A DNA stretch of 64,000 nucleotides, taken from positions 124,001 through 188,000 of the forward strand of contig FOAY01000003.1 of NCBI GenBank assembly GCA_900109485.1, in the 5' to 3' direction. This DNA comes from Kosakonia sacchari (lineage in GTDB: Bacteria > Pseudomonadota > Gammaproteobacteria > Enterobacterales > Enterobacteriaceae). How positions within the stretch are numbered: the stretch's first letter is position 1; every line of letters starts with the position of its first letter. Shown here piece by piece: positions 1-64,000 of this stretch. Position numbers and translations under genes: made by a program. The notes below the pieces were generated by a model, which did not search any database, was not told where the DNA came from, and saw nothing but the letters and a program-made list of their open reading frames with translations.

Positions 1-1020
1 ACCGCAATCTATCCTTTTCCGCCAAAACCCCTGCCGCTGAATCAGCAAGACAAGCAATTTTACCGCGAGAAAATCAAACGCTTGCTGAAAGAGCGGGATG
101 CGGTGATGGTTGCGCACTACTATACTGACCCGGAAATCCAGCAACTGGCAGAAGAGACCGGTGGCTGTATCGCTGATTCGCTGGAGATGGCGCGCTTTGG
201 CGCCAGGCATCCAGCCTCCACGCTGCTGGTTGCGGGCGTTCGTTTTATGGGCGAGACGGCCAAGATTCTCAGCCCGGAAAAAACCATTCTGATGCCAACA
301 CTGCACGCGGAATGTTCGCTCGATCTGGGCTGCCCGATTGAGGAGTTTACCGCTTTCTGCGACGCTCACCCGGATCGTACAGTGGTGGTCTACGCGAATA
401 CCTCGGCAGCAGTGAAAGCGCGCGCCGACTGGGTTGTAACATCCAGTATTGCCGTGGAGTTGATTGAACATCTCGATAGCCTCGGCGAGAAAATTATCTG
501 GGCGCCGGACAAACATCTGGGAAGCTACGTGCAGAAACAGACCGGTGCAGATGTGCTGTGCTGGCAGGGCGCCTGTATTGTTCATGATGAATTTAAAACC
601 CAGGCGCTGATGCGTATGAAAGCGCTCTACCCGCAAGCCGCTATTCTGGTGCATCCGGAATCGCCGCAATCGGTCGTGCAACTGGCGGATGCTGTGGGAT
701 CCACCAGTCAATTGATTGCCGCGGCGAAAACGCTGCCGCATCAACAGCTTATTGTCGCTACCGATCGGGGGATCTTTTATAAGATGCAGCAAGCTGTACC
801 GGAAAAAGAGCTGTTTGAAGCGCCGACGGCGGGCGAAGGGGCGACTTGCCGCAGTTGCGCGCATTGTCCGTGGATGGCGATGAATGGCCTGAAAGCGATT
901 GCTGAAGGGCTGGAGCATGCCGGTGCTGAGCATGAGATCCATGTTGATGCGGCACTACGCGAAGGCGCGTTGGTATCGCTGAACCGCATGCTGGATTTTG
1001 CGGCTACACTACGACCTTAA
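1..1020 (+). CDS. nadA: Quinolinate synthase NadA (5' end cut by window edge)
   Basis: NadA condenses iminoaspartate with dihydroxyacetone phosphate to give quinolinate, the second step of de novo NAD synthesis in the cytosol. The reading frame is open from base 1, and its first codons ([10 protein letters not shown]) match about residue 9 of the E. coli protein, so only some 8 codons are missing. The TTG at 82 is internal, not the start. The three [4Fe-4S] cluster ligands fall at E. coli positions Cys113 (AECSLDLGC), Cys200 (CWQGAC) and Cys297 (CRSCAHC). pnuC follows 37 bases later on the same strand, as in E. coli, so the two probably form an NAD biosynthesis/salvage operon. The promoter lies outside the window. 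Confidence 0.97.
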
Positions 1021-1057
1021 TACTGTTTAACGCGTAACAATACGCTGTGGGGAAAGA

Positions 1058-1777
1058 ATGGATTTTTTTAGTACACAGAACATCCTGGTGCACATACCGC
1101 TGGGGGCCGGTGGGTACGATCTCTCATGGATTGAAGCCGCGGGCACGCTGGCGGGCTTATTGTGTATCTGGCTGGCGAGCCTGGAGAAAATCAGTAATTA
1201 CGCGTTTGGTCTGATAAACGTCACGCTGTTCGCCATTATCTTTTTCCAGATCCAGCTCTACGCCAGCCTGTTACTCCAGCTCTTTTTCTTTGCTGCCAAT
1301 ATTTACGGCTGGTATGCCTGGTCACGCCAGACATCGCAAAACGAGGCCGAGTTACAAATTCGCTGGCTGCCATTACCGAAAGCGCTGGCGTGGCTGGCCG
1401 TGTGCATGGTCGCGATTGGCCTGATGACTGCATTTATTGATCCTGTCTTTGCGTTTCTGACGACAATTGCCGTCTCAGTCATGCAAACGCTGGGGCTGAA
1501 TGTGGCGATGCCGCAACTGCAACCCGATGCTTTCCCGTTCTGGGATTCCTCCATGATGGTGTTGTCGATTGTGGCGATGATCCTGATGACCCGCAAATAC
1601 GTGGAAAACTGGCTGCTTTGGGTGATCATCAACGTCATCAGCGTGGTGATTTTCGCGTTACAAGGCGTGTGGGCGATGTCGCTTGAATATCTGATCCTGA
1701 CATTCATTGCGCTTAATGGCAGCCGGATGTGGATGAACAGCGCGCGTGAGCGGGGTTCTCACGCGTTTTCACATTAA
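1058..1777 (+). CDS. pnuC: Nicotinamide riboside transporter PnuC
   Basis: Inner-membrane facilitator that takes up nicotinamide riboside for NAD salvage. The 239-residue product has the same length as E. coli PnuC and several hydrophobic helices; family motifs include the aromatic NIYGWYAW segment (about residue 82) and the C-terminal [20 protein letters not shown] stretch. The ATG is preceded by a GGGGAAAG ribosome site. It lies directly after nadA. Its stop codon overlaps the stop of convergent zitB by 4 bases, leaving no room for an intergenic terminator. Orthology is clear from length, sequence and position. Confidence 0.97.
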
Positions 1778-2706
1778 TGGTGATGCTGATGGTGATGGTC
1801 AGGCTGTGATTCTCCCAGCGTGCAGTCTGGCCCGTTACAAGGCTGATACTCCATCTGCACGGTGGAGTGCTCAATCTGGTAATGGTGGGTGAGGAAATGC
1901 TGGATCTCACCGAGTAGCTTATCGTGATCCCGCGGTGGAATAACCTGTACATGCAACGTCATTAATGGTTTTTCACCAACCAGCCAGACATGAACATGGT
2001 GTACGTCGCGCACTTCCGGAATGGCGCGGCGCAAATGGCGTTTTAGCGCGCCAATATCGAAAGTTGACGGCGCCCCTTCCAGCAGTTCATTAACGCTTTC
2101 TTTCAATAAGCGCCAGGCGCTGCGCAACACCAGCGCGGAAACCAGCACGGAAAGTATCGGATCGACCGGCGTCCATCCGGTCAGCATAATCACCAGCGCG
2201 GCGGCGATCGCCCCAACGGAACCGAGCAGATCACCCAGTACATGCAGCGCCGCAGCACGCACATTGAGGTTCTTCTCTTCGCTACCGCGATGCAGCAACC
2301 AGAACGCGAGTATGTTTGCCAGCAGACCGGCAATAGCGATCACCATCATGGTTAACCCGGCCACCGGCTGCGGATGGTAAAAGCGCTGAAGGGCTTCCCA
2401 GACAATCCACACGGTAATCAGCACCAGCGCCAGTGCATTCACAAAGGCGGCCAGCGTCGTCAGCCGCAGCCAGCCAAAGGTGCGATGCGCGCTGGGCGGC
2501 TGGCGAGCAAACCAGACAGCTAATAGCGCGAAGAGCAGGGCGGCGGCATCGGTAAGCATGTGACCCGCATCAGCCAGCAGCGCCAGCGAGCCGGAAATAA
2601 TCCCGCCTGCCACCTCCACCAACATAAAAACGGCGGTGACAATAAAAGCCAGCAACAAACGCCGGGCGTTGGCATCGGCGGGGGCGTGCGAATGTGAATG
2701 CGCCAT
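1774..2706 (-). CDS. zitB: Zinc efflux transporter ZitB (CDF family)
   Basis: Cation diffusion facilitator exporting Zn2+ from the cytoplasm by proton exchange. The 310-residue protein has six predicted membrane helices. The transport-site ligands are visible as Asp46, His49 and Asp53 ([11 protein letters not shown]) and as His155 and Asp159 (HVLGD). Histidine-rich ends (HSHSHAP at the N-terminus, DHHHQHHH at the C-terminus) and a cytoplasmic C-terminal domain fit the family. A strong Shine-Dalgarno sequence (AAGGAAGGAG) precedes the ATG. The gene is convergent with pnuC, with a 4-base overlap, and the ybgS terminator lies just upstream of it. Confidence 0.96.
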
Positions 2707-2769
2707 GAATGGCTCCTTCCTTTTAACCAGGCTTAACGCCTTACATCATTACAGATTTTTCACCGGTGA

Positions 2770-2802
2770 GAAGAAAAAAATAAGGAGAGCCGAAGCTCTC
2801 CT
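2770..2802 (-). terminator. Rho-independent terminator of ybgS
   Basis: On the minus strand an 8-bp perfect stem (AGGAGAGC / GCTCTCCT, 2783-2802) with a TTCG loop is followed by a T-rich tract (2770-2782). It lies between ybgS and zitB. Confidence 0.85.
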
Positions 2803-2823
2803 CATGTGTCATGGCGTCACTCT

Positions 2824-3210
2824 TTACTGGGTTGTGCCATCGGTTTTGGTATTGACGTCATTATTAGTGCCATTACCGGTTTCGACTTTTTTGTTTACGT
2901 CCGGGCAACGCCCATCCTTACACATCGTGTTTTTGTGCACTTCATCTTTGCTCATATGCTGCGATGAGTGAGTCTGATGCGTACCGGTAGCGGAATTCGT
3001 GCTGCCGTTGTTAATTTTGCTGTTATCAACCCCGTTCGGTGCAAGGTTCTGCTGCGCGTCCGGGGCGGTCTGCCCCGCGGCTGCCGAGGAGTTGGCCTGG
3101 CCGTTATTGGTCGAGGCGTCAGATGCCGAATCGGCAGCCCATGCTGCGCCGCCTGCAAGGGTCAGCGTCGATGTCAGTAAAAGCGTCGCTAATTTATTCA
3201 TTTTCATCAT
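2824..3210 (-). CDS. ybgS: YbgS-like small secreted protein
   Basis: A 128-residue protein of unknown function conserved in enterobacteria. It starts with a Sec signal peptide ([18 protein letters not shown], likely cleaved after AAWA near residue 25), so the mature protein should be periplasmic or exported. The mature part is rich in Asn, Gln, Ser and Thr and low in complexity. It keeps the family core [18 protein letters not shown] with two cysteines and the end [13 protein letters not shown], both close to E. coli YbgS. Either of the two nearby Met codons could be the start. The gene is monocistronic, divergent from aroG, and ends in a clear terminator. Confidence 0.9.
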
Positions 3211-3437
3211 AAAGCTCCTGTTCTGGTCGTTTTCATCACCGGTAAAGGCGATAAAAGCAGCGCGAACGAGTCATCACGCTCAGTGGTGAAAGATGCCGCT
3301 TTAATGATTAACGGCAGAATGTAATATTGATAAAATCAAATTTAACGGTGTTTACAGTTAAAAAGTGTAGCCTCTATCTAACGGTCTGCGACTTTTGCAT
3401 GGCTTTTGGCGCCATTCCAGGAATTATCCGCCCGCAG

Positions 3438-3455
3438 TGTAAAAGGGCGTTTACA
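3438..3455 (+). promoter_or_regulatory. TyrR box upstream of aroG
   Basis: Perfect TyrR consensus: TGTAAA, six bases, TTTACA. The right half also serves as the -35 hexamer of the aroG promoter, the geometry of repression by TyrR with phenylalanine in E. coli. Confidence 0.9.
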
Positions 3456-3478
3456 CTTCGGGCCTGACAAGATAGATT
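3450..3478 (+). promoter_or_regulatory. aroG promoter
   Basis: -35 TTTACA (3450-3455), 17-bp spacer, -10 TAGATT (3473-3478). It is inferred from hexamer match, spacing and similarity to the E. coli aroG promoter. The rest of the 3211-3525 gap holds no convincing gene. Confidence 0.7.
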
Positions 3479-3525
3479 GGAAAGATTGCATTCATTACAA
3501 AAAGTATGGCCACACTGGAAAGATC

Positions 3526-4578
3526 ATGAATTATCAGAACGACGATTTACGTATTAAAGAGATCAACGAGTTATTACCTCCTGTAGCGCTCCTTGAAAAA
3601 TTCCCCGCCACTGAAACTGCCGCCCAGACGGTATCCAGCGCCCGCAAAGCGATCCACAGCATCCTGCGCGGCAATGACGATCGTCTGCTGGTGGTGATTG
3701 GCCCGTGTTCCATTCATGATCCTGCGGCGGCGAAAGAGTACGCTTCGCGCCTGCTGGCATTGCGTGAAGAGCTCAGCGGCGAGCTGGAAGTGGTGATGCG
3801 CGTCTATTTTGAAAAACCGCGTACTACCGTTGGCTGGAAAGGGCTGATCAACGATCCGCATATGGATAACAGCTTCCAGATCAACGACGGCCTGCGCATT
3901 GCCCGCAAGTTACTGCTGGAAATCAATGACAGCGGCCTGCCGGCTGCGGGTGAATTCCTCGATATGATCACGCCGCAATATCTGGCGGATCTGATGAGCT
4001 GGGGGGCGATCGGCGCCCGTACTACGGAATCACAGGTACACCGCGAGCTGGCTTCTGGTCTCTCCTGCCCGGTTGGATTCAAAAACGGCACCGACGGCAC
4101 CATCAAAGTGGCGATCGATGCCATTAACGCCGCCAGCGCGCCGCACTGCTTCCTGTCCGTCACCAAATGGGGCCACTCTGCCATTGTGAATACCGCCGGT
4201 AATGGCGACTGTCACATCATTCTGCGCGGCGGCAAAGAGCCGAACTACAGTGCAAAACACGTGGCAGAAGTGAAAGTTGGCCTGACCAAAGCGGGCCTGG
4301 AACCGCAGGTGATGATCGATTTCAGCCATGCGAACTCCAGCAAGCAGTTCAAAAAGCAAATGGACGTTGGCAGCGACGTCTGCCAGCAGATCGCCAACGG
4401 TGAAAAAGCGATTATTGGCGTGATGATTGAAAGCCACCTGGTGGAAGGTAATCAGAGCCTGGAGAGCGGCGAACCGCTGGCCTACGGTAAGAGCATCACC
4501 GATGCGTGCATCGGCTGGGAAGATACGGACACGATCCTGCGTCAGTTAGCGGCAGCGGTAAAAGCACGTCGCGCCTGA
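3526..4578 (+). CDS. aroG: Phe-sensitive DAHP synthase AroG
   Basis: Condenses phosphoenolpyruvate and erythrose 4-phosphate to DAHP, the first step of the shikimate pathway. The start is the ATG at 3526 (MNYQNDDLRIKEIN), giving 350 residues as in E. coli; the in-frame extension back to 3406 runs across the TyrR box and promoter and is not coding. Metal ligand Cys61 (GPCSIHD) is present, as are residues tied to phenylalanine inhibition in E. coli AroG (Asp146 and Pro150 in EFLDMITP), so feedback control is probably intact. It is transcribed alone, divergent from ybgS and convergent with gpmA. Confidence 0.97.
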   Translation: MNYQNDDLRIKEINELLPPVALLEKFPATETAAQTVSSARKAIHSILRGNDDRLLVVIGPCSIHDPAAAKEYASRLLALREELSGELEVVMRVYFEKPRTTVGWKGLINDPHMDNSFQINDGLRIARKLLLEINDSGLPAAGEFLDMITPQYLADLMSWGAIGARTTESQVHRELASGLSCPVGFKNGTDGTIKVAIDAINAASAPHCFLSVTKWGHSAIVNTAGNGDCHIILRGGKEPNYSAKHVAEVKVGLTKAGLEPQVMIDFSHANSSKQFKKQMDVGSDVCQQIANGEKAIIGVMIESHLVEGNQSLESGEPLAYGKSITDACIGWEDTDTILRQLAAAVKARRA

Positions 4579-4607
4579 TTCGAGCCGCAGAGGCGTTGGC
4601 TTTCCTC

Positions 4608-4650
4608 GCTAACCCTGGCCGCTTACTTGTGTTAGCAGCCGGGGATTAGC
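4608..4650. repeat. Imperfect stem-loop element after aroG
   Basis: GCTAACCCTGGC (4608-4619) pairs with GCCGGGGATTAGC (4638-4650) around an 18-base loop, with one wobble pair and one bulge. There is no T tract. It resembles a class of intergenic palindromes seen downstream of enterobacterial genes; the identity is inferred. Confidence 0.4.
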
Positions 4651-4694
4651 TTCGCCGCTGCCTTATTTTATGAATCTGATTGCGTGTGAAGTGC

Positions 4695-4729
4695 AAAAAA
4701 AAAGCGTGGAGTAATCCACGCTTTTTTTT
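4695..4729. terminator. Bidirectional terminator between aroG and gpmA
   Basis: An 8-bp perfect stem (AGCGTGGA / TCCACGCT, 4703-4722) with a GTAA loop has an A tract (4695-4702) on one side and a T tract (4722-4729) on the other, so it can stop both convergent transcripts. Confidence 0.92.
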
Positions 4730-4741
4730 ATGGGGGAAAAC

Positions 4742-5494
4742 TTACTTCGCTTTACCCTGGTTTGCTACCGCAGCGGCTTTAGCAGCAATCTCTTCCGCAT
4801 TGCCCAGGTAGTAGTGTTTCAGCGGTTTGAAGTTTTCATCGAACTCATAAACCAACGGTACGCCGGTCGGGATGTTCAGTTCGAGGATCTCTTCTTCGCT
4901 CATGTTGTCGAGGTATTTCACCAGCGCGCGCAGGGAGTTACCGTGCGCAGCGATGATCACGCGCTCACCGCTTTTCAGGCGCGGCAGAATGGTTTCATTC
5001 CAGTAAGGAATAACGCGATCGATGGTCAGCGCCAGGCTTTCGGTCTGCGGCAGCTCGGCTTCGGTCAGTTTGGCGTAGCGCGGATCGTGGCCCGGGAAAC
5101 GCTCGTCATCTTTGGTCAGCGCCGGCGGGGTAACGGCAAAGCCACGACGCCACTGTTTAACCTGCTCGTCACCGTATTTTTCTGCGGTTTCGGCTTTGTT
5201 CAGACCCTGCAACGCACCGTAGTGACGCTCGTTCAGTTTCCAGCTTTTTTCTACCGGCAACCACGCCTGATCCAGTTCGTCCAGCACGTTCCACAGTGTG
5301 TGGATGGCACGTTTCAGCACGGAAGTGTAAGCAAAATCGAAGGAGTAGCCTTCCTCTTTCAGCAGTTTGCCTGCTGCTTTCGCTTCACCCACGCCTTTCT
5401 CTGACAGATCGACATCGTACCAACCGGTGAAGCGGTTTTCGTTGTTCCACTGGCTTTCGCCATGACGAACCAGAACCAGCTTAGTAACAGCCAT
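4742..5494 (-). CDS. gpmA: 2,3-bisphosphoglycerate-dependent phosphoglycerate mutase GpmA
   Basis: Interconverts 3- and 2-phosphoglycerate in glycolysis. The 250-residue protein ([17 protein letters not shown]) is nearly identical to the E. coli enzyme. The phosphorylated catalytic His11 lies in RHGE and the second histidine in [10 protein letters not shown]. The ATG at 5494 was chosen because AGGAG stands just upstream; the longer frame to 5530 would translate the promoter and Fur box. It is a monocistronic gene with its own promoter and a Fur site, and it shares a bidirectional terminator with aroG. Confidence 0.97.
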
Positions 5495-5519
5495 ACTCTT
5501 ACTCCTGTAAGCCTGATTG

Positions 5520-5538
5520 AATGATAACAATTCTCATT
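5520..5538 (-). promoter_or_regulatory. Fur box upstream of gpmA
   Basis: The minus strand reads AATGAGAATTGTTATCATT, a close match to the 19-bp Fur consensus. It lies immediately downstream of, and partly over, the -10 element. Fur control of gpmA has been reported in E. coli; the site here is inferred from sequence. Confidence 0.75.
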
Positions 5539-5565
5539 ATATTGCCGGGGAGCGATCCCCGGCAA
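5536..5565 (-). promoter_or_regulatory. gpmA promoter with embedded 9-bp inverted repeat
   Basis: Minus-strand -35 TTGCCG (plus 5560-5565), 18-bp spacer and perfect -10 TATAAT (plus 5536-5541). The spacer and -35 are occupied by the inverted repeat TTGCCGGGG / CCCCGGCAA (5542-5565, 6-base centre). Confidence 0.7.
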
Positions 5566-5669
5566 CGATTACCCATAACCATAGCGAAAATAGCCGCGCA
5601 GTGTAAGGTGCTTGTGAACCAGGGGTTATAGTTTTGTCGATAAGTGGCGCTTATTTCAGCAAAATGAGC

Positions 5670-5696
5670 AAAAAAAAGCCCTCCGGGAGGAGGGCT
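5670..5696 (-). terminator. Terminator of the gal operon (after galM)
   Basis: A perfect 8-bp stem AGCCCTCC / GGAGGGCT (5677-5696) with a 4-base loop, followed on the minus strand by a T tract (5670-5677). Confidence 0.93.
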
Positions 5697-5700
5697 GAGA

Positions 5701-6741
5701 TTAAAGCGCAATAAAGTGATATTCCGTCAGGCTGACATATTCGCTGCCGGGGCGTAAAACACAGTCCGGCTGTGGATAGTCCGGGCGATTCGGGCTGTCG
5801 GGCAAAAATTCGCTCTCCAGCGCCAGGCCCTGCCATGCAGCGTAGGTTTTCCCCCCGCGCGCTGGCGTACCGTCGAGATAATTGCCGGAATAGAACTGGA
5901 GCGCAGGGGCGCTGGTATAAACCGTCATTTGCAGTTGATTATCCGCCGACCACAACTGTGCGGCAGGCAGGCTGGCATCGCCCTTCGCCTGCAACAAAAA
6001 CGCATGATCGTAGCCTTTTACCACGCGCTGATCGTCATCGCTGAGAAACTCTTCCGCCACGGTTTTGGGCGTACGGAAATCAAAACTGGTCAGCGCGACT
6101 TTTTTCAACCCGCCGGTCGGCAGCCCCATCTCATCCACAGGCAGATATTCATCTGCCAGCAGTTGCAGCGAGTGGCTACGCACATCAGACTGATGCCCAT
6201 CGAGGTTGAAATAGGCGTGGTTGGTCAGGTTGACCGGGCAGGGTTTGTCGGTCGTAGCGCGATATTCAATGGCCAGACGGTTATCCTCGCCGAGGCGAAA
6301 ATGCGCCGTAGCGTTTACGTTGCCCGGAAAACCCTGATCGCCATCCGGCGAAGTCAGCGAAAACAGCACCTCATTTCCATTCTGACGCTCAATCCGCCAG
6401 CGACGCTTGTCGAAACCTTCCGGGCCGCCGTGCAACTGATTTTCGCCCTGGCTGGGCGTAAGCGTATATGTCTGGCCATCAAGCTGAAAACAGCTTTTGC
6501 TGATACGGTTGGCGTAACGGCCCACCGAGGCGCCGAGAAACGCGGATTGTTGCAGATAGTATTCCGGTGACGCACAGCCGAGTAACGCTTCACGCACGGT
6601 GCCATCTTTCAGTGGCACACGTGCCGAGAGCAGCGTCGCGCCCCAGTCCATGAGTGTTACCACCATTCCGGCGCTGTTGCGCAGAGTGATGAGACGAAAA
6701 GGCAGCCCGTCCGGAGCCGCCGTCGCAGATTCGTTTAGCAC
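5701..6741 (-). CDS. galM: Aldose 1-epimerase GalM
   Basis: Galactose mutarotase, converting beta- to alpha-D-galactose for galactokinase. A GTG start at 6741 ([14 protein letters not shown] follows) gives 346 residues, the E. coli length, and overlaps the end of galK by 7 bases, as expected for a coupled operon gene. The longer in-frame extension to 6768 lies wholly inside galK and is rejected. Family motifs are visible: the [13 protein letters not shown] segment with a catalytic-type histidine, the second histidine in [12 protein letters not shown], and the C-terminal [12 protein letters not shown] with the catalytic glutamate. It is the last gene of galETKM. Confidence 0.96.
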
Positions 6742-7883
6742 TGTCCTGCTCCCTGTGAAGGTTTGCACACATAAAAGGTTTCTTTGATGCCGGTTTTGGC
6801 TTCGTACTGGTTTTCCACGGCCTGTTTCACCGCAGGAACCAGCGCTTCCGGCACCAGCGCGACAACGCAGCCGCCAAAGCCGCCGCCGGTCATGCGCACG
6901 CCGCCTTTATCACCGATGGTGGCTTTCACAATCTCGACCAGCGTATCGATTTGCGGCACGGTGATTTCAAAATCATCGCGCATCGACGCGTGGGATTCGG
7001 CCATCAGCACGCTCATGCGTTGCAGATCGCCTTTCTCCAGCGCGGCGGCCGCTTCCACGGTGCGCGCGTTTTCTGTCAGCACATGACGTACGCGTTTGCT
7101 GACCAGCGGATCCAGCTCGTGCGCTACCGCATTGAACTGGTCGATGCTGACATCACGCAGCGCTTTCTGCTGGAAGAAACGCGCGCCGGTTTCGCACTGC
7201 TGACGACGCGTGTTGTATTCACTGCCAACCAGCGTGCGTTTGAAGTTACTGTTAATGATGACAATTGCCACGCCTTCCGGCATAGACACCGCTTTGGTGC
7301 CGAGCGAGCGGCAGTCGATCAGCAACGCGCTGCCTTTTTTGCCCAGCGCCGAAATCAACTGATCCATAATGCCGCAGTTACAGCCGACGAACTGGTTTTC
7401 CGCTTCCTGGCCGTTAAGGGCAATCTGCGCGCCATCCAGCGGCAGATGGTAAAGCTGCTGGAAAACGGTGCCGACCGCCACTTCCAGCGATGCTGAGGAG
7501 CTTAACCCCGCGCCTTGCGGTACGTTGCCGCTGATCACCAGATCGGCGCCGCCAAAGCCCGCGTTGCGTTTTTGCAGGTGTTTCACTACGCCACGCACAT
7601 AGTTGGACCACTGCTGGCTGTCGTGAGTAACAATCGGGGCGTCGAGGGAAAATTCATCCGTCTGGTTATCGTAATCGGCGGCAATCACCCGCACGAGGCG
7701 ATCGGTGCGCGCTGCGCAGCTAATCACCGTCTGGTAATTAATAGCGCAGGGCAGCACAAAACCGTCGTTATAGTCAGTATGTTCGCCAATCAGATTCACA
7801 CGGCCCGGAGCCTGAATGGTATGGGTGGCAGGGTAGCCAAATTTCTCAGCAAACAGGGATTGTGTTTTTTCTTTCAGACTCAT
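6735..7883 (-). CDS. galK: Galactokinase GalK
   Basis: Phosphorylates alpha-D-galactose to galactose 1-phosphate with ATP, in the Leloir pathway. The 382-residue product equals E. coli GalK in length. GHMP-kinase features are in order: the galactokinase signature [15 protein letters not shown] (27-41), the ATP-binding glycine loop [14 protein letters not shown] (119-132), catalytic Asp174 in CGIMDQ, and the C-terminal MTGGGFGGC motif. It lies two bases after the galT stop and overlaps galM, so it is the third gene of a tight operon. Confidence 0.98.
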
Positions 7884-7885
7884 TG

Positions 7886-8932
7886 TTATTCTCCGGATTC
7901 GCGAAAATGGACATCGCTCAGCGCACGCAGGCGTTCAGCGGCTTGTTCTGCCGTCAGATCGCGCTGGGTTTCCGCCAGCATTTCGTATCCCACCATAAAT
8001 TTACGTACGGTAGCGGAACGCAGCAGCGGCGGATAGAAATGCGCGTGCAACTGCCAGTGATCATTCTCTTCGCCGTTAAACGGCGCGCCGTGCCAGCCCA
8101 TCGAGTAGGGGAAAGAGCACTGGAACAGGTTGTCGTAACGGCTGGTCAGTTTTTTCAGCGCCAGCGCCAGATCGCTGCGCTGCGCTGCGGTTAAGTCGGT
8201 AATGCGCTGGATATGCGCTTTCGGCAACAGCAGCGTTTCGAACGGCCAGGCCGCCCAGTAAGGCACCACGGCCAGCCAGTGGTCGGTTTCCACGACCGTA
8301 CGGCTGCCGTCATTCAGCTCGCGCTGCGCATAATCGACCAGCATTGGCGAGTGATGTTCAGCAAAGTAAGCTTTTTGCAGGCGGTCTTCGCGTTCCACTT
8401 CGTTGGGCAGGAAACTGTTCGCCCACACCTGGCCATGCGGATGCGGGTTGGAGCAGCCCATTGCCGCGCCTTTGTTCTCAAATACCTGCACCCATGGATA
8501 CTGCTGGCCCAGCTCGGCGGTTTGCTGTTGCCAGGTTTTCACCACCTCTTCCAGCGCGCTCAGGCTCAGTTCCGGCAGCGTTTTGCTGTGATCCGGCGAG
8601 AAGCAAATAACCCGGCTGGTCCCGCGCGCGCTCTGGCTGCGCATCAGCGGATCGCTGCTTTCCGGCGCCTGCGGCGTATCGGTCATCAGCGCTGCAAAAT
8701 CATTGGTGAACACGTAAGTACTGGTGTAATCCGGGTTTTTATCGCCCGTTACGCGAGTATTGCCCGGACACAGGAAGCAATCCGGATCGTGTGCAGGCAA
8801 TGTTTGCTTCGCAGGCGTTTCCTGCGCCCCTTGCCAGGGACGCTTTGCGCGATGCGGAGAAACCAGGATCCACTGATCGGTCAGCGGGTTGTAGCGGCGA
8901 TGCGGATGATCGACCGGGTTAAATTGCGTCAT
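7886..8932 (-). CDS. galT: Galactose-1-phosphate uridylyltransferase GalT
   Basis: Exchanges UMP between UDP-glucose and galactose 1-phosphate. The start is the ATG at 8932 ([16 protein letters not shown]), preceded by GGAG, giving 348 residues as in E. coli; the longer frame to 9007 runs into galE. The catalytic HPHPHG motif is present, with His164 as a zinc ligand and His166 as the UMP-carrying nucleophile, along with zinc ligands Cys52 and Cys55. It is the second gene of galETKM, 10 bases after galE. Confidence 0.97.
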
Positions 8933-8942
8933 TACTGCTCCT

Positions 8943-9959
8943 TCAATCCGGATAACCCTGCGGATGGCGTGACTGCCAGCGCCAGGTATCCTCTGCCATT
9001 TCGTCAAGCGTACGGGTCACGCGCCAGTTCAGCTCTTTATCGGCTTTGGTCGCGTCGGCCCAGTAGGCCGGTAAATCGCCCTCGCGGCGCGGCGCATAGT
9101 GCCATGCCACCGGTTTGCCGCAGGCTTTGCTGAAGGCGTTAACCACATCCAGTACGCTGCTGCCGACGCCGGCGCCGAGGTTGTAAATATGGACGCCCGG
9201 TTTGCCAGCCAGCTGTTGCATCGCCGCAACGTGACCGTCAGCCAGGTCCATCACATGAATGTAATCACGCACGCCCGTGCCATCCGGCGTTGGATAATCG
9301 CTGCCGAAGATCGCCAGAGAATCACGACGGCCAACGGCAACCTGCGCGATGTAAGGCATCAGGTTATTCGGGATACCCTGCGGATCTTCGCCCATATCTC
9401 CTGACGGATGCGCGCCAACCGGGTTGAAGTAGCGCAGCAGCGCGATGCTCCACTCTGGCTGTGCTTTTTGCAGGTCGGTGAGGATCTGTTCCACCATCAA
9501 CTTGCTTTTGCCGTACGGACTTTGCGGCGTCCCGGTGGGGAAGCTTTCGACATACGGGATTTTCGGTTGATCGCCGTAGACCGTCGCGGAGGAGCTGAAA
9601 ATCAGGTTTTTGACGTTGGCGGCGCGCATGGCGTCGATCAGGCGCAGCGTACCGTTGACGTTGTTGTCGTAGTACTCCAGCGGCTTCGCCACGGATTCGC
9701 CCACGGCCTTCAGCCCGGCAAAGTGAATGACCGCTTCAATGGCATGATCGTGCAGGATTTCGGCCAGCAGCGCTTCATCGCGAATATCGCCTTCAACGAA
9801 CAGTGCGGATTTTCCGCCAAAGCGCTCGATTTCATTGAGCACACTGCGCTTACTGTTACAGAGGTTATCCAGAATGATGACGTCATGGCCGTTTTGCAGC
9901 AGTTGTACGCAGGTGTGGCTTCCTATGTAACCGCTACCACCAGTAACCAGAACTCGCAT
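8943..9959 (-). CDS. galE: UDP-glucose 4-epimerase GalE
   Basis: NAD-dependent interconversion of UDP-galactose and UDP-glucose, which regenerates UDP-glucose for GalT and supplies UDP-galactose for surface glycans. The 338-residue short-chain dehydrogenase has the NAD-binding GGSGYIGSH motif at the N-terminus and the catalytic Ser124, Tyr149 and Lys153 ([13 protein letters not shown]). It is the first gene of galETKM. The internal GalR/GalS operator O_I is embedded in its first codons, so the coding and operator constraints overlap. Confidence 0.98.
9925..9940 (-). promoter_or_regulatory. GalR/GalS internal operator O_I within galE
   Basis: The minus strand reads GTGGTAGCGGTTACAT inside the galE codons for GGSGYI, the same 16-bp site as the internal gal operator of E. 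coli. Confidence 0.85.
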
Positions 9960-9991
9960 ATTTCACTCCATAAAGCATTTGATATGAACAA

Positions 9992-10002
9992 ACCTTAGCA
10001 TA
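9992..10002 (-). promoter_or_regulatory. gal promoter -10 region (P1 and P2)
   Basis: The overlapping gal promoters keep the P2 -10 TATGCT (plus 9997-10002). The P1 -10, TATGGT in E. coli as recalled, reads TAAGGT here (plus 9992-9997). Assignments rest on alignment with the E. coli gal regulatory region. Confidence 0.65.
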
Positions 10003-10015
10003 ACAGAGAGGTGAA

Positions 10016-10037
10016 AACTGTGACATGGGATAAATTA
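10016..10037 (-). promoter_or_regulatory. CRP site of the gal operon
   Basis: The minus strand AATTTATCCCATGTCACA has one strong half site (TCACA) and one weak half, at the same place as the E. coli gal CRP site next to O_E. Confidence 0.8.
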
Positions 10038-10053
10038 GTGGAATCGTTTACAC
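10038..10053 (-). promoter_or_regulatory. GalR/GalS external operator O_E
   Basis: GTGTAAACGATTCCAC on the minus strand is identical to E. coli O_E. With O_I 113 bp away it should allow repression by DNA looping. The remaining bases to 10286 show no gene or clear terminator. Confidence 0.9.
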
Positions 10054-10286
10054 TGAATTTTCTGTCGTCAGGTTTGTCGCGTAACCGCCGGAAAACCCTG
10101 CTTTAGCGGCGCTTATCCGGCGAATATGAATAGTCTTAAAATGACTGCATTGCGTTACAGCAAAGCAGACGCTGCCGGCAAAAGCCGGACAACGTCCCGA
10201 GGAGGTTATAAGTCATTGATGGCAGTCAGGCAATCGGCGTACAGGATAAAAGACTATATTCCAGATGTTCGCCAGAGTGATGCTGC

Positions 10287-11762
10287 TCAGGAAGCGTGCG
10301 TTTCGAGTTGGTAGCGATAGCTGTTACCTTCCGGCACAAAGGTCAGCCGGTGAGTAATGCAGGCTGGCGCATCGTCGGCATGGTGCGAAACAAACAGCAA
10401 TTGGGTTTGCCCTTCACTGATTAACACGTCAACAAAGCGGCGGATCAGCTGGCGGTTCAGCGGATCCAGCCCTTGCAGCGGCTCGTCGAGGATCAGTAAT
10501 GTCGGATGTTTCACCAGCGCACGGACAATCAGCGCCAGACGCTGTTGTCCCCATGAAAGGCTGTGGAAGGGCGCATCGGCGGTGCGGGCGTCGAAACCTA
10601 AAATATCCAGCCAGCGCTGCGCCAGTTTGTGCTGCTTATCTGACACCGCCTGATAGATGCCAATCGAGTCAAAGTAGCCGGAGAGGATCACATTACGCAC
10701 ATTGGTGCTGACGCGGTAATCGAGATGCAGGCTGCTGCTGACGTAACCAATATGTTTTTTGATATCCCAGATCGTTTCACCGCTGCCGCGACGGCGGCCA
10801 AACAGCGTCAGATCGTTGCTGTAACCCTGCGGGTGATCGCCGGTGATCAGGCTCAATAGCGTCGATTTCCCCGCGCCGTTCGGGCCGACGATCTGCCAGT
10901 GTTCGCCGGGATTTACCGTCCAGGAGAGCTGGTTGATGATCGGCCTGTCGTCATAAGAAACGACGCCATCGTTCAGCACAATCAGCGGTTCGCCCACGCG
11001 TAACGTTTCCCGGGCCGGGGGCGCATCGGGTTCCGGCAGGGCAATACCGGCCAGTTTTTCACTGTGCGCCAGTTGCGCAATCAGCGCCTGTTGCAGCAGG
11101 GCGGACTTTTCACCGGTTTCTGTCAGGGTGCAATCCACCAGTACGCCAGCATGCTGTACAAAATCCGGGATTTCATCGAAGCGGTTAAGCACCAGCACTA
11201 CGGTGTAACCCTCACCATTCAACCTTGCCAGCAGTTCCGCCAGTTGCTGGCGGGAGTTCACATCCAGCCCGTCGAACGGTTCATCCAGCACCAACAGTTC
11301 CGGCTCGGACATCAGCGCCTGGCACAGCAGCGTTTTGCGCGTTTCGCCGGTCGAAAGGTATTTAAAGCGGCGTGTCAGCAGATGCGCGATGCCGAACTGC
11401 GCCGCCAGCTGTTCACAGCGCTGTGGGTTTTTAACCTCATCCTGAATGATGTCGGCCGTGGTGCGCCCGGTATCTTCTTCGCCCGGGCTGAGCATATCGG
11501 TGTTATTGCGCTGCCACTCATCGCTGACCAGTTTTTGTAACTGCTCAAAAGAGAGACGCGTCAGGCGGGTAAACTGACACTGACGTTCACCGTTCAGCAG
11601 CGTCAGTTCGCCCGAAAGCGCGCGGGCCAGCGCGGATTTCCCGCTGCCGTTCGCGCCAACGAAGGCCCAGCTTTCGCCCGCCCGCAGGATTAACTGTTCA
11701 AGGTGCAGCGTGCGTGTATCGCTAAGACGAAACGTACCTTGCGAAATTTGCAATGATGACAT
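10287..11762 (-). CDS. modF: ModF, double-ATPase ABC protein of the mod locus
   Basis: A 491-residue protein of two fused ABC ATPase domains and no membrane part. It belongs to the modEF operon and its precise role in molybdate physiology is unsettled. The N-terminal domain has Walker A GANGSGKSA and a degenerate signature (YLSTGETRKTL); the C-terminal domain has Walker [10 protein letters not shown], signature LSWGQQRLAL and Walker B LLILDEPLQGLD. The ATG at 11762 (MSSLQISQGTF) matches the E. coli start; the upstream extension adds nine codons without homology. It follows modE by 67 bases on the same strand. Confidence 0.95.
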   Translation of the reverse strand: MSSLQISQGTFRLSDTRTLHLEQLILRAGESWAFVGANGSGKSALARALSGELTLLNGERQCQFTRLTRLSFEQLQKLVSDEWQRNNTDMLSPGEEDTGRTTADIIQDEVKNPQRCEQLAAQFGIAHLLTRRFKYLSTGETRKTLLCQALMSEPELLVLDEPFDGLDVNSRQQLAELLARLNGEGYTVVLVLNRFDEIPDFVQHAGVLVDCTLTETGEKSALLQQALIAQLAHSEKLAGIALPEPDAPPARETLRVGEPLIVLNDGVVSYDDRPIINQLSWTVNPGEHWQIVGPNGAGKSTLLSLITGDHPQGYSNDLTLFGRRRGSGETIWDIKKHIGYVSSSLHLDYRVSTNVRNVILSGYFDSIGIYQAVSDKQHKLAQRWLDILGFDARTADAPFHSLSWGQQRLALIVRALVKHPTLLILDEPLQGLDPLNRQLIRRFVDVLISEGQTQLLFVSHHADDAPACITHRLTFVPEGNSYRYQLETHAS

Positions 11763-11829
11763 GATATATCCCGTTTTTTGCAGCAATGAAGTTCAGGGAT
11801 ACGTGCAATGCACTCACTTGTCAATGCGA

Positions 11830-12618
11830 TTAGCACAACGTGGCGAGAATGACGCGATCGGCATTAAAATATGCCGTCACTTCGCGCTGTTCCTGCAAAT
11901 TATCCACGTCATGCGTTGGCACCGTGGCGCAGAGTTGCTGTCCGTCAGGCAGTGTCATCAGCACTTCGCTTTGCTGTTCGCCACGCTCAATATGGCTGAT
12001 GAAACCTTTAAGCTGGTTATCGGCAAGCGCTGCGCGCTGCGCATCCTGCGTGATATTGACCCACGGCGCTTTCAGCAATACCAGCACCTCTTTTCCGGCC
12101 TCAAGGCCAAGCCGTTCGCCGCTTTGTGCGGTGATAGCGACTTTCAGGCGCGTTTCACCGTCGGCCAGCAGCACTTCAATATGCTGTTGCACCTGCTGAT
12201 GATCGCGGGCGGTTACGGTGCCAAACCACTGGTTGCGGGCGCTGGTTTGCAGGGAAAAGCGGGAAATGGCCGCCAGCAGGCTATTCAGCGGCAGCGCGTC
12301 GTCGTCGCTTAGCACGTCAAACGCTTTCTGCTGAATCTGCGCCAGCAGATCGTAAAGCTGAATCAGGCGCTGCCCGTAACGGGTCACTACCGCGCCACCG
12401 CCGCCTTTACCGCCTGTCGCACGATCAACCAGCGTATGTTCGCTCAGTTGGTTCATTTCATTGATGGCATCCCAGGCGCTTTTGTAACTGATGCCTGCGT
12501 TCTTCGCGCCCTGGCTAATCGAACCCGTTTGTTCGATCTGCTTCAGCAGAGAAATACGGCGCGGATCGGCAAAAAGGCGTTCCTGGAGTTTGAGGGTTAA
12601 GAGAATTTCAGCCTGCAT
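11830..12618 (-). CDS. modE: Molybdate-responsive transcriptional regulator ModE
   Basis: A dimeric regulator that, bound to molybdate, represses modABC and activates moaA and molybdoenzyme genes. The 262-residue protein has an N-terminal winged helix-turn-helix (GSISQGAKNAGISYKSAW, about residues 32-49), a flexible linker (TGGKGGGGAV) and two C-terminal MOP/TOBE repeats (SARNQWFGTV near 136 and the second half to the end) that bind molybdate. The start at 12618 (MQAEILLTLKLQ) equals E. coli. ModE-type boxes occur in this window at 13060 and 34098, upstream of modA and moaA. The gene is divergent from acrZ. Confidence 0.97.
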   Translation of the reverse strand: MQAEILLTLKLQERLFADPRRISLLKQIEQTGSISQGAKNAGISYKSAWDAINEMNQLSEHTLVDRATGGKGGGGAVVTRYGQRLIQLYDLLAQIQQKAFDVLSDDDALPLNSLLAAISRFSLQTSARNQWFGTVTARDHQQVQQHIEVLLADGETRLKVAITAQSGERLGLEAGKEVLVLLKAPWVNITQDAQRAALADNQLKGFISHIERGEQQSEVLMTLPDGQQLCATVPTHDVDNLQEQREVTAYFNADRVILATLC

Positions 12619-12672
12619 TACGCAATGTCCTGGCAAAAAGAGTATTGTGAAGGAAAAGCGGTATTACGCCTA

Positions 12673-12709
12673 GCCTGAGCCCTGATATTGATAGCAAAGC
12701 GGCTCAGGC
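12673..12709. repeat. 9-bp inverted repeat between modE and acrZ
   Basis: GCCTGAGCC (12673-12681) and GGCTCAGGC (12701-12709) are perfect complements separated by 19 bases, with no T tract. This could be an operator or a structured leader; the function is unknown. Confidence 0.5.
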
Positions 12710-12782
12710 AATCGCACAAAAGGCGAGTGTTTTTCTGTGGAATCGGGCTAAAATGCCTGCTTCACAATATCCGGAGTCGATC

Positions 12783-12932
12783 ATGTTAGAGTTGTTGAAA
12801 AGCCTGGTTTTTGCCGTGATCATGGTTCCTGTGGTGATGGCTATCATCCTGGGGCTGATTTATGGCCTGGGTGAAGTGTTTAACGTCTTTTCCGCCGTTG
12901 GTCGTCGCGACCGTTCCAGCCAGCAGCGCTGA
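12783..12932 (+). CDS. acrZ: AcrZ, small membrane partner of AcrB
   Basis: A 49-residue inner-membrane peptide ([18 protein letters not shown]...) that binds the AcrAB-TolC drug efflux pump and modulates its substrate range. One amphipathic-to-hydrophobic helix spans about residues 8-34, followed by a short basic tail (RRDRSSQQR). Residues 1-34 are almost identical to E. coli AcrZ, the length is the same, and it sits in the same place between modE and modA. The ATG is preceded by a CGGAG ribosome site and the gene ends in a strong terminator. Confidence 0.95.
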
Positions 12933-12940
12933 TCCTTTCG

Positions 12941-12966
12941 AAAACGCCCACTTCGGTGGGCGTTTT
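12941..12966 (+). terminator. Terminator of acrZ
   Basis: A perfect 11-bp stem AAAACGCCCAC / GTGGGCGTTTT closed by a TTCG tetraloop, 8 bases after the acrZ stop, ending in TTTT. Confidence 0.92.
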
Positions 12967-13059
12967 ACTGTTCAAGATTTTGTGACATCCTGCCGATATA
13001 TTTACTGAAGTTACTCATTCTTTATGGGTATTACCTGCCGTCATGAAAACTCTGATAAC

Positions 13060-13087
13060 ATCGTTATGTTTCAATGTATATAACGAT
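13060..13087 (+). promoter_or_regulatory. ModE box in the modABC promoter
   Basis: Half sites ATCGTTATGTT and TATATAACGAT separated by 6 bases, close to the ModE consensus (outer 8 bp are a perfect inverted repeat). It lies 17 bases before the modA start, where ModE-molybdate would block transcription. Confidence 0.88.
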
Positions 13088-13104
13088 ACTCAGAGGAGCT
13101 ACAA

Positions 13105-13878
13105 ATGGCAGGTACATGGTTACGCCTTTTTGCTGGGGCGACTTTATCGCTTTCTGTTGCCGGGCATGCGCTGGCGGAAGAGGGCAAAATTACCGTTTTT
13201 GCAGCAGCGTCGCTGACCAATGCGCTGCAGGATATTGCAGCGGCGTATAAAAAAGAGAAAAACGTTGAGGTAGTTTCTTCGTTCGCCTCTTCGTCAACGC
13301 TGGCGCGGCAGATTGAAGCAGGCGCGCCGGCCGATCTGTTTATTTCTGCCGATCAGAAATGGATGGATTACGCCGTTGAGAAAAAATCCATTGATACGGC
13401 GACGCGTGAAACCCTGCTGGGCAACAGCCTGGTGGTTGTGGCACCGAAAAGCAGCGCTCAGGGCGATATTACCGTTAATGCCAAAACGAACTGGACCAGC
13501 CTGCTGAAAGGCGGCCGCCTTGCCGTTGGCGACCCGGACCACGTTCCGGCAGGGATTTACGCCAAAGAGGCGCTGCAAAAACTGGGAGCATGGGAAACCC
13601 TGTCACCGAAGCTGGCTCCTGCGGAAGATGTCCGTGGCGCGCTGGCGCTGGTAGAGCGTGGAGAAGCGCCGCTGGGTATCGTTTACGGTTCTGACGCGGT
13701 GGTCAGCAAAGGGGTGAAAGTGGTGGGGACCTTCCCGGAAGATTCGCACCAAAAAGTGGAATACCCGCTGGCTATTATCGACGGGCATAAAAACGCAACG
13801 GTAACGGCGTTTTATGATTACCTGAAAGGCCCGCAGGCTTCTGAAATTTTCAAACGTTACGGATTTACGACGCACTAA
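13105..13878 (+). CDS. modA: Molybdate-binding periplasmic protein ModA
   Basis: High-affinity solute-binding protein of the molybdate ABC importer. The 257-residue precursor has a Sec signal peptide (MAGTWLRLFAGATLSLSVAG, cleavage expected after HALA at residue 24). The mature start EEGKITVFAAASLTNAL contains the oxyanion-binding serine region, and SSFASSSTLARQIEAGAPADL is the second typical loop. Length and sequence match E. coli ModA. An AGAGGAG ribosome site precedes the ATG. modB starts on the last base of the modA stop codon. Expression is probably repressed by ModE through the 13060 box. Confidence 0.97.
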   Translation: MAGTWLRLFAGATLSLSVAGHALAEEGKITVFAAASLTNALQDIAAAYKKEKNVEVVSSFASSSTLARQIEAGAPADLFISADQKWMDYAVEKKSIDTATRETLLGNSLVVVAPKSSAQGDITVNAKTNWTSLLKGGRLAVGDPDHVPAGIYAKEALQKLGAWETLSPKLAPAEDVRGALALVERGEAPLGIVYGSDAVVSKGVKVVGTFPEDSHQKVEYPLAIIDGHKNATVTAFYDYLKGPQASEIFKRYGFTTH

Positions 13879-14567
13879 TGATATTGACGGATCCCGAATG
13901 GCAGGCGGTACTGCTGAGCCTAAAAGTCTCATCCCTCGCGGTATTATTCAGTTTGCCCTTTGGGATCTTCTTCGCCTGGCTGCTGGTGCGTTGCACATTT
14001 CCGGGCAAAGCTCTCCTTGATAGCGTACTGCATCTGCCGCTGGTTTTACCGCCGGTGGTGGTGGGTTATCTGTTGCTGGTGGCGATGGGCAGACGCGGTT
14101 TTATCGGTCAGTGGCTGTATGACTGGTTCGGTATCACCTTTGCGTTTAGCTGGCGCGGCGCGGTGTTAGCCGCCGCGGTGATGTCTTTTCCGTTGATGGT
14201 GCGCGCGATCCGTCTGGCGCTGGAAGGCGTGGACAGAAAGCTCGAACAGGCAGCACGTACGCTTGGCGCAGGGCGCTGGCGCGTCTTTGCCACCATCACG
14301 CTGCCGCTGACGTTGCCGGGAATTATTGTCGGTACGGTGCTGGCCTTCGCCCGCTCGCTCGGCGAGTTTGGCGCGACCATCACCTTCGTCTCGAATATTC
14401 CGGGGGAAACGCGCACCATTCCCTCGGCGATGTACACCCTGATCCAGATGCCTGGCGGCGAAGGCGCAGCGGCGCGGCTGTGTGTGATCTCGATTGTGCT
14501 GGCGCTGATCTCGTTGCTGGTATCGGAATGGCTGGCGCGCATCAGCCGTGAACGGACAGGGAGATAA
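13878..14567 (+). CDS. modB: Molybdate ABC transporter permease ModB
   Basis: Inner-membrane permease that passes molybdate from ModA to the cytoplasm. The 229-residue protein has five to six predicted helices and the cytoplasmic EAA loop (QAARTLGAGRWRVFATITLPL, around residues 118-138) that docks onto ModC. The ATG overlaps the modA TAA stop by one base (TAATG), indicating translational coupling. modC begins three bases after its stop. Confidence 0.97.
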   Translation: MILTDPEWQAVLLSLKVSSLAVLFSLPFGIFFAWLLVRCTFPGKALLDSVLHLPLVLPPVVVGYLLLVAMGRRGFIGQWLYDWFGITFAFSWRGAVLAAAVMSFPLMVRAIRLALEGVDRKLEQAARTLGAGRWRVFATITLPLTLPGIIVGTVLAFARSLGEFGATITFVSNIPGETRTIPSAMYTLIQMPGGEGAAARLCVISIVLALISLLVSEWLARISRERTGR

Positions 14568-14570
14568 CCG

Positions 14571-15629
14571 ATGCTGGAGCTCGATTTCACCCAGACGCTG
14601 GGAACACATCAACTGCGTGTCGCCGAATCGCTGCCTGCCAGCGGAATTACGGCGATTTTTGGTGTTTCCGGTGCCGGGAAAACCTCGCTGATTAACGCGA
14701 TCGGCGGCCTGACGCACCCGCAAGAAGGGCGTATTACCCTGAACAATCGCGTACTTCTCGATACCTCGCGCAAAATTTGTCTGCCGCCGGAAAAACGTCG
14801 TGTCGGCTACGTTTTTCAGGATGCGCGCCTGTTCCCGCACTATAAAGTGCTCGGTAACCTGCGTTACGGCATGGCGAAATCAATGGCCGGGCAATTCGAC
14901 AAGCTGGTGGCGCTACTGGGCATTGAGCCTTTGCTGGAGCGGCTTCCGGGTACGCTCTCCGGCGGCGAAAAACAGCGCGTCGCCATTGGCCGCGCGTTAT
15001 TAACCGCGCCGGAACTGATGCTGCTGGATGAGCCGCTGGCGTCGCTGGATATTCCCCGTAAACGTGAGCTTTTGCCTTATTTGCAGCGGCTGGCGCAGGA
15101 GATCAACATTCCGATGTTGTATGTCAGCCACTCGCTGGATGAGATCCTGCATCTGGCCGATAAAGTGATGGTGCTGGAAGCGGGTGAAGTGAAAGCGTTC
15201 GGCAGCCTGGAAGATGTCTGGGGCAGCCGCGTGATGAACCCCTGGCTGCCGCCTGAGCAGCAAAGCAGCGTGCTAAAAGTGGTGGTGCTGGAACACCATC
15301 CGCACTACGCCATGACCGCGCTGGCGCTTGGCGATCAGCATATCTGGGTGAACAAAGTCGATCGCCCGCTGCAAAACACGCTGCGCATTCGCGTGCAGGC
15401 GACGGATGTTTCCCTGGTGCTGCAACCGCCGGTGAATACCAGTATCCGTAATATTCTGCGCGCCAAAGTGGCGCAGTGCTTCGATGTTGATGGGCAGGTA
15501 GAAGTTCAACTTGAGGTGGGTAGCCGCACGCTGTGGGCGCGCATCAGCCCCTGGGCGAGAGATGAATTGGGTATCAAAGCGGGCCAGTGGCTGTATGCGC
15601 AGATTAAGAGCGTGTCGATTACTGCCTGA
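14571..15629 (+). CDS. modC: Molybdate ABC transporter ATPase ModC
   Basis: Energises molybdate import as a ModC2 dimer on ModB2. The 352-residue protein has Walker [10 protein letters not shown] (31-39), Q-loop VFQDARLF (about 81-88), signature [15 protein letters not shown] (129-143), Walker [13 protein letters not shown] (149-160) and H-loop [10 protein letters not shown]-terminal TOBE/MOP domain (about 288-352) can bind molybdate for regulation. It is the last gene of modABC, and its stop codon abuts the stop of convergent ybhA with no base between. Confidence 0.97.
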
Positions 15630-16448
15630 TCACAGCAGTTCCTTGTAGATATAGCTGGCGATACTGTCGGTCGTGTTATCGCCAATTACCACGTTGGCGT
15701 GCGCTTTGACCGCATCGTCAGCGTTGCCCATCGCCACGCCGACGCCTGCCGCTTCCAGCATGCTGATATCGTTATAATTATCGCCAAACGCCACCACGTC
15801 CTGCATCGACAAACCTTGTGATGCCACCCATTCGGCGAGGCGCTTGCCTTTGCTGTTTCCGGCGCGGGCGATATCGACCTGATCGTGCCACGACCATTCA
15901 CATTCCAGCCCCAGCGTCTGCTCGATATGGTGGGCGAAATTCTTCAGTTTTTGCGTATCTTCGTCGGTGAGCGCGAACTTCCAGATGGCTTGCACTTCCT
16001 GCGCCGCGCTGCTCAGCGATGCCACTTGTTCAAACACCGGACGTTGTTCCGGCGGCAGCGATTGCGCCCAGTTGTTGGTGCGCAGCACATGGCCGGTGGG
16101 TTTCTCGTACAGCATGGCGTTATCGACATACATCAGGCCATGAATCTCATGCTCGTTAAGCTGAGTAATCAGTTGTTGCGCTTGCGGTACCGGTAGTGGA
16201 TCGGCAGAGAGTACTTTTTTTGCACGATAATCATACAAATAAGTGCCATTACAACAAATTGCAGGTGTATCCAGCGCCAGTGCCTGATAAAAAGGGTGGA
16301 TGGCGACATGATGCCGACCGGTGACGATGATGAGTTGATGTCCTGCCGCTTTTGCGCGGGCCAACGCTTCAAGGGATGAGGGCAAAAGCGTTTTTTTCGG
16401 TGTCAGTAGCGTACCGTCTAAATCCAGAGCAATAACTCGCGAAGTCAT
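15630..16448 (-). CDS. ybhA: HAD-type sugar/pyridoxal phosphate phosphatase YbhA
   Basis: Haloacid dehalogenase-type (Cof/IIB) cytosolic phosphatase; the E. coli homologue hydrolyses pyridoxal phosphate and other phosphometabolites. The 272-residue protein has motif I ALDLDGTLLTP with the nucleophile Asp, motif II VTGRH, a Cof-type cap domain, Lys motif III (SKGKRLAEW) and motif IV GDNYNDISML. The start at 16448 (MTSRVIALDLDGT) matches E. coli; the longer frame to 16517 has no homologous residues. It is convergent with modC (stops abut) and divergent from pgl. Confidence 0.95.
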   Translation of the reverse strand: MTSRVIALDLDGTLLTPKKTLLPSSLEALARAKAAGHQLIIVTGRHHVAIHPFYQALALDTPAICCNGTYLYDYRAKKVLSADPLPVPQAQQLITQLNEHEIHGLMYVDNAMLYEKPTGHVLRTNNWAQSLPPEQRPVFEQVASLSSAAQEVQAIWKFALTDEDTQKLKNFAHHIEQTLGLECEWSWHDQVDIARAGNSKGKRLAEWVASQGLSMQDVVAFGDNYNDISMLEAAGVGVAMGNADDAVKAHANVVIGDNTTDSIASYIYKELL

Positions 16449-16604
16449 AACATATTCCGTGGTCGATGTTGAAATTTTTGCGTCCGGGCATGGTACACCG
16501 CGTCGCCGGATGCGCAAAATCTGGCGCAGAAAATCAGCAGCAAGCCAGAAAAAAGGCTATCCTGGTTACTTAACGCAAATAAGAATTAGAGGAAAGGAGT
16601 GTTC

Positions 16605-17600
16605 ATGAAACAAACCGTTTATACCGCAAGTCCGGAAAGTCAGCAGATCCACGTCTGGCGTTTGAATTCTGAAGGCTCACTGACGCTGGTTCAGGTCGTT
16701 GATGTGCCTGGTCAGGTTCAGCCGATGGTGGTCAGCCCGGACAAACGTTACCTCTACGTGGGCGTTCGCCCTGAATTTCGCGTTATCGCTTACCGTATCG
16801 CCCCTGACGACGGTGCGCTGACGCTTGCGGCGGAAGCGCCGTTGCCGGGCAGCCCGACGCATATTTCCACCGATCGCAGCGGCCGCTTCCTGTTCAGCGC
16901 CTCTTACAATGCGGGCAGCGTCAGCGTGACGCGCCTGGAAGACGGTATTCCGACGCAGAACGTCGATGTCGTGGAAGGGCTGGAAGGGTGCCACTCGGCG
17001 AACATCTCTCCGGACAACCATACGCTGTGGGTTCCGGCGCTGAAGCAGGATCGTATCTGCCTGTTCACGCTGGCGGATGACGGTAATCTGACGGCGCAAA
17101 ACCCGGCGGAAGTGACCACCGTGGAAGGCGCAGGTCCGCGTCATATGGCGTTCCATCCGAACGCGCGTTTCGCCTATTGCGTGAATGAGCTGAACAGCTC
17201 CGTTGATGTCTGGCAGTTGAGCGATGCGCACGGCAAAATCGAGTGCGTACAGACGCTGGATATCATGCCGCCAGATTTTACCGATACCCGCTGGGCGGCG
17301 GATATCCATATCACGCCGGATGGGCGCCATCTTTATACCTGCGATCGTACCGCCAGCCTGCTGACGATTTTCAGTGTCTCGGAAGATGGCAGCGTGCTGT
17401 CGCTGGAAGGTTTCCAGCCGACGGAAACACAGCCGCGCGGTTTCAACATCGATAAGAGCGGTAAGTATCTGATCGCGGCCGGGCAGAAATCGCATCACAT
17501 CGCGCTGTATGAAATCAGCGGCGAGCAGGGGTTGCTGACCGAGAAAGCGCGCTATGCGGTAGGTCAGGGGCCGATGTGGGTGGTGGTTAACGCTTTCTGA
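16605..17600 (+). CDS. pgl: 6-phosphogluconolactonase Pgl
   Basis: Hydrolyses 6-phosphogluconolactone in the oxidative pentose phosphate pathway. The 331-residue protein is of the seven-bladed beta-propeller type (lactonase family, YbhE), unrelated to the SOL/DevB type. Repeated blade motifs such as [31 protein letters not shown] and [10 protein letters not shown] are visible. The ATG at 16605 ([12 protein letters not shown]) follows AGGAAAGGAG. In E. coli ybhD, ybhH, ybhI and ybhJ separate pgl from ybhC; none is present here and the two genes share a terminator. Confidence 0.96.
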
Positions 17601-17620
17601 TACCGAACGTCAGCCATAAA

Positions 17621-17644
17621 AAAACCTCGCCGCGGCGAGGTTTT
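17621..17644. terminator. Bidirectional terminator between pgl and ybhC
   Basis: A 10-bp stem AAAACCTCGC / GCGAGGTTTT with a CGCG loop, flanked by A-rich and T-rich ends, between two convergent stop codons. Confidence 0.9.
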
Positions 17645-17661
17645 CTATTATTACCGCTGAA

Positions 17662-18939
17662 TTACTTCTTCGGCTCAGCGACAACCTGGCTGCCCACGCC
17701 GCGGTTGTTAAACTCCCACATGCGGTTGAACTGCGGGTTGTTCAGCTCGCGCTGTACATTGCCTTTATCATCCACCGCGCCGACATTGCCTGCGTACGCA
17801 CGGCCAGAAACAGCGGCATCTGCCCACGGTTTAGCGACGTTAAAGCCTTCATTAATCACGCTGTCGCGGATAACGACCTGACCGTTGGTGTTGCCATCAA
17901 CGTCCAGAGAACGGCCGAGCTGCGCCACGCCGTTGCCGGTAAAGCGGCTGTTCACGGCGAGGAAGCCGTAGTACAGGTTAGAGAGCGTCGCCGGGGCGAA
18001 GACGTAGCCTTCTTTCTGCGTGCGGGAGTTCACTACGCGGAAATCGGTGTTATCAAACACCACCGCGCCGCGACCGGAAACGATATCCACATCCCCTTCG
18101 AGGTAGCTGTTGGTCACCAGCGTACGGGTCTGGCGATCGTTACGCAGAGTATTGTCCACGCTGCTGTTGGTGACGAAGAAGGTGTTCTGGCGACCCAGAA
18201 TGTTGACGTTGTTGATCTGTACTTTATCGCCGTCGCTGCGCAGCGCCACCGCCTGGTGGTTGCCCGCATCAACACTGTCGCCCAGCGTGTTCTGGATGGT
18301 CAGGTTCTGCAATTGCAGGCCATTGTTCTGTGACCAGAAAACCGCAGAACACATCATACCAACCGTTGCGGCGCGTTTGCTCTGGCAGTTATCGAACATA
18401 TACCACGCGGGTTTACCCGGCATATATTTGCCTGATGGATTGACCAGGCGACGCCAGGTGTTTGGATCGATTTCAGAGTCAATCGCCATACCAATTTTTA
18501 CGTCCAGCGCTTTCTCGCCGGTCCCGTAAATGGTCACGCTGCCAGAAGCGGCAGGCACATACACCGTGCCTTCATACTCGCCCGGCATCACGGCGATATA
18601 TTGACGATCGCTGGCATGCTTGTTGATTGCCGCATCTACCGCAGCCTGAATGGTGGTGTGCGTTACGCCTGGAGTACCTGCCGGGCCAACCACGAAATCC
18701 GCTTTTTCCGGCAGACGAATCGACACCGGTTTCCATACCGCGCCGTCCGGCGTCAGCGAGGTGAAGTAGCGATCCGCCACGAAGTTTTTCGCTTCGCCCG
18801 CGCTGAGGACAGGGCGCGACGTCGTGCCCGGTGCTTTCTGTTCAGAGGGACGTTCAGCCGGCGGGGTTGAGCTACAGGCGGTCAGTGTCACGCCAAAAGC
18901 GAGCGCCAGCGCCAGACGGGAAACCGATGATGTGTTCAA
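17662..18939 (-). CDS. ybhC: Outer-membrane lipoprotein YbhC (pectinesterase family)
   Basis: A 425-residue pectin methylesterase-fold lipoprotein; the E. coli homologue is an outer-membrane protein with reported acyl-CoA thioesterase activity. The lipoprotein signal SRLALALAFGVTLTAC (lipobox LTAC, lipidated Cys22) is followed by a right-handed beta-helix domain starting at GVTHTTIQAAVDAA, with family motifs such as QNTFFV, YLEGDVDIVSGRGAVVF and LGR. No ATG begins the frame. The TTG at 18939 (NTSSVSRL follows) is preferred over the TTG at 18960 because CTGGAG stands 8 bases before it and E. coli homology begins there. Confidence 0.93.
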   Translation of the reverse strand: MNTSSVSRLALALAFGVTLTACSSTPPAERPSEQKAPGTTSRPVLSAGEAKNFVADRYFTSLTPDGAVWKPVSIRLPEKADFVVGPAGTPGVTHTTIQAAVDAAINKHASDRQYIAVMPGEYEGTVYVPAASGSVTIYGTGEKALDVKIGMAIDSEIDPNTWRRLVNPSGKYMPGKPAWYMFDNCQSKRAATVGMMCSAVFWSQNNGLQLQNLTIQNTLGDSVDAGNHQAVALRSDGDKVQINNVNILGRQNTFFVTNSSVDNTLRNDRQTRTLVTNSYLEGDVDIVSGRGAVVFDNTDFRVVNSRTQKEGYVFAPATLSNLYYGFLAVNSRFTGNGVAQLGRSLDVDGNTNGQVVIRDSVINEGFNVAKPWADAAVSGRAYAGNVGAVDDKGNVQRELNNPQFNRMWEFNNRGVGSQVVAEPKK

Positions 18940-18983
18940 AGCGTGCTCCAGACTATGCAAAGTTGAAAGGGTTACGTCAAAGC

Positions 18984-19004
18984 CTGCTTTTTTATACTAA
19001 GTTG
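18984..19004 (+). other. Phage lambda attB-like attachment site (vacant)
   Basis: The 15-bp lambda common core GCTTTTTTATACTAA is present without mismatch at 18986-19000. It is flanked by CT on the left and GTTG on the right; E. coli attB has CTTG on the right as recalled. The right arm read on the minus strand (CAACTTAGT) fits the core-type integrase consensus. As in E. coli it lies between ybhC and ybhB and is not interrupted by a prophage. It also overlaps the likely ybhC promoter (minus-strand TATAAA). Confidence 0.85.
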
Positions 19005-19081
19005 AGCGAAACGGGAAGCCAAAATCGAAAAAAGTCAGCGGTAAGTGAACGAAAATGCCCGTTATTTGGCGGATAGGGGAA

Positions 19082-19110
19082 TTCCCGCCGTGCAAAGGCG
19101 TCGGCGGGAA
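19082..19110 (-). repeat. 9-bp inverted repeat after the DUF2000 gene
   Basis: TTCCCGCCG (19082-19090) and CGGCGGGAA (19102-19110) form a perfect stem with an 11-base loop just past the stop codon. There is no T tract, so a terminator role is only possible. Confidence 0.4.
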
Positions 19111-19116
19111 GGGTAA

Positions 19117-19524
19117 TTAAGGATGCAGGGCGAGACCTTTGATCACTTTATCGATGGCTTTTTTCGGCCCGCGCAGGGCAATGCCGACCAGGTTCATCGC
19201 CTCCGCATCTTCCTGCTGAAACACGGCGCGGTTAGCGCCATCATTGCCGGTAGAGAACATCGCTTCCACATACGGCACAACCGTCACTTCCCGCTCCAGC
19301 CCTTTGCGGTGGGTACGCTGCAAATCGGCCAGCGTACCGGCGAAAATCAGCATCGGCTGCCCGGCAATGCGCTCATAGCGACGCCCGGCGGCATCCACGT
19401 AGGGTTCACCCAGCACTTCCGGCGCGGCAGAAACCACGCCGGTGGCGAGAAACGCCACCACATTCAACCGTTGCCAGCTTTCCAGATCGTCACGTACCAC
19501 AAGGGCAACTTTGGTATCGAACAT
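19117..19524 (-). CDS. DUF2000 family protein
   Basis: A 135-residue cytosolic protein of the DUF2000 family, whose biochemical function is not established. It starts MFDTKVALVVRDDLESWQRLNVVAFLATG and has mixed alpha/beta character. There is no signal peptide or membrane segment. A good ribosome site (CGGAGAAG) precedes the ATG. It lies 51 bases after an AraC-family regulator gene on the same strand, which in turn follows ybhB by three bases, so the three likely form one transcript. The co-occurrence suggests that the regulator controls this gene; that is inference. Confidence 0.8.
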   Translation of the reverse strand: MFDTKVALVVRDDLESWQRLNVVAFLATGVVSAAPEVLGEPYVDAAGRRYERIAGQPMLIFAGTLADLQRTHRKGLEREVTVVPYVEAMFSTGNDGANRAVFQQEDAEAMNLVGIALRGPKKAIDKVIKGLALHP

Positions 19525-19575
19525 GCGTTTTTCTTCTCCGTCTGTCGTAAAAAGCCCATCTTCGAAGAAGCGCGT

Positions 19576-20427
19576 TCAGCGGGATAGAACGTTTGTGCAC
19601 TGGCGCTGGAAGGCGGCGGGAGAGAGGCGATACGCGCGCTGGAACCAGCGGCCAAGGTGGCTTTGATCGGCAAAACCCACCTGCGCCGCCACCTGCGCGG
19701 GTTCCAGCCCGTGCGCCAGCAAGGCTCTGGCAGTGCGTAAACGCAGGCGAACCAGATACGCATGCGGCGTCTGGCCAAAGGCTTTCTGAAATTGTCTGCT
19801 CAGACGAAAACGGTCAATACCGCAGTGCGCCGAAAGCGCGTCCAGCCCGATATCGTCTGCCATGCGGTCATGCAATATCTCTTTCACCTGCTGCATACGC
19901 AGCACGGTTTCATCCGGCGGCAGGGCGGTTTTGCCATCAATATGGCGGGTGAGCAGCTTCATGAGATGATCCAGACTCTGATCGCGGGCGAGGCGGCCTT
20001 CATGATGATGAATGGCAAAAAATGCCTGCTGAATGGCGTGGATCAGCATGTTGTCATCGGTCAGGGTGTTACGAAAAGCCGCTTCGATTTGCGATACGTC
20101 TCTGTGCCCGCGCTGTTGCAGCATGGCGGTGACCCACTGTTGCGGCAGGTAAAGCATCACATAGGTAAAGCCATTTTCGTCCGGCGCATGTCCGTCATGC
20201 ACCGCGCCCGGTTCAATCAAAATCGCGCGGCCTGGGTGGCTGGTATGCAACGCGCGGTGGCAGTTAAAACGCTGCACGCCTTGCTGGGTCACGCCCACCA
20301 GCACTTCGTCATGATCGTGCGGATCGTAGGCGTGCCCGGTGAAGTGGGCGCTGACGCTCTCAATGCCGGTTTCTTGCTCGCGGCGAAAATCCACCCAGTC
20401 GCCGGATGCACTACGTTGCGCGCACAT
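19576..20427 (-). CDS. AraC-family transcriptional regulator
   Basis: A 283-residue regulator with an N-terminal cupin-type effector domain (HDHDEVLVGVTQQGVQRF, about residues 37-55, and a histidine-rich beta region to about 110). The C-terminal AraC DNA-binding domain has two helix-turn-helix units (IGLDALSAHCGIDRFRLSRQ about 192-211, EPAQVAAQVGFADQSHLGRW about 241-260). The start codon lies three bases after the ybhB stop, with no strong ribosome site, which suggests translational coupling. The ligand and target are unknown. Neither this gene nor the DUF2000 gene is at this position in E. coli K-12, so the pair is accessory. Confidence 0.85.
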   Translation of the reverse strand: MCAQRSASGDWVDFRREQETGIESVSAHFTGHAYDPHDHDEVLVGVTQQGVQRFNCHRALHTSHPGRAILIEPGAVHDGHAPDENGFTYVMLYLPQQWVTAMLQQRGHRDVSQIEAAFRNTLTDDNMLIHAIQQAFFAIHHHEGRLARDQSLDHLMKLLTRHIDGKTALPPDETVLRMQQVKEILHDRMADDIGLDALSAHCGIDRFRLSRQFQKAFGQTPHAYLVRLRLRTARALLAHGLEPAQVAAQVGFADQSHLGRWFQRAYRLSPAAFQRQCTNVLSR

Positions 20428-20430
20428 GAA

Positions 20431-20907
20431 TTAGCTGAACATCGCGGTAATGCTGGCGCTGGCGAGTTTATGAAAATGGACGTTAAAACCGACCATCGCA
20501 CCGCTGGCATTTTCATCCACTTCCAGATGATCCACATCGAGGGCGTAAACGGTAAAGATGTAGCGATGGGTTTCGCCTTTCGGCGGCGCAGCGCCACCGT
20601 AACCGGCTTTGCCGAAATCGGTGCGCGTCTGAAGCGCGCCTTCCGGCAGTTCAGCGACGCCGGAACCGGCGCCCTGCGGCAGAACGCGCGTATCGGCAGG
20701 CAGGTTGGCGATAACCCAGTGCCACCAGCCGGAGCCGGTCGGTGCATCCGGGTCATAGCAGGTGACGACAAAACTTTTGGTCCCGGCAGGGACATCGTCC
20801 CATGCCAGATGCGGGGAGAGGTTGTCGCCATCGTAGCCCATGCCGTTAAACACATGGCGATGCGGCAGTTTTTCACCGTCGCGTAAATCATGACTGATAA
20901 GCTTCAT
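20431..20907 (-). CDS. ybhB: YbhB, phosphatidylethanolamine-binding (Raf kinase inhibitor-like) protein
   Basis: A 158-residue cytosolic protein of the PEBP/RKIP family, same length as E. coli YbhB; its physiological ligand is not known. The family anion-binding site motifs are visible: CYDPDAPTGSGWWHWV (DPDAP box, about residues 50-65) and GETHRYIFTVYALD (about 112-125). The ATG is preceded by GAGGAG. It is followed directly by the araC-type gene, and it is separated from ybhC by the araC-DUF2000 pair and the attB-like site. Confidence 0.94.
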   Translation of the reverse strand: MKLISHDLRDGEKLPHRHVFNGMGYDGDNLSPHLAWDDVPAGTKSFVVTCYDPDAPTGSGWWHWVIANLPADTRVLPQGAGSGVAELPEGALQTRTDFGKAGYGGAAPPKGETHRYIFTVYALDVDHLEVDENASGAMVGFNVHFHKLASASITAMFS

Positions 20908-20943
20908 TACGGGCTCCTCTGTTCGTTCAGGCTGAAGTGTAGC

Positions 20944-22230
20944 CTATGCGAACAGATCGCTGCGTGCAACGGCGCGATTCACTGCGCCGGTCAGTCGCGA
21001 CAACTGCTCTGGCGTAATGATGTACGGCGGCATCAGATAGATGAGCTTGCCAAAGGGCCGGATCCACACGCCTTGTTCGACGAAGAAACGCTGTAGCGCC
21101 GCCATATTTACCGGCGAGCGGGTTTCCACTACGCCAATCGCGCCGAGCACGCGAACGTCTGCCACCGTGGCTGCGTGCGCCGCAGGGGCGAGTTCTTCTT
21201 TGAGCTGGGCTTCAATGGCCGCAACCTGCTCGCGCCATGCGTCGCTTTCGAGCAGCGTCAGGCTGGCGGTTGCCGCCGCGCAGGCCAGCGGGTTGCCCAT
21301 AAATGTCGGGCCGTGCATAAAGCAGCCCGCTTCGCCGTTGCTGATGGTTTCGGCGACCTGGCGCGTGGTCAGGGTGGCGGAGAGCGTCATTGTGCCGCCG
21401 GTCAGCGCTTTGCCGAGGCACAGAATGTCCGGCGTGATATCTGCATGTTCGCAGGCAAACAGTTTGCCGGTGCGGCCAAAGCCGGTGGCGATTTCGTCAG
21501 CAATCAGCAGAATGCCTTCGCGATCGCACATCTTGCGTATGCGTTTCAGCCACTCCGGGTGATACATGCGCATGCCGCCCGCACCCTGAACAATGGGTTC
21601 GAGGATCACTGCCGCGATCTCATGGCGATGCGCCGCCATCAGCCGGGCAAATGCCACCATATCAAGCTCGTCCCATTCACCGTCGAAGCGGCTTTGCGGT
21701 GCAGGCGCAAACAGGTTCTCCGGCAGATAGCCCTTCCATAAGCTGTGCATGGAGTTGTCCGGGTCGCAGACCGACATTGCGCCAAAGGTATCGCCGTGGT
21801 AGCCGTTGCGAAAGGTGAGAAAACGTTGCCGCGCTTCGCCTTTTGCCTGCCAGTACTGCAACGCCATCTTCATCGCCACTTCCACGGCCACCGAGCCGGA
21901 ATCTGCCAGGAACACACACTCCAGCGCTTCGGGCGTCATCGCCACCAGCTTGCGACAGAGGTCGATCGCCGGTTGATGCGTTATACCGCCGAACATCACA
22001 TGCGAAACCGCATCAATCTGCGCTTTCATTGCCGCATTCAGCGCCGGATGACCATAGCCATGAATCGCCGCCCACCAGGAGGACATGCCGTCCACCAGCC
22101 GCTCGCCGCTGCTGAGGTGAAGCTCGCAGCCTTGCGCGGATTGCACCGGGAAAACCGGCAGGGGAGAGGTCATTGACGTATACGGATGCCAGATATGGCG
22201 CTGGTCAAAAGCGAGATCGTCTGCGGTCAT
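20944..22230 (-). CDS. bioA: Adenosylmethionine-8-amino-7-oxononanoate transaminase BioA
   Basis: PLP-dependent enzyme converting KAPA to DAPA with S-adenosylmethionine as amino donor, in biotin synthesis. The start at 22230 ([20 protein letters not shown]) gives 428 residues (429 in E. coli). The PLP lysine is Lys274 in CLGKALTGG, Asp245 in [15 protein letters not shown] pairs with the PLP nitrogen, and [11 protein letters not shown] forms part of the substrate pocket. It is divergent from bioBFCD, with a shared BirA operator in the 86-base gap. Confidence 0.97.
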
Positions 22231-22234
22231 AATC

Positions 22235-22274
22235 GACTTGTAAACCAAATTAAAAAGTTTTAGGTTTACAAGTC
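22235..22274. promoter_or_regulatory. BirA operator and divergent bioA/bioB promoters
   Basis: A 40-bp operator made of two perfect 12-bp half sites, GACTTGTAAACC (22235-22246) and GGTTTACAAGTC (22263-22274), separated by 16 bases. The bioB promoter reads TTGTAA, 17 bases, TAGGTT (22261-22266); the bioA promoter is its near mirror image. Biotinoyl-AMP-loaded BirA would therefore block both directions at once. Confidence 0.95.
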
Positions 22275-22316
22275 TACACCGAATCAAAAATTAACAACAC
22301 CCTTTGGAGACGCCCG

Positions 22317-23357
22317 ATGGCTCACCACGCACGCTGGACAATGTCGCAAGTTACCGATCTGTTTGAAAAACCGCTCCTTGAACTGCTGTTCGAGGCGCAG
22401 CAGGTTCACCGTCAGCACTTTGATCCGCGCCAGGTTCAGGTCAGTACGCTGCTGTCGATCAAGACCGGCGCCTGCCCGGAAGATTGCAAATATTGCCCGC
22501 AGAGCGCGCGCTACAAAACCGGGCTGGAATCCGAGCGGCTGATGGAAGTGGAGCAGGTGCTGGAATCCGCGCGCCAGGCGAAGCTCGCGGGATCAACGCG
22601 TTTCTGTATGGGCGCAGCCTGGAAAAACCCGCACGATCGCGATATGCCGTACCTTGAAAAAATGGTTGAAGGGGTCAAAGCGATGGGGATGGAAGCCTGT
22701 ATGACGCTCGGCACGCTGAATGAAAACCAGGCGCAGCGCCTTGCCAGCGCCGGGCTGGATTACTACAACCACAACCTCGATACCTCGCCGGAGTTTTACG
22801 GCAATATCATCACTACCCGCACCTACCAGGAACGTCTCGACACGCTGGATAAAGTGCGCGACGCCGGGATCAAAGTTTGCTCGGGTGGCATTGTCGGGCT
22901 GGGGGAAACGGTGAAAGATCGCGCCGGTCTGCTGCTGCAACTGGCGAACCTGCCTACGCCGCCGGAGAGCGTGCCGATTAACATGCTGGTGAAGGTTAAA
23001 GGCACGCCGCTGGCCGATAACGAGGATGTTGATGCCTTCGATTTTATCCGCACCATCGCCATTGCCCGCATCATGATGCCCACTTCCCATGTGCGCCTTT
23101 CTGCCGGTCGCGAACAGATGAACGAACAGACCCAGGCGATGTGTTTTATGGCCGGGGCGAACTCGATTTTCTACGGCTGCAAACTGCTGACTACGCCAAA
23201 CCCGGAAGAGGATAAAGATCTGCAACTGTTTCGCAAACTGGGGCTGAACCCGCAGCAGACGGAAGTGCTGAATGGTGATAACGAACAGCAACAGCAGATT
23301 GAGCAGCAACTGCTGCACGCCGATACGGAGCAATTCTACAACGCGGCAGCGTTATGA
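22317..23357 (+). CDS. bioB: Biotin synthase BioB
   Basis: Radical SAM enzyme inserting sulfur into dethiobiotin to form biotin. The 346-residue product equals the E. coli length. The [4Fe-4S] cluster ligands Cys53, Cys57 and Cys60 lie in CPEDCKYC. The [2Fe-2S] ligands are expected from Cys97 (RFCMG), Cys128 (EACMT), the VCSGG cysteine and the VRLSAGR arginine. It is the first gene of bioBFCD and its stop overlaps the bioF start (ATGA). Confidence 0.98.
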
Positions 23358-24508
23358 GCTGGCAACAGCGTATTGATGCCGCGTTGAGCGAACGCCGCGC
23401 GGCAGATGCCCTGCGCTCGCGACAGACGGTGGCACAAGGCGCAGGACGCTGGCTGACGGTCGGTGAGCGGCGTTTTTGCAACTTCTCCAGCAATGATTAC
23501 CTCGGCTTAAGCCAGCATCCGGCGGTGGTGCAAGCCTGGCAGCAGGGCGCGGAACGCTACGGCGTGGGCAGCGGCGGCTCGGGCCACGTCAGCGGCCACA
23601 CCGTGGCGCATCAGGCGCTGGAAAGCGAGCTGGCTGAATGGCTGGGATACCCGCGCGCACTGCTGTTTATCTCTGGCTTTTCCGCCAACCAGGCGGCTAT
23701 CGCCGCGCTGACCGGCAAAGAGGATCGGATTATCGCCGACAAGCTGAGCCATGCATCGTTACTGGAAGCCGCCAGCCACAGTCCGGCGCAGTTGCGGCGT
23801 TTTGCGCACAACGATGTAGCGCAGATGCGAACGCTACTGGCAAAACCGATTGACGGCCAGCAACTGGTGGTTACCGAAGGCATTTTCAGTATGGATGGCG
23901 ACAGCGCGCCGCTGGGGGAAATCGCCCAGGTAGCACGTGAGGCGCAGGCATGGCTGATGGTTGACGACGCGCACGGCACCGGCGTAGTGGGCGAGCAGGG
24001 GCGCGGCAGTTGCCATCTGCATGGCATCAAACCTGAGATATTGATTGTCACCTTTGGCAAAGGCTTCGGCGTCAGCGGCGCGGCGGTGCTGTGCAGCGAA
24101 ACGGTTGCCGACTATCTGCTGCAATTTGCCCGTCATCTGATTTACAGCACCGCAATGCCACCGGCGCAGGCAATGGCGCTCAGCGCGGCATTACGGGTGA
24201 TCCGCAGTGATGAGGGTGAGCAACGCCGGGCAACGCTGGCGGCGCTGATCGCGCGTTTTCGCCGCGACGCGGCGCAACTGCCGATGACTCTGGCAGATTC
24301 AGAGAGCGCCATTCAGCCGCTGATCGTTGGTGATAACGCGCGCGCCCTGCGTCTGGCGGAGCGTCTGCGTCAACAGGGTTGCTGGGTGACAGCGATTCGT
24401 CCGCCGACCGTACCGCCGGGCACTGCGCGCCTGCGCCTGACGCTGACGGCGGCTCACCAGGCGGAAGATATTGATAGTCTGCTGGAGGCGTTATATGGCG
24501 GTGAATAA
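23354..24508 (+). CDS. bioF: 8-amino-7-oxononanoate synthase BioF
   Basis: PLP-dependent decarboxylative condensation of pimeloyl-[acyl carrier protein] with L-alanine to give KAPA. The 384-residue protein has the PLP Schiff-base lysine Lys236 in [13 protein letters not shown], the pyridine-binding Asp in DDAHGTG (about 204-210) and the N-terminal SSNDYLGL motif. It overlaps bioB by 4 bases and bioC by 14 bases, a coupled operon arrangement. Length and motifs match E. coli. Confidence 0.97.
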
Positions 24509-25244
24509 ACGCGCCGTTGCCGCCGCATTTGGCCGTGCGGCGCAAAGTTACGCTCACCACGACGCATTGCAGCGGCTGAGCGCCGATCTGCTGCTGACGC
24601 AACTGGGCGACATCATCCCGTCGAATGTGCTTGATGCTGGCTGCGGTCCCGGCGCCATGAGCCGCTACTGGCGCGGGCTGGGCAGTAACGTGACGGCGCT
24701 GGATCTCTCGGCCACCATGCTGGATGAAGCGCGCCGACAGCAAAGCGCCGATCGCTATCTGCTGGGGGATATTGAAGCGCTGCCGCTGGCGGATGCACAG
24801 TTCTCACTGGTGTGGAGCAACCTCGCCGTGCAGTGGTGTGATGATTTACGCCTGGCCATCAACGAACTCTGTCGCGTGACGCAACCCGGCGGCCTTGTGG
24901 CATTTACCACGCTGGTGGAAGCCTCGTTGCCGGAATTGAATCAGGCCTGGCGGGCGGTGGACGACCAGCCGCATGCCAATCGCTTTTTATCCCTTCCGGC
25001 AATCGAACAGGCTTTAGCGGGCTGGTCGGTACACAGCGGTGTCGAGAGCATCACCTTGCACTTTGATGACGCCGCCCGCGCGCTGCGGTCGCTGAAAGGC
25101 ATTGGCGCGACACATTTACACGACGGCAGGCAGCAGGGGCTGACGCGGGGCAAACTGCAACGTCTGCAACTCGCCTGGCCGCAGCAGCAGGGGAAATGTC
25201 CCCTGACGTATCATCTTTTTTGGGGAGTTATCACGCGTGATTGA
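24495..25244 (+). CDS. bioC: Malonyl-ACP O-methyltransferase BioC
   Basis: Methylates malonyl-ACP with S-adenosylmethionine, starting the disguised fatty acid route to pimeloyl-ACP. The 249-residue class I methyltransferase has SAM motif [13 protein letters not shown] (about 44-55), the acidic motif II end ALDLS, and a post-motif [10 protein letters not shown] typical of BioC. The ATG at 24495 ([16 protein letters not shown]) fits the E. coli start. It overlaps bioF by 14 bases and bioD by 8. Residues outside the SAM core diverge more from E. coli than other bio genes do, as is usual for bioC. Confidence 0.95.
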
Positions 25245-25959
25245 ACGCTATTTTGTCACCGGCACGGATACCGAAGTGGGGAAAACCGTTGCCAGCTGCG
25301 CGCTGCTACAGGCGGCAAATCTGCGCGGCTTGCGTAGCGCAGGGTATAAACCGGTTGCTTCCGGTAGTGAAATGACAGCGCAGGGGCTGCGTAATAGCGA
25401 CGCGCTGGCGTTGCAGCAGCACAGCAGTTTGCCGCTGGATTATAAAACCGTGAACCCTTACACCTTCGCGGAACCGACCTCGCCGCATATTGTCAGCGCC
25501 GATCTGGGCGAACCGATTGACGCCGCCGTGATGTCTGCCGGGTTACGCACGCTGGAGGCGCAAGCAGAATGGCTGCTGGTGGAAGGGGCGGGTGGCTGGT
25601 TTACGCCGCTTTCAGAAACGTTCACCTATGCGGACTGGGTTATCCAGGAGCAGTTGCCGGTGATTCTGGTGGTGGGCGTGAAATTGGGCTGTATCAACCA
25701 CGCCATGCTGACAGCGCAGGCGGTACGCCAGGCAGGATTACGGCTCGCGGGCTGGATTGCTAACGATGTAGTGGCGCCGGGCGCGCGTCACCGGGAGTAT
25801 ATGGCGACGCTGCGGCGCGTGATGCAGGCTCCACTGATGGGTGAAATCCCCTGGTTTGCCCACGCGCCCGAAAAAGAAAAAACAGGCCATTTTCTCGATC
25901 TCAGCGTACTGACTCCCGTGTCATCCAGTGTGACAGCATCTGATCATCCAGTTGTCTGA
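25237..25959 (+). CDS. bioD: Dethiobiotin synthetase BioD with extended C-terminus
   Basis: ATP-dependent carboxylation and ring closure of DAPA to dethiobiotin. It starts with GTG at 25237 inside the end of bioC. The P-loop GTDTEVGKT (9-17), the DAPA-binding PTSPHI region, and [12 protein letters not shown] are all present. The protein has 240 residues, against 225 in E. coli BioD as recalled; the last 15 or so ([15 protein letters not shown]) run past the usual end. They are read through the 3' end of a convergent ATPase gene, giving a 59-base antiparallel overlap. The core enzyme looks intact. Confidence 0.95.
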
Positions 25960-26623
25960 CATCTCCCTGCGCGACGTTGCGCCCCCGGTGCAGCAGACAA
26001 AAACGATCAGCTACCCGGCGGATGAATGAGAGATGCTGCTCGGCCAGTAAAATGGTCATGCCGAATTCCTGATTCAACCGTACGATCAAGTTGCCCAGTT
26101 TATGGATAAACGCCTGGCCCAGCCCGCGCGTCGGCTCATCAAGCAGCAGTAATCGCGGGCGGGTGACCAGCGCCCGCGCCATCGCCAGTTGTTGCTGGTT
26201 ATCCTCTGACAGCTCTGCGCCACGTACCGGGCGCAACGTATACAGCTCCGGGAACAGGTCGTAAATATCGCGACCCAGTACGCTTCCCGGCTCGCCGACA
26301 GCACGCATGGCAATGTGCAGGTTCTCCTCGACGGTCAATTGCGAAAAGATACGCCGGTCCTGCGGCACATAGCCAATTCCCATCGCGCTGCGATGCTCCG
26401 CCTGAATACTCAGCAGATCGCGCGGCGGTGCGCCGGCTTCCTGCCAAATCATGCTGCCGCTCTCAATGGGCAAATAACCGGAAATACAATTTATTAGTGT
26501 CGTTTTCCCCATTCCTGGCATGCCAATAATCGAATTACAGACGCCCGGGGTTAAATCAAGATCAACATTCCATAAAGTATGCTGATTACCGTAGTACTGG
26601 TTTACTGCGCGTAGGCTCAACAT
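25901..26623 (-). CDS. Orphan UrtE/LivF-type ABC transporter ATPase
   Basis: A 240-residue ABC ATPase most like UrtE/LivF of urea and branched-chain amino acid importers. Visible motifs are Walker A GMPGMGKT (34-41, with Pro where Asn is usual), Q-loop YVPQDRRIF (85-93), Walker B LLLLDEPTRGLG (158-169) and the family-type LLAEQH switch (192-197). The signature LSGGE is replaced by LSEDN (138-142). No permease or binding-protein gene lies nearby. The ATG at 26623 has AGGAG 8 bases upstream; the longer frame to 26962 has no homology. It is convergent with bioD and is not at this position in E. coli K-12. The partner and substrate are unknown. Confidence 0.8.
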   Translation of the reverse strand: MLSLRAVNQYYGNQHTLWNVDLDLTPGVCNSIIGMPGMGKTTLINCISGYLPIESGSMIWQEAGAPPRDLLSIQAEHRSAMGIGYVPQDRRIFSQLTVEENLHIAMRAVGEPGSVLGRDIYDLFPELYTLRPVRGAELSEDNQQQLAMARALVTRPRLLLLDEPTRGLGQAFIHKLGNLIVRLNQEFGMTILLAEQHLSFIRRVADRFCLLHRGRNVAQGDVRQLDDQMLSHWMTRESVR

Positions 26624-26953
26624 TGTCCGCTCCTTCTTACGGCTCTGGTGACCCTTCTGTATTGCAAAAGGCTTGCCAGAAGCGAAAAAAGGCTTTTTTT
26701 TCGGATGCGGATGATAAAACTGCCGTTTAGCACGCGGGAAAGAGAGAACGCAGGTAAATATCCTGCACTTTGCCAGTGCTACCAGTGTTGGATTGTGGTG
26801 CAGCAAAGCGACAGTTTGTGATGGGTATCTCATGAGGATGACATCTTTGTTTAGCTGATAATGAGCAAAAAGAAGTGATAAAAATTTTTTAATGAACAGC
26901 GATTGGGTCTTGTTGGGAATTTGTCGGCTGGCGAGGTATACGGGCTGGCGGCA

Positions 26954-26978
26954 GTTATCCACTATTCCTGTGGATAAC
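26954..26978. promoter_or_regulatory. Inverted pair of DnaA-box-like sites upstream of uvrB
   Basis: GTTATCCAC (26954-26962) and GTGGATAAC (26970-26978) are a perfect 9-bp inverted repeat with a 7-base centre. They contain one exact DnaA box (TTATCCACA on the minus strand) and one with a single mismatch (TTATCCACT). DnaA binding upstream of uvrB has been described in E. coli. Apart from this and the SOS box, the AT-rich gap 26624-27374 holds nothing I can assign. Confidence 0.7.
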
Positions 26979-27278
26979 CTTGTGCATTAGAGTTAGAAAA
27001 CGTTCGGCAAGCGAGAGAGGACGCGGCTTGCGTCTGAATTGGTGCGAAACCCGGCTTTTTGAATTAATTATTGCTTATCAATTGGTTATATAAAATCAAT
27101 GGTTGTAAGAAAAGTGTCACCGGTTGCCACAAAACTTTCAAGGTGCGGCTTGACAATTGTTAAAAAGTGAAGATTCCTGGGGATAACCCTGCGGGTCTGG
27201 TGTTTTATCTCGTCGGGGAGAAAATTTAACGCGGAAACGCATTTCCTTATCGCGGGTAGACCAGATCAGCTAACCTGC

Positions 27279-27298
27279 CACTGTTTTTTCATCCAGTA
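27279..27298 (+). promoter_or_regulatory. LexA (SOS) box of uvrB
   Basis: CTG, ten bases, CAG at 27281-27296 in the context ACTGTTTTTTCATCCAGT, almost the same as the E. coli uvrB SOS box. A -10-like TATTAT follows immediately at 27297-27302, so LexA would cover the promoter. Confidence 0.88.
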
Positions 27299-27374
27299 TT
27301 ATTTATTGGCAAAAGTGAACAGGGTGAGTAAAATATGTTACCTGCCCGCTCATTCCTTCACCAGGTAGCCGTTC

Positions 27375-29396
27375 ATGAGTAAACCGTTCAAACTGAATTC
27401 TGCTTTTCGCCCCTCCGGCGACCAGCCTGAGGCGATTCGTCGGCTTAAGGAAGGTCTGGAAGACGGCCTCGCGCACCAGACGCTGCTGGGGGTTACCGGC
27501 TCGGGTAAGACCTTTACCATCGCCAATGTTATTGCCGATCTGCAACGCCCAACAATGGTGTTGGCGCCGAACAAAACGCTGGCGGCGCAGCTGTATGGCG
27601 AAATGAAGGAGTTCTTCCCGGAAAACGCGGTGGAGTATTTCGTCTCCTACTATGACTACTACCAGCCGGAAGCCTATGTGCCCAGTTCGGACACCTTTAT
27701 CGAAAAAGATGCCTCGGTGAACGAGCATATCGAGCAGATGCGTCTGTCAGCAACGAAGGCGCTGCTGGAACGCCGTGATGTGGTGGTCGTGGCGTCCGTT
27801 TCAGCCATCTATGGTCTGGGCGATCCGGATCTCTACCTGAAGATGATGCTCCATCTGACCAACGGCATGATTATCGACCAGCGTTCGATTCTGCGTCGGC
27901 TGGCAGAACTTCAGTACACCCGCAACGATCAGGCTTTCCAGCGCGGGACGTTTCGCGTGCGTGGGGAAGTGATTGATATCTTCCCGGCGGAATCGGATGA
28001 CCTGGCGCTGCGCGTAGAGTTGTTCGACGAAGAAGTGGAGCGTTTGTCGCTGTTTGACCCGCTCACCGGGCATGTAGAATCGACCGTTCAGCGCTTCACC
28101 ATCTACCCGAAAACGCACTACGTGACGCCGCGCGAGCGTATCGTGCAGGCGATGGAAGAGATCAAAGATGAGCTGGTGGAACGGCGCAAGACGCTGCTGG
28201 CGAACAATAAGCTGCTGGAAGAGCAGCGTCTCAGCCAGCGCACGCAGTTCGATCTGGAGATGATGAACGAGCTGGGCTACTGCTCCGGCATTGAAAACTA
28301 CTCGCGCTATCTCTCCGGGCGCGGTCCTGGCGAGCCGCCGCCAACGCTGTTCGATTACCTGCCGTCCGACGGTTTGCTGGTGATCGACGAATCCCACGTC
28401 ACCATCCCGCAAATCGGCGGCATGTTCCGTGGCGACCGGGCGCGTAAAGAGACGCTGGTGGAGTACGGTTTCCGTTTGCCGTCGGCGCTGGATAACCGTC
28501 CGCTGAAATTTGAAGAGTTTGAAGCGCTGGCACCGCAGTCTATCTATGTTTCGGCGACGCCGGGCAATTACGAGCTGGAGAAATCCGGCGATGAAGTGAT
28601 TGACCAGGTGGTACGTCCGACAGGTTTGCTGGATCCCATCATCGAAGTGCGTCCGGTTGCTACGCAGGTTGACGATCTGCTGTCGGAAATCCGCATCCGC
28701 GCGGCCATTAACGAGCGCGTGCTGGTGACGACGTTGACCAAGCGTATGGCGGAAGATCTCACCGAATATCTTGAAGAGCACGGTGAGCGGGTGCGTTACC
28801 TGCACTCTGATATTGATACGGTTGAACGTATGGAAATTATCCGCGACCTGCGTCTCGGCGAGTTTGATGTGCTGGTGGGCATCAACCTGCTGCGCGAAGG
28901 GCTGGATATGCCGGAAGTGTCGCTGGTGGCGATTCTGGATGCGGACAAAGAGGGCTTCCTGCGTTCGGAGCGTTCACTGATTCAGACCATTGGCCGCGCG
29001 GCGCGTAACATCAACGGGAAAGCGATTCTGTACGGCGATAAGATCACGCCGTCAATGGCGAAAGCGATCGGTGAAACCGAACGCCGCCGCGAAAAACAGC
29101 ATGCCTATAACGTCGAGCACGGCATAACGCCACAGGGCCTGAACAAGAAGGTGGTGGATATTCTGGCCATGGGCGAAGGGCTGGCGAAAACGCGTGCGAA
29201 AGGGCGTGGCAAAACCCGCACCCCGGCGCAGGTGGAAGCGGCAGAACTGGCGCTGACGCCGAAAGCGCTGCAACAGAAAATCCACGAGCTGGAAGGGCTG
29301 ATGATGCAGCATGCGCAGAATCTGGAGTTCGAAGAGGCGGCGCAGGTGCGCGATCAACTGCACCAGCTACGTGAACTGTTTATTGTCGCATCTTAA
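27375..29396 (+). CDS. uvrB: UvrABC excision nuclease subunit B
   Basis: The central damage-verification helicase of nucleotide excision repair; it is loaded by UvrA and recruits UvrC. The 673-residue protein equals E. coli UvrB. Walker [10 protein letters not shown] (39-47), the beta-hairpin region [20 protein letters not shown] (about 92-111), the DESH box ([10 protein letters not shown]), helicase motifs V and VI ([23 protein letters not shown]) and the C-terminal UVR coiled-coil domain (about 630-666) that contacts UvrC are all present. It is SOS-regulated through the upstream LexA box. Confidence 0.98.
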
Positions 29397-29408
29397 TGTT
29401 TGCTTAAC
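29392..29408 (+). promoter_or_regulatory. PmrA box upstream of the putative pmrR
   Basis: CTTAAT, five bases (GTTTG), CTTAAC matches the PmrA consensus of two YTTAAK-like repeats spaced by 5. It overlaps the uvrB stop codon and lies 43 bases before the small ORF start. Confidence 0.75.
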
Positions 29409-29451
29409 CTACTCCTGACACACTGCCCCCACTATTCTGGAGGGCAGTGTC

Positions 29452-29544
29452 ATGCAGCAGTTTAACGTTCGTGAATTTTTAGCCGTCGCCTTCGCACTGG
29501 CATTAGTGATCGGTTTCGCTCATCTGTGGGTGCTGAGCTACTGA
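29452..29544 (+). CDS. pmrR: Putative PmrR, small membrane inhibitor of LpxT
   Basis: A 30-codon ORF (MQQFNVREFLAVAFALALVI...HLWVLSY) with a strong ribosome site (TGGAGGG) 8 bases before the ATG. The product is one hydrophobic helix (about residues 9-29). PmrR of Salmonella and E. coli is a roughly 30-residue inner-membrane peptide, PmrA-activated, that inhibits the lipid A phosphotransferase LpxT. As I recall the E. coli peptide, this one aligns without gaps over its last 25 residues and keeps V, E, L, F, V, F, W and the terminal Y. A PmrA box precedes it and it overlaps the 3' end of convergent pmrB by 42 bases. The assignment is inferred from context and weak similarity. Confidence 0.72.
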   Translation: MQQFNVREFLAVAFALALVIGFAHLWVLSY

Positions 29545-30630
29545 TGGCAAATGGCGGGCGGCCGGAAGAAATTTAATCCACGCCCGCACCCCGGATTGCG
29601 TCAGGCGGTTGTGCAAAAAGAACTGTGCGTCATGAAGCTGCGCGATGCGCGACACAATGCTTAATCCCAGCCCGGTTCCGCCGTAACGGCTGTCCATGCG
29701 GACAAACGCTTTGCTCAGTTCTCCGCTGCGGCTCTCATCAATGCCCGGACCTTCATCCTCCACGGCCAGCACTGGCGTAGCAGCCGGTTCGATGCGTATC
29801 GTAATGACCGAACCTTCCGGGCTGTAGCGGTACGCGTTCTCCACCAGATTTCTCACCAGCAGCCTTAACAGCGTGGCATCGCCGGAGACGGCAATATCGG
29901 CGTCAATTTCCGGCACCGCCAGCGTTTGCTTGCGCCCGGCGAGCATGGTTTCCAGCTCGCTGCGAATGGGCACCACCACGTCGGCCATCAGCCGTACCTG
30001 CTGGTAACTGCCAGCCGAAAAAGACTGCCCGACGCGGGCAAGCAGCAACAACTGCGCGATGTTTTCCGTCATCTGTTCGAGCCGCTGTACCAACGGCTCG
30101 ACGTTGATGCCGTTGGTTTTTGCCATCAACTCCAGATGCAGCCGCAGCCCGGCCAGCGGCGTACGTAGCTCATGCGCCACATCTGCTGTAAATAATCGCT
30201 CGCGATCCAGCGTGAGCGTCAGCCGCGAGACGAGATCGTTAATTGATGTCGTAACAGCCTCCACTTCGCTGACGCTGTTATTTAACGTAATCGGTTGCAG
30301 GTTATTCGGCGTACGTTTGTTAAGCTCTTCCTGCAACGCCAGCAGCGGGCGAGTAATGGCTTTGACCGCCTGCATACAAAGCAGCAGCGCCAGACCGATA
30401 ATCAGCAGGCTTGGCACCAGCAGGCTGGCGACCGCCTCGCGGACTTCATGTTCAACATGTTTACGGTTGTTATGGTTGTGGAGCGCCGCCTGCACCAGCA
30501 ACTGGATCTGCTCTTCACTTTCATGCCACAGCCAGAACACACTGACCAACTGGCAAAACACCAGAATCCCGCCGATGGTCAGCAGCAGACGGCGGCGCAT
30601 GCTCCAGTGGCTGAAATTGAAAAACGCCAT
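29503..30630 (-). CDS. pmrB: Sensor histidine kinase PmrB (BasS)
   Basis: Membrane kinase that senses Fe3+, Al3+ and mildly acidic pH and phosphorylates PmrA. The 375 residues contain TM1 (about 13-35), a short periplasmic loop with acidic metal-binding pairs (E37-x-x-E40 and E62-x-x-E65), TM2 (about 68-90), HAMP, HisKA with the phosphorylated His153 (DVAHELRTPLAG), and an HATPase domain with N box (NLVENAYRYSP), G1 (DEGPGID) and G2 (GTGLGLS). It is about 12 residues longer than E. coli BasS at the C-terminus, which is where it overlaps the pmrR candidate. It starts three bases after pmrA. Confidence 0.95.
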   Translation of the reverse strand: MAFFNFSHWSMRRRLLLTIGGILVFCQLVSVFWLWHESEEQIQLLVQAALHNHNNRKHVEHEVREAVASLLVPSLLIIGLALLLCMQAVKAITRPLLALQEELNKRTPNNLQPITLNNSVSEVEAVTTSINDLVSRLTLTLDRERLFTADVAHELRTPLAGLRLHLELMAKTNGINVEPLVQRLEQMTENIAQLLLLARVGQSFSAGSYQQVRLMADVVVPIRSELETMLAGRKQTLAVPEIDADIAVSGDATLLRLLVRNLVENAYRYSPEGSVITIRIEPAATPVLAVEDEGPGIDESRSGELSKAFVRMDSRYGGTGLGLSIVSRIAQLHDAQFFLHNRLTQSGVRAWIKFLPAARHLPSVAQHPQMSETDH

Positions 30631-30633
30631 TGA

Positions 30634-31305
30634 TTACTCCCGGTGTTGCGGCTGAACCAGCATGTAGCCAAACCCGCGGACGGTACGGATGCGCGATTTG
30701 CCGATTTTGTCGCGCAGATTATGAATATGGACTTCCAGCGTATTGGTCGAGGGCTCGTTGTCCCAGTTGTAGATATCGTTATAGAGAATTTCCCGGTGCA
30801 CCGGACTGTCGGCTTTCAGCATCAGGCGCGAAAGCAGGGCGTACTCTTTCGGCGTCAGATCCAGCAACTGGTTGTCCAGCCACGCCTGGCGGCGGGTGAC
30901 ATTCAGCGTCAGATTACCGTGGGTGATTTCGTTTTCACCCTGATTATGATGACGGCGCAGCAGCGCGCGGATACGGGCATTCAGTTCATCCAGCGCGAAG
31001 GGTTTGACCAGATAGTCGTCCGCGCCGGTATCCAGCCCGGCGACGCGATCTTCCAGCGTATCGCGGGCGGTGAGAATCAGCACCGGTTGGGTATATTTTT
31101 CTCGCCGCAAACGGGCGAGCAGATGTAATCCGTCTTCATCGGGCAGACCAAGATCGAGCACGATCAGGCTGTAGTGGCCGTTCGCCAGACACAGCACCGC
31201 TTCGTGCGCGGTGGATACGCCATCGCAGGCATATCCTTCGCTTTGCATCGCCAGAATCAACCCCTGCAACAGCAGAGCATCGTCTTCAACCACCAGAATT
31301 TTCAT
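30634..31305 (-). CDS. pmrA: Response regulator PmrA (BasR)
   Basis: OmpR-family regulator that activates lipid A modification genes (eptA, arn, pmrR). The 223-residue protein has a receiver domain with acidic pocket EDD (7-9), phospho-acceptor Asp51 and Lys in KPFAL, and a winged-helix DNA-binding domain ([14 protein letters not shown]... [25 protein letters not shown]). The ATG at 31305 overlaps the eptA stop (ATGA), showing a coupled operon; the six-codon upstream extension lies inside eptA. The two PmrA boxes in this window are its likely targets. Confidence 0.96.
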
Positions 31306-32939
31306 TTCGCCTGCTCCCGGCAAGACGTTAAAATATCGTCTTCAGCACGGTACTCTTTCGTGCTGACCCCCAGTATACCCAACATTGTCGGGAAGAGGTT
31401 GTCCTGCGAAACCGCCTTCTCCCGCGCATTTTTTTGCAGACACTGGTTATTCACGCCGTAGCGTTTCTGGTAGTCATCGGACAACCAGATCAGCATCGGA
31501 ATATGTTTTTGCGTTTCCGGTGCGATGGAATAAGGCAGACCGTGCAAATAAACGCCATTTTCACCCAGCGATTCACCATGGTCGGAGAGATACACCAGGC
31601 TGGTGGTAAATCTGTCCTGTTTGGATTGCAATAATTTAATCGCTTTATCAACAATATAGTCGATATACAAAATGGTATTGTCGTAGGTATTTACCAGTTG
31701 CTGCTGTGAGCAGCCCTGAATTTCGTTGGTATCACAGGTCGGCGTAAATTTGCGGAACTGCGCCGGATAACGGTTGTAATAAGTCGGCCCGTGGCTACCA
31801 ATGGTATGTAAAACGATAATGCCGTCGCCCTGTAATTTGTCGATATAGCTGGCGAGATCGTGGAATAAGATCTCATCCTGGCATTCACCCTTAATGCAAT
31901 ATTCCGGCAGGTTTAGCTGCGTCACATCCTGGTGCGGCACGCGATCGCAAGCGCCTTTACAACCGCCGTCATTTTCATTCCATAAAACCTGAATGCCGGC
32001 GCGTTGGATAATATCCAGCAACCCTTCCTGATGATGGGCAAGCTGATCGTCGTAATGTTCCCGCGGCATCCCCGAAAACATGCACGGAACCGAGACAGCG
32101 GTGGCTGTGCCGCAGGATGTCGCGTTCGGAAAGTAAATAACATTATCCTGTTTTAACAGCGGGTTAGTTTCACGCTCATAACCGCCAAGCGAGAAATTCG
32201 CCGCGCGGGACGTTTCACCCACGACCAGTATGGTCAGGTTCTTACGCGGACCATTTTTCATTTCCGGGCGTTGCTGAGCATCTTCGCCAATACGTACCAG
32301 CGGCAAATTATCCATGCGATTATGGGAATACCAGGACAGAGACGCCACAATGGAGTTGGACGGGCTGAGAGATTTCACCAGCTCTTTATTATTGCGAAAC
32401 AGCGAGGCGTAATCTTTATAAAACAGCAGCGCCACCAGCACGATAAGCAGCGCAGAAATAACGATACTGACCGCGCGATACGCGATGCTGCGCAGCGCTG
32501 ATTGCGCCGGTTTAATTTTAATAAACCAGGCAATGAGTACCGGCACAATGGCCGTCAGTAAAATCGTCAGCACCATTTTTGTCGACATCAGGGCGAAACT
32601 TTCCGCCGGCGTGGTGTCGAGAATATTGGTGATCATCGAGCGGTCAATGACGATGCCAAAGGTCGAAATAAAATATTGCGCTGCCGCGCTGACCAGCACA
32701 AACACCGTGATAAGCGGGCGTTCAAGAAAGAAGAATGACGCCAGCGACAGCAGGATATTGATCACGCTGAACGCCACCACCGGCATTGACAGAAATACCA
32801 GCCAGTTACGCAGCGAGTTTACCGGTAATAGCGTAAAAGCCTGATGGTAGAAAACGATATTCAGCGCCAGCGCAATATAGAGCGCAAACAGAATAATAAA
32901 CTGAAGACGGCTTAACGCCGGTCGACGAAGGTGAAGCAT
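31302..32939 (-). CDS. eptA: Lipid A phosphoethanolamine transferase EptA (PmrC)
   Basis: Transfers phosphoethanolamine from phosphatidylethanolamine to lipid A phosphates on the periplasmic face, reducing binding of polymyxin and cationic peptides. The 545 residues form five N-terminal membrane helices (to about residue 175) and a periplasmic alkaline-phosphatase-fold domain. The nucleophile Thr243 lies in [11 protein letters not shown], and zinc ligands lie in [12 protein letters not shown] and in [13 protein letters not shown]. The disulfide-forming cysteines are conserved ([17 protein letters not shown]). It is the first gene of eptA-pmrA-pmrB and carries its own PmrA box. Confidence 0.96.
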
Positions 32940-32990
32940 AGGTATTCTCTGGTCCAGTAAAGGAAAGTAGCGCTATGCTGACAGGCGTTT

Positions 32991-33007
32991 TTTAAGACAA
33001 CCTTAAG
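32991..33007 (-). promoter_or_regulatory. PmrA box of the eptA-pmrAB operon
   Basis: The minus strand reads CTTAAG, five bases (GTTGT), CTTAAA, and a third half site CTTAAT lies two bases upstream (plus 33010-33015). It sits 52 bases before the eptA start, consistent with PmrA autoactivation. Confidence 0.82.
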
Positions 33008-33050
33008 AAATTAAGCAATCCAGCGGCGAGTAAAAATGGCCGCTGAAAAG

Positions 33051-33959
33051 TTAACCCAGTTGCTGTACTGCCTTTTCCAGCGCGGCGCGCAGCAGATGAC
33101 GATCGTGGCGATAGGGGATATCGCCTGCTTCCAGCACTTCCTGAATAATTAATCTTTCAGTGACGGCGCTGACATTCACTTTCGGCCCGACGACCACGGC
33201 ATCGATAATCTTTCGGCCGACATATTGTTCCATAATGGCCAGTTTATCGGCGAGCGACAGGCTGGCGGCGGCGGGGCTGAGCTCTTTCCCCAGATTGCTG
33301 ATAAACACAACGGGCGCGGGCGTGCGGCGCAGCGCCTGCGCTAACTCTTCCAGCAGCAACAGCGGCAGCAGACTGGTGTAAAAGCTGCCGGGACCGATGA
33401 GAATCAAATCCGCTTCGGCAATCGCCTGTATTGCTTCCCGGGTGGCGGATACCCTGGGAAACAGCATTAATTCCTGAATCGGCGCATGAAGCTGGTCGAT
33501 ATTCACTTCGCCATATACCTGATGTCCTTCACTGTCGGTGGCCATTAAATCGACAGGTTGTTCCGACATAGGAATTAAAAAGGCATCCACTTTTAATAAA
33601 TTACGAATTAAATTGATAGCCTCTAAAGGCCGCACGCTCAGGTGATCCAGCGCTTTTAACATCAGATTTCCGAGGTTATGCCCGGAAAGTTCACCATTGC
33701 CGCTAAAACGGTATTCAAACATCGCCGAGGCGACGCTCGGCTCGGTGATTAATTGGTTCAAACAGTTGCGCATATCGCCCCAGGCAATGCCGCCTTCTGA
33801 GCGGCGAATTCGCCCGGTAGAACCACCATTATCTGTAGTGGTTACAATGCCGGTGAGACGCGATCCCAGCGACGCAAGCGAAGACATCACACGCCCCAGA
33901 CCATGCCCGCCGCCGAGTGCGACAACACGATCCAGATCTGCCAGTGTGCGATTACGCAT
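33051..33959 (-). CDS. ybhK: YvcK/CofD-family protein YbhK
   Basis: A 302-residue cytosolic protein of the gluconeogenesis factor (YvcK/CofD-like) family; in Gram-positive bacteria YvcK is needed for growth on gluconeogenic carbon and for cell shape, but the role of YbhK in enterobacteria is not settled. The nucleotide-sugar-binding Rossmann-type start [16 protein letters not shown], the [14 protein letters not shown] loop, the GHNLGNLML segment and [15 protein letters not shown] are family motifs. The length equals E. coli YbhK. It is divergent from moaA. Confidence 0.95.
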
Positions 33960-34097
33960 AATGATTCCTTAGTAAGATTTACCGCGCTACGTTAGCCTAA
34001 ATACCACCAAAAGACGATGCCTCGCTGGGTGGAAAATGACACATATCAATGCAAAAACGCGATTTTCTCGTACTCTGTAGCGAAAGTGCGCGATCAT

Positions 34098-34125
34098 GGC
34101 GCTATATATAAAAATATATAGCGAT
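34098..34125 (+). promoter_or_regulatory. ModE box upstream of moaA
   Basis: CGCTATATA (34100-34108), six bases, TATATAGCGAT (34115-34125) fits the ModE consensus with exact N6 spacing and a 9-bp perfect inverted repeat. In E. coli ModE-molybdate activates moaA from an upstream site like this. Confidence 0.85.
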
Positions 34126-34198
34126 ATTCATGATGGCGAAAAGAATTTTCCCGCGCTACTATCGCCATAAGCAATTTTAGCGTTACTGACAAAACATA

Positions 34199-34332
34199 CA
34201 CTCTAGCCTCTTCGTCTACGTTTCCGGTTAATCGTGAAATATGACGATTTGGCCGTAGCAAAACCGGCAACGGTTTTCGCTGCCAGGGTGCAGGAAGAAA
34301 TGACTGCATCTCCCGTATTTGGAAAGGTGTAC
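34199..34332 (+). promoter_or_regulatory. Moco riboswitch in the moaA leader
   Basis: The leader holds the conserved blocks of the moco RNA motif as seen before E. coli moaA: CTCTAGCCTC (34201), TTTGGCCGT (34248), TGCCAGGGTGCAGGAAGAAA (34281-34300), TGACTGCATCTCCCGTATTT (34301-34320) and GGAAAGGTGTAC just before the ATG. The last block contains the ribosome site, so Moco binding would hide it and stop translation of moaA. A reading frame runs through the region but is a by-product. Confidence 0.88.
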
Positions 34333-35322
34333 ATGCCCTCACAACTTACTGATGCGTTCGCGCGTAAGTTTTATTACTTGCGTTTGTCGATCACGGATGT
34401 GTGCAATTTTCGTTGCACCTACTGCCTGCCGGACGGTTACAAGCCGGGCGGCGTCAACAACAATGGCTTTCTCAGCGTCGATGAAATTCGCCGTGTCACG
34501 CGCGCCTTCAGCGCCATGGGCACCGAAAAAGTGCGTCTGACGGGCGGAGAACCGTCACTGCGCCGGGATTTCCCCGACATCATCGCCGCCGTACATGAAA
34601 ACGCCGCCATTCGCCAGATCGCGGTGACCACCAACGGTTATCGGCTGGCCCGCGACGTTGCGCTGTGGCGCGATGCCGGGCTTACCGCCATCAATGTCAG
34701 CGTCGACAGCCTCGATGCCCGCCAGTTTCATGCGATTACCGGGCAGGATAAATTCCGCCAGGTGATGGACGGCATCGACGCTGCATTTGCCGCCGGTTTC
34801 GCCAAAGTCAAAGTGAACACCGTGCTGATGCGCGATGTAAATCATCACCAGCTCGACACCTTTCTGGCGTGGATCAAATCGCGTCCCATCCAGCTGCGCT
34901 TTATCGAATTGATGGAGACCGGCGAGGGCAGCGAGCTGTTCCGCAATCATCACATCTCCGGCATGGTGCTGCGCGATGCGCTGCTCAAACGCGGCTGGAT
35001 CCACCAGTTGCGCCAGCGCAGCGACGGCCCGGCGCAGGTGTTCTGCCACCCGGATTACGTCGGTGAAATCGGTCTTATCATGCCGTATGAAAAAGATTTC
35101 TGCGCCAGTTGCAACCGTCTGCGCGTCTCTTCCACGGGCAAACTGCATTTGTGCCTGTTCGGCGATGGCGGTGTGAATCTGCGCGACCTGATGCAGGCCG
35201 ATACGCAGCAAACGATGCTGGAGCAACGCATTGCAGTCGCGCTGACGCATAAAAAGCAGACGCACTTCCTGCATGATGGCAACACGGGCATTACGCAAAA
35301 CCTTTCATACATTGGCGGCTAA
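34333..35322 (+). CDS. moaA: GTP 3',8-cyclase MoaA
   Basis: Radical SAM enzyme converting GTP to 3',8-cyclo-7,8-dihydro-GTP, the first step of molybdenum cofactor synthesis. The start is the ATG at 34333 ([15 protein letters not shown]), right after the riboswitch ribosome site; the longer frame from 34234 is leader RNA. The product has 329 residues as in E. coli. N-terminal cluster ligands Cys24, Cys28 and Cys31 lie in CNFRCTYC; C-terminal cluster ligands lie in [10 protein letters not shown] and LHLC. It is the first gene of moaABCDE. Confidence 0.97.
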
Positions 35323-35339
35323 GCCGCAAGGAGAATGAG

Positions 35340-35852
35340 ATGAGCCAGGTCAGCGCTGAATTTATTCCGCTCAGGCTTGCTATTTTGACGGTCTCTAACC
35401 GTCGTGGCGAAGAGGATGATACTTCCGGTCACTGGCTGCGCGACGCCGCGCACGATGCCGGTCATCAGCTGGTGGCGAAAGCGATTGTCAAAGAGAACCG
35501 CTACGCGATCCGTGCGCAGGTCTCCGCGTGGATCGCCAGCGACGACGTACAAGTGGTGCTGATCACCGGCGGCACGGGGCTGACCGACGGCGATCAGGCG
35601 CCGGAAGCGCTGCTGCCGCTGTTCGATCGCGAAGTTGAAGGGTTTGGCGAAGTGTTCCGCATGCTCTCTTTCGAAGAGATCGGCACTGCGACATTGCAGT
35701 CCCGCGCGGTGGCTGGTATCGCCAACAGGACGCTGATTTTCGCCATGCCCGGTTCGACAAAAGCCTGTCGCACCGCCTGGGAAAATATCATTGCGCCGCA
35801 GCTTGATGCGCGCACGCGTCCGTGTAATTTCCATCCCCATCTTAAGAAGTAA
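35340..35852 (+). CDS. moaB: Molybdenum cofactor biosynthesis protein MoaB
   Basis: A 170-residue MogA/MoaB-family protein that binds molybdopterin. The E. coli protein is dispensable and its exact role is unclear. The MoaB/Mog domain motifs LITGGTGLTDGDQAPEAL (about 75-92) and FAMPGSTKACRTAW (about 139-152) are present. The ATG follows AAGGAG by 6 bases, and the gene lies 17 bases after moaA and 3 bases before moaC. Confidence 0.96.
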   Translation: MSQVSAEFIPLRLAILTVSNRRGEEDDTSGHWLRDAAHDAGHQLVAKAIVKENRYAIRAQVSAWIASDDVQVVLITGGTGLTDGDQAPEALLPLFDREVEGFGEVFRMLSFEEIGTATLQSRAVAGIANRTLIFAMPGSTKACRTAWENIIAPQLDARTRPCNFHPHLKK

Positions 35853-35855
35853 GTT

Positions 35856-36341
35856 ATGTCACAACTGACCCATATTAATGCCGAGGGTGAAGCGCATATG
35901 GTGGATGTTTCCGCCAAGGCCGAAACCGTTCGTGAAGCGCGCGCGGAAGCGTTTGTCACTATGCAGGCCCGCACGCTGGCGATGATTGTCGAAGGCAGCC
36001 ACCACAAAGGCGACGTATTTGCCACGGCGCGTATTGCGGGCATTCAGGCGGCGAAACGCACCTGGGAGCTGATCCCGCTGTGCCACCCGTTACTGCTGAG
36101 CAAAGTGGAAGTCCAGTTGCAGGCGCAGCCAGAGCACAACCGTGTGCGCATCGAAGCGGTCTGCCGTCTGAGCGGTAAAACCGGCGTCGAAATGGAAGCG
36201 CTGACGGCGGCTTCGGTTGCCGCGTTGACTATCTACGATATGTGTAAAGCCGTGCAGAAAGATATGGTGATTGGCCCGGTGCGCCTGCTGGAAAAAAGCG
36301 GCGGCAAGTCGGGGGATTTCAAGGTGCAACACGATGATTAA
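35856..36341 (+). CDS. moaC: Cyclic pyranopterin monophosphate synthase MoaC
   Basis: Converts the MoaA product to cyclic pyranopterin monophosphate, completing step one of Moco synthesis. The 161-residue protein has the expected length. The catalytic lysine environment is seen in the [32 protein letters not shown] region (about 48-80) and in [27 protein letters not shown] near the C-terminus. The stop overlaps the moaD start by 8 bases. Confidence 0.97.
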
Positions 36342-36579
36342 TGTTCTTTTCTTTGCGCAGGTGCGCGAACTGGTCGGCTGCGACAGTCTGGTCTCTGAGA
36401 CGGTTTTCCCGTCCGTTGAAGCGCTGCGCCAGCATCTGGCGGCAAAGAGCGATCGCTGGTCGTTGGCGCTGGAAGAGGGCAAGCTGCTGGCGGCGGTGAA
36501 CCAGACGCTGGTCAGCTTCGATCACCCGTTAAGCAGCGGTGATGAAGTGGCGTTTTTCCCGCCGGTCACCGGAGGCTGA
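36334..36579 (+). CDS. moaD: Molybdopterin synthase sulfur carrier subunit MoaD
   Basis: An 81-residue ubiquitin-fold protein whose C-terminal Gly-Gly (FFPPVTGG) is activated by MoeB and thiocarboxylated, then donates sulfur to cyclic pyranopterin monophosphate within MoaE. The start at 36334 ([15 protein letters not shown]) is inside the end of moaC; the earlier in-frame start at 36271 is a shadow of moaC. The moaE start follows two bases after its stop codon begins to close (one intervening base). Confidence 0.96.
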
Positions 36580-36580
36580 A

Positions 36581-37033
36581 ATGAGCGATACGCGAATTTG
36601 TGTCGAGCGCGCGGCATTTAACGTCGGCGAAGAGTACAGCTGGCTGGCGGCGAATGATGAAGATGGTGCCGTGGTGACCTTTACCGGCAAAGTGCGCAAC
36701 CACAATCTTGGCGACAGCGTCAGCGCATTAACGCTGGAGCACTATCCGGGCATGACTGAAAAATCGCTGGCTTCAATCGTTGAAGAAGCGCGCAGCCGCT
36801 GGCCGCTTGGCCGCGTAACGGTTTATCACCGCGTCGGAGAACTCTGGCCGGGTGATGAAATCGTGTTTGTCGGTGTCGCCAGCGCCCATCGCAGCAGCGC
36901 CTTTGATGCCGGGCAATTTATTATGGATTACCTGAAAACCCGCGCGCCGTTCTGGAAGCGTGAAGCCACCGCAGAAGGCGATCGCTGGGTTGAAGCCCGC
37001 GACAGCGATAAACAGGCTGCACAGCGTTGGTAA
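36581..37033 (+). CDS. moaE: Molybdopterin synthase catalytic subunit MoaE
   Basis: With MoaD, converts cyclic pyranopterin monophosphate to molybdopterin by adding the dithiolene sulfurs. The 150-residue protein has the family core GAVVTFTGKVRNHNLGDSV (about 28-46), LEHYPGM, the catalytic lysine region APFWKREAT (about 118-126) and the conserved GDRWVEARD. The ATG at 36581 (MSDTRICVERAAFNVGEEY) matches E. coli. It is the last gene of moaABCDE. Confidence 0.97.
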   Translation: MSDTRICVERAAFNVGEEYSWLAANDEDGAVVTFTGKVRNHNLGDSVSALTLEHYPGMTEKSLASIVEEARSRWPLGRVTVYHRVGELWPGDEIVFVGVASAHRSSAFDAGQFIMDYLKTRAPFWKREATAEGDRWVEARDSDKQAAQRW

Positions 37034-37091
37034 TTCATTGAACCAGGATGTGTTAACCTTAGTGATGTAACCCCATCTATCAGGAGTGACT

Positions 37092-37799
37092 ATGGACCGT
37101 TATCCTCGTTCTGATTCTATCGTCCAGCAGAGCCGCACCGGGCTTCAGACCTATATGGCGCAGGTCTATGGCTGGATGACCTGCGGCCTGCTGCTCACCG
37201 CTTTTGTCGCCTGGTATGCGGCCAACAGTGAAGCAGTAATGTCGTTTGTCTTCTCCAGCCGGATAACCTTTTTTGGGCTGATTATCGCGCAGCTGGCGCT
37301 GGTGTTTGTACTTTCCGGTTTGATTCAGCGTTTGAGTGCGGGCATGGCGACCACGCTGTTTATGCTCTATTCCGCGCTGACCGGGCTGACGCTCTCCAGT
37401 ATTTTGCTGGTTTACACCGCGCAATCTATTGCCGCAACCTTTGTGGTCACCGCCGGCATGTTCGGTGCGATGAGCCTGTACGGTTACACCACCAAACGGG
37501 ATCTCAGCGGCTTCGGCAACATGCTGTTTATGGGGCTGATCGGCATCGTGCTTGCTTCGCTGGTGAATTTCTGGCTGAAAAGCGAAGCGCTGATGTGGGC
37601 GGTGACCTATATCGGCGTGGTGATTTTTGTTGGCCTGACGGCGTACGACACGCAGAAGCTGAAAAACATTGGCGAGCAGATCGATACCCGCGATGCTTCG
37701 CTGTTACGTAAGTATTCCATTCTCGGCGCGCTGACGCTGTATCTCGACTTTATCAACCTGTTCCTGATGCTGTTGCGCATTTTCGGCAACCGCCGTTAA
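37092..37799 (+). CDS. ybhL: Bax inhibitor-1 family membrane protein YbhL
   Basis: A 235-residue inner-membrane protein of the BI-1/LFG (UPF0005) family with seven predicted helices; homologues such as BsYetJ act as pH-sensitive calcium leak channels, but the role of YbhL is not established. The start at 37092 (MDRYPRSDSIVQQSRTG) follows AGGAG. Family motifs are YAAN..., AGMFGAMSLYGYTTKRDLS and the C-terminal YDTQKLK with an acidic residue, followed by LYLDFINLFLMLLRIFG. It is followed by a BIME array. Confidence 0.94.
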   Translation: MDRYPRSDSIVQQSRTGLQTYMAQVYGWMTCGLLLTAFVAWYAANSEAVMSFVFSSRITFFGLIIAQLALVFVLSGLIQRLSAGMATTLFMLYSALTGLTLSSILLVYTAQSIAATFVVTAGMFGAMSLYGYTTKRDLSGFGNMLFMGLIGIVLASLVNFWLKSEALMWAVTYIGVVIFVGLTAYDTQKLKNIGEQIDTRDASLLRKYSILGALTLYLDFINLFLMLLRIFGNRR

Positions 37800-37805
37800 T
37801 TTGTC

Positions 37806-38093
37806 AGTCGCCATCAGGCAAATCGCCTGATGGCGCTTCGCTTATCAGGCCTACAGATCCCGCATTGTCCATGCCCGGCCCGTAAGCCGGATAAGGCACA
37901 AATCGCCTGATGGCGCTACGCTTATCAGGCCTACAGATCCCGCATTGCCCCTGCCTGGCCCGTAAGCCGGATAAGGCACAAGCCGCCATCAGGCAAATCG
38001 CCTGATGGCGCTACGCTTATCAGGCCTACAGATCCCGCATTGCCCCTGCCTGGCCCGTAGGCCGGATAAGGCGTAAGCCGCCATCCGGCAATC
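37806..38093. repeat. BIME array (three tandem REP-containing units)
   Basis: A unit beginning AATCGCCTGATGGCGCT occurs at 37821, 37901 and 37996 and is followed each time by TCAGGCCTACAGATCCCGCATTG or nearly so, and by a CCGGATAAGGC REP block. The first step is 80 bp and the second 95 bp, the extra 15 bp being a GCCGCCATCAGGC insert. Units two and three are almost identical. It fills the gap between convergent ybhL and ybhN. Confidence 0.9.
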
Positions 38094-38110
38094 AGCCACC
38101 ATCGAATCAA

Positions 38111-39079
38111 TCAGCCCACTTTCTCCATCGCGCGTTCATTTTTCTCCCGCAGTTTCTTCGCCCGGCTCTCCAGCGCCAGATAACCGATCAGCGCCAGCAG
38201 CAGCGGCAGAAAATAGTAGAGCACGCGATAAGCGAGCAGGGCCGCGATAATGGTTCCCTGCGCCACATGTTCACCCGCCAGCAGGGCGATAAATACCGCT
38301 TCCAGCACGCCGATACCCGCCGGAATATGCACAATCACCCCGGCAATACTGCTTACCAGCAGCACACCGAGCACAAAAAAGAAATCCGCTTTCATGCCCA
38401 GCAGCAGCCAGATAATTGCGCCCATTGCTATCCAGTTGGCGCTGGAGATCACTAACTGGGCGATGGCGAATTTCCATGAAGGCAACACCAGCTTGTGGCC
38501 TTTCACCGTCAGATGACGGCGCTTTGCGAAAGCGCAGCACCACAAATAGCCGATAATCACCAGCAGCAGTACCACACCAACAATGCGCAGCGTGCGTTCA
38601 TCGATATACCAGTGCGCCGGGATCTGCACCACGCCAAAGGTAAAGATCACACCGCCCAGCAAGATGTAGCCCAGCCAGTTGGTGGTAATACTGAGTGAGA
38701 AAATCCGCGTGATCGTGCTGCCGGGCAGCCCAAGGCGTGAATAGAGCCGGTAGCGCATGCCGATGCCGCCAACCCAGGTACTGAGCGTCAGGTTAAAGGC
38801 ATAACAGATAAACGACACCAGCATCACCTGACGTTTCGCCAGTTTATGCCCGCAGTAAGCGCGGCCGAGAAGATCATAAAACCCGTACAGCACATAGCTG
38901 ACAATCACCAGCGCGACGGCGCTAAGCAACGCGGTGCGGTTGTAGTCGCCAATCACTAGCCAGACATCGTCCCAGTTGACCTTCTGCGCATAGAGCACCA
39001 GCAGTACCGCCACGGCGATAAAAAATAGCACCGTCAGGATTTTTTTCGCCAGCCGCCAGCGAGGATGTGATTTTTTCAT
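38111..39079 (-). CDS. ybhN: YbhN, UPF0104 family inner-membrane protein
   Basis: A 322-residue polytopic protein of the lysylphosphatidylglycerol synthase transmembrane-region (UPF0104) family, with about eight helices and without a synthetase domain. The start at 39079 ([14 protein letters not shown]) overlaps the clsB stop by one base (TGATG); the frame extension to 39250 lies within clsB. Conserved segments are YAFNLTLSTWVGGIGMRYRLYSRLG and VHIPAGIGVLEAVF. Third gene of ybhP-clsB-ybhN; the operon context suggests a role in phospholipid handling, but this is inference. Confidence 0.93.
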   Translation of the reverse strand: MKKSHPRWRLAKKILTVLFFIAVAVLLVLYAQKVNWDDVWLVIGDYNRTALLSAVALVIVSYVLYGFYDLLGRAYCGHKLAKRQVMLVSFICYAFNLTLSTWVGGIGMRYRLYSRLGLPGSTITRIFSLSITTNWLGYILLGGVIFTFGVVQIPAHWYIDERTLRIVGVVLLLVIIGYLWCCAFAKRRHLTVKGHKLVLPSWKFAIAQLVISSANWIAMGAIIWLLLGMKADFFFVLGVLLVSSIAGVIVHIPAGIGVLEAVFIALLAGEHVAQGTIIAALLAYRVLYYFLPLLLALIGYLALESRAKKLREKNERAMEKVG

Positions 39080-40323
39080 CAGGGTTTCACCCCCGGATGT
39101 TCTGTTTCCGCACGATCCTGGGTTTCGATTTCCGGCTGGATGGGCGGTTTCACCTGCGCCAACTGCGGCGTATGTGCAGGAAGCCAGCCGGCCATGGCCG
39201 GAAAATGGCGTAAGAAGTGGAACACGACAATGCTCTTGCCGAGGTTCCACCAGGTGCGCTTCGGCGCCATCGATTCGTCCACCCGCACGCAGTCCTCGCG
39301 AATAATGGCCTGCAAATTGTCGCGCAGCGTCTGGTTAAATTCACGGTCATGGATAATCAGGTTAGCCTCCAGATTCAGCGACAGACTGAGCGGATCGAGG
39401 TTGCTGGAACCCACCGTCGCCCAGTGATCGTCCATCAGCGCTACTTTGCCGTGCAGCGGGCGGCGGCGATATTCATACACCTGAACGCCGCCTTTCAGCA
39501 GATAGTTGTACAGCAGCTCCGCGCCGACTTTGACAATCGGCATATCCGGCTCGCCCTGCACAATCAGTTTCACCGACACACCGCGCCGGGCAGCGTTGCG
39601 CATGGCGTGCAGCAGGCGATAACCGGGGAAGAAGTAGGCGTTGGCAATAATCACTTCACGGCGGGCTTTGGCCAGCATCTTCAAATAATGGCGTTCAATA
39701 TCGTCGCGATGATCGTTATTATCGCGCCAGATAAACAGCGCCTGCGCTTCGCCGGGCGTGCGGTTCTCTTCCGGGCGATGGCGTCGGCGCTGCCACCAAC
39801 GTTTTGCCGGGGCGTTATCCGGCAGATTCTCCAGCTCAAATTGCAGAATATCTTCCACAATCGGCCCTTCAACGCGCACGGCGTAATCCTGCTTGGCTTC
39901 CGGGCCATAGCTGGTGAGATGTTCCGCTGAATAGTTAATGCCGCCAACAAACGCCACGGTGTTATCGATCACCACAATTTTACGGTGCATGCGGCGAAAG
40001 AGATTGGTGCGCATACCGAGCAGGCGCGGGCGCGGATCGTAATAGCGGAATACCACGCCCGCGGTGGTCAACTCGTTGACAAACGGTTCGCTTAAATCCG
40101 GCGAGCCGTAACCATCCAGCAGCACTTCGATGTTGATCCCGCGCCGGGCGGCCCGCAGCAGCACCTGCTGCAACTGGCGGCCAACGTCATCCTCAAACCA
40201 GATAAAGGTTTCCAGGATGACGCGTTGCTGCGCATGGTCGATGGCGTCATACAGCGCCGGATAGTAGTTGTCGCCGTTTTCCAGCAACTGAATACGGTTA
40301 CCTTCCCGCCAGGTGCATTTCAT
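39079..40323 (-). CDS. clsB: Cardiolipin synthase B
   Basis: A phospholipase D-type transphosphatidylase making cardiolipin at the inner membrane. The 414-residue protein has two HKD motifs: [16 protein letters not shown] with His113, Lys115 and Asp120, and [21 protein letters not shown] in the C-terminal half. Unlike ClsA there are no N-terminal membrane helices. It starts four bases inside the end of ybhP (ATGA) and overlaps ybhN by one base, giving a fully coupled operon. Confidence 0.96.
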
Positions 40324-41081
40324 AGGTGGATCTCTGCGCTCAGAGGGGCGTGATCGGAAAGGTGTCGCCAGTTACGCAGCGGCAGCGCGGTCGGCGCGCT
40401 GGCATTAGCGTTTTTCACATAGATGCGATCGAGCCTCAACAATGGCAGCGCGACCGGGAAAGTGCGGGCAGGGCGGCCGTGAGCGCGGGTGAAAATCTCC
40501 TCCAGCCCGGCCTGCGTTTTGAGCGGATGGTTGGCTTTTTGCCGCCAGTCATTAAAGTCGCCCGCCACCACGACCGGTTCGCCTTCGGGCAGCGCATTCA
40601 CCCACTCTGCCAGCATGGTGAGCTGCGCCTGGCGATGAGCTTCCCGCAGGCCAAGATGAACGCAAATGACATGTACGGAATAGCCGAGATCCGGTGGCGT
40701 AATGCGGCAGTAGAGCAGGCCGCGTTTTTCGCTGCCATCGACAGAAACATCACGATTTTCAAAGTGTTCAATCGGATAGCGGGAAAGCACCGCATTTCCG
40801 TGATGTCCTTCGGGATAAACCGCGTTGCGTCCGTAGGCGTAATCGCTCCACATGGTATCGGCAAGAAATTCATAGTGGGTGGTGTCCGGCCAGTTCTCCA
40901 CATGCAGTGGATGCACTTCGTGGGCGCCCATCACTTCCTGCAGGCAGACAATATCCGCGCTGACGGTCCGTACCGCGTCGCGCAGCTCAGGCAAAATAAA
41001 GCGCCGGTTAAACGCGGTAAAGCCTTTGTGGGTATTGATGGTGAGCACTTTCAATGAAAAATGTCGCGCGTGTTGGGTCAT
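40320..41081 (-). CDS. ybhP: Endonuclease/exonuclease/phosphatase family protein YbhP
   Basis: A 253-residue EEP-superfamily hydrolase of unknown substrate. Metal and catalytic motifs are present in order: [21 protein letters not shown] (Glu ligand), [28 protein letters not shown] (Asp and Asn) and the final [10 protein letters not shown] (Asp-His pair). The start at 41081 ([13 protein letters not shown]) matches E. coli; the upstream extension lacks homology. First gene of ybhP-clsB-ybhN, where a phosphodiesterase acting on a lipid would fit, by inference. Confidence 0.94.
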
Positions 41082-41213
41082 AATTCTCCTGCCAGCGTCA
41101 CTCTCCTCGTGAAAATAAATTGTAGTCCCTGTCACAAATTGTGGCGGGGTTACGGAATTTTCCGTAAATCCGCGTACTCTTCAAAAAGACAAAAATTCTT
41201 CAGGAGAGAGGCC

Positions 41214-41624
41214 ATGAAGTGGCAACAACACATTCGTGATGTAACTGGCCTGAGTTGCTGGCAGATTATGTTGCATATGCTGATTGTAGCGCTGCTGGTG
41301 ATGGGCTGGATGAGCGGTTCTCTGGTACGCGTCGGTCTGGGCCTGTGCGTACTTTACGGCGTGTCCGTACTGCTGATGCTGTTTCTTCAGCGCCACCACG
41401 ATGCACGCTGGCGCGGCATCGGCGATGTGCTGGAAGAGCTGACCACCACCTGGTATTTCGGCGCGTCGCTGATCGTTATCTGGCTGCTTTACCGCGTGCT
41501 GCCTAACCACTTTATTCTGGCCGCCGTCGGGCTGGTTATTCTTGCGGGTCCGGCGGTGGTTTCGCTGCTGACCAAAGAGCGCAAGTTAGGCAATATTTCT
41601 GCGAAACAGCGCATACGCCGCTGA
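41214..41624 (+). CDS. ybhQ: YbhQ, inner-membrane protein
   Basis: A 136-residue protein with four predicted membrane helices and no known function, conserved in enterobacteria. The start at 41214 ([17 protein letters not shown]) follows CAGGAGAGAGG; the frame extension back to 41061 crosses the promoter region. The E. coli-like segment [22 protein letters not shown] is its most conserved part. It is divergent from ybhP and its last 39 bases overlap the 3' end of convergent ybhR. Confidence 0.93.
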
Positions 41625-42692
41625 TCCGGTGACGGCCGCAATCACCACCAGCGGCCATAGACTCTGCCAGACAATCGTTAAGCTGGCATCCTTCAAATAA
41701 ATTTCCTTGGTGATATCGGTAAAGTGCCGGATAGGGTTAGCCCAGGTTAAATCCTGCAACCAGACCGGCATGTTCTCCACCGGCGACACATAGCCCGACA
41801 GCAGGATCGCGGGCATCATAAAGACAAACACGCCAATAAATGCCTGCTGCTGCGTCGCGCAAAGCGACGAAATCAGCAGGCCGAAACCCACCAGCGACAA
41901 GCCATAAATCAGCATTGAGAAATAGAACAGCAGCAGCGATCCGGCAAAGGGAATTTTATAGGCCAGAATGCCGACGGAGAGCACAATCGTCGCCTGAAAT
42001 GTTGCGACAATCAGCGCCGGCACGGCTTTGCCGACAAAGATTTGCCACGTGGACAGCGGCGAAACCAGTAGCTGATCCAGCGTGCCCTGTTCGCGTTCGC
42101 GCGCCACCGACAGCGAGGTCACAATCATCACGCCGATGGTGGTGATCATGGCGATCAGCGACGGCACCACAAACCATTTGTAATCAAGATTCGGGTTGTA
42201 CCAGTTGCGAATCACCAGCTCGCTGTTATTCGGTTTCTGCTGGCCGCTCAGCAGTTCCTGCTGATAATCCTGCACGATTTGTTGCAGATAATTGGCGGCG
42301 ATTTGCGCACTGTTGGAGTTGCGCCCGTCGAGGATCAACTGCATTGGCGCGGTGATGCCGCTATCAAGATTGCGCGAAAAATCGGCCGGAAAACGCACCA
42401 GCAATAACGCTTTCTGCGTATCGATGGTCGGGCGTATCTCCTGCGGGCTTTTCAGCAGCAGAATATGGGTAAAGGCTTTGGCGCGGGCAAAACGCTGCGT
42501 CAGCTCAACCGCGTGCTTACCGTTATCTTCGTTATAGATGGCGATAGTGGCGTTGGTCACTTCCAGCGTGGCGGCAAAGGGGAACAGCAGCACCTGCAAC
42601 AGCACCGGCAGGATCAGAATGGCGCGGGTTTGCGGTTCGCGCAGTAGCGACTGTAACTCTTTGCGGATAAGCGTCAGTAAACGGTGAAACAT
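41586..42692 (-). CDS. ybhR: ABC exporter permease YbhR
   Basis: A 368-residue ABC-2-type membrane subunit with an N-terminal helix, a large periplasmic domain (about 40-170) and five C-terminal helices. With YbhS and YbhF it forms the YbhFSR exporter, which works with the YbhG membrane fusion protein; in E. coli it is linked to tolerance to tetracycline, cefoperazone or chloramphenicol and to Na+/Li+ efflux. The conserved ABC-2 amphipathic region [18 protein letters not shown] is present. Last gene of the cecR-ybhGFSR operon, with a 39-base convergent overlap with ybhQ. Confidence 0.94.
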
Positions 42693-42701
42693 GGGTTTTC
42701 C

Positions 42702-43835
42702 TTAATCCAGTCTGCGTTTGGTTTTCAGCCACGTCAGGCCAATAAACATCAGCGCCGAGGCAATCAAAAACAGGACGTTAACCATCAACACCACCGGGAT
42801 ATTGCCCGCCAGAAACAGGCTTTGCAGGGTGCTGACGAAATAACGCGCCGGAATGATATAGGTCACCACGCGGATAACGGCGGGCATACTGTCAATCTGG
42901 AAGATAAAACCGGATAGCATAATCGACGGCAAAAAGGCGGCATTCAGCGCGACCTGCGCGGCATTAAACTGGTTACGTGTGATAGTGGAAATCAGCAGCC
43001 CCATTCCCAACGTGCTGAGCAAAAACAGGCTGGTGATGAGAAATAAAATCAGCAGCGAGCCGCGATAAGGCACACCGAGAATAAACACCGACACCAGCAT
43101 GCACAGCAGCATTGCCAGCATGCCGAGAAAATAGTAGGGAATCAGCTTGCACAGCAGCAATTCCGCGCGCGTCACTTCGGTTGAAAGCAGGGCCTCCATC
43201 GTGCCGCGCTCCCATTCGCGCGCCACCACCAGCGAGGTGAGGATGGCGCCAATCACCGTCATGATGATGGTCACCGCGCCTGGAATAATAAAATGCTGGC
43301 TGATGGCAGCCGGGTTAAACCAGTAGCGGGTCTGCACATCGATCAACGGCTCAAAGGTCTGTCCCCGATCTTCTGCCCGCTGCTGCTGCCAGAGTTGCCA
43401 GATCCCCTGTACGTAGCCCTGCACAAAGTTGGCGGTATTCGGTTCGCTGCCATCGGTGATCACCTGAATCGGCGCAACTTCATTTGCACGCGCCATCTGC
43501 GCGGCGAAATTCGTCGGCACCACCACCAGCCCGCGAATACGCCCGGCCTGCATCATCTGGATGAGCTGCGGGCGGTTATCGCTGATCGTGGCATCAATAT
43601 AGGGCGAGCCGGTCAGCGTATGGGTGAAATCCATCGCCTCTTTGCTCTGCTGCTCCAGCAGCACGCCAATCCGTAGCTTGCTGGAATCAAGGTTGATGCC
43701 GTAGCCGAAGATAAACAGCAGCAACAGCGGGATGACGACGGCAATCAGCCAGCTACTGGGGTCGCGGACAATCTGCCGCGTCTCTTTGACGCACAGCGCC
43801 CGCACGCGCCGCCAACTGAGAGTGTTAAGATGCAT
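42702..43835 (-). CDS. ybhS: ABC exporter permease YbhS
   Basis: A 377-residue ABC-2-type permease paralogous to YbhR: an N-terminal helix ([20 protein letters not shown]), a periplasmic domain, a coupling segment [20 protein letters not shown] and five further helices. It forms the membrane part of YbhFSR together with YbhR. The start at 43835 ([18 protein letters not shown]) overlaps ybhF by 11 bases; the frame extension to 43910 is inside ybhF. Confidence 0.94.
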
Positions 43836-45564
43836 GGCCGTGCTCCTTATCCCAGTTATGGATAAGCGTAATAAAAGCCTGCTCCATTGTTGGATCCGGG
43901 TTATCCGCATCGGCGCTTTGCGCCTTTAAATCATCCGGCGTGCCGCTGGCGATAAGCTTTCCGCGGTACACCAGCCCGATACGATCGCAATACTCGGCTT
44001 CGTCCATAAAGTGCGTGGTGACCATCACGGTCACGCCTTTCTCCACCATGCTGTTGATGTGCAGCCAGAACTCCCGTCGCGTCAGTGGATCGACGCCGGA
44101 AGTGGGTTCATCAAGAAAGAGAATATCCGGTTCATGCATCAGCGAGCAGGCCAGCGCCAGGCGCTGCTTAAAACCCAGCGGCAATTCATCGGTCGCATGA
44201 TGAGCAATGGCTTTCAGCCCGAACGCCTCGCTCATGCGGGTTATCTTTTCGTTTTGCGCCCGTCCGCGCAGGCCATAGACGCCGGAGAAAAAGCGCAGGT
44301 TCTGCTCCACCGTCAGGTTGCCGTACAGCGAGAATTTTTGCGCCATATAACCCAGATGCTGACGCGCTTTGCCGGAACTGACTTTGAGATCGAGATTCAG
44401 CACCAGCGCCTGGCCGTCGGTGGGCACTAACAAACCGCACATCATCTTGAAGGTGGTCGATTTACCCGCGCCGTTCGGCCCCAGCAGGCCGAAGATTTCA
44501 CCGCGCTTGACGGCAAAATCGACATGATCGGTAGCGGCGAAATCACCAAATTTTTTGGTCAGCGAGCGGGCTTCAATCACCGTTTCGTCCGTGCTGCCTT
44601 CCACCGTATGCAGAATCGCCCCCAGCGGGGATTCGGATGCGCCCGCGCCGCCGAGCAGATCGATAAACGCATCTTCAAAGCGCGGTGCGGTTTCCGTTAT
44701 CTCTAATACCGGCATGTTGTCGGCGTGGCGAATTTCGTCGGCGTGCGCCTCTTTTTTCAGGATCATGCGCACCGAGCGCCCCTGGATCATGCCATCGCTG
44801 ACCTGCGGCTGACGCAGGATAAGACGCAGCAAGCGGCGGTTGTTCTCCTGCGCGCTGGTGACCAGAAAACTGCGCCCGGCCATGCGTTGCGTCAGCGCAG
44901 TCGGCTCGCCCTGATACAGCAATTCGCCTTCGTTCATCAGCAGCACATCGCGGCACTGCTCCGCTTCATCAAGATACGACGTGCTCCAGAGGATCAGCAT
45001 CCCTTCGCCCGCCAGTTCATGCACCATCTGCCACAGCTCGCGGCGGGAAATCGGGTCAACGCCGACGCCCGGCTCATCCAGCAACAGCACTTTCGGTTCG
45101 CCGACCAGCGTGCAGGCCAGCCCCAGTTTCTGCTTCATCCCGCCGGAGAGCTTTCCGGCCAGCCGTCCGGTAAACGGGGCGAGAGCGGTAAACTCCAGCA
45201 GGCGTTCGAAGGTCTGACGGCGCTGCTCGCCGGTGACGCTGCGCAGATCGGCGTACAGATTGAGGTTTTCCATCACCGTTAAATCTTCATACAGCCCGAA
45301 TTTTTGCGGCATATAACCGAGCATGGCGTGCAGTTCGCTATCCTGACGTAGCGGGTCCAGCCCCATCACCTGCACGCTGCCTTCATCCTGTTTCATCAGC
45401 CCGGCAAGAATCCGCATCAGCGTGGTTTTCCCTGCGCCGTCCGGGCCGACCAGCCCGGTGACATACCCGGCGCGAATCTCGCAATCGAGCTTTGCGACGG
45501 CGGGTTTTTCCATGCCTGGAAAGCGTTTTACCAGCCCGCGTAAATGGATGGATGCCTCATTCAT
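43825..45564 (-). CDS. ybhF: ABC exporter double ATPase YbhF
   Basis: A 579-residue protein of two fused ABC ATPase domains that powers YbhS/YbhR. Domain 1 has Walker [10 protein letters not shown], signature [12 protein letters not shown] and Walker [13 protein letters not shown]. Domain 2 has Walker [10 protein letters not shown] and Walker [13 protein letters not shown], while its signature reads [12 protein letters not shown]. The start at 45564 ([17 protein letters not shown]) overlaps ybhG by 8 bases. Domain 1 thus has the canonical signature and domain 2 a degenerate one; E. coli YbhF shows the same asymmetry. Confidence 0.95.
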
Positions 45565-46555
45565 GACGCGCCTCGCCCGCAAAACGCACGGTTACTGGCA
45601 TCCCCTGGCGCAGCGAGTTGTCGGCATCGGTAACGATAATGCGCAGGCGATACACCAGATCGGTTCGCAGATCCGGGGTTTGTACGGTTTTGGGCGTAAA
45701 TTCGGCGGTGGGCGAGACAAAGCCGATTTTGCCGTGATACGGCTTATTCGGTCGCCCGTCGGTGTAAAGCAACACGTCCTGCCCTGGCTGCGCCTGCTGC
45801 AAGTTGATCTCATCAACATACGCGCGCACCCATACCGGACGAGTTAATGACAAGGTGAATACGGTGCTGCCCGCGCTGAGCATGCTGCCTGGCTCAACGG
45901 CGCGGGTCAGGATTGTCCCGGCGGAAGGGGCGACCAACGTGGTGTCATGCAGATCCAGTTGCGCCTGCGCCAGTGCGGCCTGCGCCTGTTCAAGGCCCGC
46001 TTTCGCCTGTTCAATCTCCTGCGGGCGGTTACCGGTGCGGTACTGGCTTAACTTGTCCTGCGCGGATTTCAGCGTTGCCTGCGCCTGATCCCGTGTGGAA
46101 CGGGCATTTTCCAGATCGTTGGCGGAGATCACCCGGCTTTTCCATAACCCCTGCTGACGCTGATAGTAGTTTTGCGCGTAGTCATAGGCGGCCTGCGCCT
46201 GATTCACCGCCGCGACAGCCTGGGCAATCTCTTCATCACGGTAACCCGCGGTAGCCAGATCGTATTTCGCTTGCGCAGTGGTGACATTGGCCTGCGCCTG
46301 CAATAAGGCATTCTGGTAGGGTGCTTTATCGATCTCACCGAGTGTCTGTCCGGCCTGAATCGCATCGCCCTCATCAACGTTTAGCGAAGCGAGCCGTCCG
46401 CCGACGCGGAAACTCAAATTCACCGTGCGAATATCAACGTTACCGTACAGGGTGAGCGCGCGCTCCTGTCTGCTCTGATACCACATCCAGCCGCCAGCCA
46501 GCGCGGCGATAACGACCACCACAATTAACACCGTAACGAGAGGTTTTTTCATCAC
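45557..46555 (-). CDS. ybhG: Periplasmic membrane-fusion protein YbhG
   Basis: A 332-residue HlyD/EmrA-type adaptor with an N-terminal signal anchor ([19 protein letters not shown]), a beta-barrel/lipoyl half motif ([18 protein letters not shown]), a long alanine- and glutamine-rich coiled-coil hairpin (about 75-210), the second lipoyl half ([18 protein letters not shown]) and a C-terminal barrel. It links YbhFSR to an outer-membrane channel, presumably TolC. The start overlaps the cecR stop by 4 bases (ATGA). Confidence 0.94.
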
Positions 46556-47226
46556 TCCGGACTCCTGTGCGTTAATCCTTGCAAAATGAGATCGATATGG
46601 CAGGTGATAACCTGATAAATCTGCGCGGTTTTCTCTTCATCAAACTGCGACCAGCCCGCACGCAACAAGAAGGTTTCCCGCCCGAGACGAAACGCGAGAA
46701 TTTCACCGAGCAGCGCGTGGGTATGAATAATGGTTTCGGTATCCGTTGCCTCTCGCCCGGTATAGGCCGCCAGCAGGGCGGTAAGATGGCTGTGCATCGG
46801 CGCAATAACCTGATCGTGTACCCGCTGATACGCCCGCGTTGGCGAGAGCTGCTCGCGGGAGATAAATTTGCTCAGGTTCAGCGTCTCATCATGGGTGAGC
46901 AGCGTGATCATGCTGCGGCAGGCGCTATGGATCAGGGTGCGTATTTCCGCCTTATCCGGCTCCGGCTGCGCGAACAACGCTTCGGCGGCCTGGACATGCG
47001 GGTGGAAATTCTTATTGATAAAGTCGGCGATCCACTGGGCGCAGGCGAGGTATAAATCCTCCTTCGAACCAAAATAGTAGGTGATCGCCGCAATATTTTG
47101 CCCGGCCTGCGCGGCGATATCGCGGGTGGTAGCGTGCAGCCCGTATTCACCGAATTGCGCCAGCGCAGCGGCAATCAACTGTTGTTTGGCCTGTTCGCCT
47201 TTACTGGTCGTTGGGGTCGTATTCAT
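46552..47226 (-). CDS. cecR: TetR-family regulator CecR
   Basis: A 224-residue TetR-type repressor; E. coli CecR controls rhlE and its own operon with ybhGFSR and affects sensitivity to cefoperazone and chloramphenicol. The N-terminal helix-turn-helix is [28 protein letters not shown] (about 31-58), followed by a ligand-binding helical domain. The start at 47226 ([17 protein letters not shown]) was chosen by homology; the seven-codon extension would reach into the palindromic operator. It is divergent from rhlE and is the first gene of cecR-ybhGFSR. Confidence 0.94.
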
Positions 47227-47239
47227 GGCGGCAAAATAA

Positions 47240-47259
47240 TTAATCAATCGATTGATTAA
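47240..47259. promoter_or_regulatory. Palindromic operator, probable CecR site
   Basis: TTAATCAATCGATTGATTAA is a perfect 20-bp palindrome 13 bases before cecR and in the cecR-rhlE intergenic region. Its size and symmetry suit a TetR-family dimer pair. The regulator assignment is inferred from position. Confidence 0.75.
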
Positions 47260-47520
47260 ATTTATGCTTCAGAACGAAACTTGTCCAGCGCCATGCAGGG
47301 AAAAGGTGACGAGTGAAGCGGAAACCGGTTCAGCAGGCGCTGCTATGCCGACCTGCAACAGGCGGAAAGATTGCAGACGATCCCTGGCCGGATATTTATG
47401 CGCTCGATCACAAAAGCTGATACACTCCGCACCTTCATGACATTGTGGTTTTTGTCATCAGTCAAATTATATCTCCCTGAAAACTACACCTGTGACAGGT
47501 CGGGGCGGTGTGGAGTTGTT

Positions 47521-48966
47521 ATGTCATTTGATGCCCTTGGCCTGAATCCGGAAATCCTGCGCGCAATCGCCGAGCAGGGCTATGTTCAGCCGACCCCTAT
47601 TCAGCAGCAGGCGATCCCCGCCGTACTGCAAGGCCGCGACCTGATGGCCAGCGCCCAGACCGGTACCGGTAAAACGGCCGGTTTCACCCTGCCGTTGCTG
47701 CAACTGCTGGTGCAAAACGAGCCGCACGCGAAAGCCCGTCGCCCGGTGCGTGCGCTGATCCTGACGCCAACCCGTGAACTGGCGGCGCAAATCGGTGAAA
47801 ACGTACGCGATTACAGCCAGTATCTGAACATCCGTTCGCTGGTGGTGTTTGGCGGCGTCAGCATCAACCCGCAGATGATGAAACTGCGCGGTGGCGTTGA
47901 TGTGCTGGTAGCTACGCCAGGCCGTTTGCTCGATCTGGAACACCAAAACGCGCTAAAACTCGATAGCGTGGAAATTCTGGTGCTGGATGAAGCCGATCGC
48001 ATGCTGGATATGGGCTTTATCCACGATATTCGCCGCGTGCTGGCAAAACTGCCGCAGCGTCGTCAGAACCTGCTGTTCTCCGCAACCTTCTCCGACGAGA
48101 TCAAAGCGCTGGCGGAAAAGCTGCTGCACAACCCGCTGGAAATTGAAGTGGCGCGCCGCAACACCGCCTCCGAGCAGGTGACTCAGCATGTGCATTTTGT
48201 CGATAAAAAACGTAAGCGTGAGCTGTTGTCGCAGATGATTGGCCAGGGTAACTGGCAACAAGTGCTGGTCTTTACCCGCACCAAGCACGGCGCTAACCAC
48301 CTGGCGGAACAACTGAATAAAGATGGCATCACCAGTGCGGCGATCCACGGCAACAAGAGCCAGGGCGCGCGTACCCGTGCGCTGGCGGATTTCAAATCCG
48401 GGGATATTCGCGTGCTGGTGGCCACGGATATCGCCGCGCGCGGCCTCGACATCGAAGAGTTGCCGCACGTGGTGAACTACGAGCTGCCGAACGTACCGGA
48501 AGATTACGTCCACCGTATCGGCCGTACCGGGCGTGCGGCGGCTACTGGTGAAGCGCTGTCGCTGGTTTGCGTTGATGAACACAAACTGCTGCGCGACATC
48601 GAGCGTCTGCTGAAAAAAGAGATCCCGCGCATTGCCATCGAAGGCTATGAGCCGGATCCGTCAATCAAAGCCGAACCGATCCAGAATGGTCGCGGCCAGG
48701 GCGGCGGTCGTCAGGGTGGTGGTCGCGGGCAGGGCGGCGGTGGTCGTGGTCAGTCCGCGCCGCGTCGCAATGAGGGTGAAGAGCAGAAACCGCGCTCCCC
48801 GCGTCGCACTGACGGTGAAACGCAAAAACCACGTGCTCCACGCCGCAGTGAAGGCGGTTCACGCCGTCTGGATGGTAACGCCCAGCCTGCGCGTGACGGC
48901 CAGGGTAAACCGGCAGGAAACGGCGCACGCCGTCGCCGTCCGCGTAAACCGGCTGCCGCGCAGTAA
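47521..48966 (+). CDS. rhlE: ATP-dependent RNA helicase RhlE
   Basis: A DEAD-box RNA helicase that aids ribosome assembly. The 481-residue protein has the Q motif ([13 protein letters not shown]), Walker [23 protein letters not shown] box ([13 protein letters not shown]), SAT, and the C-terminal helicase motifs [13 protein letters not shown] and [10 protein letters not shown]. The tail from about residue 390 is Arg/Gly-rich and basic, with two related [10 protein letters not shown] / [10 protein letters not shown] repeats. It is about 27 residues longer than E. coli RhlE, all in this tail. The start at 47521 follows a GGAGTTGTT ribosome region. Confidence 0.96.
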
Positions 48967-48975
48967 CGCATTTTG

Positions 48976-49002
48976 CAGGCCGGATACACCTTATCCGGCA
49001 AT
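48976..49002. repeat. Single REP-like palindrome after rhlE
   Basis: GGCCGGAT and ATCCGGC arms flank ACACCTT just past the rhlE stop, a typical REP core, immediately upstream of the terminator hairpin. Confidence 0.65.
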
Positions 49003-49045
49003 CGACGCCGCCAGCGGGCAATGTACCCGCTGGCGGCGTCGTTTT
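49003..49045 (+). terminator. Terminator of rhlE with 16-bp perfect stem
   Basis: CGACGCCGCCAGCGGG (49003-49018) pairs perfectly with CCCGCTGGCGGCGTCG (49026-49041) around a 7-base loop, followed by TTTT. Confidence 0.92.
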
Positions 49046-49046
49046 A

Positions 49047-50012
49047 TCAGGCTTGCGAGCGGCGATTAACGCGCGCCAGCCAGGCCTGACGCGTTTCCCG
49101 CGCCCGCTGTGCAACCTCAGCCTGCGGATCGGAATTAAAGCCGTGGTAAGCGCCAGGCCAGATATTCATCTCCACAGCCACACCCGCCTGAATCAGCCGT
49201 TGTGCCCACGCCATATTCTCATCGAGAAACAGATCCAGCGTGCCGACGCCAATCCATGTCGGCGGCAAACCCGCCAGATCGCGTGCCCGCGCCGGAGCAG
49301 CATAAGGCGAAACCTCTTCGCTACCCGGCTCGCAGCCCAACAGCGCGCGCCAGCCAAAGTCGTTATTCTCCCGCGTCCAGATAAATTCCCCGGTTGCCGG
49401 GTTCAGGTCGGTGTTGGTGACCGTGCGGTCATCGAGCATCGGGAACATCAGATTCTGAAATGCCAGTGCAGGCCCGTGGCGATCCCGCGCCAGCAGCGCC
49501 AGCCCGGCGGCAACGCCTGCCCCCGCACTGTCGCCCATCAAACCAATATTGTTTGCATCGATACCCAGTTCCGCCGCGTGCTCCGCCATCCACACCAGCG
49601 CGGCGTAGCAATCCATCAGCGAACCCGGAAAGCGGGTTTCCGGCGACAGGCGATAATCCACCGACACCACCACGCAGTCATGGCGCGCTGCTGTCGGTCG
49701 CGTCAGCGACAGAGATTGCTCGGGGCTGCCAAGCAGATGGCCGCCACCGTGGATATGCAAAATCCCCATACGATTAGCGCGTGGCATTGCCGGGGCGATA
49801 ATGCGCACCCGAACCGGCGGTTCGCCGTCGATGCCTTCAATAGTGCGCTCGCTCATCTCCAGCGCTAAGCCATCATCAAGTTGCATAGCCGCCAGCGCGG
49901 CCTGCTGACGCTGCGCGCGTAAGGCGGGCAGGGCATCGGCGTTGAGCGTAGCGGGTGTCCAGGATTCCAGCGCGGGACGAAGTTCGGGGTCAACCAAATG
50001 CCATGTGCTCAT
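49047..50012 (-). CDS. Alpha/beta-hydrolase (HSL-family esterase)
   Basis: A 321-residue esterase of the hormone-sensitive lipase group (acetyl esterase-like). The oxyanion-hole motif HGGGH (88-92), nucleophile elbow GDSAG with Ser162, an acidic catalytic candidate in GTLDLFLDE and the histidine in AYHGF near the C-terminus complete the triad. There is no signal peptide, so it is probably cytosolic. The ATG at 50012 (MSTWHLVDPELRPAL) has AAGG upstream; the frame extension to 50162 crosses a REP array. It is convergent with rhlE, and no E. coli K-12 gene lies here. The natural substrate is unknown; short-chain acyl esters are likely. Confidence 0.85.
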   Translation of the reverse strand: MSTWHLVDPELRPALESWTPATLNADALPALRAQRQQAALAAMQLDDGLALEMSERTIEGIDGEPPVRVRIIAPAMPRANRMGILHIHGGGHLLGSPEQSLSLTRPTAARHDCVVVSVDYRLSPETRFPGSLMDCYAALVWMAEHAAELGIDANNIGLMGDSAGAGVAAGLALLARDRHGPALAFQNLMFPMLDDRTVTNTDLNPATGEFIWTRENNDFGWRALLGCEPGSEEVSPYAAPARARDLAGLPPTWIGVGTLDLFLDENMAWAQRLIQAGVAVEMNIWPGAYHGFNSDPQAEVAQRARETRQAWLARVNRRSQA

Positions 50013-50047
50013 AGGTACCTTGTCTAAGCCAGAAAATGTCTGGTGCG

Positions 50048-50150
50048 GCCGGATTGCCGGGTGGCGCTGACGCTTACCCGGCCTACAAACCCTGCCAGCA
50101 TCTTGCTGAAACGGCGCAGACCGGATAAGGCGAAGCCGCCATCCGGCGCC
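50048..50150. repeat. BIME (paired REP elements)
   Basis: Two REP-type palindromes lie in opposite orientation: GGATTGCCGGGTGGCGCTGA with TACCCGGCCTAC (50051-50086) and CCGGATAAGGCGAAGCCGCC with ATCCGGC (50121-50147). They fill the gap between the esterase gene and the beta-glucoside operon. Confidence 0.8.
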
Positions 50151-50186
50151 AATCAACCGCACGGGAACATAATGCGAGCCTCAACC

Positions 50187-54910
<4,724 letters not shown>

Positions 54911-54990
54911 GATAATTCCTCCAGACTGACGCCCGCATTGCCGGCATCATCCACAATCACCGGCTTTACGCCGATACCTTGTTTCCTCTG

Positions 54991-55019
54991 GGGTTTGCCT
55001 GATTGAACAGTAACAAGCC
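54991..55019 (-). promoter_or_regulatory. RAT antiterminator site between bglG and bglF
   Basis: The minus strand reads GGCTTGTTACTG, six bases, CAGGCAAACCC, matching the ribonucleic antiterminator bound by BglG/LicT. Unlike the site upstream of bglG, no complementary arm with a T tract follows, so the terminator partner is not visible. Confidence 0.75.
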
Positions 55020-55091
55020 TGGACGGAATCTAAACACTATCCTTCGGGCTGCCGCTTTGTTGGTTGCGGCTACGCGAATGATTTATATAAA

Positions 55092-55934
55092 CTAATTGGG
55101 TTCTTCCCGCTGCACGACGTTTTCGATATGCACGGTCAGATAGAGCTTTTCCGAGTTGCTCATGGTGTGGTGATAATTTTTGCCGACAAACTCATTGATG
55201 GCATCGACGCATTTCAGGGTGGTCTGATAGCGGCGCTGTACCATGGCAAATAACTCTTCGTCGTCATTATTTAACACCACCCCATCAATCACCCGCTGGG
55301 CGAAAAATTTTAAATGGGTAATGAAACGTTGGTAATTCAGGCTGTGCTCGTCGAGCGGCAGGCTAAAAAAGTATTTAACGATATTCTGTAATTGATAAAT
55401 AAGCCGCGTGATTTGCGTGGTTTTTCCCATACTGTCGTTCAGCCCGGCATTCACTATATGTAGCGCAATACTGCAGGCTTCGCTGTCAGGTAATAATTGC
55501 CCGGTACGTGCCATCACCATACCAATCGCCTGGCGACCAAGGGCATATTCAGCGGTATAAAAATGGCGCACTTCCCACTCCAGCGGATTCGGCAATGGCT
55601 CATGTTTTTCATTGCGTTGCAGCGCGAAATGGAGATGGTCGGCTAGCGTGACGTACAGGCCTTCGCTTAATTTGTGTGATAACTGGCTGCGGGCCAGCGT
55701 GACAATGTCGGCGGTCAGTTGCACTATTTCGACAGGCACTTCGCTAATCAGATCTTTAAACCGGGCCGAGACCTGCGAATCCTGCAAATGGAATATTTTT
55801 TCGATGGCTTGCTCGTTAACGATGGCGCCGTTCTGCGTATTAAAACCCAGCCCTCGCCCGGTCAGAATAACCTCAAAGCCATGATCGTCGATGGCGCTGA
55901 CCACGTTATTATTTAAGATTTGTTTGACCAGCAT
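55092..55934 (-). CDS. bglG: BglG/LicT-family transcriptional antiterminator
   Basis: A 280-residue RNA-binding antiterminator for the beta-glucoside operon. It has an N-terminal CAT RNA-binding domain (MLVKQILNNNVVSAIDDHG to about 55) and two PTS regulation domains: PRD1 (about 70-165, with His in ADHLHFAL and YALGRQAIGMV) and PRD2 (about 175-280, with His in LDEHSLNYQRFITHLKFF and LYLTVHIENV). Non-phosphorylated dimers would bind the RAT sites and prevent termination. The ATG at 55934 is preceded by GCAGGAG; the 15-codon extension runs into the leader terminator. The symbol denotes the family. Confidence 0.93.
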   Translation of the reverse strand: MLVKQILNNNVVSAIDDHGFEVILTGRGLGFNTQNGAIVNEQAIEKIFHLQDSQVSARFKDLISEVPVEIVQLTADIVTLARSQLSHKLSEGLYVTLADHLHFALQRNEKHEPLPNPLEWEVRHFYTAEYALGRQAIGMVMARTGQLLPDSEACSIALHIVNAGLNDSMGKTTQITRLIYQLQNIVKYFFSLPLDEHSLNYQRFITHLKFFAQRVIDGVVLNNDDEELFAMVQRRYQTTLKCVDAINEFVGKNYHHTMSNSEKLYLTVHIENVVQREEPN

Positions 55935-55951
55935 CGCTAACTCCTGCAAAC

Positions 55952-56022
55952 AAAAACGGGCAAAACGTAAATACAGCAACGGACATCATCTGTCCTTGTT
56001 CTCTGCATTTAGGTTTTGCCCG
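55952..56022 (-). terminator. Leader attenuator of the beta-glucoside operon
   Basis: On the minus strand CGGGCAAAAC (plus 56013-56022) pairs perfectly with GTTTTGCCCG (plus 55957-55966), followed by TTTTT. Pairing continues inward (TAAATGCAG with CTGTATTTA) after one mismatch. The 5' arm is shared with the RAT, so the two structures exclude each other. Confidence 0.9.
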
Positions 56023-56038
56023 ATATTCGGTAACAAGC
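56012..56038 (-). promoter_or_regulatory. RAT antiterminator site upstream of bglG
   Basis: The minus strand reads GCTTGTTACC, six bases, CGGGCAAAACC, a typical RAT. Its 3' end overlaps the attenuator stem, so BglG binding would free transcription of bglG-bglF and the glucosidases. A possible promoter (TTGATC, 17 bases, TAGTTT) lies just upstream. Confidence 0.88.
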
Positions 56039-56230
56039 GTAATGCAGCTAAAAACTAGCATTGCCCTGCTAAATGATCAACGCGCTATATAGAGTACTTA
56101 TGAATGGATCTGCTAATTTGTGATCCGCCCGGCGAAAAATATCCTGTATTGCAGAGGCGGGAAATGGGTTTCCGCGGCCGCTTCCAGAATGGCAAAAAGG
56201 GTTACCCAGCGGGCGCTAAAAATGCCACAA

Positions 56231-56250
56231 TAGTGGCTGTTTATACAGTA
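56231..56250 (+). promoter_or_regulatory. LexA box of dinG
   Basis: TAGTGGCTGTTTATACAGTA has a perfect right half (ACAGTA) and a weak left half. It is one base from the E. coli dinG box as I recall it and lies 15 bases before the start codon. Confidence 0.8.
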
Positions 56251-56264
56251 TTTCAGGTCTCTTC

Positions 56265-58418
56265 ATGGCTCTTACCGCCGCGCTAAAAGCGCAGATCGCC
56301 GCCTGGTATAAGGCGTTGCAACAACAGATCCCGGACTTTATTCCCCGTGCGCCGCAGCGGCAGATGATTGCTGATGTCGCAAAAACGCTGGCGGGTGAAG
56401 AGGGCCGGCATCTGGCGATCGAAGCGCCGACCGGCGTCGGGAAAACGCTCTCTTATTTAATTCCGGGCATTGCTATTGCGCGCGAAGAGCAAAAAACGCT
56501 GGTGGTCAGTACCGCCAACGTGGCGTTGCAGGATCAGATCTACAGTAAAGACCTGCCGCTGCTGCGCAAAATTATTCCCGATTTACGTTTTACCGCAGCG
56601 TTTGGCCGTGGGCGCTATGTCTGCCCGCGCAATCTGGCCGCGCTGGCCAGCAGCGAACCGGACCAGCAGGATCTGCTGGCGTTCCTTGATGATGAGCTGA
56701 CGCCGGGCAGCAAAGAGGAACAGAAGCAGTGCGCGACGCTGAAAGCCGATCTCGACAGCTATAAATGGGACGGTCTGCGCGATCACACCGATAAAGCCAT
56801 CAGCGATGATTTATGGCGTCGCCTCAGTACCGATAAAGCCAGCTGTCTGAACCGCAACTGCCACTACTACCGGGAATGCCCGTTCTTCGTTGCGCGGCGT
56901 GAAATTCAGGAAGCGGAAGTGGTGGTGGCGAACCATGCGCTGGTGATGGCGGCGCTGGAGAGCGAAGCCGTCTTACCGGAGCCAAAAAACCTGCTGCTGG
57001 TACTGGATGAAGGCCATCATCTGCCGGATGTGGCGCGCGATGCGCTGGAGATGAGCGCCGAAATAACGGCGTCCTGGTATCAGCTACAGCTCGACTTATT
57101 TACCCGGCTGGTGGCGACATGCCTGGAGCAGTTCCGGCCGAAAACCCTGCCGCCGCTGGCGACGCCGGAGCGGCTCAACGCCCACTGCGAAGAGCTGTTC
57201 GGGCTGATTTCATCATTGAATAACATGCTCAACCTCTATCTTCCTGCCGGCCAGGAAGCTGAATACCGCTTTGCTATGGGCGAGCTGCCGGATGAGGTGA
57301 TGGCGATTTGTCAGCGGCTGGCGAAGCTAACGGAAATGCTGCGCGGGCTGGCGGAGCTGTTCCTCAACGATTTAAGCGAAAAGACCGGTAGCCACGACAT
57401 TGTGCGTTTGCACCGGGTTATCCTGCAAATGAACCGTGCGTTGGGCATGTTTGAAAGCCAGAGCAAACTCTGGCGGCTGGCCTCGATGGTGCAGGCTTCC
57501 GGCGCGCCGGTATCGAAATGGGCGACGCGCGAAGTGCGTGAAGGGCAGTTGCATCTGCTGTTCCACTGCGTGGGCATTCGCGTCAGCGATCAGCTGGAGA
57601 AGCTGCTGTGGCGCAGCGTGCCGCATATTGTTATCACTTCCGCCACGCTGAGGTCGCTGAACAGTTTTAATCGCCTGCAAGAGATGAGCGGCCTGAAAGA
57701 GAAAGCGGGCGACCGCTTTGTCTCGCTCGATTCGCCTTTCAATCACGTCGAGCAGGGGAAGATTGTTATCCCGCAAATGCGCTACGAACCGCTGATTGAA
57801 AATGAAGAGCAGCATATCGCCGAAATGGCGACCTGGTTTCGTGAGCAGGTGGAAAGTAAAGCCCATCCCGGCATGCTGGTGCTGTTCGCCAGCCAGCGCG
57901 CAATGCAGCTGTTTTTAAGTTACGTGGCGGATCTACGCCTGCTGCTATTGGTGCAGGGCGATCAGCCGCGCTACCGGCTGGTGGAGCTGCACCGTAAGCG
58001 GATCGACGCGGGCGAGCGCAGCGTGCTGGTAGGCCTGCAATCCTTCGCCGAAGGGCTTGATCTAAAAGGCGATTATCTGACGCAGGTGCATATTCATAAA
58101 ATCGCTTTTCCGCCGATTGATAGCCCGGTGGTGATCACCGAAGGCGAATGGCTGAAGAGCCTCAACCGTTATCCGTTTGAAGTACAGAGTTTGCCCAGCG
58201 CCTCGTTTAATCTTATCCAGCAGGTCGGCAGGCTTATCCGCAGCCACGGCTGTCGCGGTGAAGTGGTGATTTACGATAAGCGCCTGCTGACCAAAAGCTA
58301 CGGAAAACGTCTGCTTGATGCGCTGCCAGTGTTTCCTATTTCCCAACCGGCAATGCCGGACGTTATAGTGAAGAAACCAGTGAAAAAACCAGAACAAAAG
58401 CGCCGCAGGCGCCGTTAA
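56265..58418 (+). CDS. dinG: SOS-induced ATP-dependent DNA helicase DinG
   Basis: An XPD-like iron-sulfur 5'-3' helicase that removes R-loops and helps replication pass transcription complexes. The 717-residue protein has Walker A APTGVGKT (54-61), [4Fe-4S] ligands Cys120, Cys194, Cys199 and Cys205, the DEGH box at 248-251, and C-terminal helicase motifs (VTSATL-like ITSATLRSLN, QQVGRLIRS). A basic tail (KKPEQKRRRRR) ends the protein. The length matches E. coli (716). SOS control is expected through the upstream LexA box. ybiB follows by 25 bases. Confidence 0.97.
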   Translation: MALTAALKAQIAAWYKALQQQIPDFIPRAPQRQMIADVAKTLAGEEGRHLAIEAPTGVGKTLSYLIPGIAIAREEQKTLVVSTANVALQDQIYSKDLPLLRKIIPDLRFTAAFGRGRYVCPRNLAALASSEPDQQDLLAFLDDELTPGSKEEQKQCATLKADLDSYKWDGLRDHTDKAISDDLWRRLSTDKASCLNRNCHYYRECPFFVARREIQEAEVVVANHALVMAALESEAVLPEPKNLLLVLDEGHHLPDVARDALEMSAEITASWYQLQLDLFTRLVATCLEQFRPKTLPPLATPERLNAHCEELFGLISSLNNMLNLYLPAGQEAEYRFAMGELPDEVMAICQRLAKLTEMLRGLAELFLNDLSEKTGSHDIVRLHRVILQMNRALGMFESQSKLWRLASMVQASGAPVSKWATREVREGQLHLLFHCVGIRVSDQLEKLLWRSVPHIVITSATLRSLNSFNRLQEMSGLKEKAGDRFVSLDSPFNHVEQGKIVIPQMRYEPLIENEEQHIAEMATWFREQVESKAHPGMLVLFASQRAMQLFLSYVADLRLLLLVQGDQPRYRLVELHRKRIDAGERSVLVGLQSFAEGLDLKGDYLTQVHIHKIAFPPIDSPVVITEGEWLKSLNRYPFEVQSLPSASFNLIQQVGRLIRSHGCRGEVVIYDKRLLTKSYGKRLLDALPVFPISQPAMPDVIVKKPVKKPEQKRRRRR

Positions 58419-58443
58419 TGATGTGAGCATGTGAGGAACTGTC

Positions 58444-59409
58444 ATGGATTACCGTAAAGTTATCAAAGAGATTGGTCGCGGAAAGAACCACGCCCGGGAT
58501 CTGGATATTGACACCGCGCGTGGTCTCTATGCGCAGATGCTGAACGGCGACGTGCCGGATCTGGAGATGGGCGGCATTCTGATTGCGCTGCGCATTAAAG
58601 GTGAAGGCGAGGCGGAAATGCGCGGCTTCTACGAGGCGATGCAGCAGCACACGCTGGCGCTGACGCCGCCGGTGGCCAAACCGATGCCGATTGTTATTCC
58701 CAGCTATAACGGCGCGCGCAAACAGCCCAATCTCACGCCATTGTTGGCTATTCTGCTGAATAAGCTCGGTTTCCCGGTGCTGGTGCACGGTGTCAGCGCC
58801 GATCCCACACGCGTGATCAGCGAAAGTATTTTCACCCTGTTGGGCATTGAGCCGACGCTGCACGCCGGGCAGGCGCAGGCGAAGCTGGAAGGTCATCATC
58901 CGGTCTTTATGCCGGTGCATGCGCTCTGTCCGCCGCTGGAAAAACAACTGGCGATGCGCTGGCGCATGGGCGTGCGCAACAGCGCGCACACGCTGGCGAA
59001 GCTGGTCACCCCGTTTAAAGCCGACGCGGCGCTGCGTTTATCCAGCGTTTCTCATCCCGAATACCTTACGCGGGTGGGGAAATTTTTCGCCGACATCGGT
59101 GGCCGTGCGCTGCTGATGGCGGGGACGGAAGGGGAAGTATATGCGAACCCGCAGCGCTGCCCGCAGATCAACCTGATTGACGCGGCAGGCGAGCGGATCC
59201 TTTTTGCGCGCAACGATGCTGCTGAGCAGGTCGCGCTGGAGGGCGTGGCAAAGGATGCAGAAAGCACGGCTCGCTGGATCGAACACTGTCTTGCCGGGCG
59301 CGAAGCGATACCGGAGTCATTAAAAATTCAGCTGGCCTGTTGCCTGGTGGCAACCGGAGAAAGTGCGACGCTGGAAGAAGGGCTGGCGCGGGTCGCGCAA
59401 AGTTTTTAA
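58444..59409 (+). CDS. ybiB: YbiB, TrpD2-like nucleic-acid-binding protein
   Basis: A 321-residue member of the glycosyltransferase family 3 fold (anthranilate phosphoribosyltransferase-like, TrpD2 group). The E. coli protein is not a phosphoribosyltransferase but binds DNA and RNA, and it is co-expressed with dinG under SOS control. Segments such as IPSYNGARKQPNLTPLLAILL, LVHGVSADPTRV and RMGVRNSAHTLAKL are family-typical. A TGAGGA ribosome site precedes the ATG, which is 25 bases after dinG. Confidence 0.94.
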   Translation: MDYRKVIKEIGRGKNHARDLDIDTARGLYAQMLNGDVPDLEMGGILIALRIKGEGEAEMRGFYEAMQQHTLALTPPVAKPMPIVIPSYNGARKQPNLTPLLAILLNKLGFPVLVHGVSADPTRVISESIFTLLGIEPTLHAGQAQAKLEGHHPVFMPVHALCPPLEKQLAMRWRMGVRNSAHTLAKLVTPFKADAALRLSSVSHPEYLTRVGKFFADIGGRALLMAGTEGEVYANPQRCPQINLIDAAGERILFARNDAAEQVALEGVAKDAESTARWIEHCLAGREAIPESLKIQLACCLVATGESATLEEGLARVAQSF

Positions 59410-59411
59410 GC

Positions 59412-59442
59412 AAAAAAAAGCCCGTCACAATCCAGGACGGGC
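59412..59442 (-). terminator. Terminator of ybiJ
   Basis: On the minus strand GCCCGTC and GACGGGC (59420-59442) form a 7-bp stem with a 9-base loop, followed by eight T. On the plus strand it lies 10 bases after the ybiB stop but lacks a T tract. Confidence 0.88.
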
Positions 59443-59525
59443 AAAAACAGGGTAACAACAGGGTCAATGAGGGTGGAGCATCCCGGCAGAGGGTTAATTT
59501 GCCGGGGGGTACAACTTCAGTTGGG

Positions 59526-59786
59526 TTATTTGTAGATAACCGCGGTGCCGCTCAGTTTGTTATTACCGGCAGCAGAGATGATGCTATAGCCGCTGGCGCC
59601 AGCAGCCTGCGCTTTAGCAGCCAGTTTGGCTTCCAGACCGTCCAGCGTGGTTGCGCCGTGAGCAGAAACAACACCGATTTTGTCCAGGCTTTCGGCCTGT
59701 GCGGCAGTCACGGACTGGGCAGCAAAGGCACCGAAAGAGAGGGTAGAAAGCGCGATAGCAGCAACAGCATATTTAATGGTTTTCAT
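59526..59786 (-). CDS. ybiJ: DUF1471 (BhsA/McbA-family) periplasmic protein YbiJ
   Basis: An 86-residue small secreted protein of the DUF1471 family, whose members respond to stress and biofilm conditions; the role of YbiJ is unknown. A signal peptide (MKTIKYAVAAIALSTLSFG, cleavage near AFA-A at residue 22) precedes the compact domain with the typical IGVVSAHGATTLDGLEAKLA and GASGYSIISAAGNNKLSGTA pattern. The start at 59786 gives the E. coli length. The upstream gap to ybiI (59787-60071, 285 bases) is AT-rich and holds its promoter but no other gene I can support. Confidence 0.94.
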   Translation of the reverse strand: MKTIKYAVAAIALSTLSFGAFAAQSVTAAQAESLDKIGVVSAHGATTLDGLEAKLAAKAQAAGASGYSIISAAGNNKLSGTAVIYK

Positions 59787-60071
59787 AGTCAATTTCTCGC
59801 AGGTTATTCTGTGTTGGGGACGTTGTTCCGTCGATGTGATAAGTATCACGGTTTTTCACAAGAGATAAAATCGAAGAGAATTGACGACCTTATTCTAAAA
59901 AATTGAACAAGATCTAGCTGTTTGATTTGAAAGGATTTTACGCAAGAAAAAAGGACGTCTGTCAGCAGGTCAGCGCAGCGGGCAATTTTGCGGCACATTT
60001 TGCTACTTTCACGGCGGGATTTTGTGGATGTAAAGGCAACCGCTTGCGCTGGTTACAAACGTCAGGAAAGG

Positions 60072-60338
60072 TCAACGTAGCTGGCTATCCTTAGAACCTC
60101 TGAGATTATATCCTGAAAATGTAGAGTTATGTAAATCTTTCTCCTGCTGGCAGGTGACGCATAAGCGCACCCCGGGAATCGCTTTACGACGCGCTTCCGG
60201 AATCGGTTCGCCACACTCTTCGCAGATCAGCAGACTTTCGCCGTGGGGTAAATCACGGCGGGCGCGCGCCACGGCATCGTCAATGGTACTGTCGATCTGC
60301 TGCTGTACTGCACCGTCATTTGCCCAGCCTGAAGCCAT
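60072..60338 (-). CDS. ybiI: DksA/TraR-type C4 zinc-finger protein YbiI
   Basis: An 88-residue protein with a DksA-like zinc finger: Cys39, Cys42, Cys60 and Cys63 (ICEECGEP and LCVTCQQEK) after an N-terminal helical part. It is shorter than DksA and lacks its long coiled coil; a TraR-like effect on RNA polymerase is possible but unproven. Two ATG codons are adjacent; the second (60338) is preferred because AGGAGG is 6 bases upstream and the E. coli protein begins MASGW. Confidence 0.93.
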   Translation of the reverse strand: MASGWANDGAVQQQIDSTIDDAVARARRDLPHGESLLICEECGEPIPEARRKAIPGVRLCVTCQQEKDLHNSTFSGYNLRGSKDSQLR

Positions 60339-60433
60339 CATTGCCTCCTTAGTTGCCCTGGCGTAATTATAGCAAATGCCCGGTGGCAACGGGTTGCCAG
60401 CGGGATATCCCAGGCCTGGACAGGTAAACGGGG

Positions 60434-61048
60434 TTAGCGGTTATCCGGGCGGATCAAATCAAAGCGTTGCGCTTCACTGATCCCGTAATAGGCAGACGGG
60501 CCGCCGGCGCGCAGCACAGGTTGTGCTTTCGCGGTCTGATAAATGCCGTTTTCCAGCAGCGATTCATCAATGTGTACCGCGACCACTTCGCCCAGCACCA
60601 GCCAGCTATCGATGGCGCTGCCATCGGCGGCGGTCAGTTGAATACACTGGGAGAGACGGCACTCGAAATTGACCGGGCTTTCCGCCACGCGCGGCGCGCT
60701 GACGATACGACCGGCAACGGGCGTCAGGCCTGCACGGGTAAACTCATCTTCGCCGTGGGGCAGCGACGCGGAGGTTTCATTCATCCGCACCGCTAAATCG
60801 CGGGTCGTCAGGTTCCAGACAAACTCTTTGGTTTCAGTGATATTGCGTACGCTATCTTTCCAGCCGCTGCTGGCGAAACCGATAATCGGCGGGCGATAAT
60901 TGAAACAGTTAAAGAAACTGTACGGCGCAAGATTTCGCTGGCCTTTGCCATCCAGCGAGGCAATCCAGCCGATAGGGCGCGGGCCAATAATCGCGTTCAG
61001 CGGATCGTGCGGCAGGCCGTGGCCTTTCGCCGGTTCATAAAAATACAT
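60434..61048 (-). CDS. Flavin reductase-like (FMN-binding split-barrel) protein
   Basis: A 204-residue protein with a flavin reductase-like domain, related to the reductase components of two-component monooxygenases and to DIM6/NTAB-type proteins. The N-terminal IIGPRPIGWIASLDGKGQRN and NLAPYSFFNCFNYRPPIIGF are the FMN-binding motifs, and DSVRNITETKEFVWNL fits the family. There is no signal peptide or membrane helix. The gene stands alone, 95 bases beyond ybiI and divergent from rlmF. The partner enzyme and substrate are unknown. Not at this position in E. coli K-12 as far as I recall. Confidence 0.82.
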   Translation of the reverse strand: MYFYEPAKGHGLPHDPLNAIIGPRPIGWIASLDGKGQRNLAPYSFFNCFNYRPPIIGFASSGWKDSVRNITETKEFVWNLTTRDLAVRMNETSASLPHGEDEFTRAGLTPVAGRIVSAPRVAESPVNFECRLSQCIQLTAADGSAIDSWLVLGEVVAVHIDESLLENGIYQTAKAQPVLRAGGPSAYYGISEAQRFDLIRPDNR

Positions 61049-61144
61049 AGCGTTTCCAGGTTGTCAGACAAGTTTCTTCAGCCTCACTTATTTACCCGGC
61101 CAACGTCAACGGGTATCTTACGCCGCTGCTAACAGGAGAAAGCC

Positions 61145-62080
61145 ATGAATGCCCAGAAGCCGGGTTTGCACCCGCGTAATCGTCATCACAGCCGCTACGA
61201 TCTTGACGCATTGTGCGTCGCGAATCCGTCATTGCGTGACTTTATCACCGCAAACCCAAAAGGCGAGGCGACCATTGATTTCGCCGAACCGCAGGCGGTT
61301 AAAGCCTTAAACAAAGCGTTGCTGGCGCACTTCTATGGTGTGCGTGAGTGGGATATCCCCGATGGTTTTCTCACCCCGCCGGTGCCAGGACGCGCCGACT
61401 ATCTCCACCATCTGGCTGATGTACTGGCAGAGAGCAACGAAGGGCAGATCCCTGCGCAGGCCAGCGTGCTGGATGTTGGCACCGGCGCGAACTGCATCTA
61501 TCCGCTGATTGGTCACCATGAATATGGCTGGCGTTTTACCGGCAGCGAAATTAACGATGCGGCACTGACCAGCGCGCAGGCGATTATCAGCGCTAATCCG
61601 GGACTGAGCCGCGCGGTTCGTCTGCGTCGGCAAAAAGATCCGTCGGCGATTCTTGCTGGCGTTATTCACAAAAATGAGCAGTACGATGCCACGCTCTGTA
61701 ACCCGCCGTTTCACGACTCGGCGCAGAGCGCGCAGGCGGGCAGTGAGCGTAAACGCCGTAATCTGGGGCAGGCTGCCAGCGATGCCGCCAACTTTGGCGG
61801 TCAGCAGCAGGAGTTATGGTGCGAAGGGGGAGAAGTCGCCTTTATTTGCAAGATGATTGCCGAAAGCCAGCAGTTCGCCCGCCAGGTGCTGTGGTTCACC
61901 TCGCTGGTGTCGCGCGGCGATAACCTGCCCGAATTGTATCGCGCCCTGACGCAGGCTGGTGCGGTGAAGGTAATGAAAAAAGAGATGGCCCAGGGTCAAA
62001 AGCAGAGTCGCTTTATCGCCTGGACTTTCCTCGATGAAACCCAACGTAAACGCTGGGCGCAGAGCTGCTTTAAAGAGTAG
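61145..62080 (+). CDS. rlmF: 23S rRNA m6A1618 methyltransferase RlmF
   Basis: Methylates N6 of A1618 in 23S rRNA, using S-adenosylmethionine. The 311-residue protein (308 in E. coli) has SAM motif I ILDVG-like [14 protein letters not shown] (about 109-122), the catalytic NPPF tetrapeptide (CNPPFHDS) and the family segment [15 protein letters not shown]. The start at 61145 follows AACAGGAGAAAG. Its stop lies 11 bases inside the 3' end of convergent ybiO. Confidence 0.96.
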
Positions 62081-64000
62081 GTTCTGCTGGCGGCGGCGGG
62101 CTGGCCGGTGATGCCGGTTGCGGTGAGCTTTGCGGTGCAGGCAGCATTTGATACGTCTGCACCGGTGGGCGAACGCCCGCGCGATCGAAATATTTTTTCA
62201 CCATAGTGTCGAGGGCAAACCTGACCGTCCACTGTTTCAGCGGCAGCGTGGTAAAGGTAACGCGCAGCGTAAAGGCGGTATTGGTTAGCCCAACCAGCCC
62301 GGCGAATGACGGCTCGCCAATTACCAGCCCGCGAATATCTTCCTGTTCCATCAGTTCGGCCACCGCATCCTTCAGCGCCTGATTCGCTTTATCGGTCTCT
62401 TCATGGCGATCGACATCATAATTCGCCACCACCGAACCAATACCGCGGACAAAGTTGGCGAAGGTGGTAATCGATGACCAGGGAATAATGTGGTACGCCC
62501 CCGTATCCTGGCGCACGCCGACAGAACGAATCGACATTCGCTCAACGGTGCCGGTTAGCGGCCCGATAGTCACCAGATCGCCGGTGTTCATTCCATTTTC
62601 GAACTGAATAAAAATCCCGGTGATAATATCTTTGACCAGCGTTTGCGAGCCGAACGAGATCGCCAGCCCTAACGCACCGGCACCGGCGAGCAGCGGTGCG
62701 ATATTGACGCCAATTTCTGAGAGCACAATCATCACCGTGATGGTGCTGATCACCACCGCCAGCGCGTTGCGGAACAGTGTCAGCAGCGTGCGCGTGCGCG
62801 CGCTTGGCAGCGGGCGGCCATGAATATCGGACGCCAGACGGTTCTCAATCAGGCTCGCCAGTAGCGTCCAGCCCACCGCCGAGAAGAAGAGGATCAGCGC
62901 AATGCGGATCAGAATATCAACGGTTTTCTCCCCCGCGCCATAATTGAGCCAGTGCCAGAAATCAAACAGCCGCCAGGCATTCAGCAGCAGCATGATGGTG
63001 GCGCATACCACCAGAATGCGCGCCGTTTTCAGCGCCGCCGACAGCCAGCCGTTCAGCCGCTTTTGCAGTTCCGGGTAGTTGCGCTGCACCTGCGGCGAGA
63101 GGGTGATGGTTTTATTCAGCCAGCGCGACAGCACGCCGGAGAGGAAGGCCGCAATACTCAGAATGGCAAGGCTGTTAACCGACGCGCTCATCATAAATTT
63201 CAGACTATTGCCCGGGTCAAACAGCGAGAAAAAGAACAGTACAACAAAGTAGGCGCTGGCGAGCCAGTGCCAGATCAGCGCAAAAGCGCGGATAAACAAG
63301 CTAAAGAAGGCCAGTGAATGATCGGCAAGCACAATCAGGTTGTGCTGGATCTCGCGCTTATTGTGGAAGATAAGATAGAGCGCCCAGACGGTAATACACA
63401 GCATTATCACCACGTTGGCGAGTGCGCCGACCTGCACATTTACCTGATTGGAGATAATCGGCACCGCCACCAGCAAGCCATAACCAATCAGGCTGCTCAA
63501 TGCGCTCAGGCGCAGATGCCAGTAGCGAGCGGTGCCGTCGGCAATACGAAACGGACGAAGTTCCGGAATACGCGGGCAGAAAATCAGCCGCAGAATGGCT
63601 TTGAAAAACTCAATCAGCGCAAACGCATTGAGGAACAGGCTCTGCTGGAAAGCGATGGTGCTGTTGTCCGCATTCAGCCTGGCGCTGAGCAACTGGCCGA
63701 TAAACAGCGTCAGCACCAGTAACAGCAGGTCGATAATAAAGGCACCAATGATCATGGCGGGCAACTGCAACCAGTTCCGCCGTTCGCGGTTTTTGCGCCT
63801 TCCCCAGTTGCCCATCCGGCGGTAGAGCGGCATCACGCACTGACGTACCAGTATCCAGAAAGCAAAAACCAGTACCGCGAGTAATAAAAAGTGGCTGGCG
63901 GCATTTGTGAAGGTTTGCGGGTTGAAGGCCTTATGCGGCGAGCCGGTGATATTGCGGTAGAGCTGGGCAAAGCGGGAGGCCAGCGCTTCACCATAGTAGC
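62070..64000 (-). CDS. ybiO: Mechanosensitive channel YbiO (MscM-type; 5' end cut by window edge)
   Basis: A large MscS-family channel of moderate conductance that releases osmolytes under hypo-osmotic stress. The frame is open from 64000 down to the stop at 62070, so 643 codons are present and about 100 N-terminal residues (signal and part of the periplasmic domain) are missing; the GTG/ATG near 63836 is internal. Many helices precede the MscS pore helix TM3 ([23 protein letters not shown]), followed by the beta domain ([27 protein letters not shown]). A proline-rich C-terminal tail ([18 protein letters not shown]) ends the protein. It overlaps rlmF by 11 bases. Confidence 0.95.

Follow-up and report, generated by a model that had tools for sequence, protein, structure and literature searches.

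A divergent pmrR gene beside uvrB in Kosakonia, with a leader inverted repeat that may hide its ribosome site in run-in RNA

The pmrR locus and its predicted promoter

The window (the whole stretch of DNA analysed, 64,000 nucleotides of Kosakonia sacchari contig FOAY01000003.1) carries uvrB on the forward strand (27375 to 29396), a 30-codon open reading frame (ORF) in the same direction (29452 to 29544) and, on the reverse strand, pmrB (29503 to 30630), pmrA (30634 to 31305), eptA (31302 to 32939) and yvcK. The sensor kinase PmrB, the response regulator PmrA and the lipid A phosphoethanolamine transferase EptA were matched by NCBIfam models NF008025 (E = 4e-166), NF007928 (E = 5e-116) and NF008619 (E = 2e-295), respectively. 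PmrB is 93% identical to PmrB of K. oryziphila REICA_142, and eptA has a PmrA box on the reverse strand (CTTAAGGTTGTCTTAAA, 32991 to 33007). The small ORF, pmrR, encodes a peptide of 30 residues with a single hydrophobic helix (MQQFNVREFLAVAFALALVIGFAHLWVLSY). As the original prediction had it, a strong ribosome site precedes this ORF (Shine-Dalgarno GGAGGG, 29439 to 29444, forward strand, 7 bases before the ATG), a PmrA box (CTTAAT-GTTTG-CTTAAC, 29392 to 29408, forward strand) overlaps the end of the co-directional uvrB, the stop codon of which (29394 to 29396) lies inside the box, and the ORF runs toward the end of pmrB, with which it has 42 bases in common (29503 to 29544). An antisense effect of pmrR on pmrB, proposed at the same time, was dropped as unsupported, because the overlap ranges among loci from 87 common bases to a gap of 44 and is not a kept feature.

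In the 5.5-Mb genome there are 4 exact matches to CTTAAK-N5-CTTAAY (and 3 to the reversed control pattern), a count that tells of the rarity of the pattern only and not of regulon members; because the pattern is rare, its place 43 bases 5' of the ORF is improbable by accident. The other three exact occurrences are at G000 C24:83299-83315, C15:303490-303506 and C11:466555-466571. Among 101 pmrB loci (97 plus 4 named records), 36 had an exact-type box 40 to 46 bases 5' of a small ORF facing the pmrB end, a positional count that is independent of the HMM described below. Likewise, 127 distinct leaders, drawn from 216 loci, have a gap of 40 to 46 bases from box to ATG; all 127 keep a counterpart of the box, this being a selection criterion of the set (rows below 15 bits or with a box score below 11 were dropped). 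The recurrence in relatives that had been proposed as a check was found, in that box, 40- to 46-base spacing, frame and place opposite the pmrB end are seen in Kosakonia and Klebsiella and as far as Salmonella and Pantoea. The uvrB stop lies within the PmrA box in 6 of the 55 distinct uvrB-linked leaders.

Ten bases past the box in the window lies a predicted −10 hexamer, CACACT (29419 to 29424, forward strand). When leaders were aligned from the box, with the −10 at offsets 10 to 15, offset 11 was A and offset 15 was T in 99% of 86 pmrR leaders and in 100% of eptA promoters (n = 76). This placement puts the predicted PmrA-driven transcript start at about offset 22, which is position 29431 of the window on the forward strand (within about 2 bases), 7 bases past the −10. 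The available text of PMC4660055 assigns the −35 element to half-site 1 of the pbgP box, from which a −10 closer to the box would be expected; offset 10 is favored by the conserved columns, and the start is given here as predicted. Judged from sequence, the ORF has a PmrA box of its own at the −35 position.

Orthology with PmrR, coding and function

Similarity searches with the window peptide returned no match to E. coli PmrR by pairwise BLAST, even at E 100, nothing by tblastn against plasmids and no Pfam family; with all three empty, sequence alone does not settle the case, and the profile does. The weak identity noted in the original prediction was in this respect an apt description. At the level of profiles, 14 uvrB-linked and 10 proP-linked peptides matched over 28 ungapped columns in a profile-profile comparison (probability 96.3, E = 1.5e-9). 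With the uvrB-type HMM, 22 of 22 proP-type peptides scored above 99% of their own shuffles, as did 50 of 52 uvrB-type peptides with the proP-type HMM; the window peptide alone reached 8.4 bits with the proP-type HMM, a score equaled by 4 of 2,000 shuffles. Alignment of 27 peptides from the two families left M1, F22 and W26 invariant. F-x3-W close to the C terminus was present in all 112 peptides from distinct pmrB-linked leaders, a count that is partly by construction, since the set was picked by HMM. At E 0.01, an HMM built from the 27-peptide alignment matched 108 of the 392 genomes of Enterobacteriaceae, with unrelated long frames among the weaker rows and with some of the same genomes having contributed to the model.

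The peptide found no family in NCBIfam, the curated PmrR model NF033224 included, at E 1 or at E 10. It falls short of the NF033224 cut-off, which is an annotation threshold rather than a biological feature; E. coli PmrR scores 74.2 bits (vs 30), and at E 10 the model matches 12 of the 27 family members, the window peptide not among them. The absence of a match to the curated model and of a pairwise BLAST match to E. coli PmrR would suit a small membrane peptide unrelated to PmrR that stands at the locus by chance, a reading that we consider highly improbable given the profile-profile E value, the reciprocal HMMs and the same locus, box, spacing and length. By its profile and setting, the ORF is a PmrR ortholog, divergent and unannotated, and the identity originally proposed for it is borne out by the profile match, the reciprocal HMMs and a position and PmrA box as in E. 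coli.

Its size and profile are those of PmrR (29 to 33 residues, one hydrophobic helix, the family sequence profile), and it is encoded opposite pmrB, running toward the pmrB 3' end. PmrR of E. coli K-12 (b4703) and Salmonella (WP_000844399.1; NCBIfam NF033224) likewise has 29 to 30 residues, one hydrophobic helix and F-x3-W near the C terminus, and its gene reads toward the pmrB 3' end and has its own PmrA box 43 to 44 bases upstream; b4703 stands in the same relation to basS/pmrB, with an overlap of 25 bases. The two differ in that the E. coli and Salmonella genes adjoin proP, whereas pmrR of the window adjoins uvrB, in the N terminus of the peptide, with about 27 to 31% identity in the alignment, and in that the curated model matches E. 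coli PmrR and misses the window peptide. Unnamed PmrR-like ORFs of Klebsiella (K. pneumoniae; K. aerogenes VDZ69036.1) are also uvrB linked, share the box, spacing and peptide motif and encode peptides 53 to 57% identical to that of the window. In K. pneumoniae NZ_CP079601.1 the pmrR ORF (L127 5062-5154) is present and unannotated; in K. aerogenes NCTC10006 (L129 2857-2949) it is labelled "Uncharacterised protein," in a record that has both pmrB and eptA broken into two pieces.

Over codons 2 to 16, pN/pS was 0.30 in the pmrR frame versus 0.86 and 1.89 in the other two (652 non-independent pairs). The Rfam family RF02052, "STnc630," is classed as a small RNA and spans the box, leader and ORF of pmrR. 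Its whole model matched the window at 29385 to 29551 (forward strand) with 44.1 bits (E = 5.5e-7), below the gathering score of 55, and matched E. coli, C. freundii and Salmonella with 181.8, 178.5 and 176.1 bits, respectively, the stretches outside the window being L031 4048-4213, L130 2786-2951 and L131 2799-2964; at the gathering score it was absent from the seven other loci scanned (L127, L129, L302, L308, L193, L271 and L268). These matches could be taken to mean that the stretch encodes a noncoding sRNA in which the ORF is incidental. Selection on one frame alone and the annotation of pmrR at the same place speak against that, as do ribosome footprints: in the available text of PMC5331693, STnc630 of E. 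coli O157:H7 has 572 footprint reads versus 502 transcript reads and an RCV of 2.45 versus a threshold of 0.355. The Shine-Dalgarno sequence given there, aacggagga, is that of the E. coli pmrR leader, and the word pmrR is absent from the text available. We regard a purely noncoding stretch as very improbable; an additional role of the pmrR transcript as RNA is possible. The Rfam "sRNA" is in this way tied to a coding gene.

The original prediction held that the locus, if it has pmrR, carries both arms of the lipid A circuit; EptA is encoded in the window, and LpxT, the known target of PmrR, is encoded in the same genome (G000 C25:160111-160797, 75% identity). LpxT was found in 116 of 198 genomes, that of the window included, and also where no pmrR was seen; PmrB (NF008025) was found in 95 of the 198, which means that many pmrB loci are without a recognizable pmrR. 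According to the available text of PMC8129183, E. coli pmrR overlaps the end of pmrB, PmrA-dependent expression and binding and inhibition of LpxT are known for PmrR of E. coli and Salmonella, and deletion of the pmrR PmrA box renders a PmrA-constitutive E. coli strain sensitive to polymyxin, which loss of lpxT relieves. The gene, its orthology, the placement of PmrA box and −10, the selection on the frame and the presence of LpxT, EptA, PmrA and PmrB are what this analysis shows, and to them we carry over PmrA activation and LpxT inhibition from that E. coli and Salmonella work. On this analogy, iron(III) or low pH sensed by PmrB/PmrA would turn on pmrR, the 30-residue peptide would inhibit LpxT in the inner membrane, and the lipid A 1-phosphate would be left free for EptA. 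PmrR decides between an extra phosphate and phosphoethanolamine on lipid A and thereby determines tolerance of polymyxin and bile salts in E. coli. In Kosakonia, Klebsiella, Raoultella, Phytobacter and relatives, the uvrB-linked pmrCAB operons have a pmrR; since the curated model misses the window PmrR and one K. pneumoniae record leaves the ORF unannotated, work on pmrCAB there may be overlooking one of the two arms of the circuit. Taken as a whole, the locus is very probably Kosakonia pmrR, encoding a PmrA-made LpxT inhibitor, with a leader repeat that would hide the Shine-Dalgarno sequence in run-in RNA; the proposal for run-in RNA is graded separately below, and the PmrR verdict does not depend on it.

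The inverted repeat of the leader

Between the PmrA box and the ATG lies an inverted repeat with a 5' arm at 29420 to 29428 (ACACTGCCC) and a 3' arm at 29442 to 29450 (GGGCAGTGT), both on the forward strand; the 3' arm carries Shine-Dalgarno bases, and TGG at 29438 to 29440 is also paired in the predicted fold. The E. coli arms are ACTCTCCTCC and GGAGGAGAGT. The repeat is the new part of this analysis, without a claim that it is absent from print: predicted stem-loops downstream of pmrB are mentioned in PMC8004244, as far as its available text goes, and the main helix of Rfam STnc630, on the same stretch, is the inverted repeat of the pmrR leader.

Pairing is kept by compensatory change. In 79 distinct uvrB- or proP-linked leaders, 89.6% of 790 cells were paired versus 79.9% when the 3' letters were shuffled, changes on both sides of the same pair were found in 82 cells versus 38.6, and covariation was 0.299 versus 0.143. 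None of these three values was reached in 500 shuffles, and two weaker measures were reached in 24 and 34 of 500. Relatedness among leaders persists in the shuffle control and is removed when the arms are slid against each other, which left 41 to 55% of cells paired and covariation of at most 0.106. RNAalifold, unaided, predicts the helix with 7 pairs, 4 of them with double changes. Among Kosakonia, the window and K. oryziphila have the core ACTGCCC/GGGCAGT, and K. cowanii and the genome G390 have ACTCTCC/GGAGAGT; in K. arachidis (L263) the repeat is lost through changes in both arms, with box and peptide intact.

Such a pattern also bears on whether the repeat is a DNA palindrome to which a dimeric protein binds as its operator at the pmrR promoter. 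The 5' arm extends over the predicted −10 and discriminator, where repressors commonly act. An operator would be expected to stay constant in sequence; the arm letters differ between genera while complementarity stays, and a single pair is C-G in 35, A-U in 22, G-U in 9 and G-C in 6 of the 79 leaders. We therefore hold an operator to be improbable.

Folding of the isolated leader was better than that of 95% of its shuffles for 54 of 55 uvrB-linked and 31 of 31 proP-linked leaders. In the window, a longer stretch (29340 to 29500) gave a less striking fold (z = −1.51, 14 of 200 shuffles as good), and in the stretch from 29431 to 29500, which is without the 5' arm, the ribosome site was not hidden (z = 0.94). 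That the 5' arm is absent from the gene's own transcript is predicted from the −10 placement: the arm doubles as −10 and discriminator and would end before the predicted start. Because this start lies just 3' of the arm, we infer that RNA running in from uvrB or proP is silent for pmrR and that PmrA-started RNA is translated. In RNA with both arms the repeat would hide the Shine-Dalgarno sequence, so that pmrR on run-in transcripts of uvrB (and so also during SOS) or of proP would go untranslated, and a PmrA-started transcript, lacking the 5' arm, would be translated. We put this forward tentatively, at somewhat under an even chance.

As to a source of run-in RNA, uvrB and proP both read in the direction of pmrR and are close to it: the box lies −5 to 316 bases from the uvrB stop and 5 to 404 bases from that of proP, a run of five T's between upstream stop and box was found in 7 of 86 leaders, and a terminator search of the window from 29300 to 29700 found none. 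To open the start region, run-in RNA needed an additional 11.4 kcal/mol in the window, 15.3 in E. coli, 10.1 in K. pneumoniae and 16.1 in Salmonella, with medians of 11.9 kcal/mol in 94 leaders with a co-directional upstream gene versus 3.4 in 14 with a divergent one. A test of accessibility of 5 Shine-Dalgarno bases gave an effect at 43 of 64 loci and none in the window (0.20 in run-in RNA, 0.22 in the PmrA transcript and 0.22 in the null, 32 of 60 nulls being as low).

Hairpins over the ribosome site silence the IS10 transposase and T4 gene e on run-in RNA. There the 5' arm precedes the start site of the gene itself and the 3' arm lies over the ribosome site, as is predicted here; unlike those two, pmrR is a chromosomal, regulator-driven peptide gene, for which the mechanism is proposed by inference only. 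If it holds, pmrR would be insulated from its neighbor, and the choice of start site would decide whether LpxT is switched off. The leader suggests, in a form that can be tested, how a very small gene among close neighbors could be kept under the control of its own regulator.

Upstream-gene direction and the opposite strand

At the 0.05 level, the −10/discriminator region paired significantly with the ribosome site in 87 of the 94 pmrB-linked leaders whose upstream gene is co-directional, in 1 of the 14 in which it is divergent and in 2 of 71 leaders of eptA, which is also PmrA driven. The seven co-directional leaders that miss the threshold include three Kosakonia relatives (L263, K. arachidis; L232; L233); four leaders without a clear near upstream gene (L015, L210, L212 and L223), three of them significant, stand outside the contrast. 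Upstream genes were checked by homology, with the automatic assignment corrected for L176, L306 and L226; L271 was put in the co-directional class from the ORF map (an ORF ending 199 bases upstream), and the divergent neighbor of L221 was judged from its ORF only. By Pfam, divergent upstream genes encode a flavin reductase, a methionine sulfoxide reductase and an S24 peptidase, other co-directional ones an Na+/H+ antiporter and PAP2, and the neighbor of orphan copies CrcB. A Fisher P of 4.9e-11 for 87/94 versus 1/14 was set aside: on a PmrB tree that took in 92 of the 112 rows (20 rows without a usable PmrB end were left out, among them L021, L104, L220 and L226 of the divergent class), upstream direction changes once (sign test, P = 1), and because of this single change the link between hairpin and direction is without statistical weight.

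All 112 leaders scored for the hairpin are opposite a pmrB end, as would be expected if the repeat worked on the other strand, as a 3' untranslated stem-loop that protects or ends the eptA-pmrA-pmrB mRNA, the pmrR site being hidden by accident. Clone data can be read in the same way. In the available text of PMC8004244, a pmrB clone needs 103 to 126 bp of downstream DNA for colistin resistance (103 bp gave an MIC of 4 and 126 bp an MIC of 16), and 86 bp fails, with about 315-fold less pmrB mRNA than 126 bp and no resistance. Mapped on MG1655 (L031 4056-4181), the 86-bp clone stops at the loop, its end falling exactly between the loop and the 5' arm (+87 to +96), 103 bp adds the 5' arm and the −10, and 126 bp just completes the pmrR PmrA box (+110 to +126). 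The 126-bp result may equally reflect expression of PmrR, which the authors, in the text available, judged not to fit; it may concern pmrR expression, the hairpin or both. Against a role on the opposite strand, pairing is absent in 13 of the 14 leaders that are convergent with pmrB and whose upstream gene is divergent, the stem is not followed by a T-run on either strand, and the search given above found no terminator. Wobble pairs leave the strand unsettled (G.U in 30 inner cells versus A.C in 11, the outer pair adding 19 A.C). We judge a stem-loop in the pmrB mRNA unlikely, at about one chance in four.

Copies without a convergent pmrB cut both ways for these readings of the leader. In a Pantoea-like genus (L182 968, L201, L205 and L217), a pmrR-like ORF with a PmrA-type box immediately precedes eptA and is co-directional with it. 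Three of these four have a hairpin that differs in sequence (AAAATAnCCTC/GAGGnTATTTT) but keeps the geometry, which counts against the opposite strand since no pmrB converges on them; the upstream gene is divergent in three of the four. Further pmrR-like ORFs with box-like sites lie next to crcB, away from pmrB (L180, L181, L183, L188 and L190), and one of these five has a significant fold, though crcB is co-directional. In all, eight orphan copies speak against the direction contrast. At L187 (G074), two pmrR copies with the same box flank an apparent fimbrial operon inserted between uvrB and pmrB, and the copy on the uvrB side has lost the conserved Trp.
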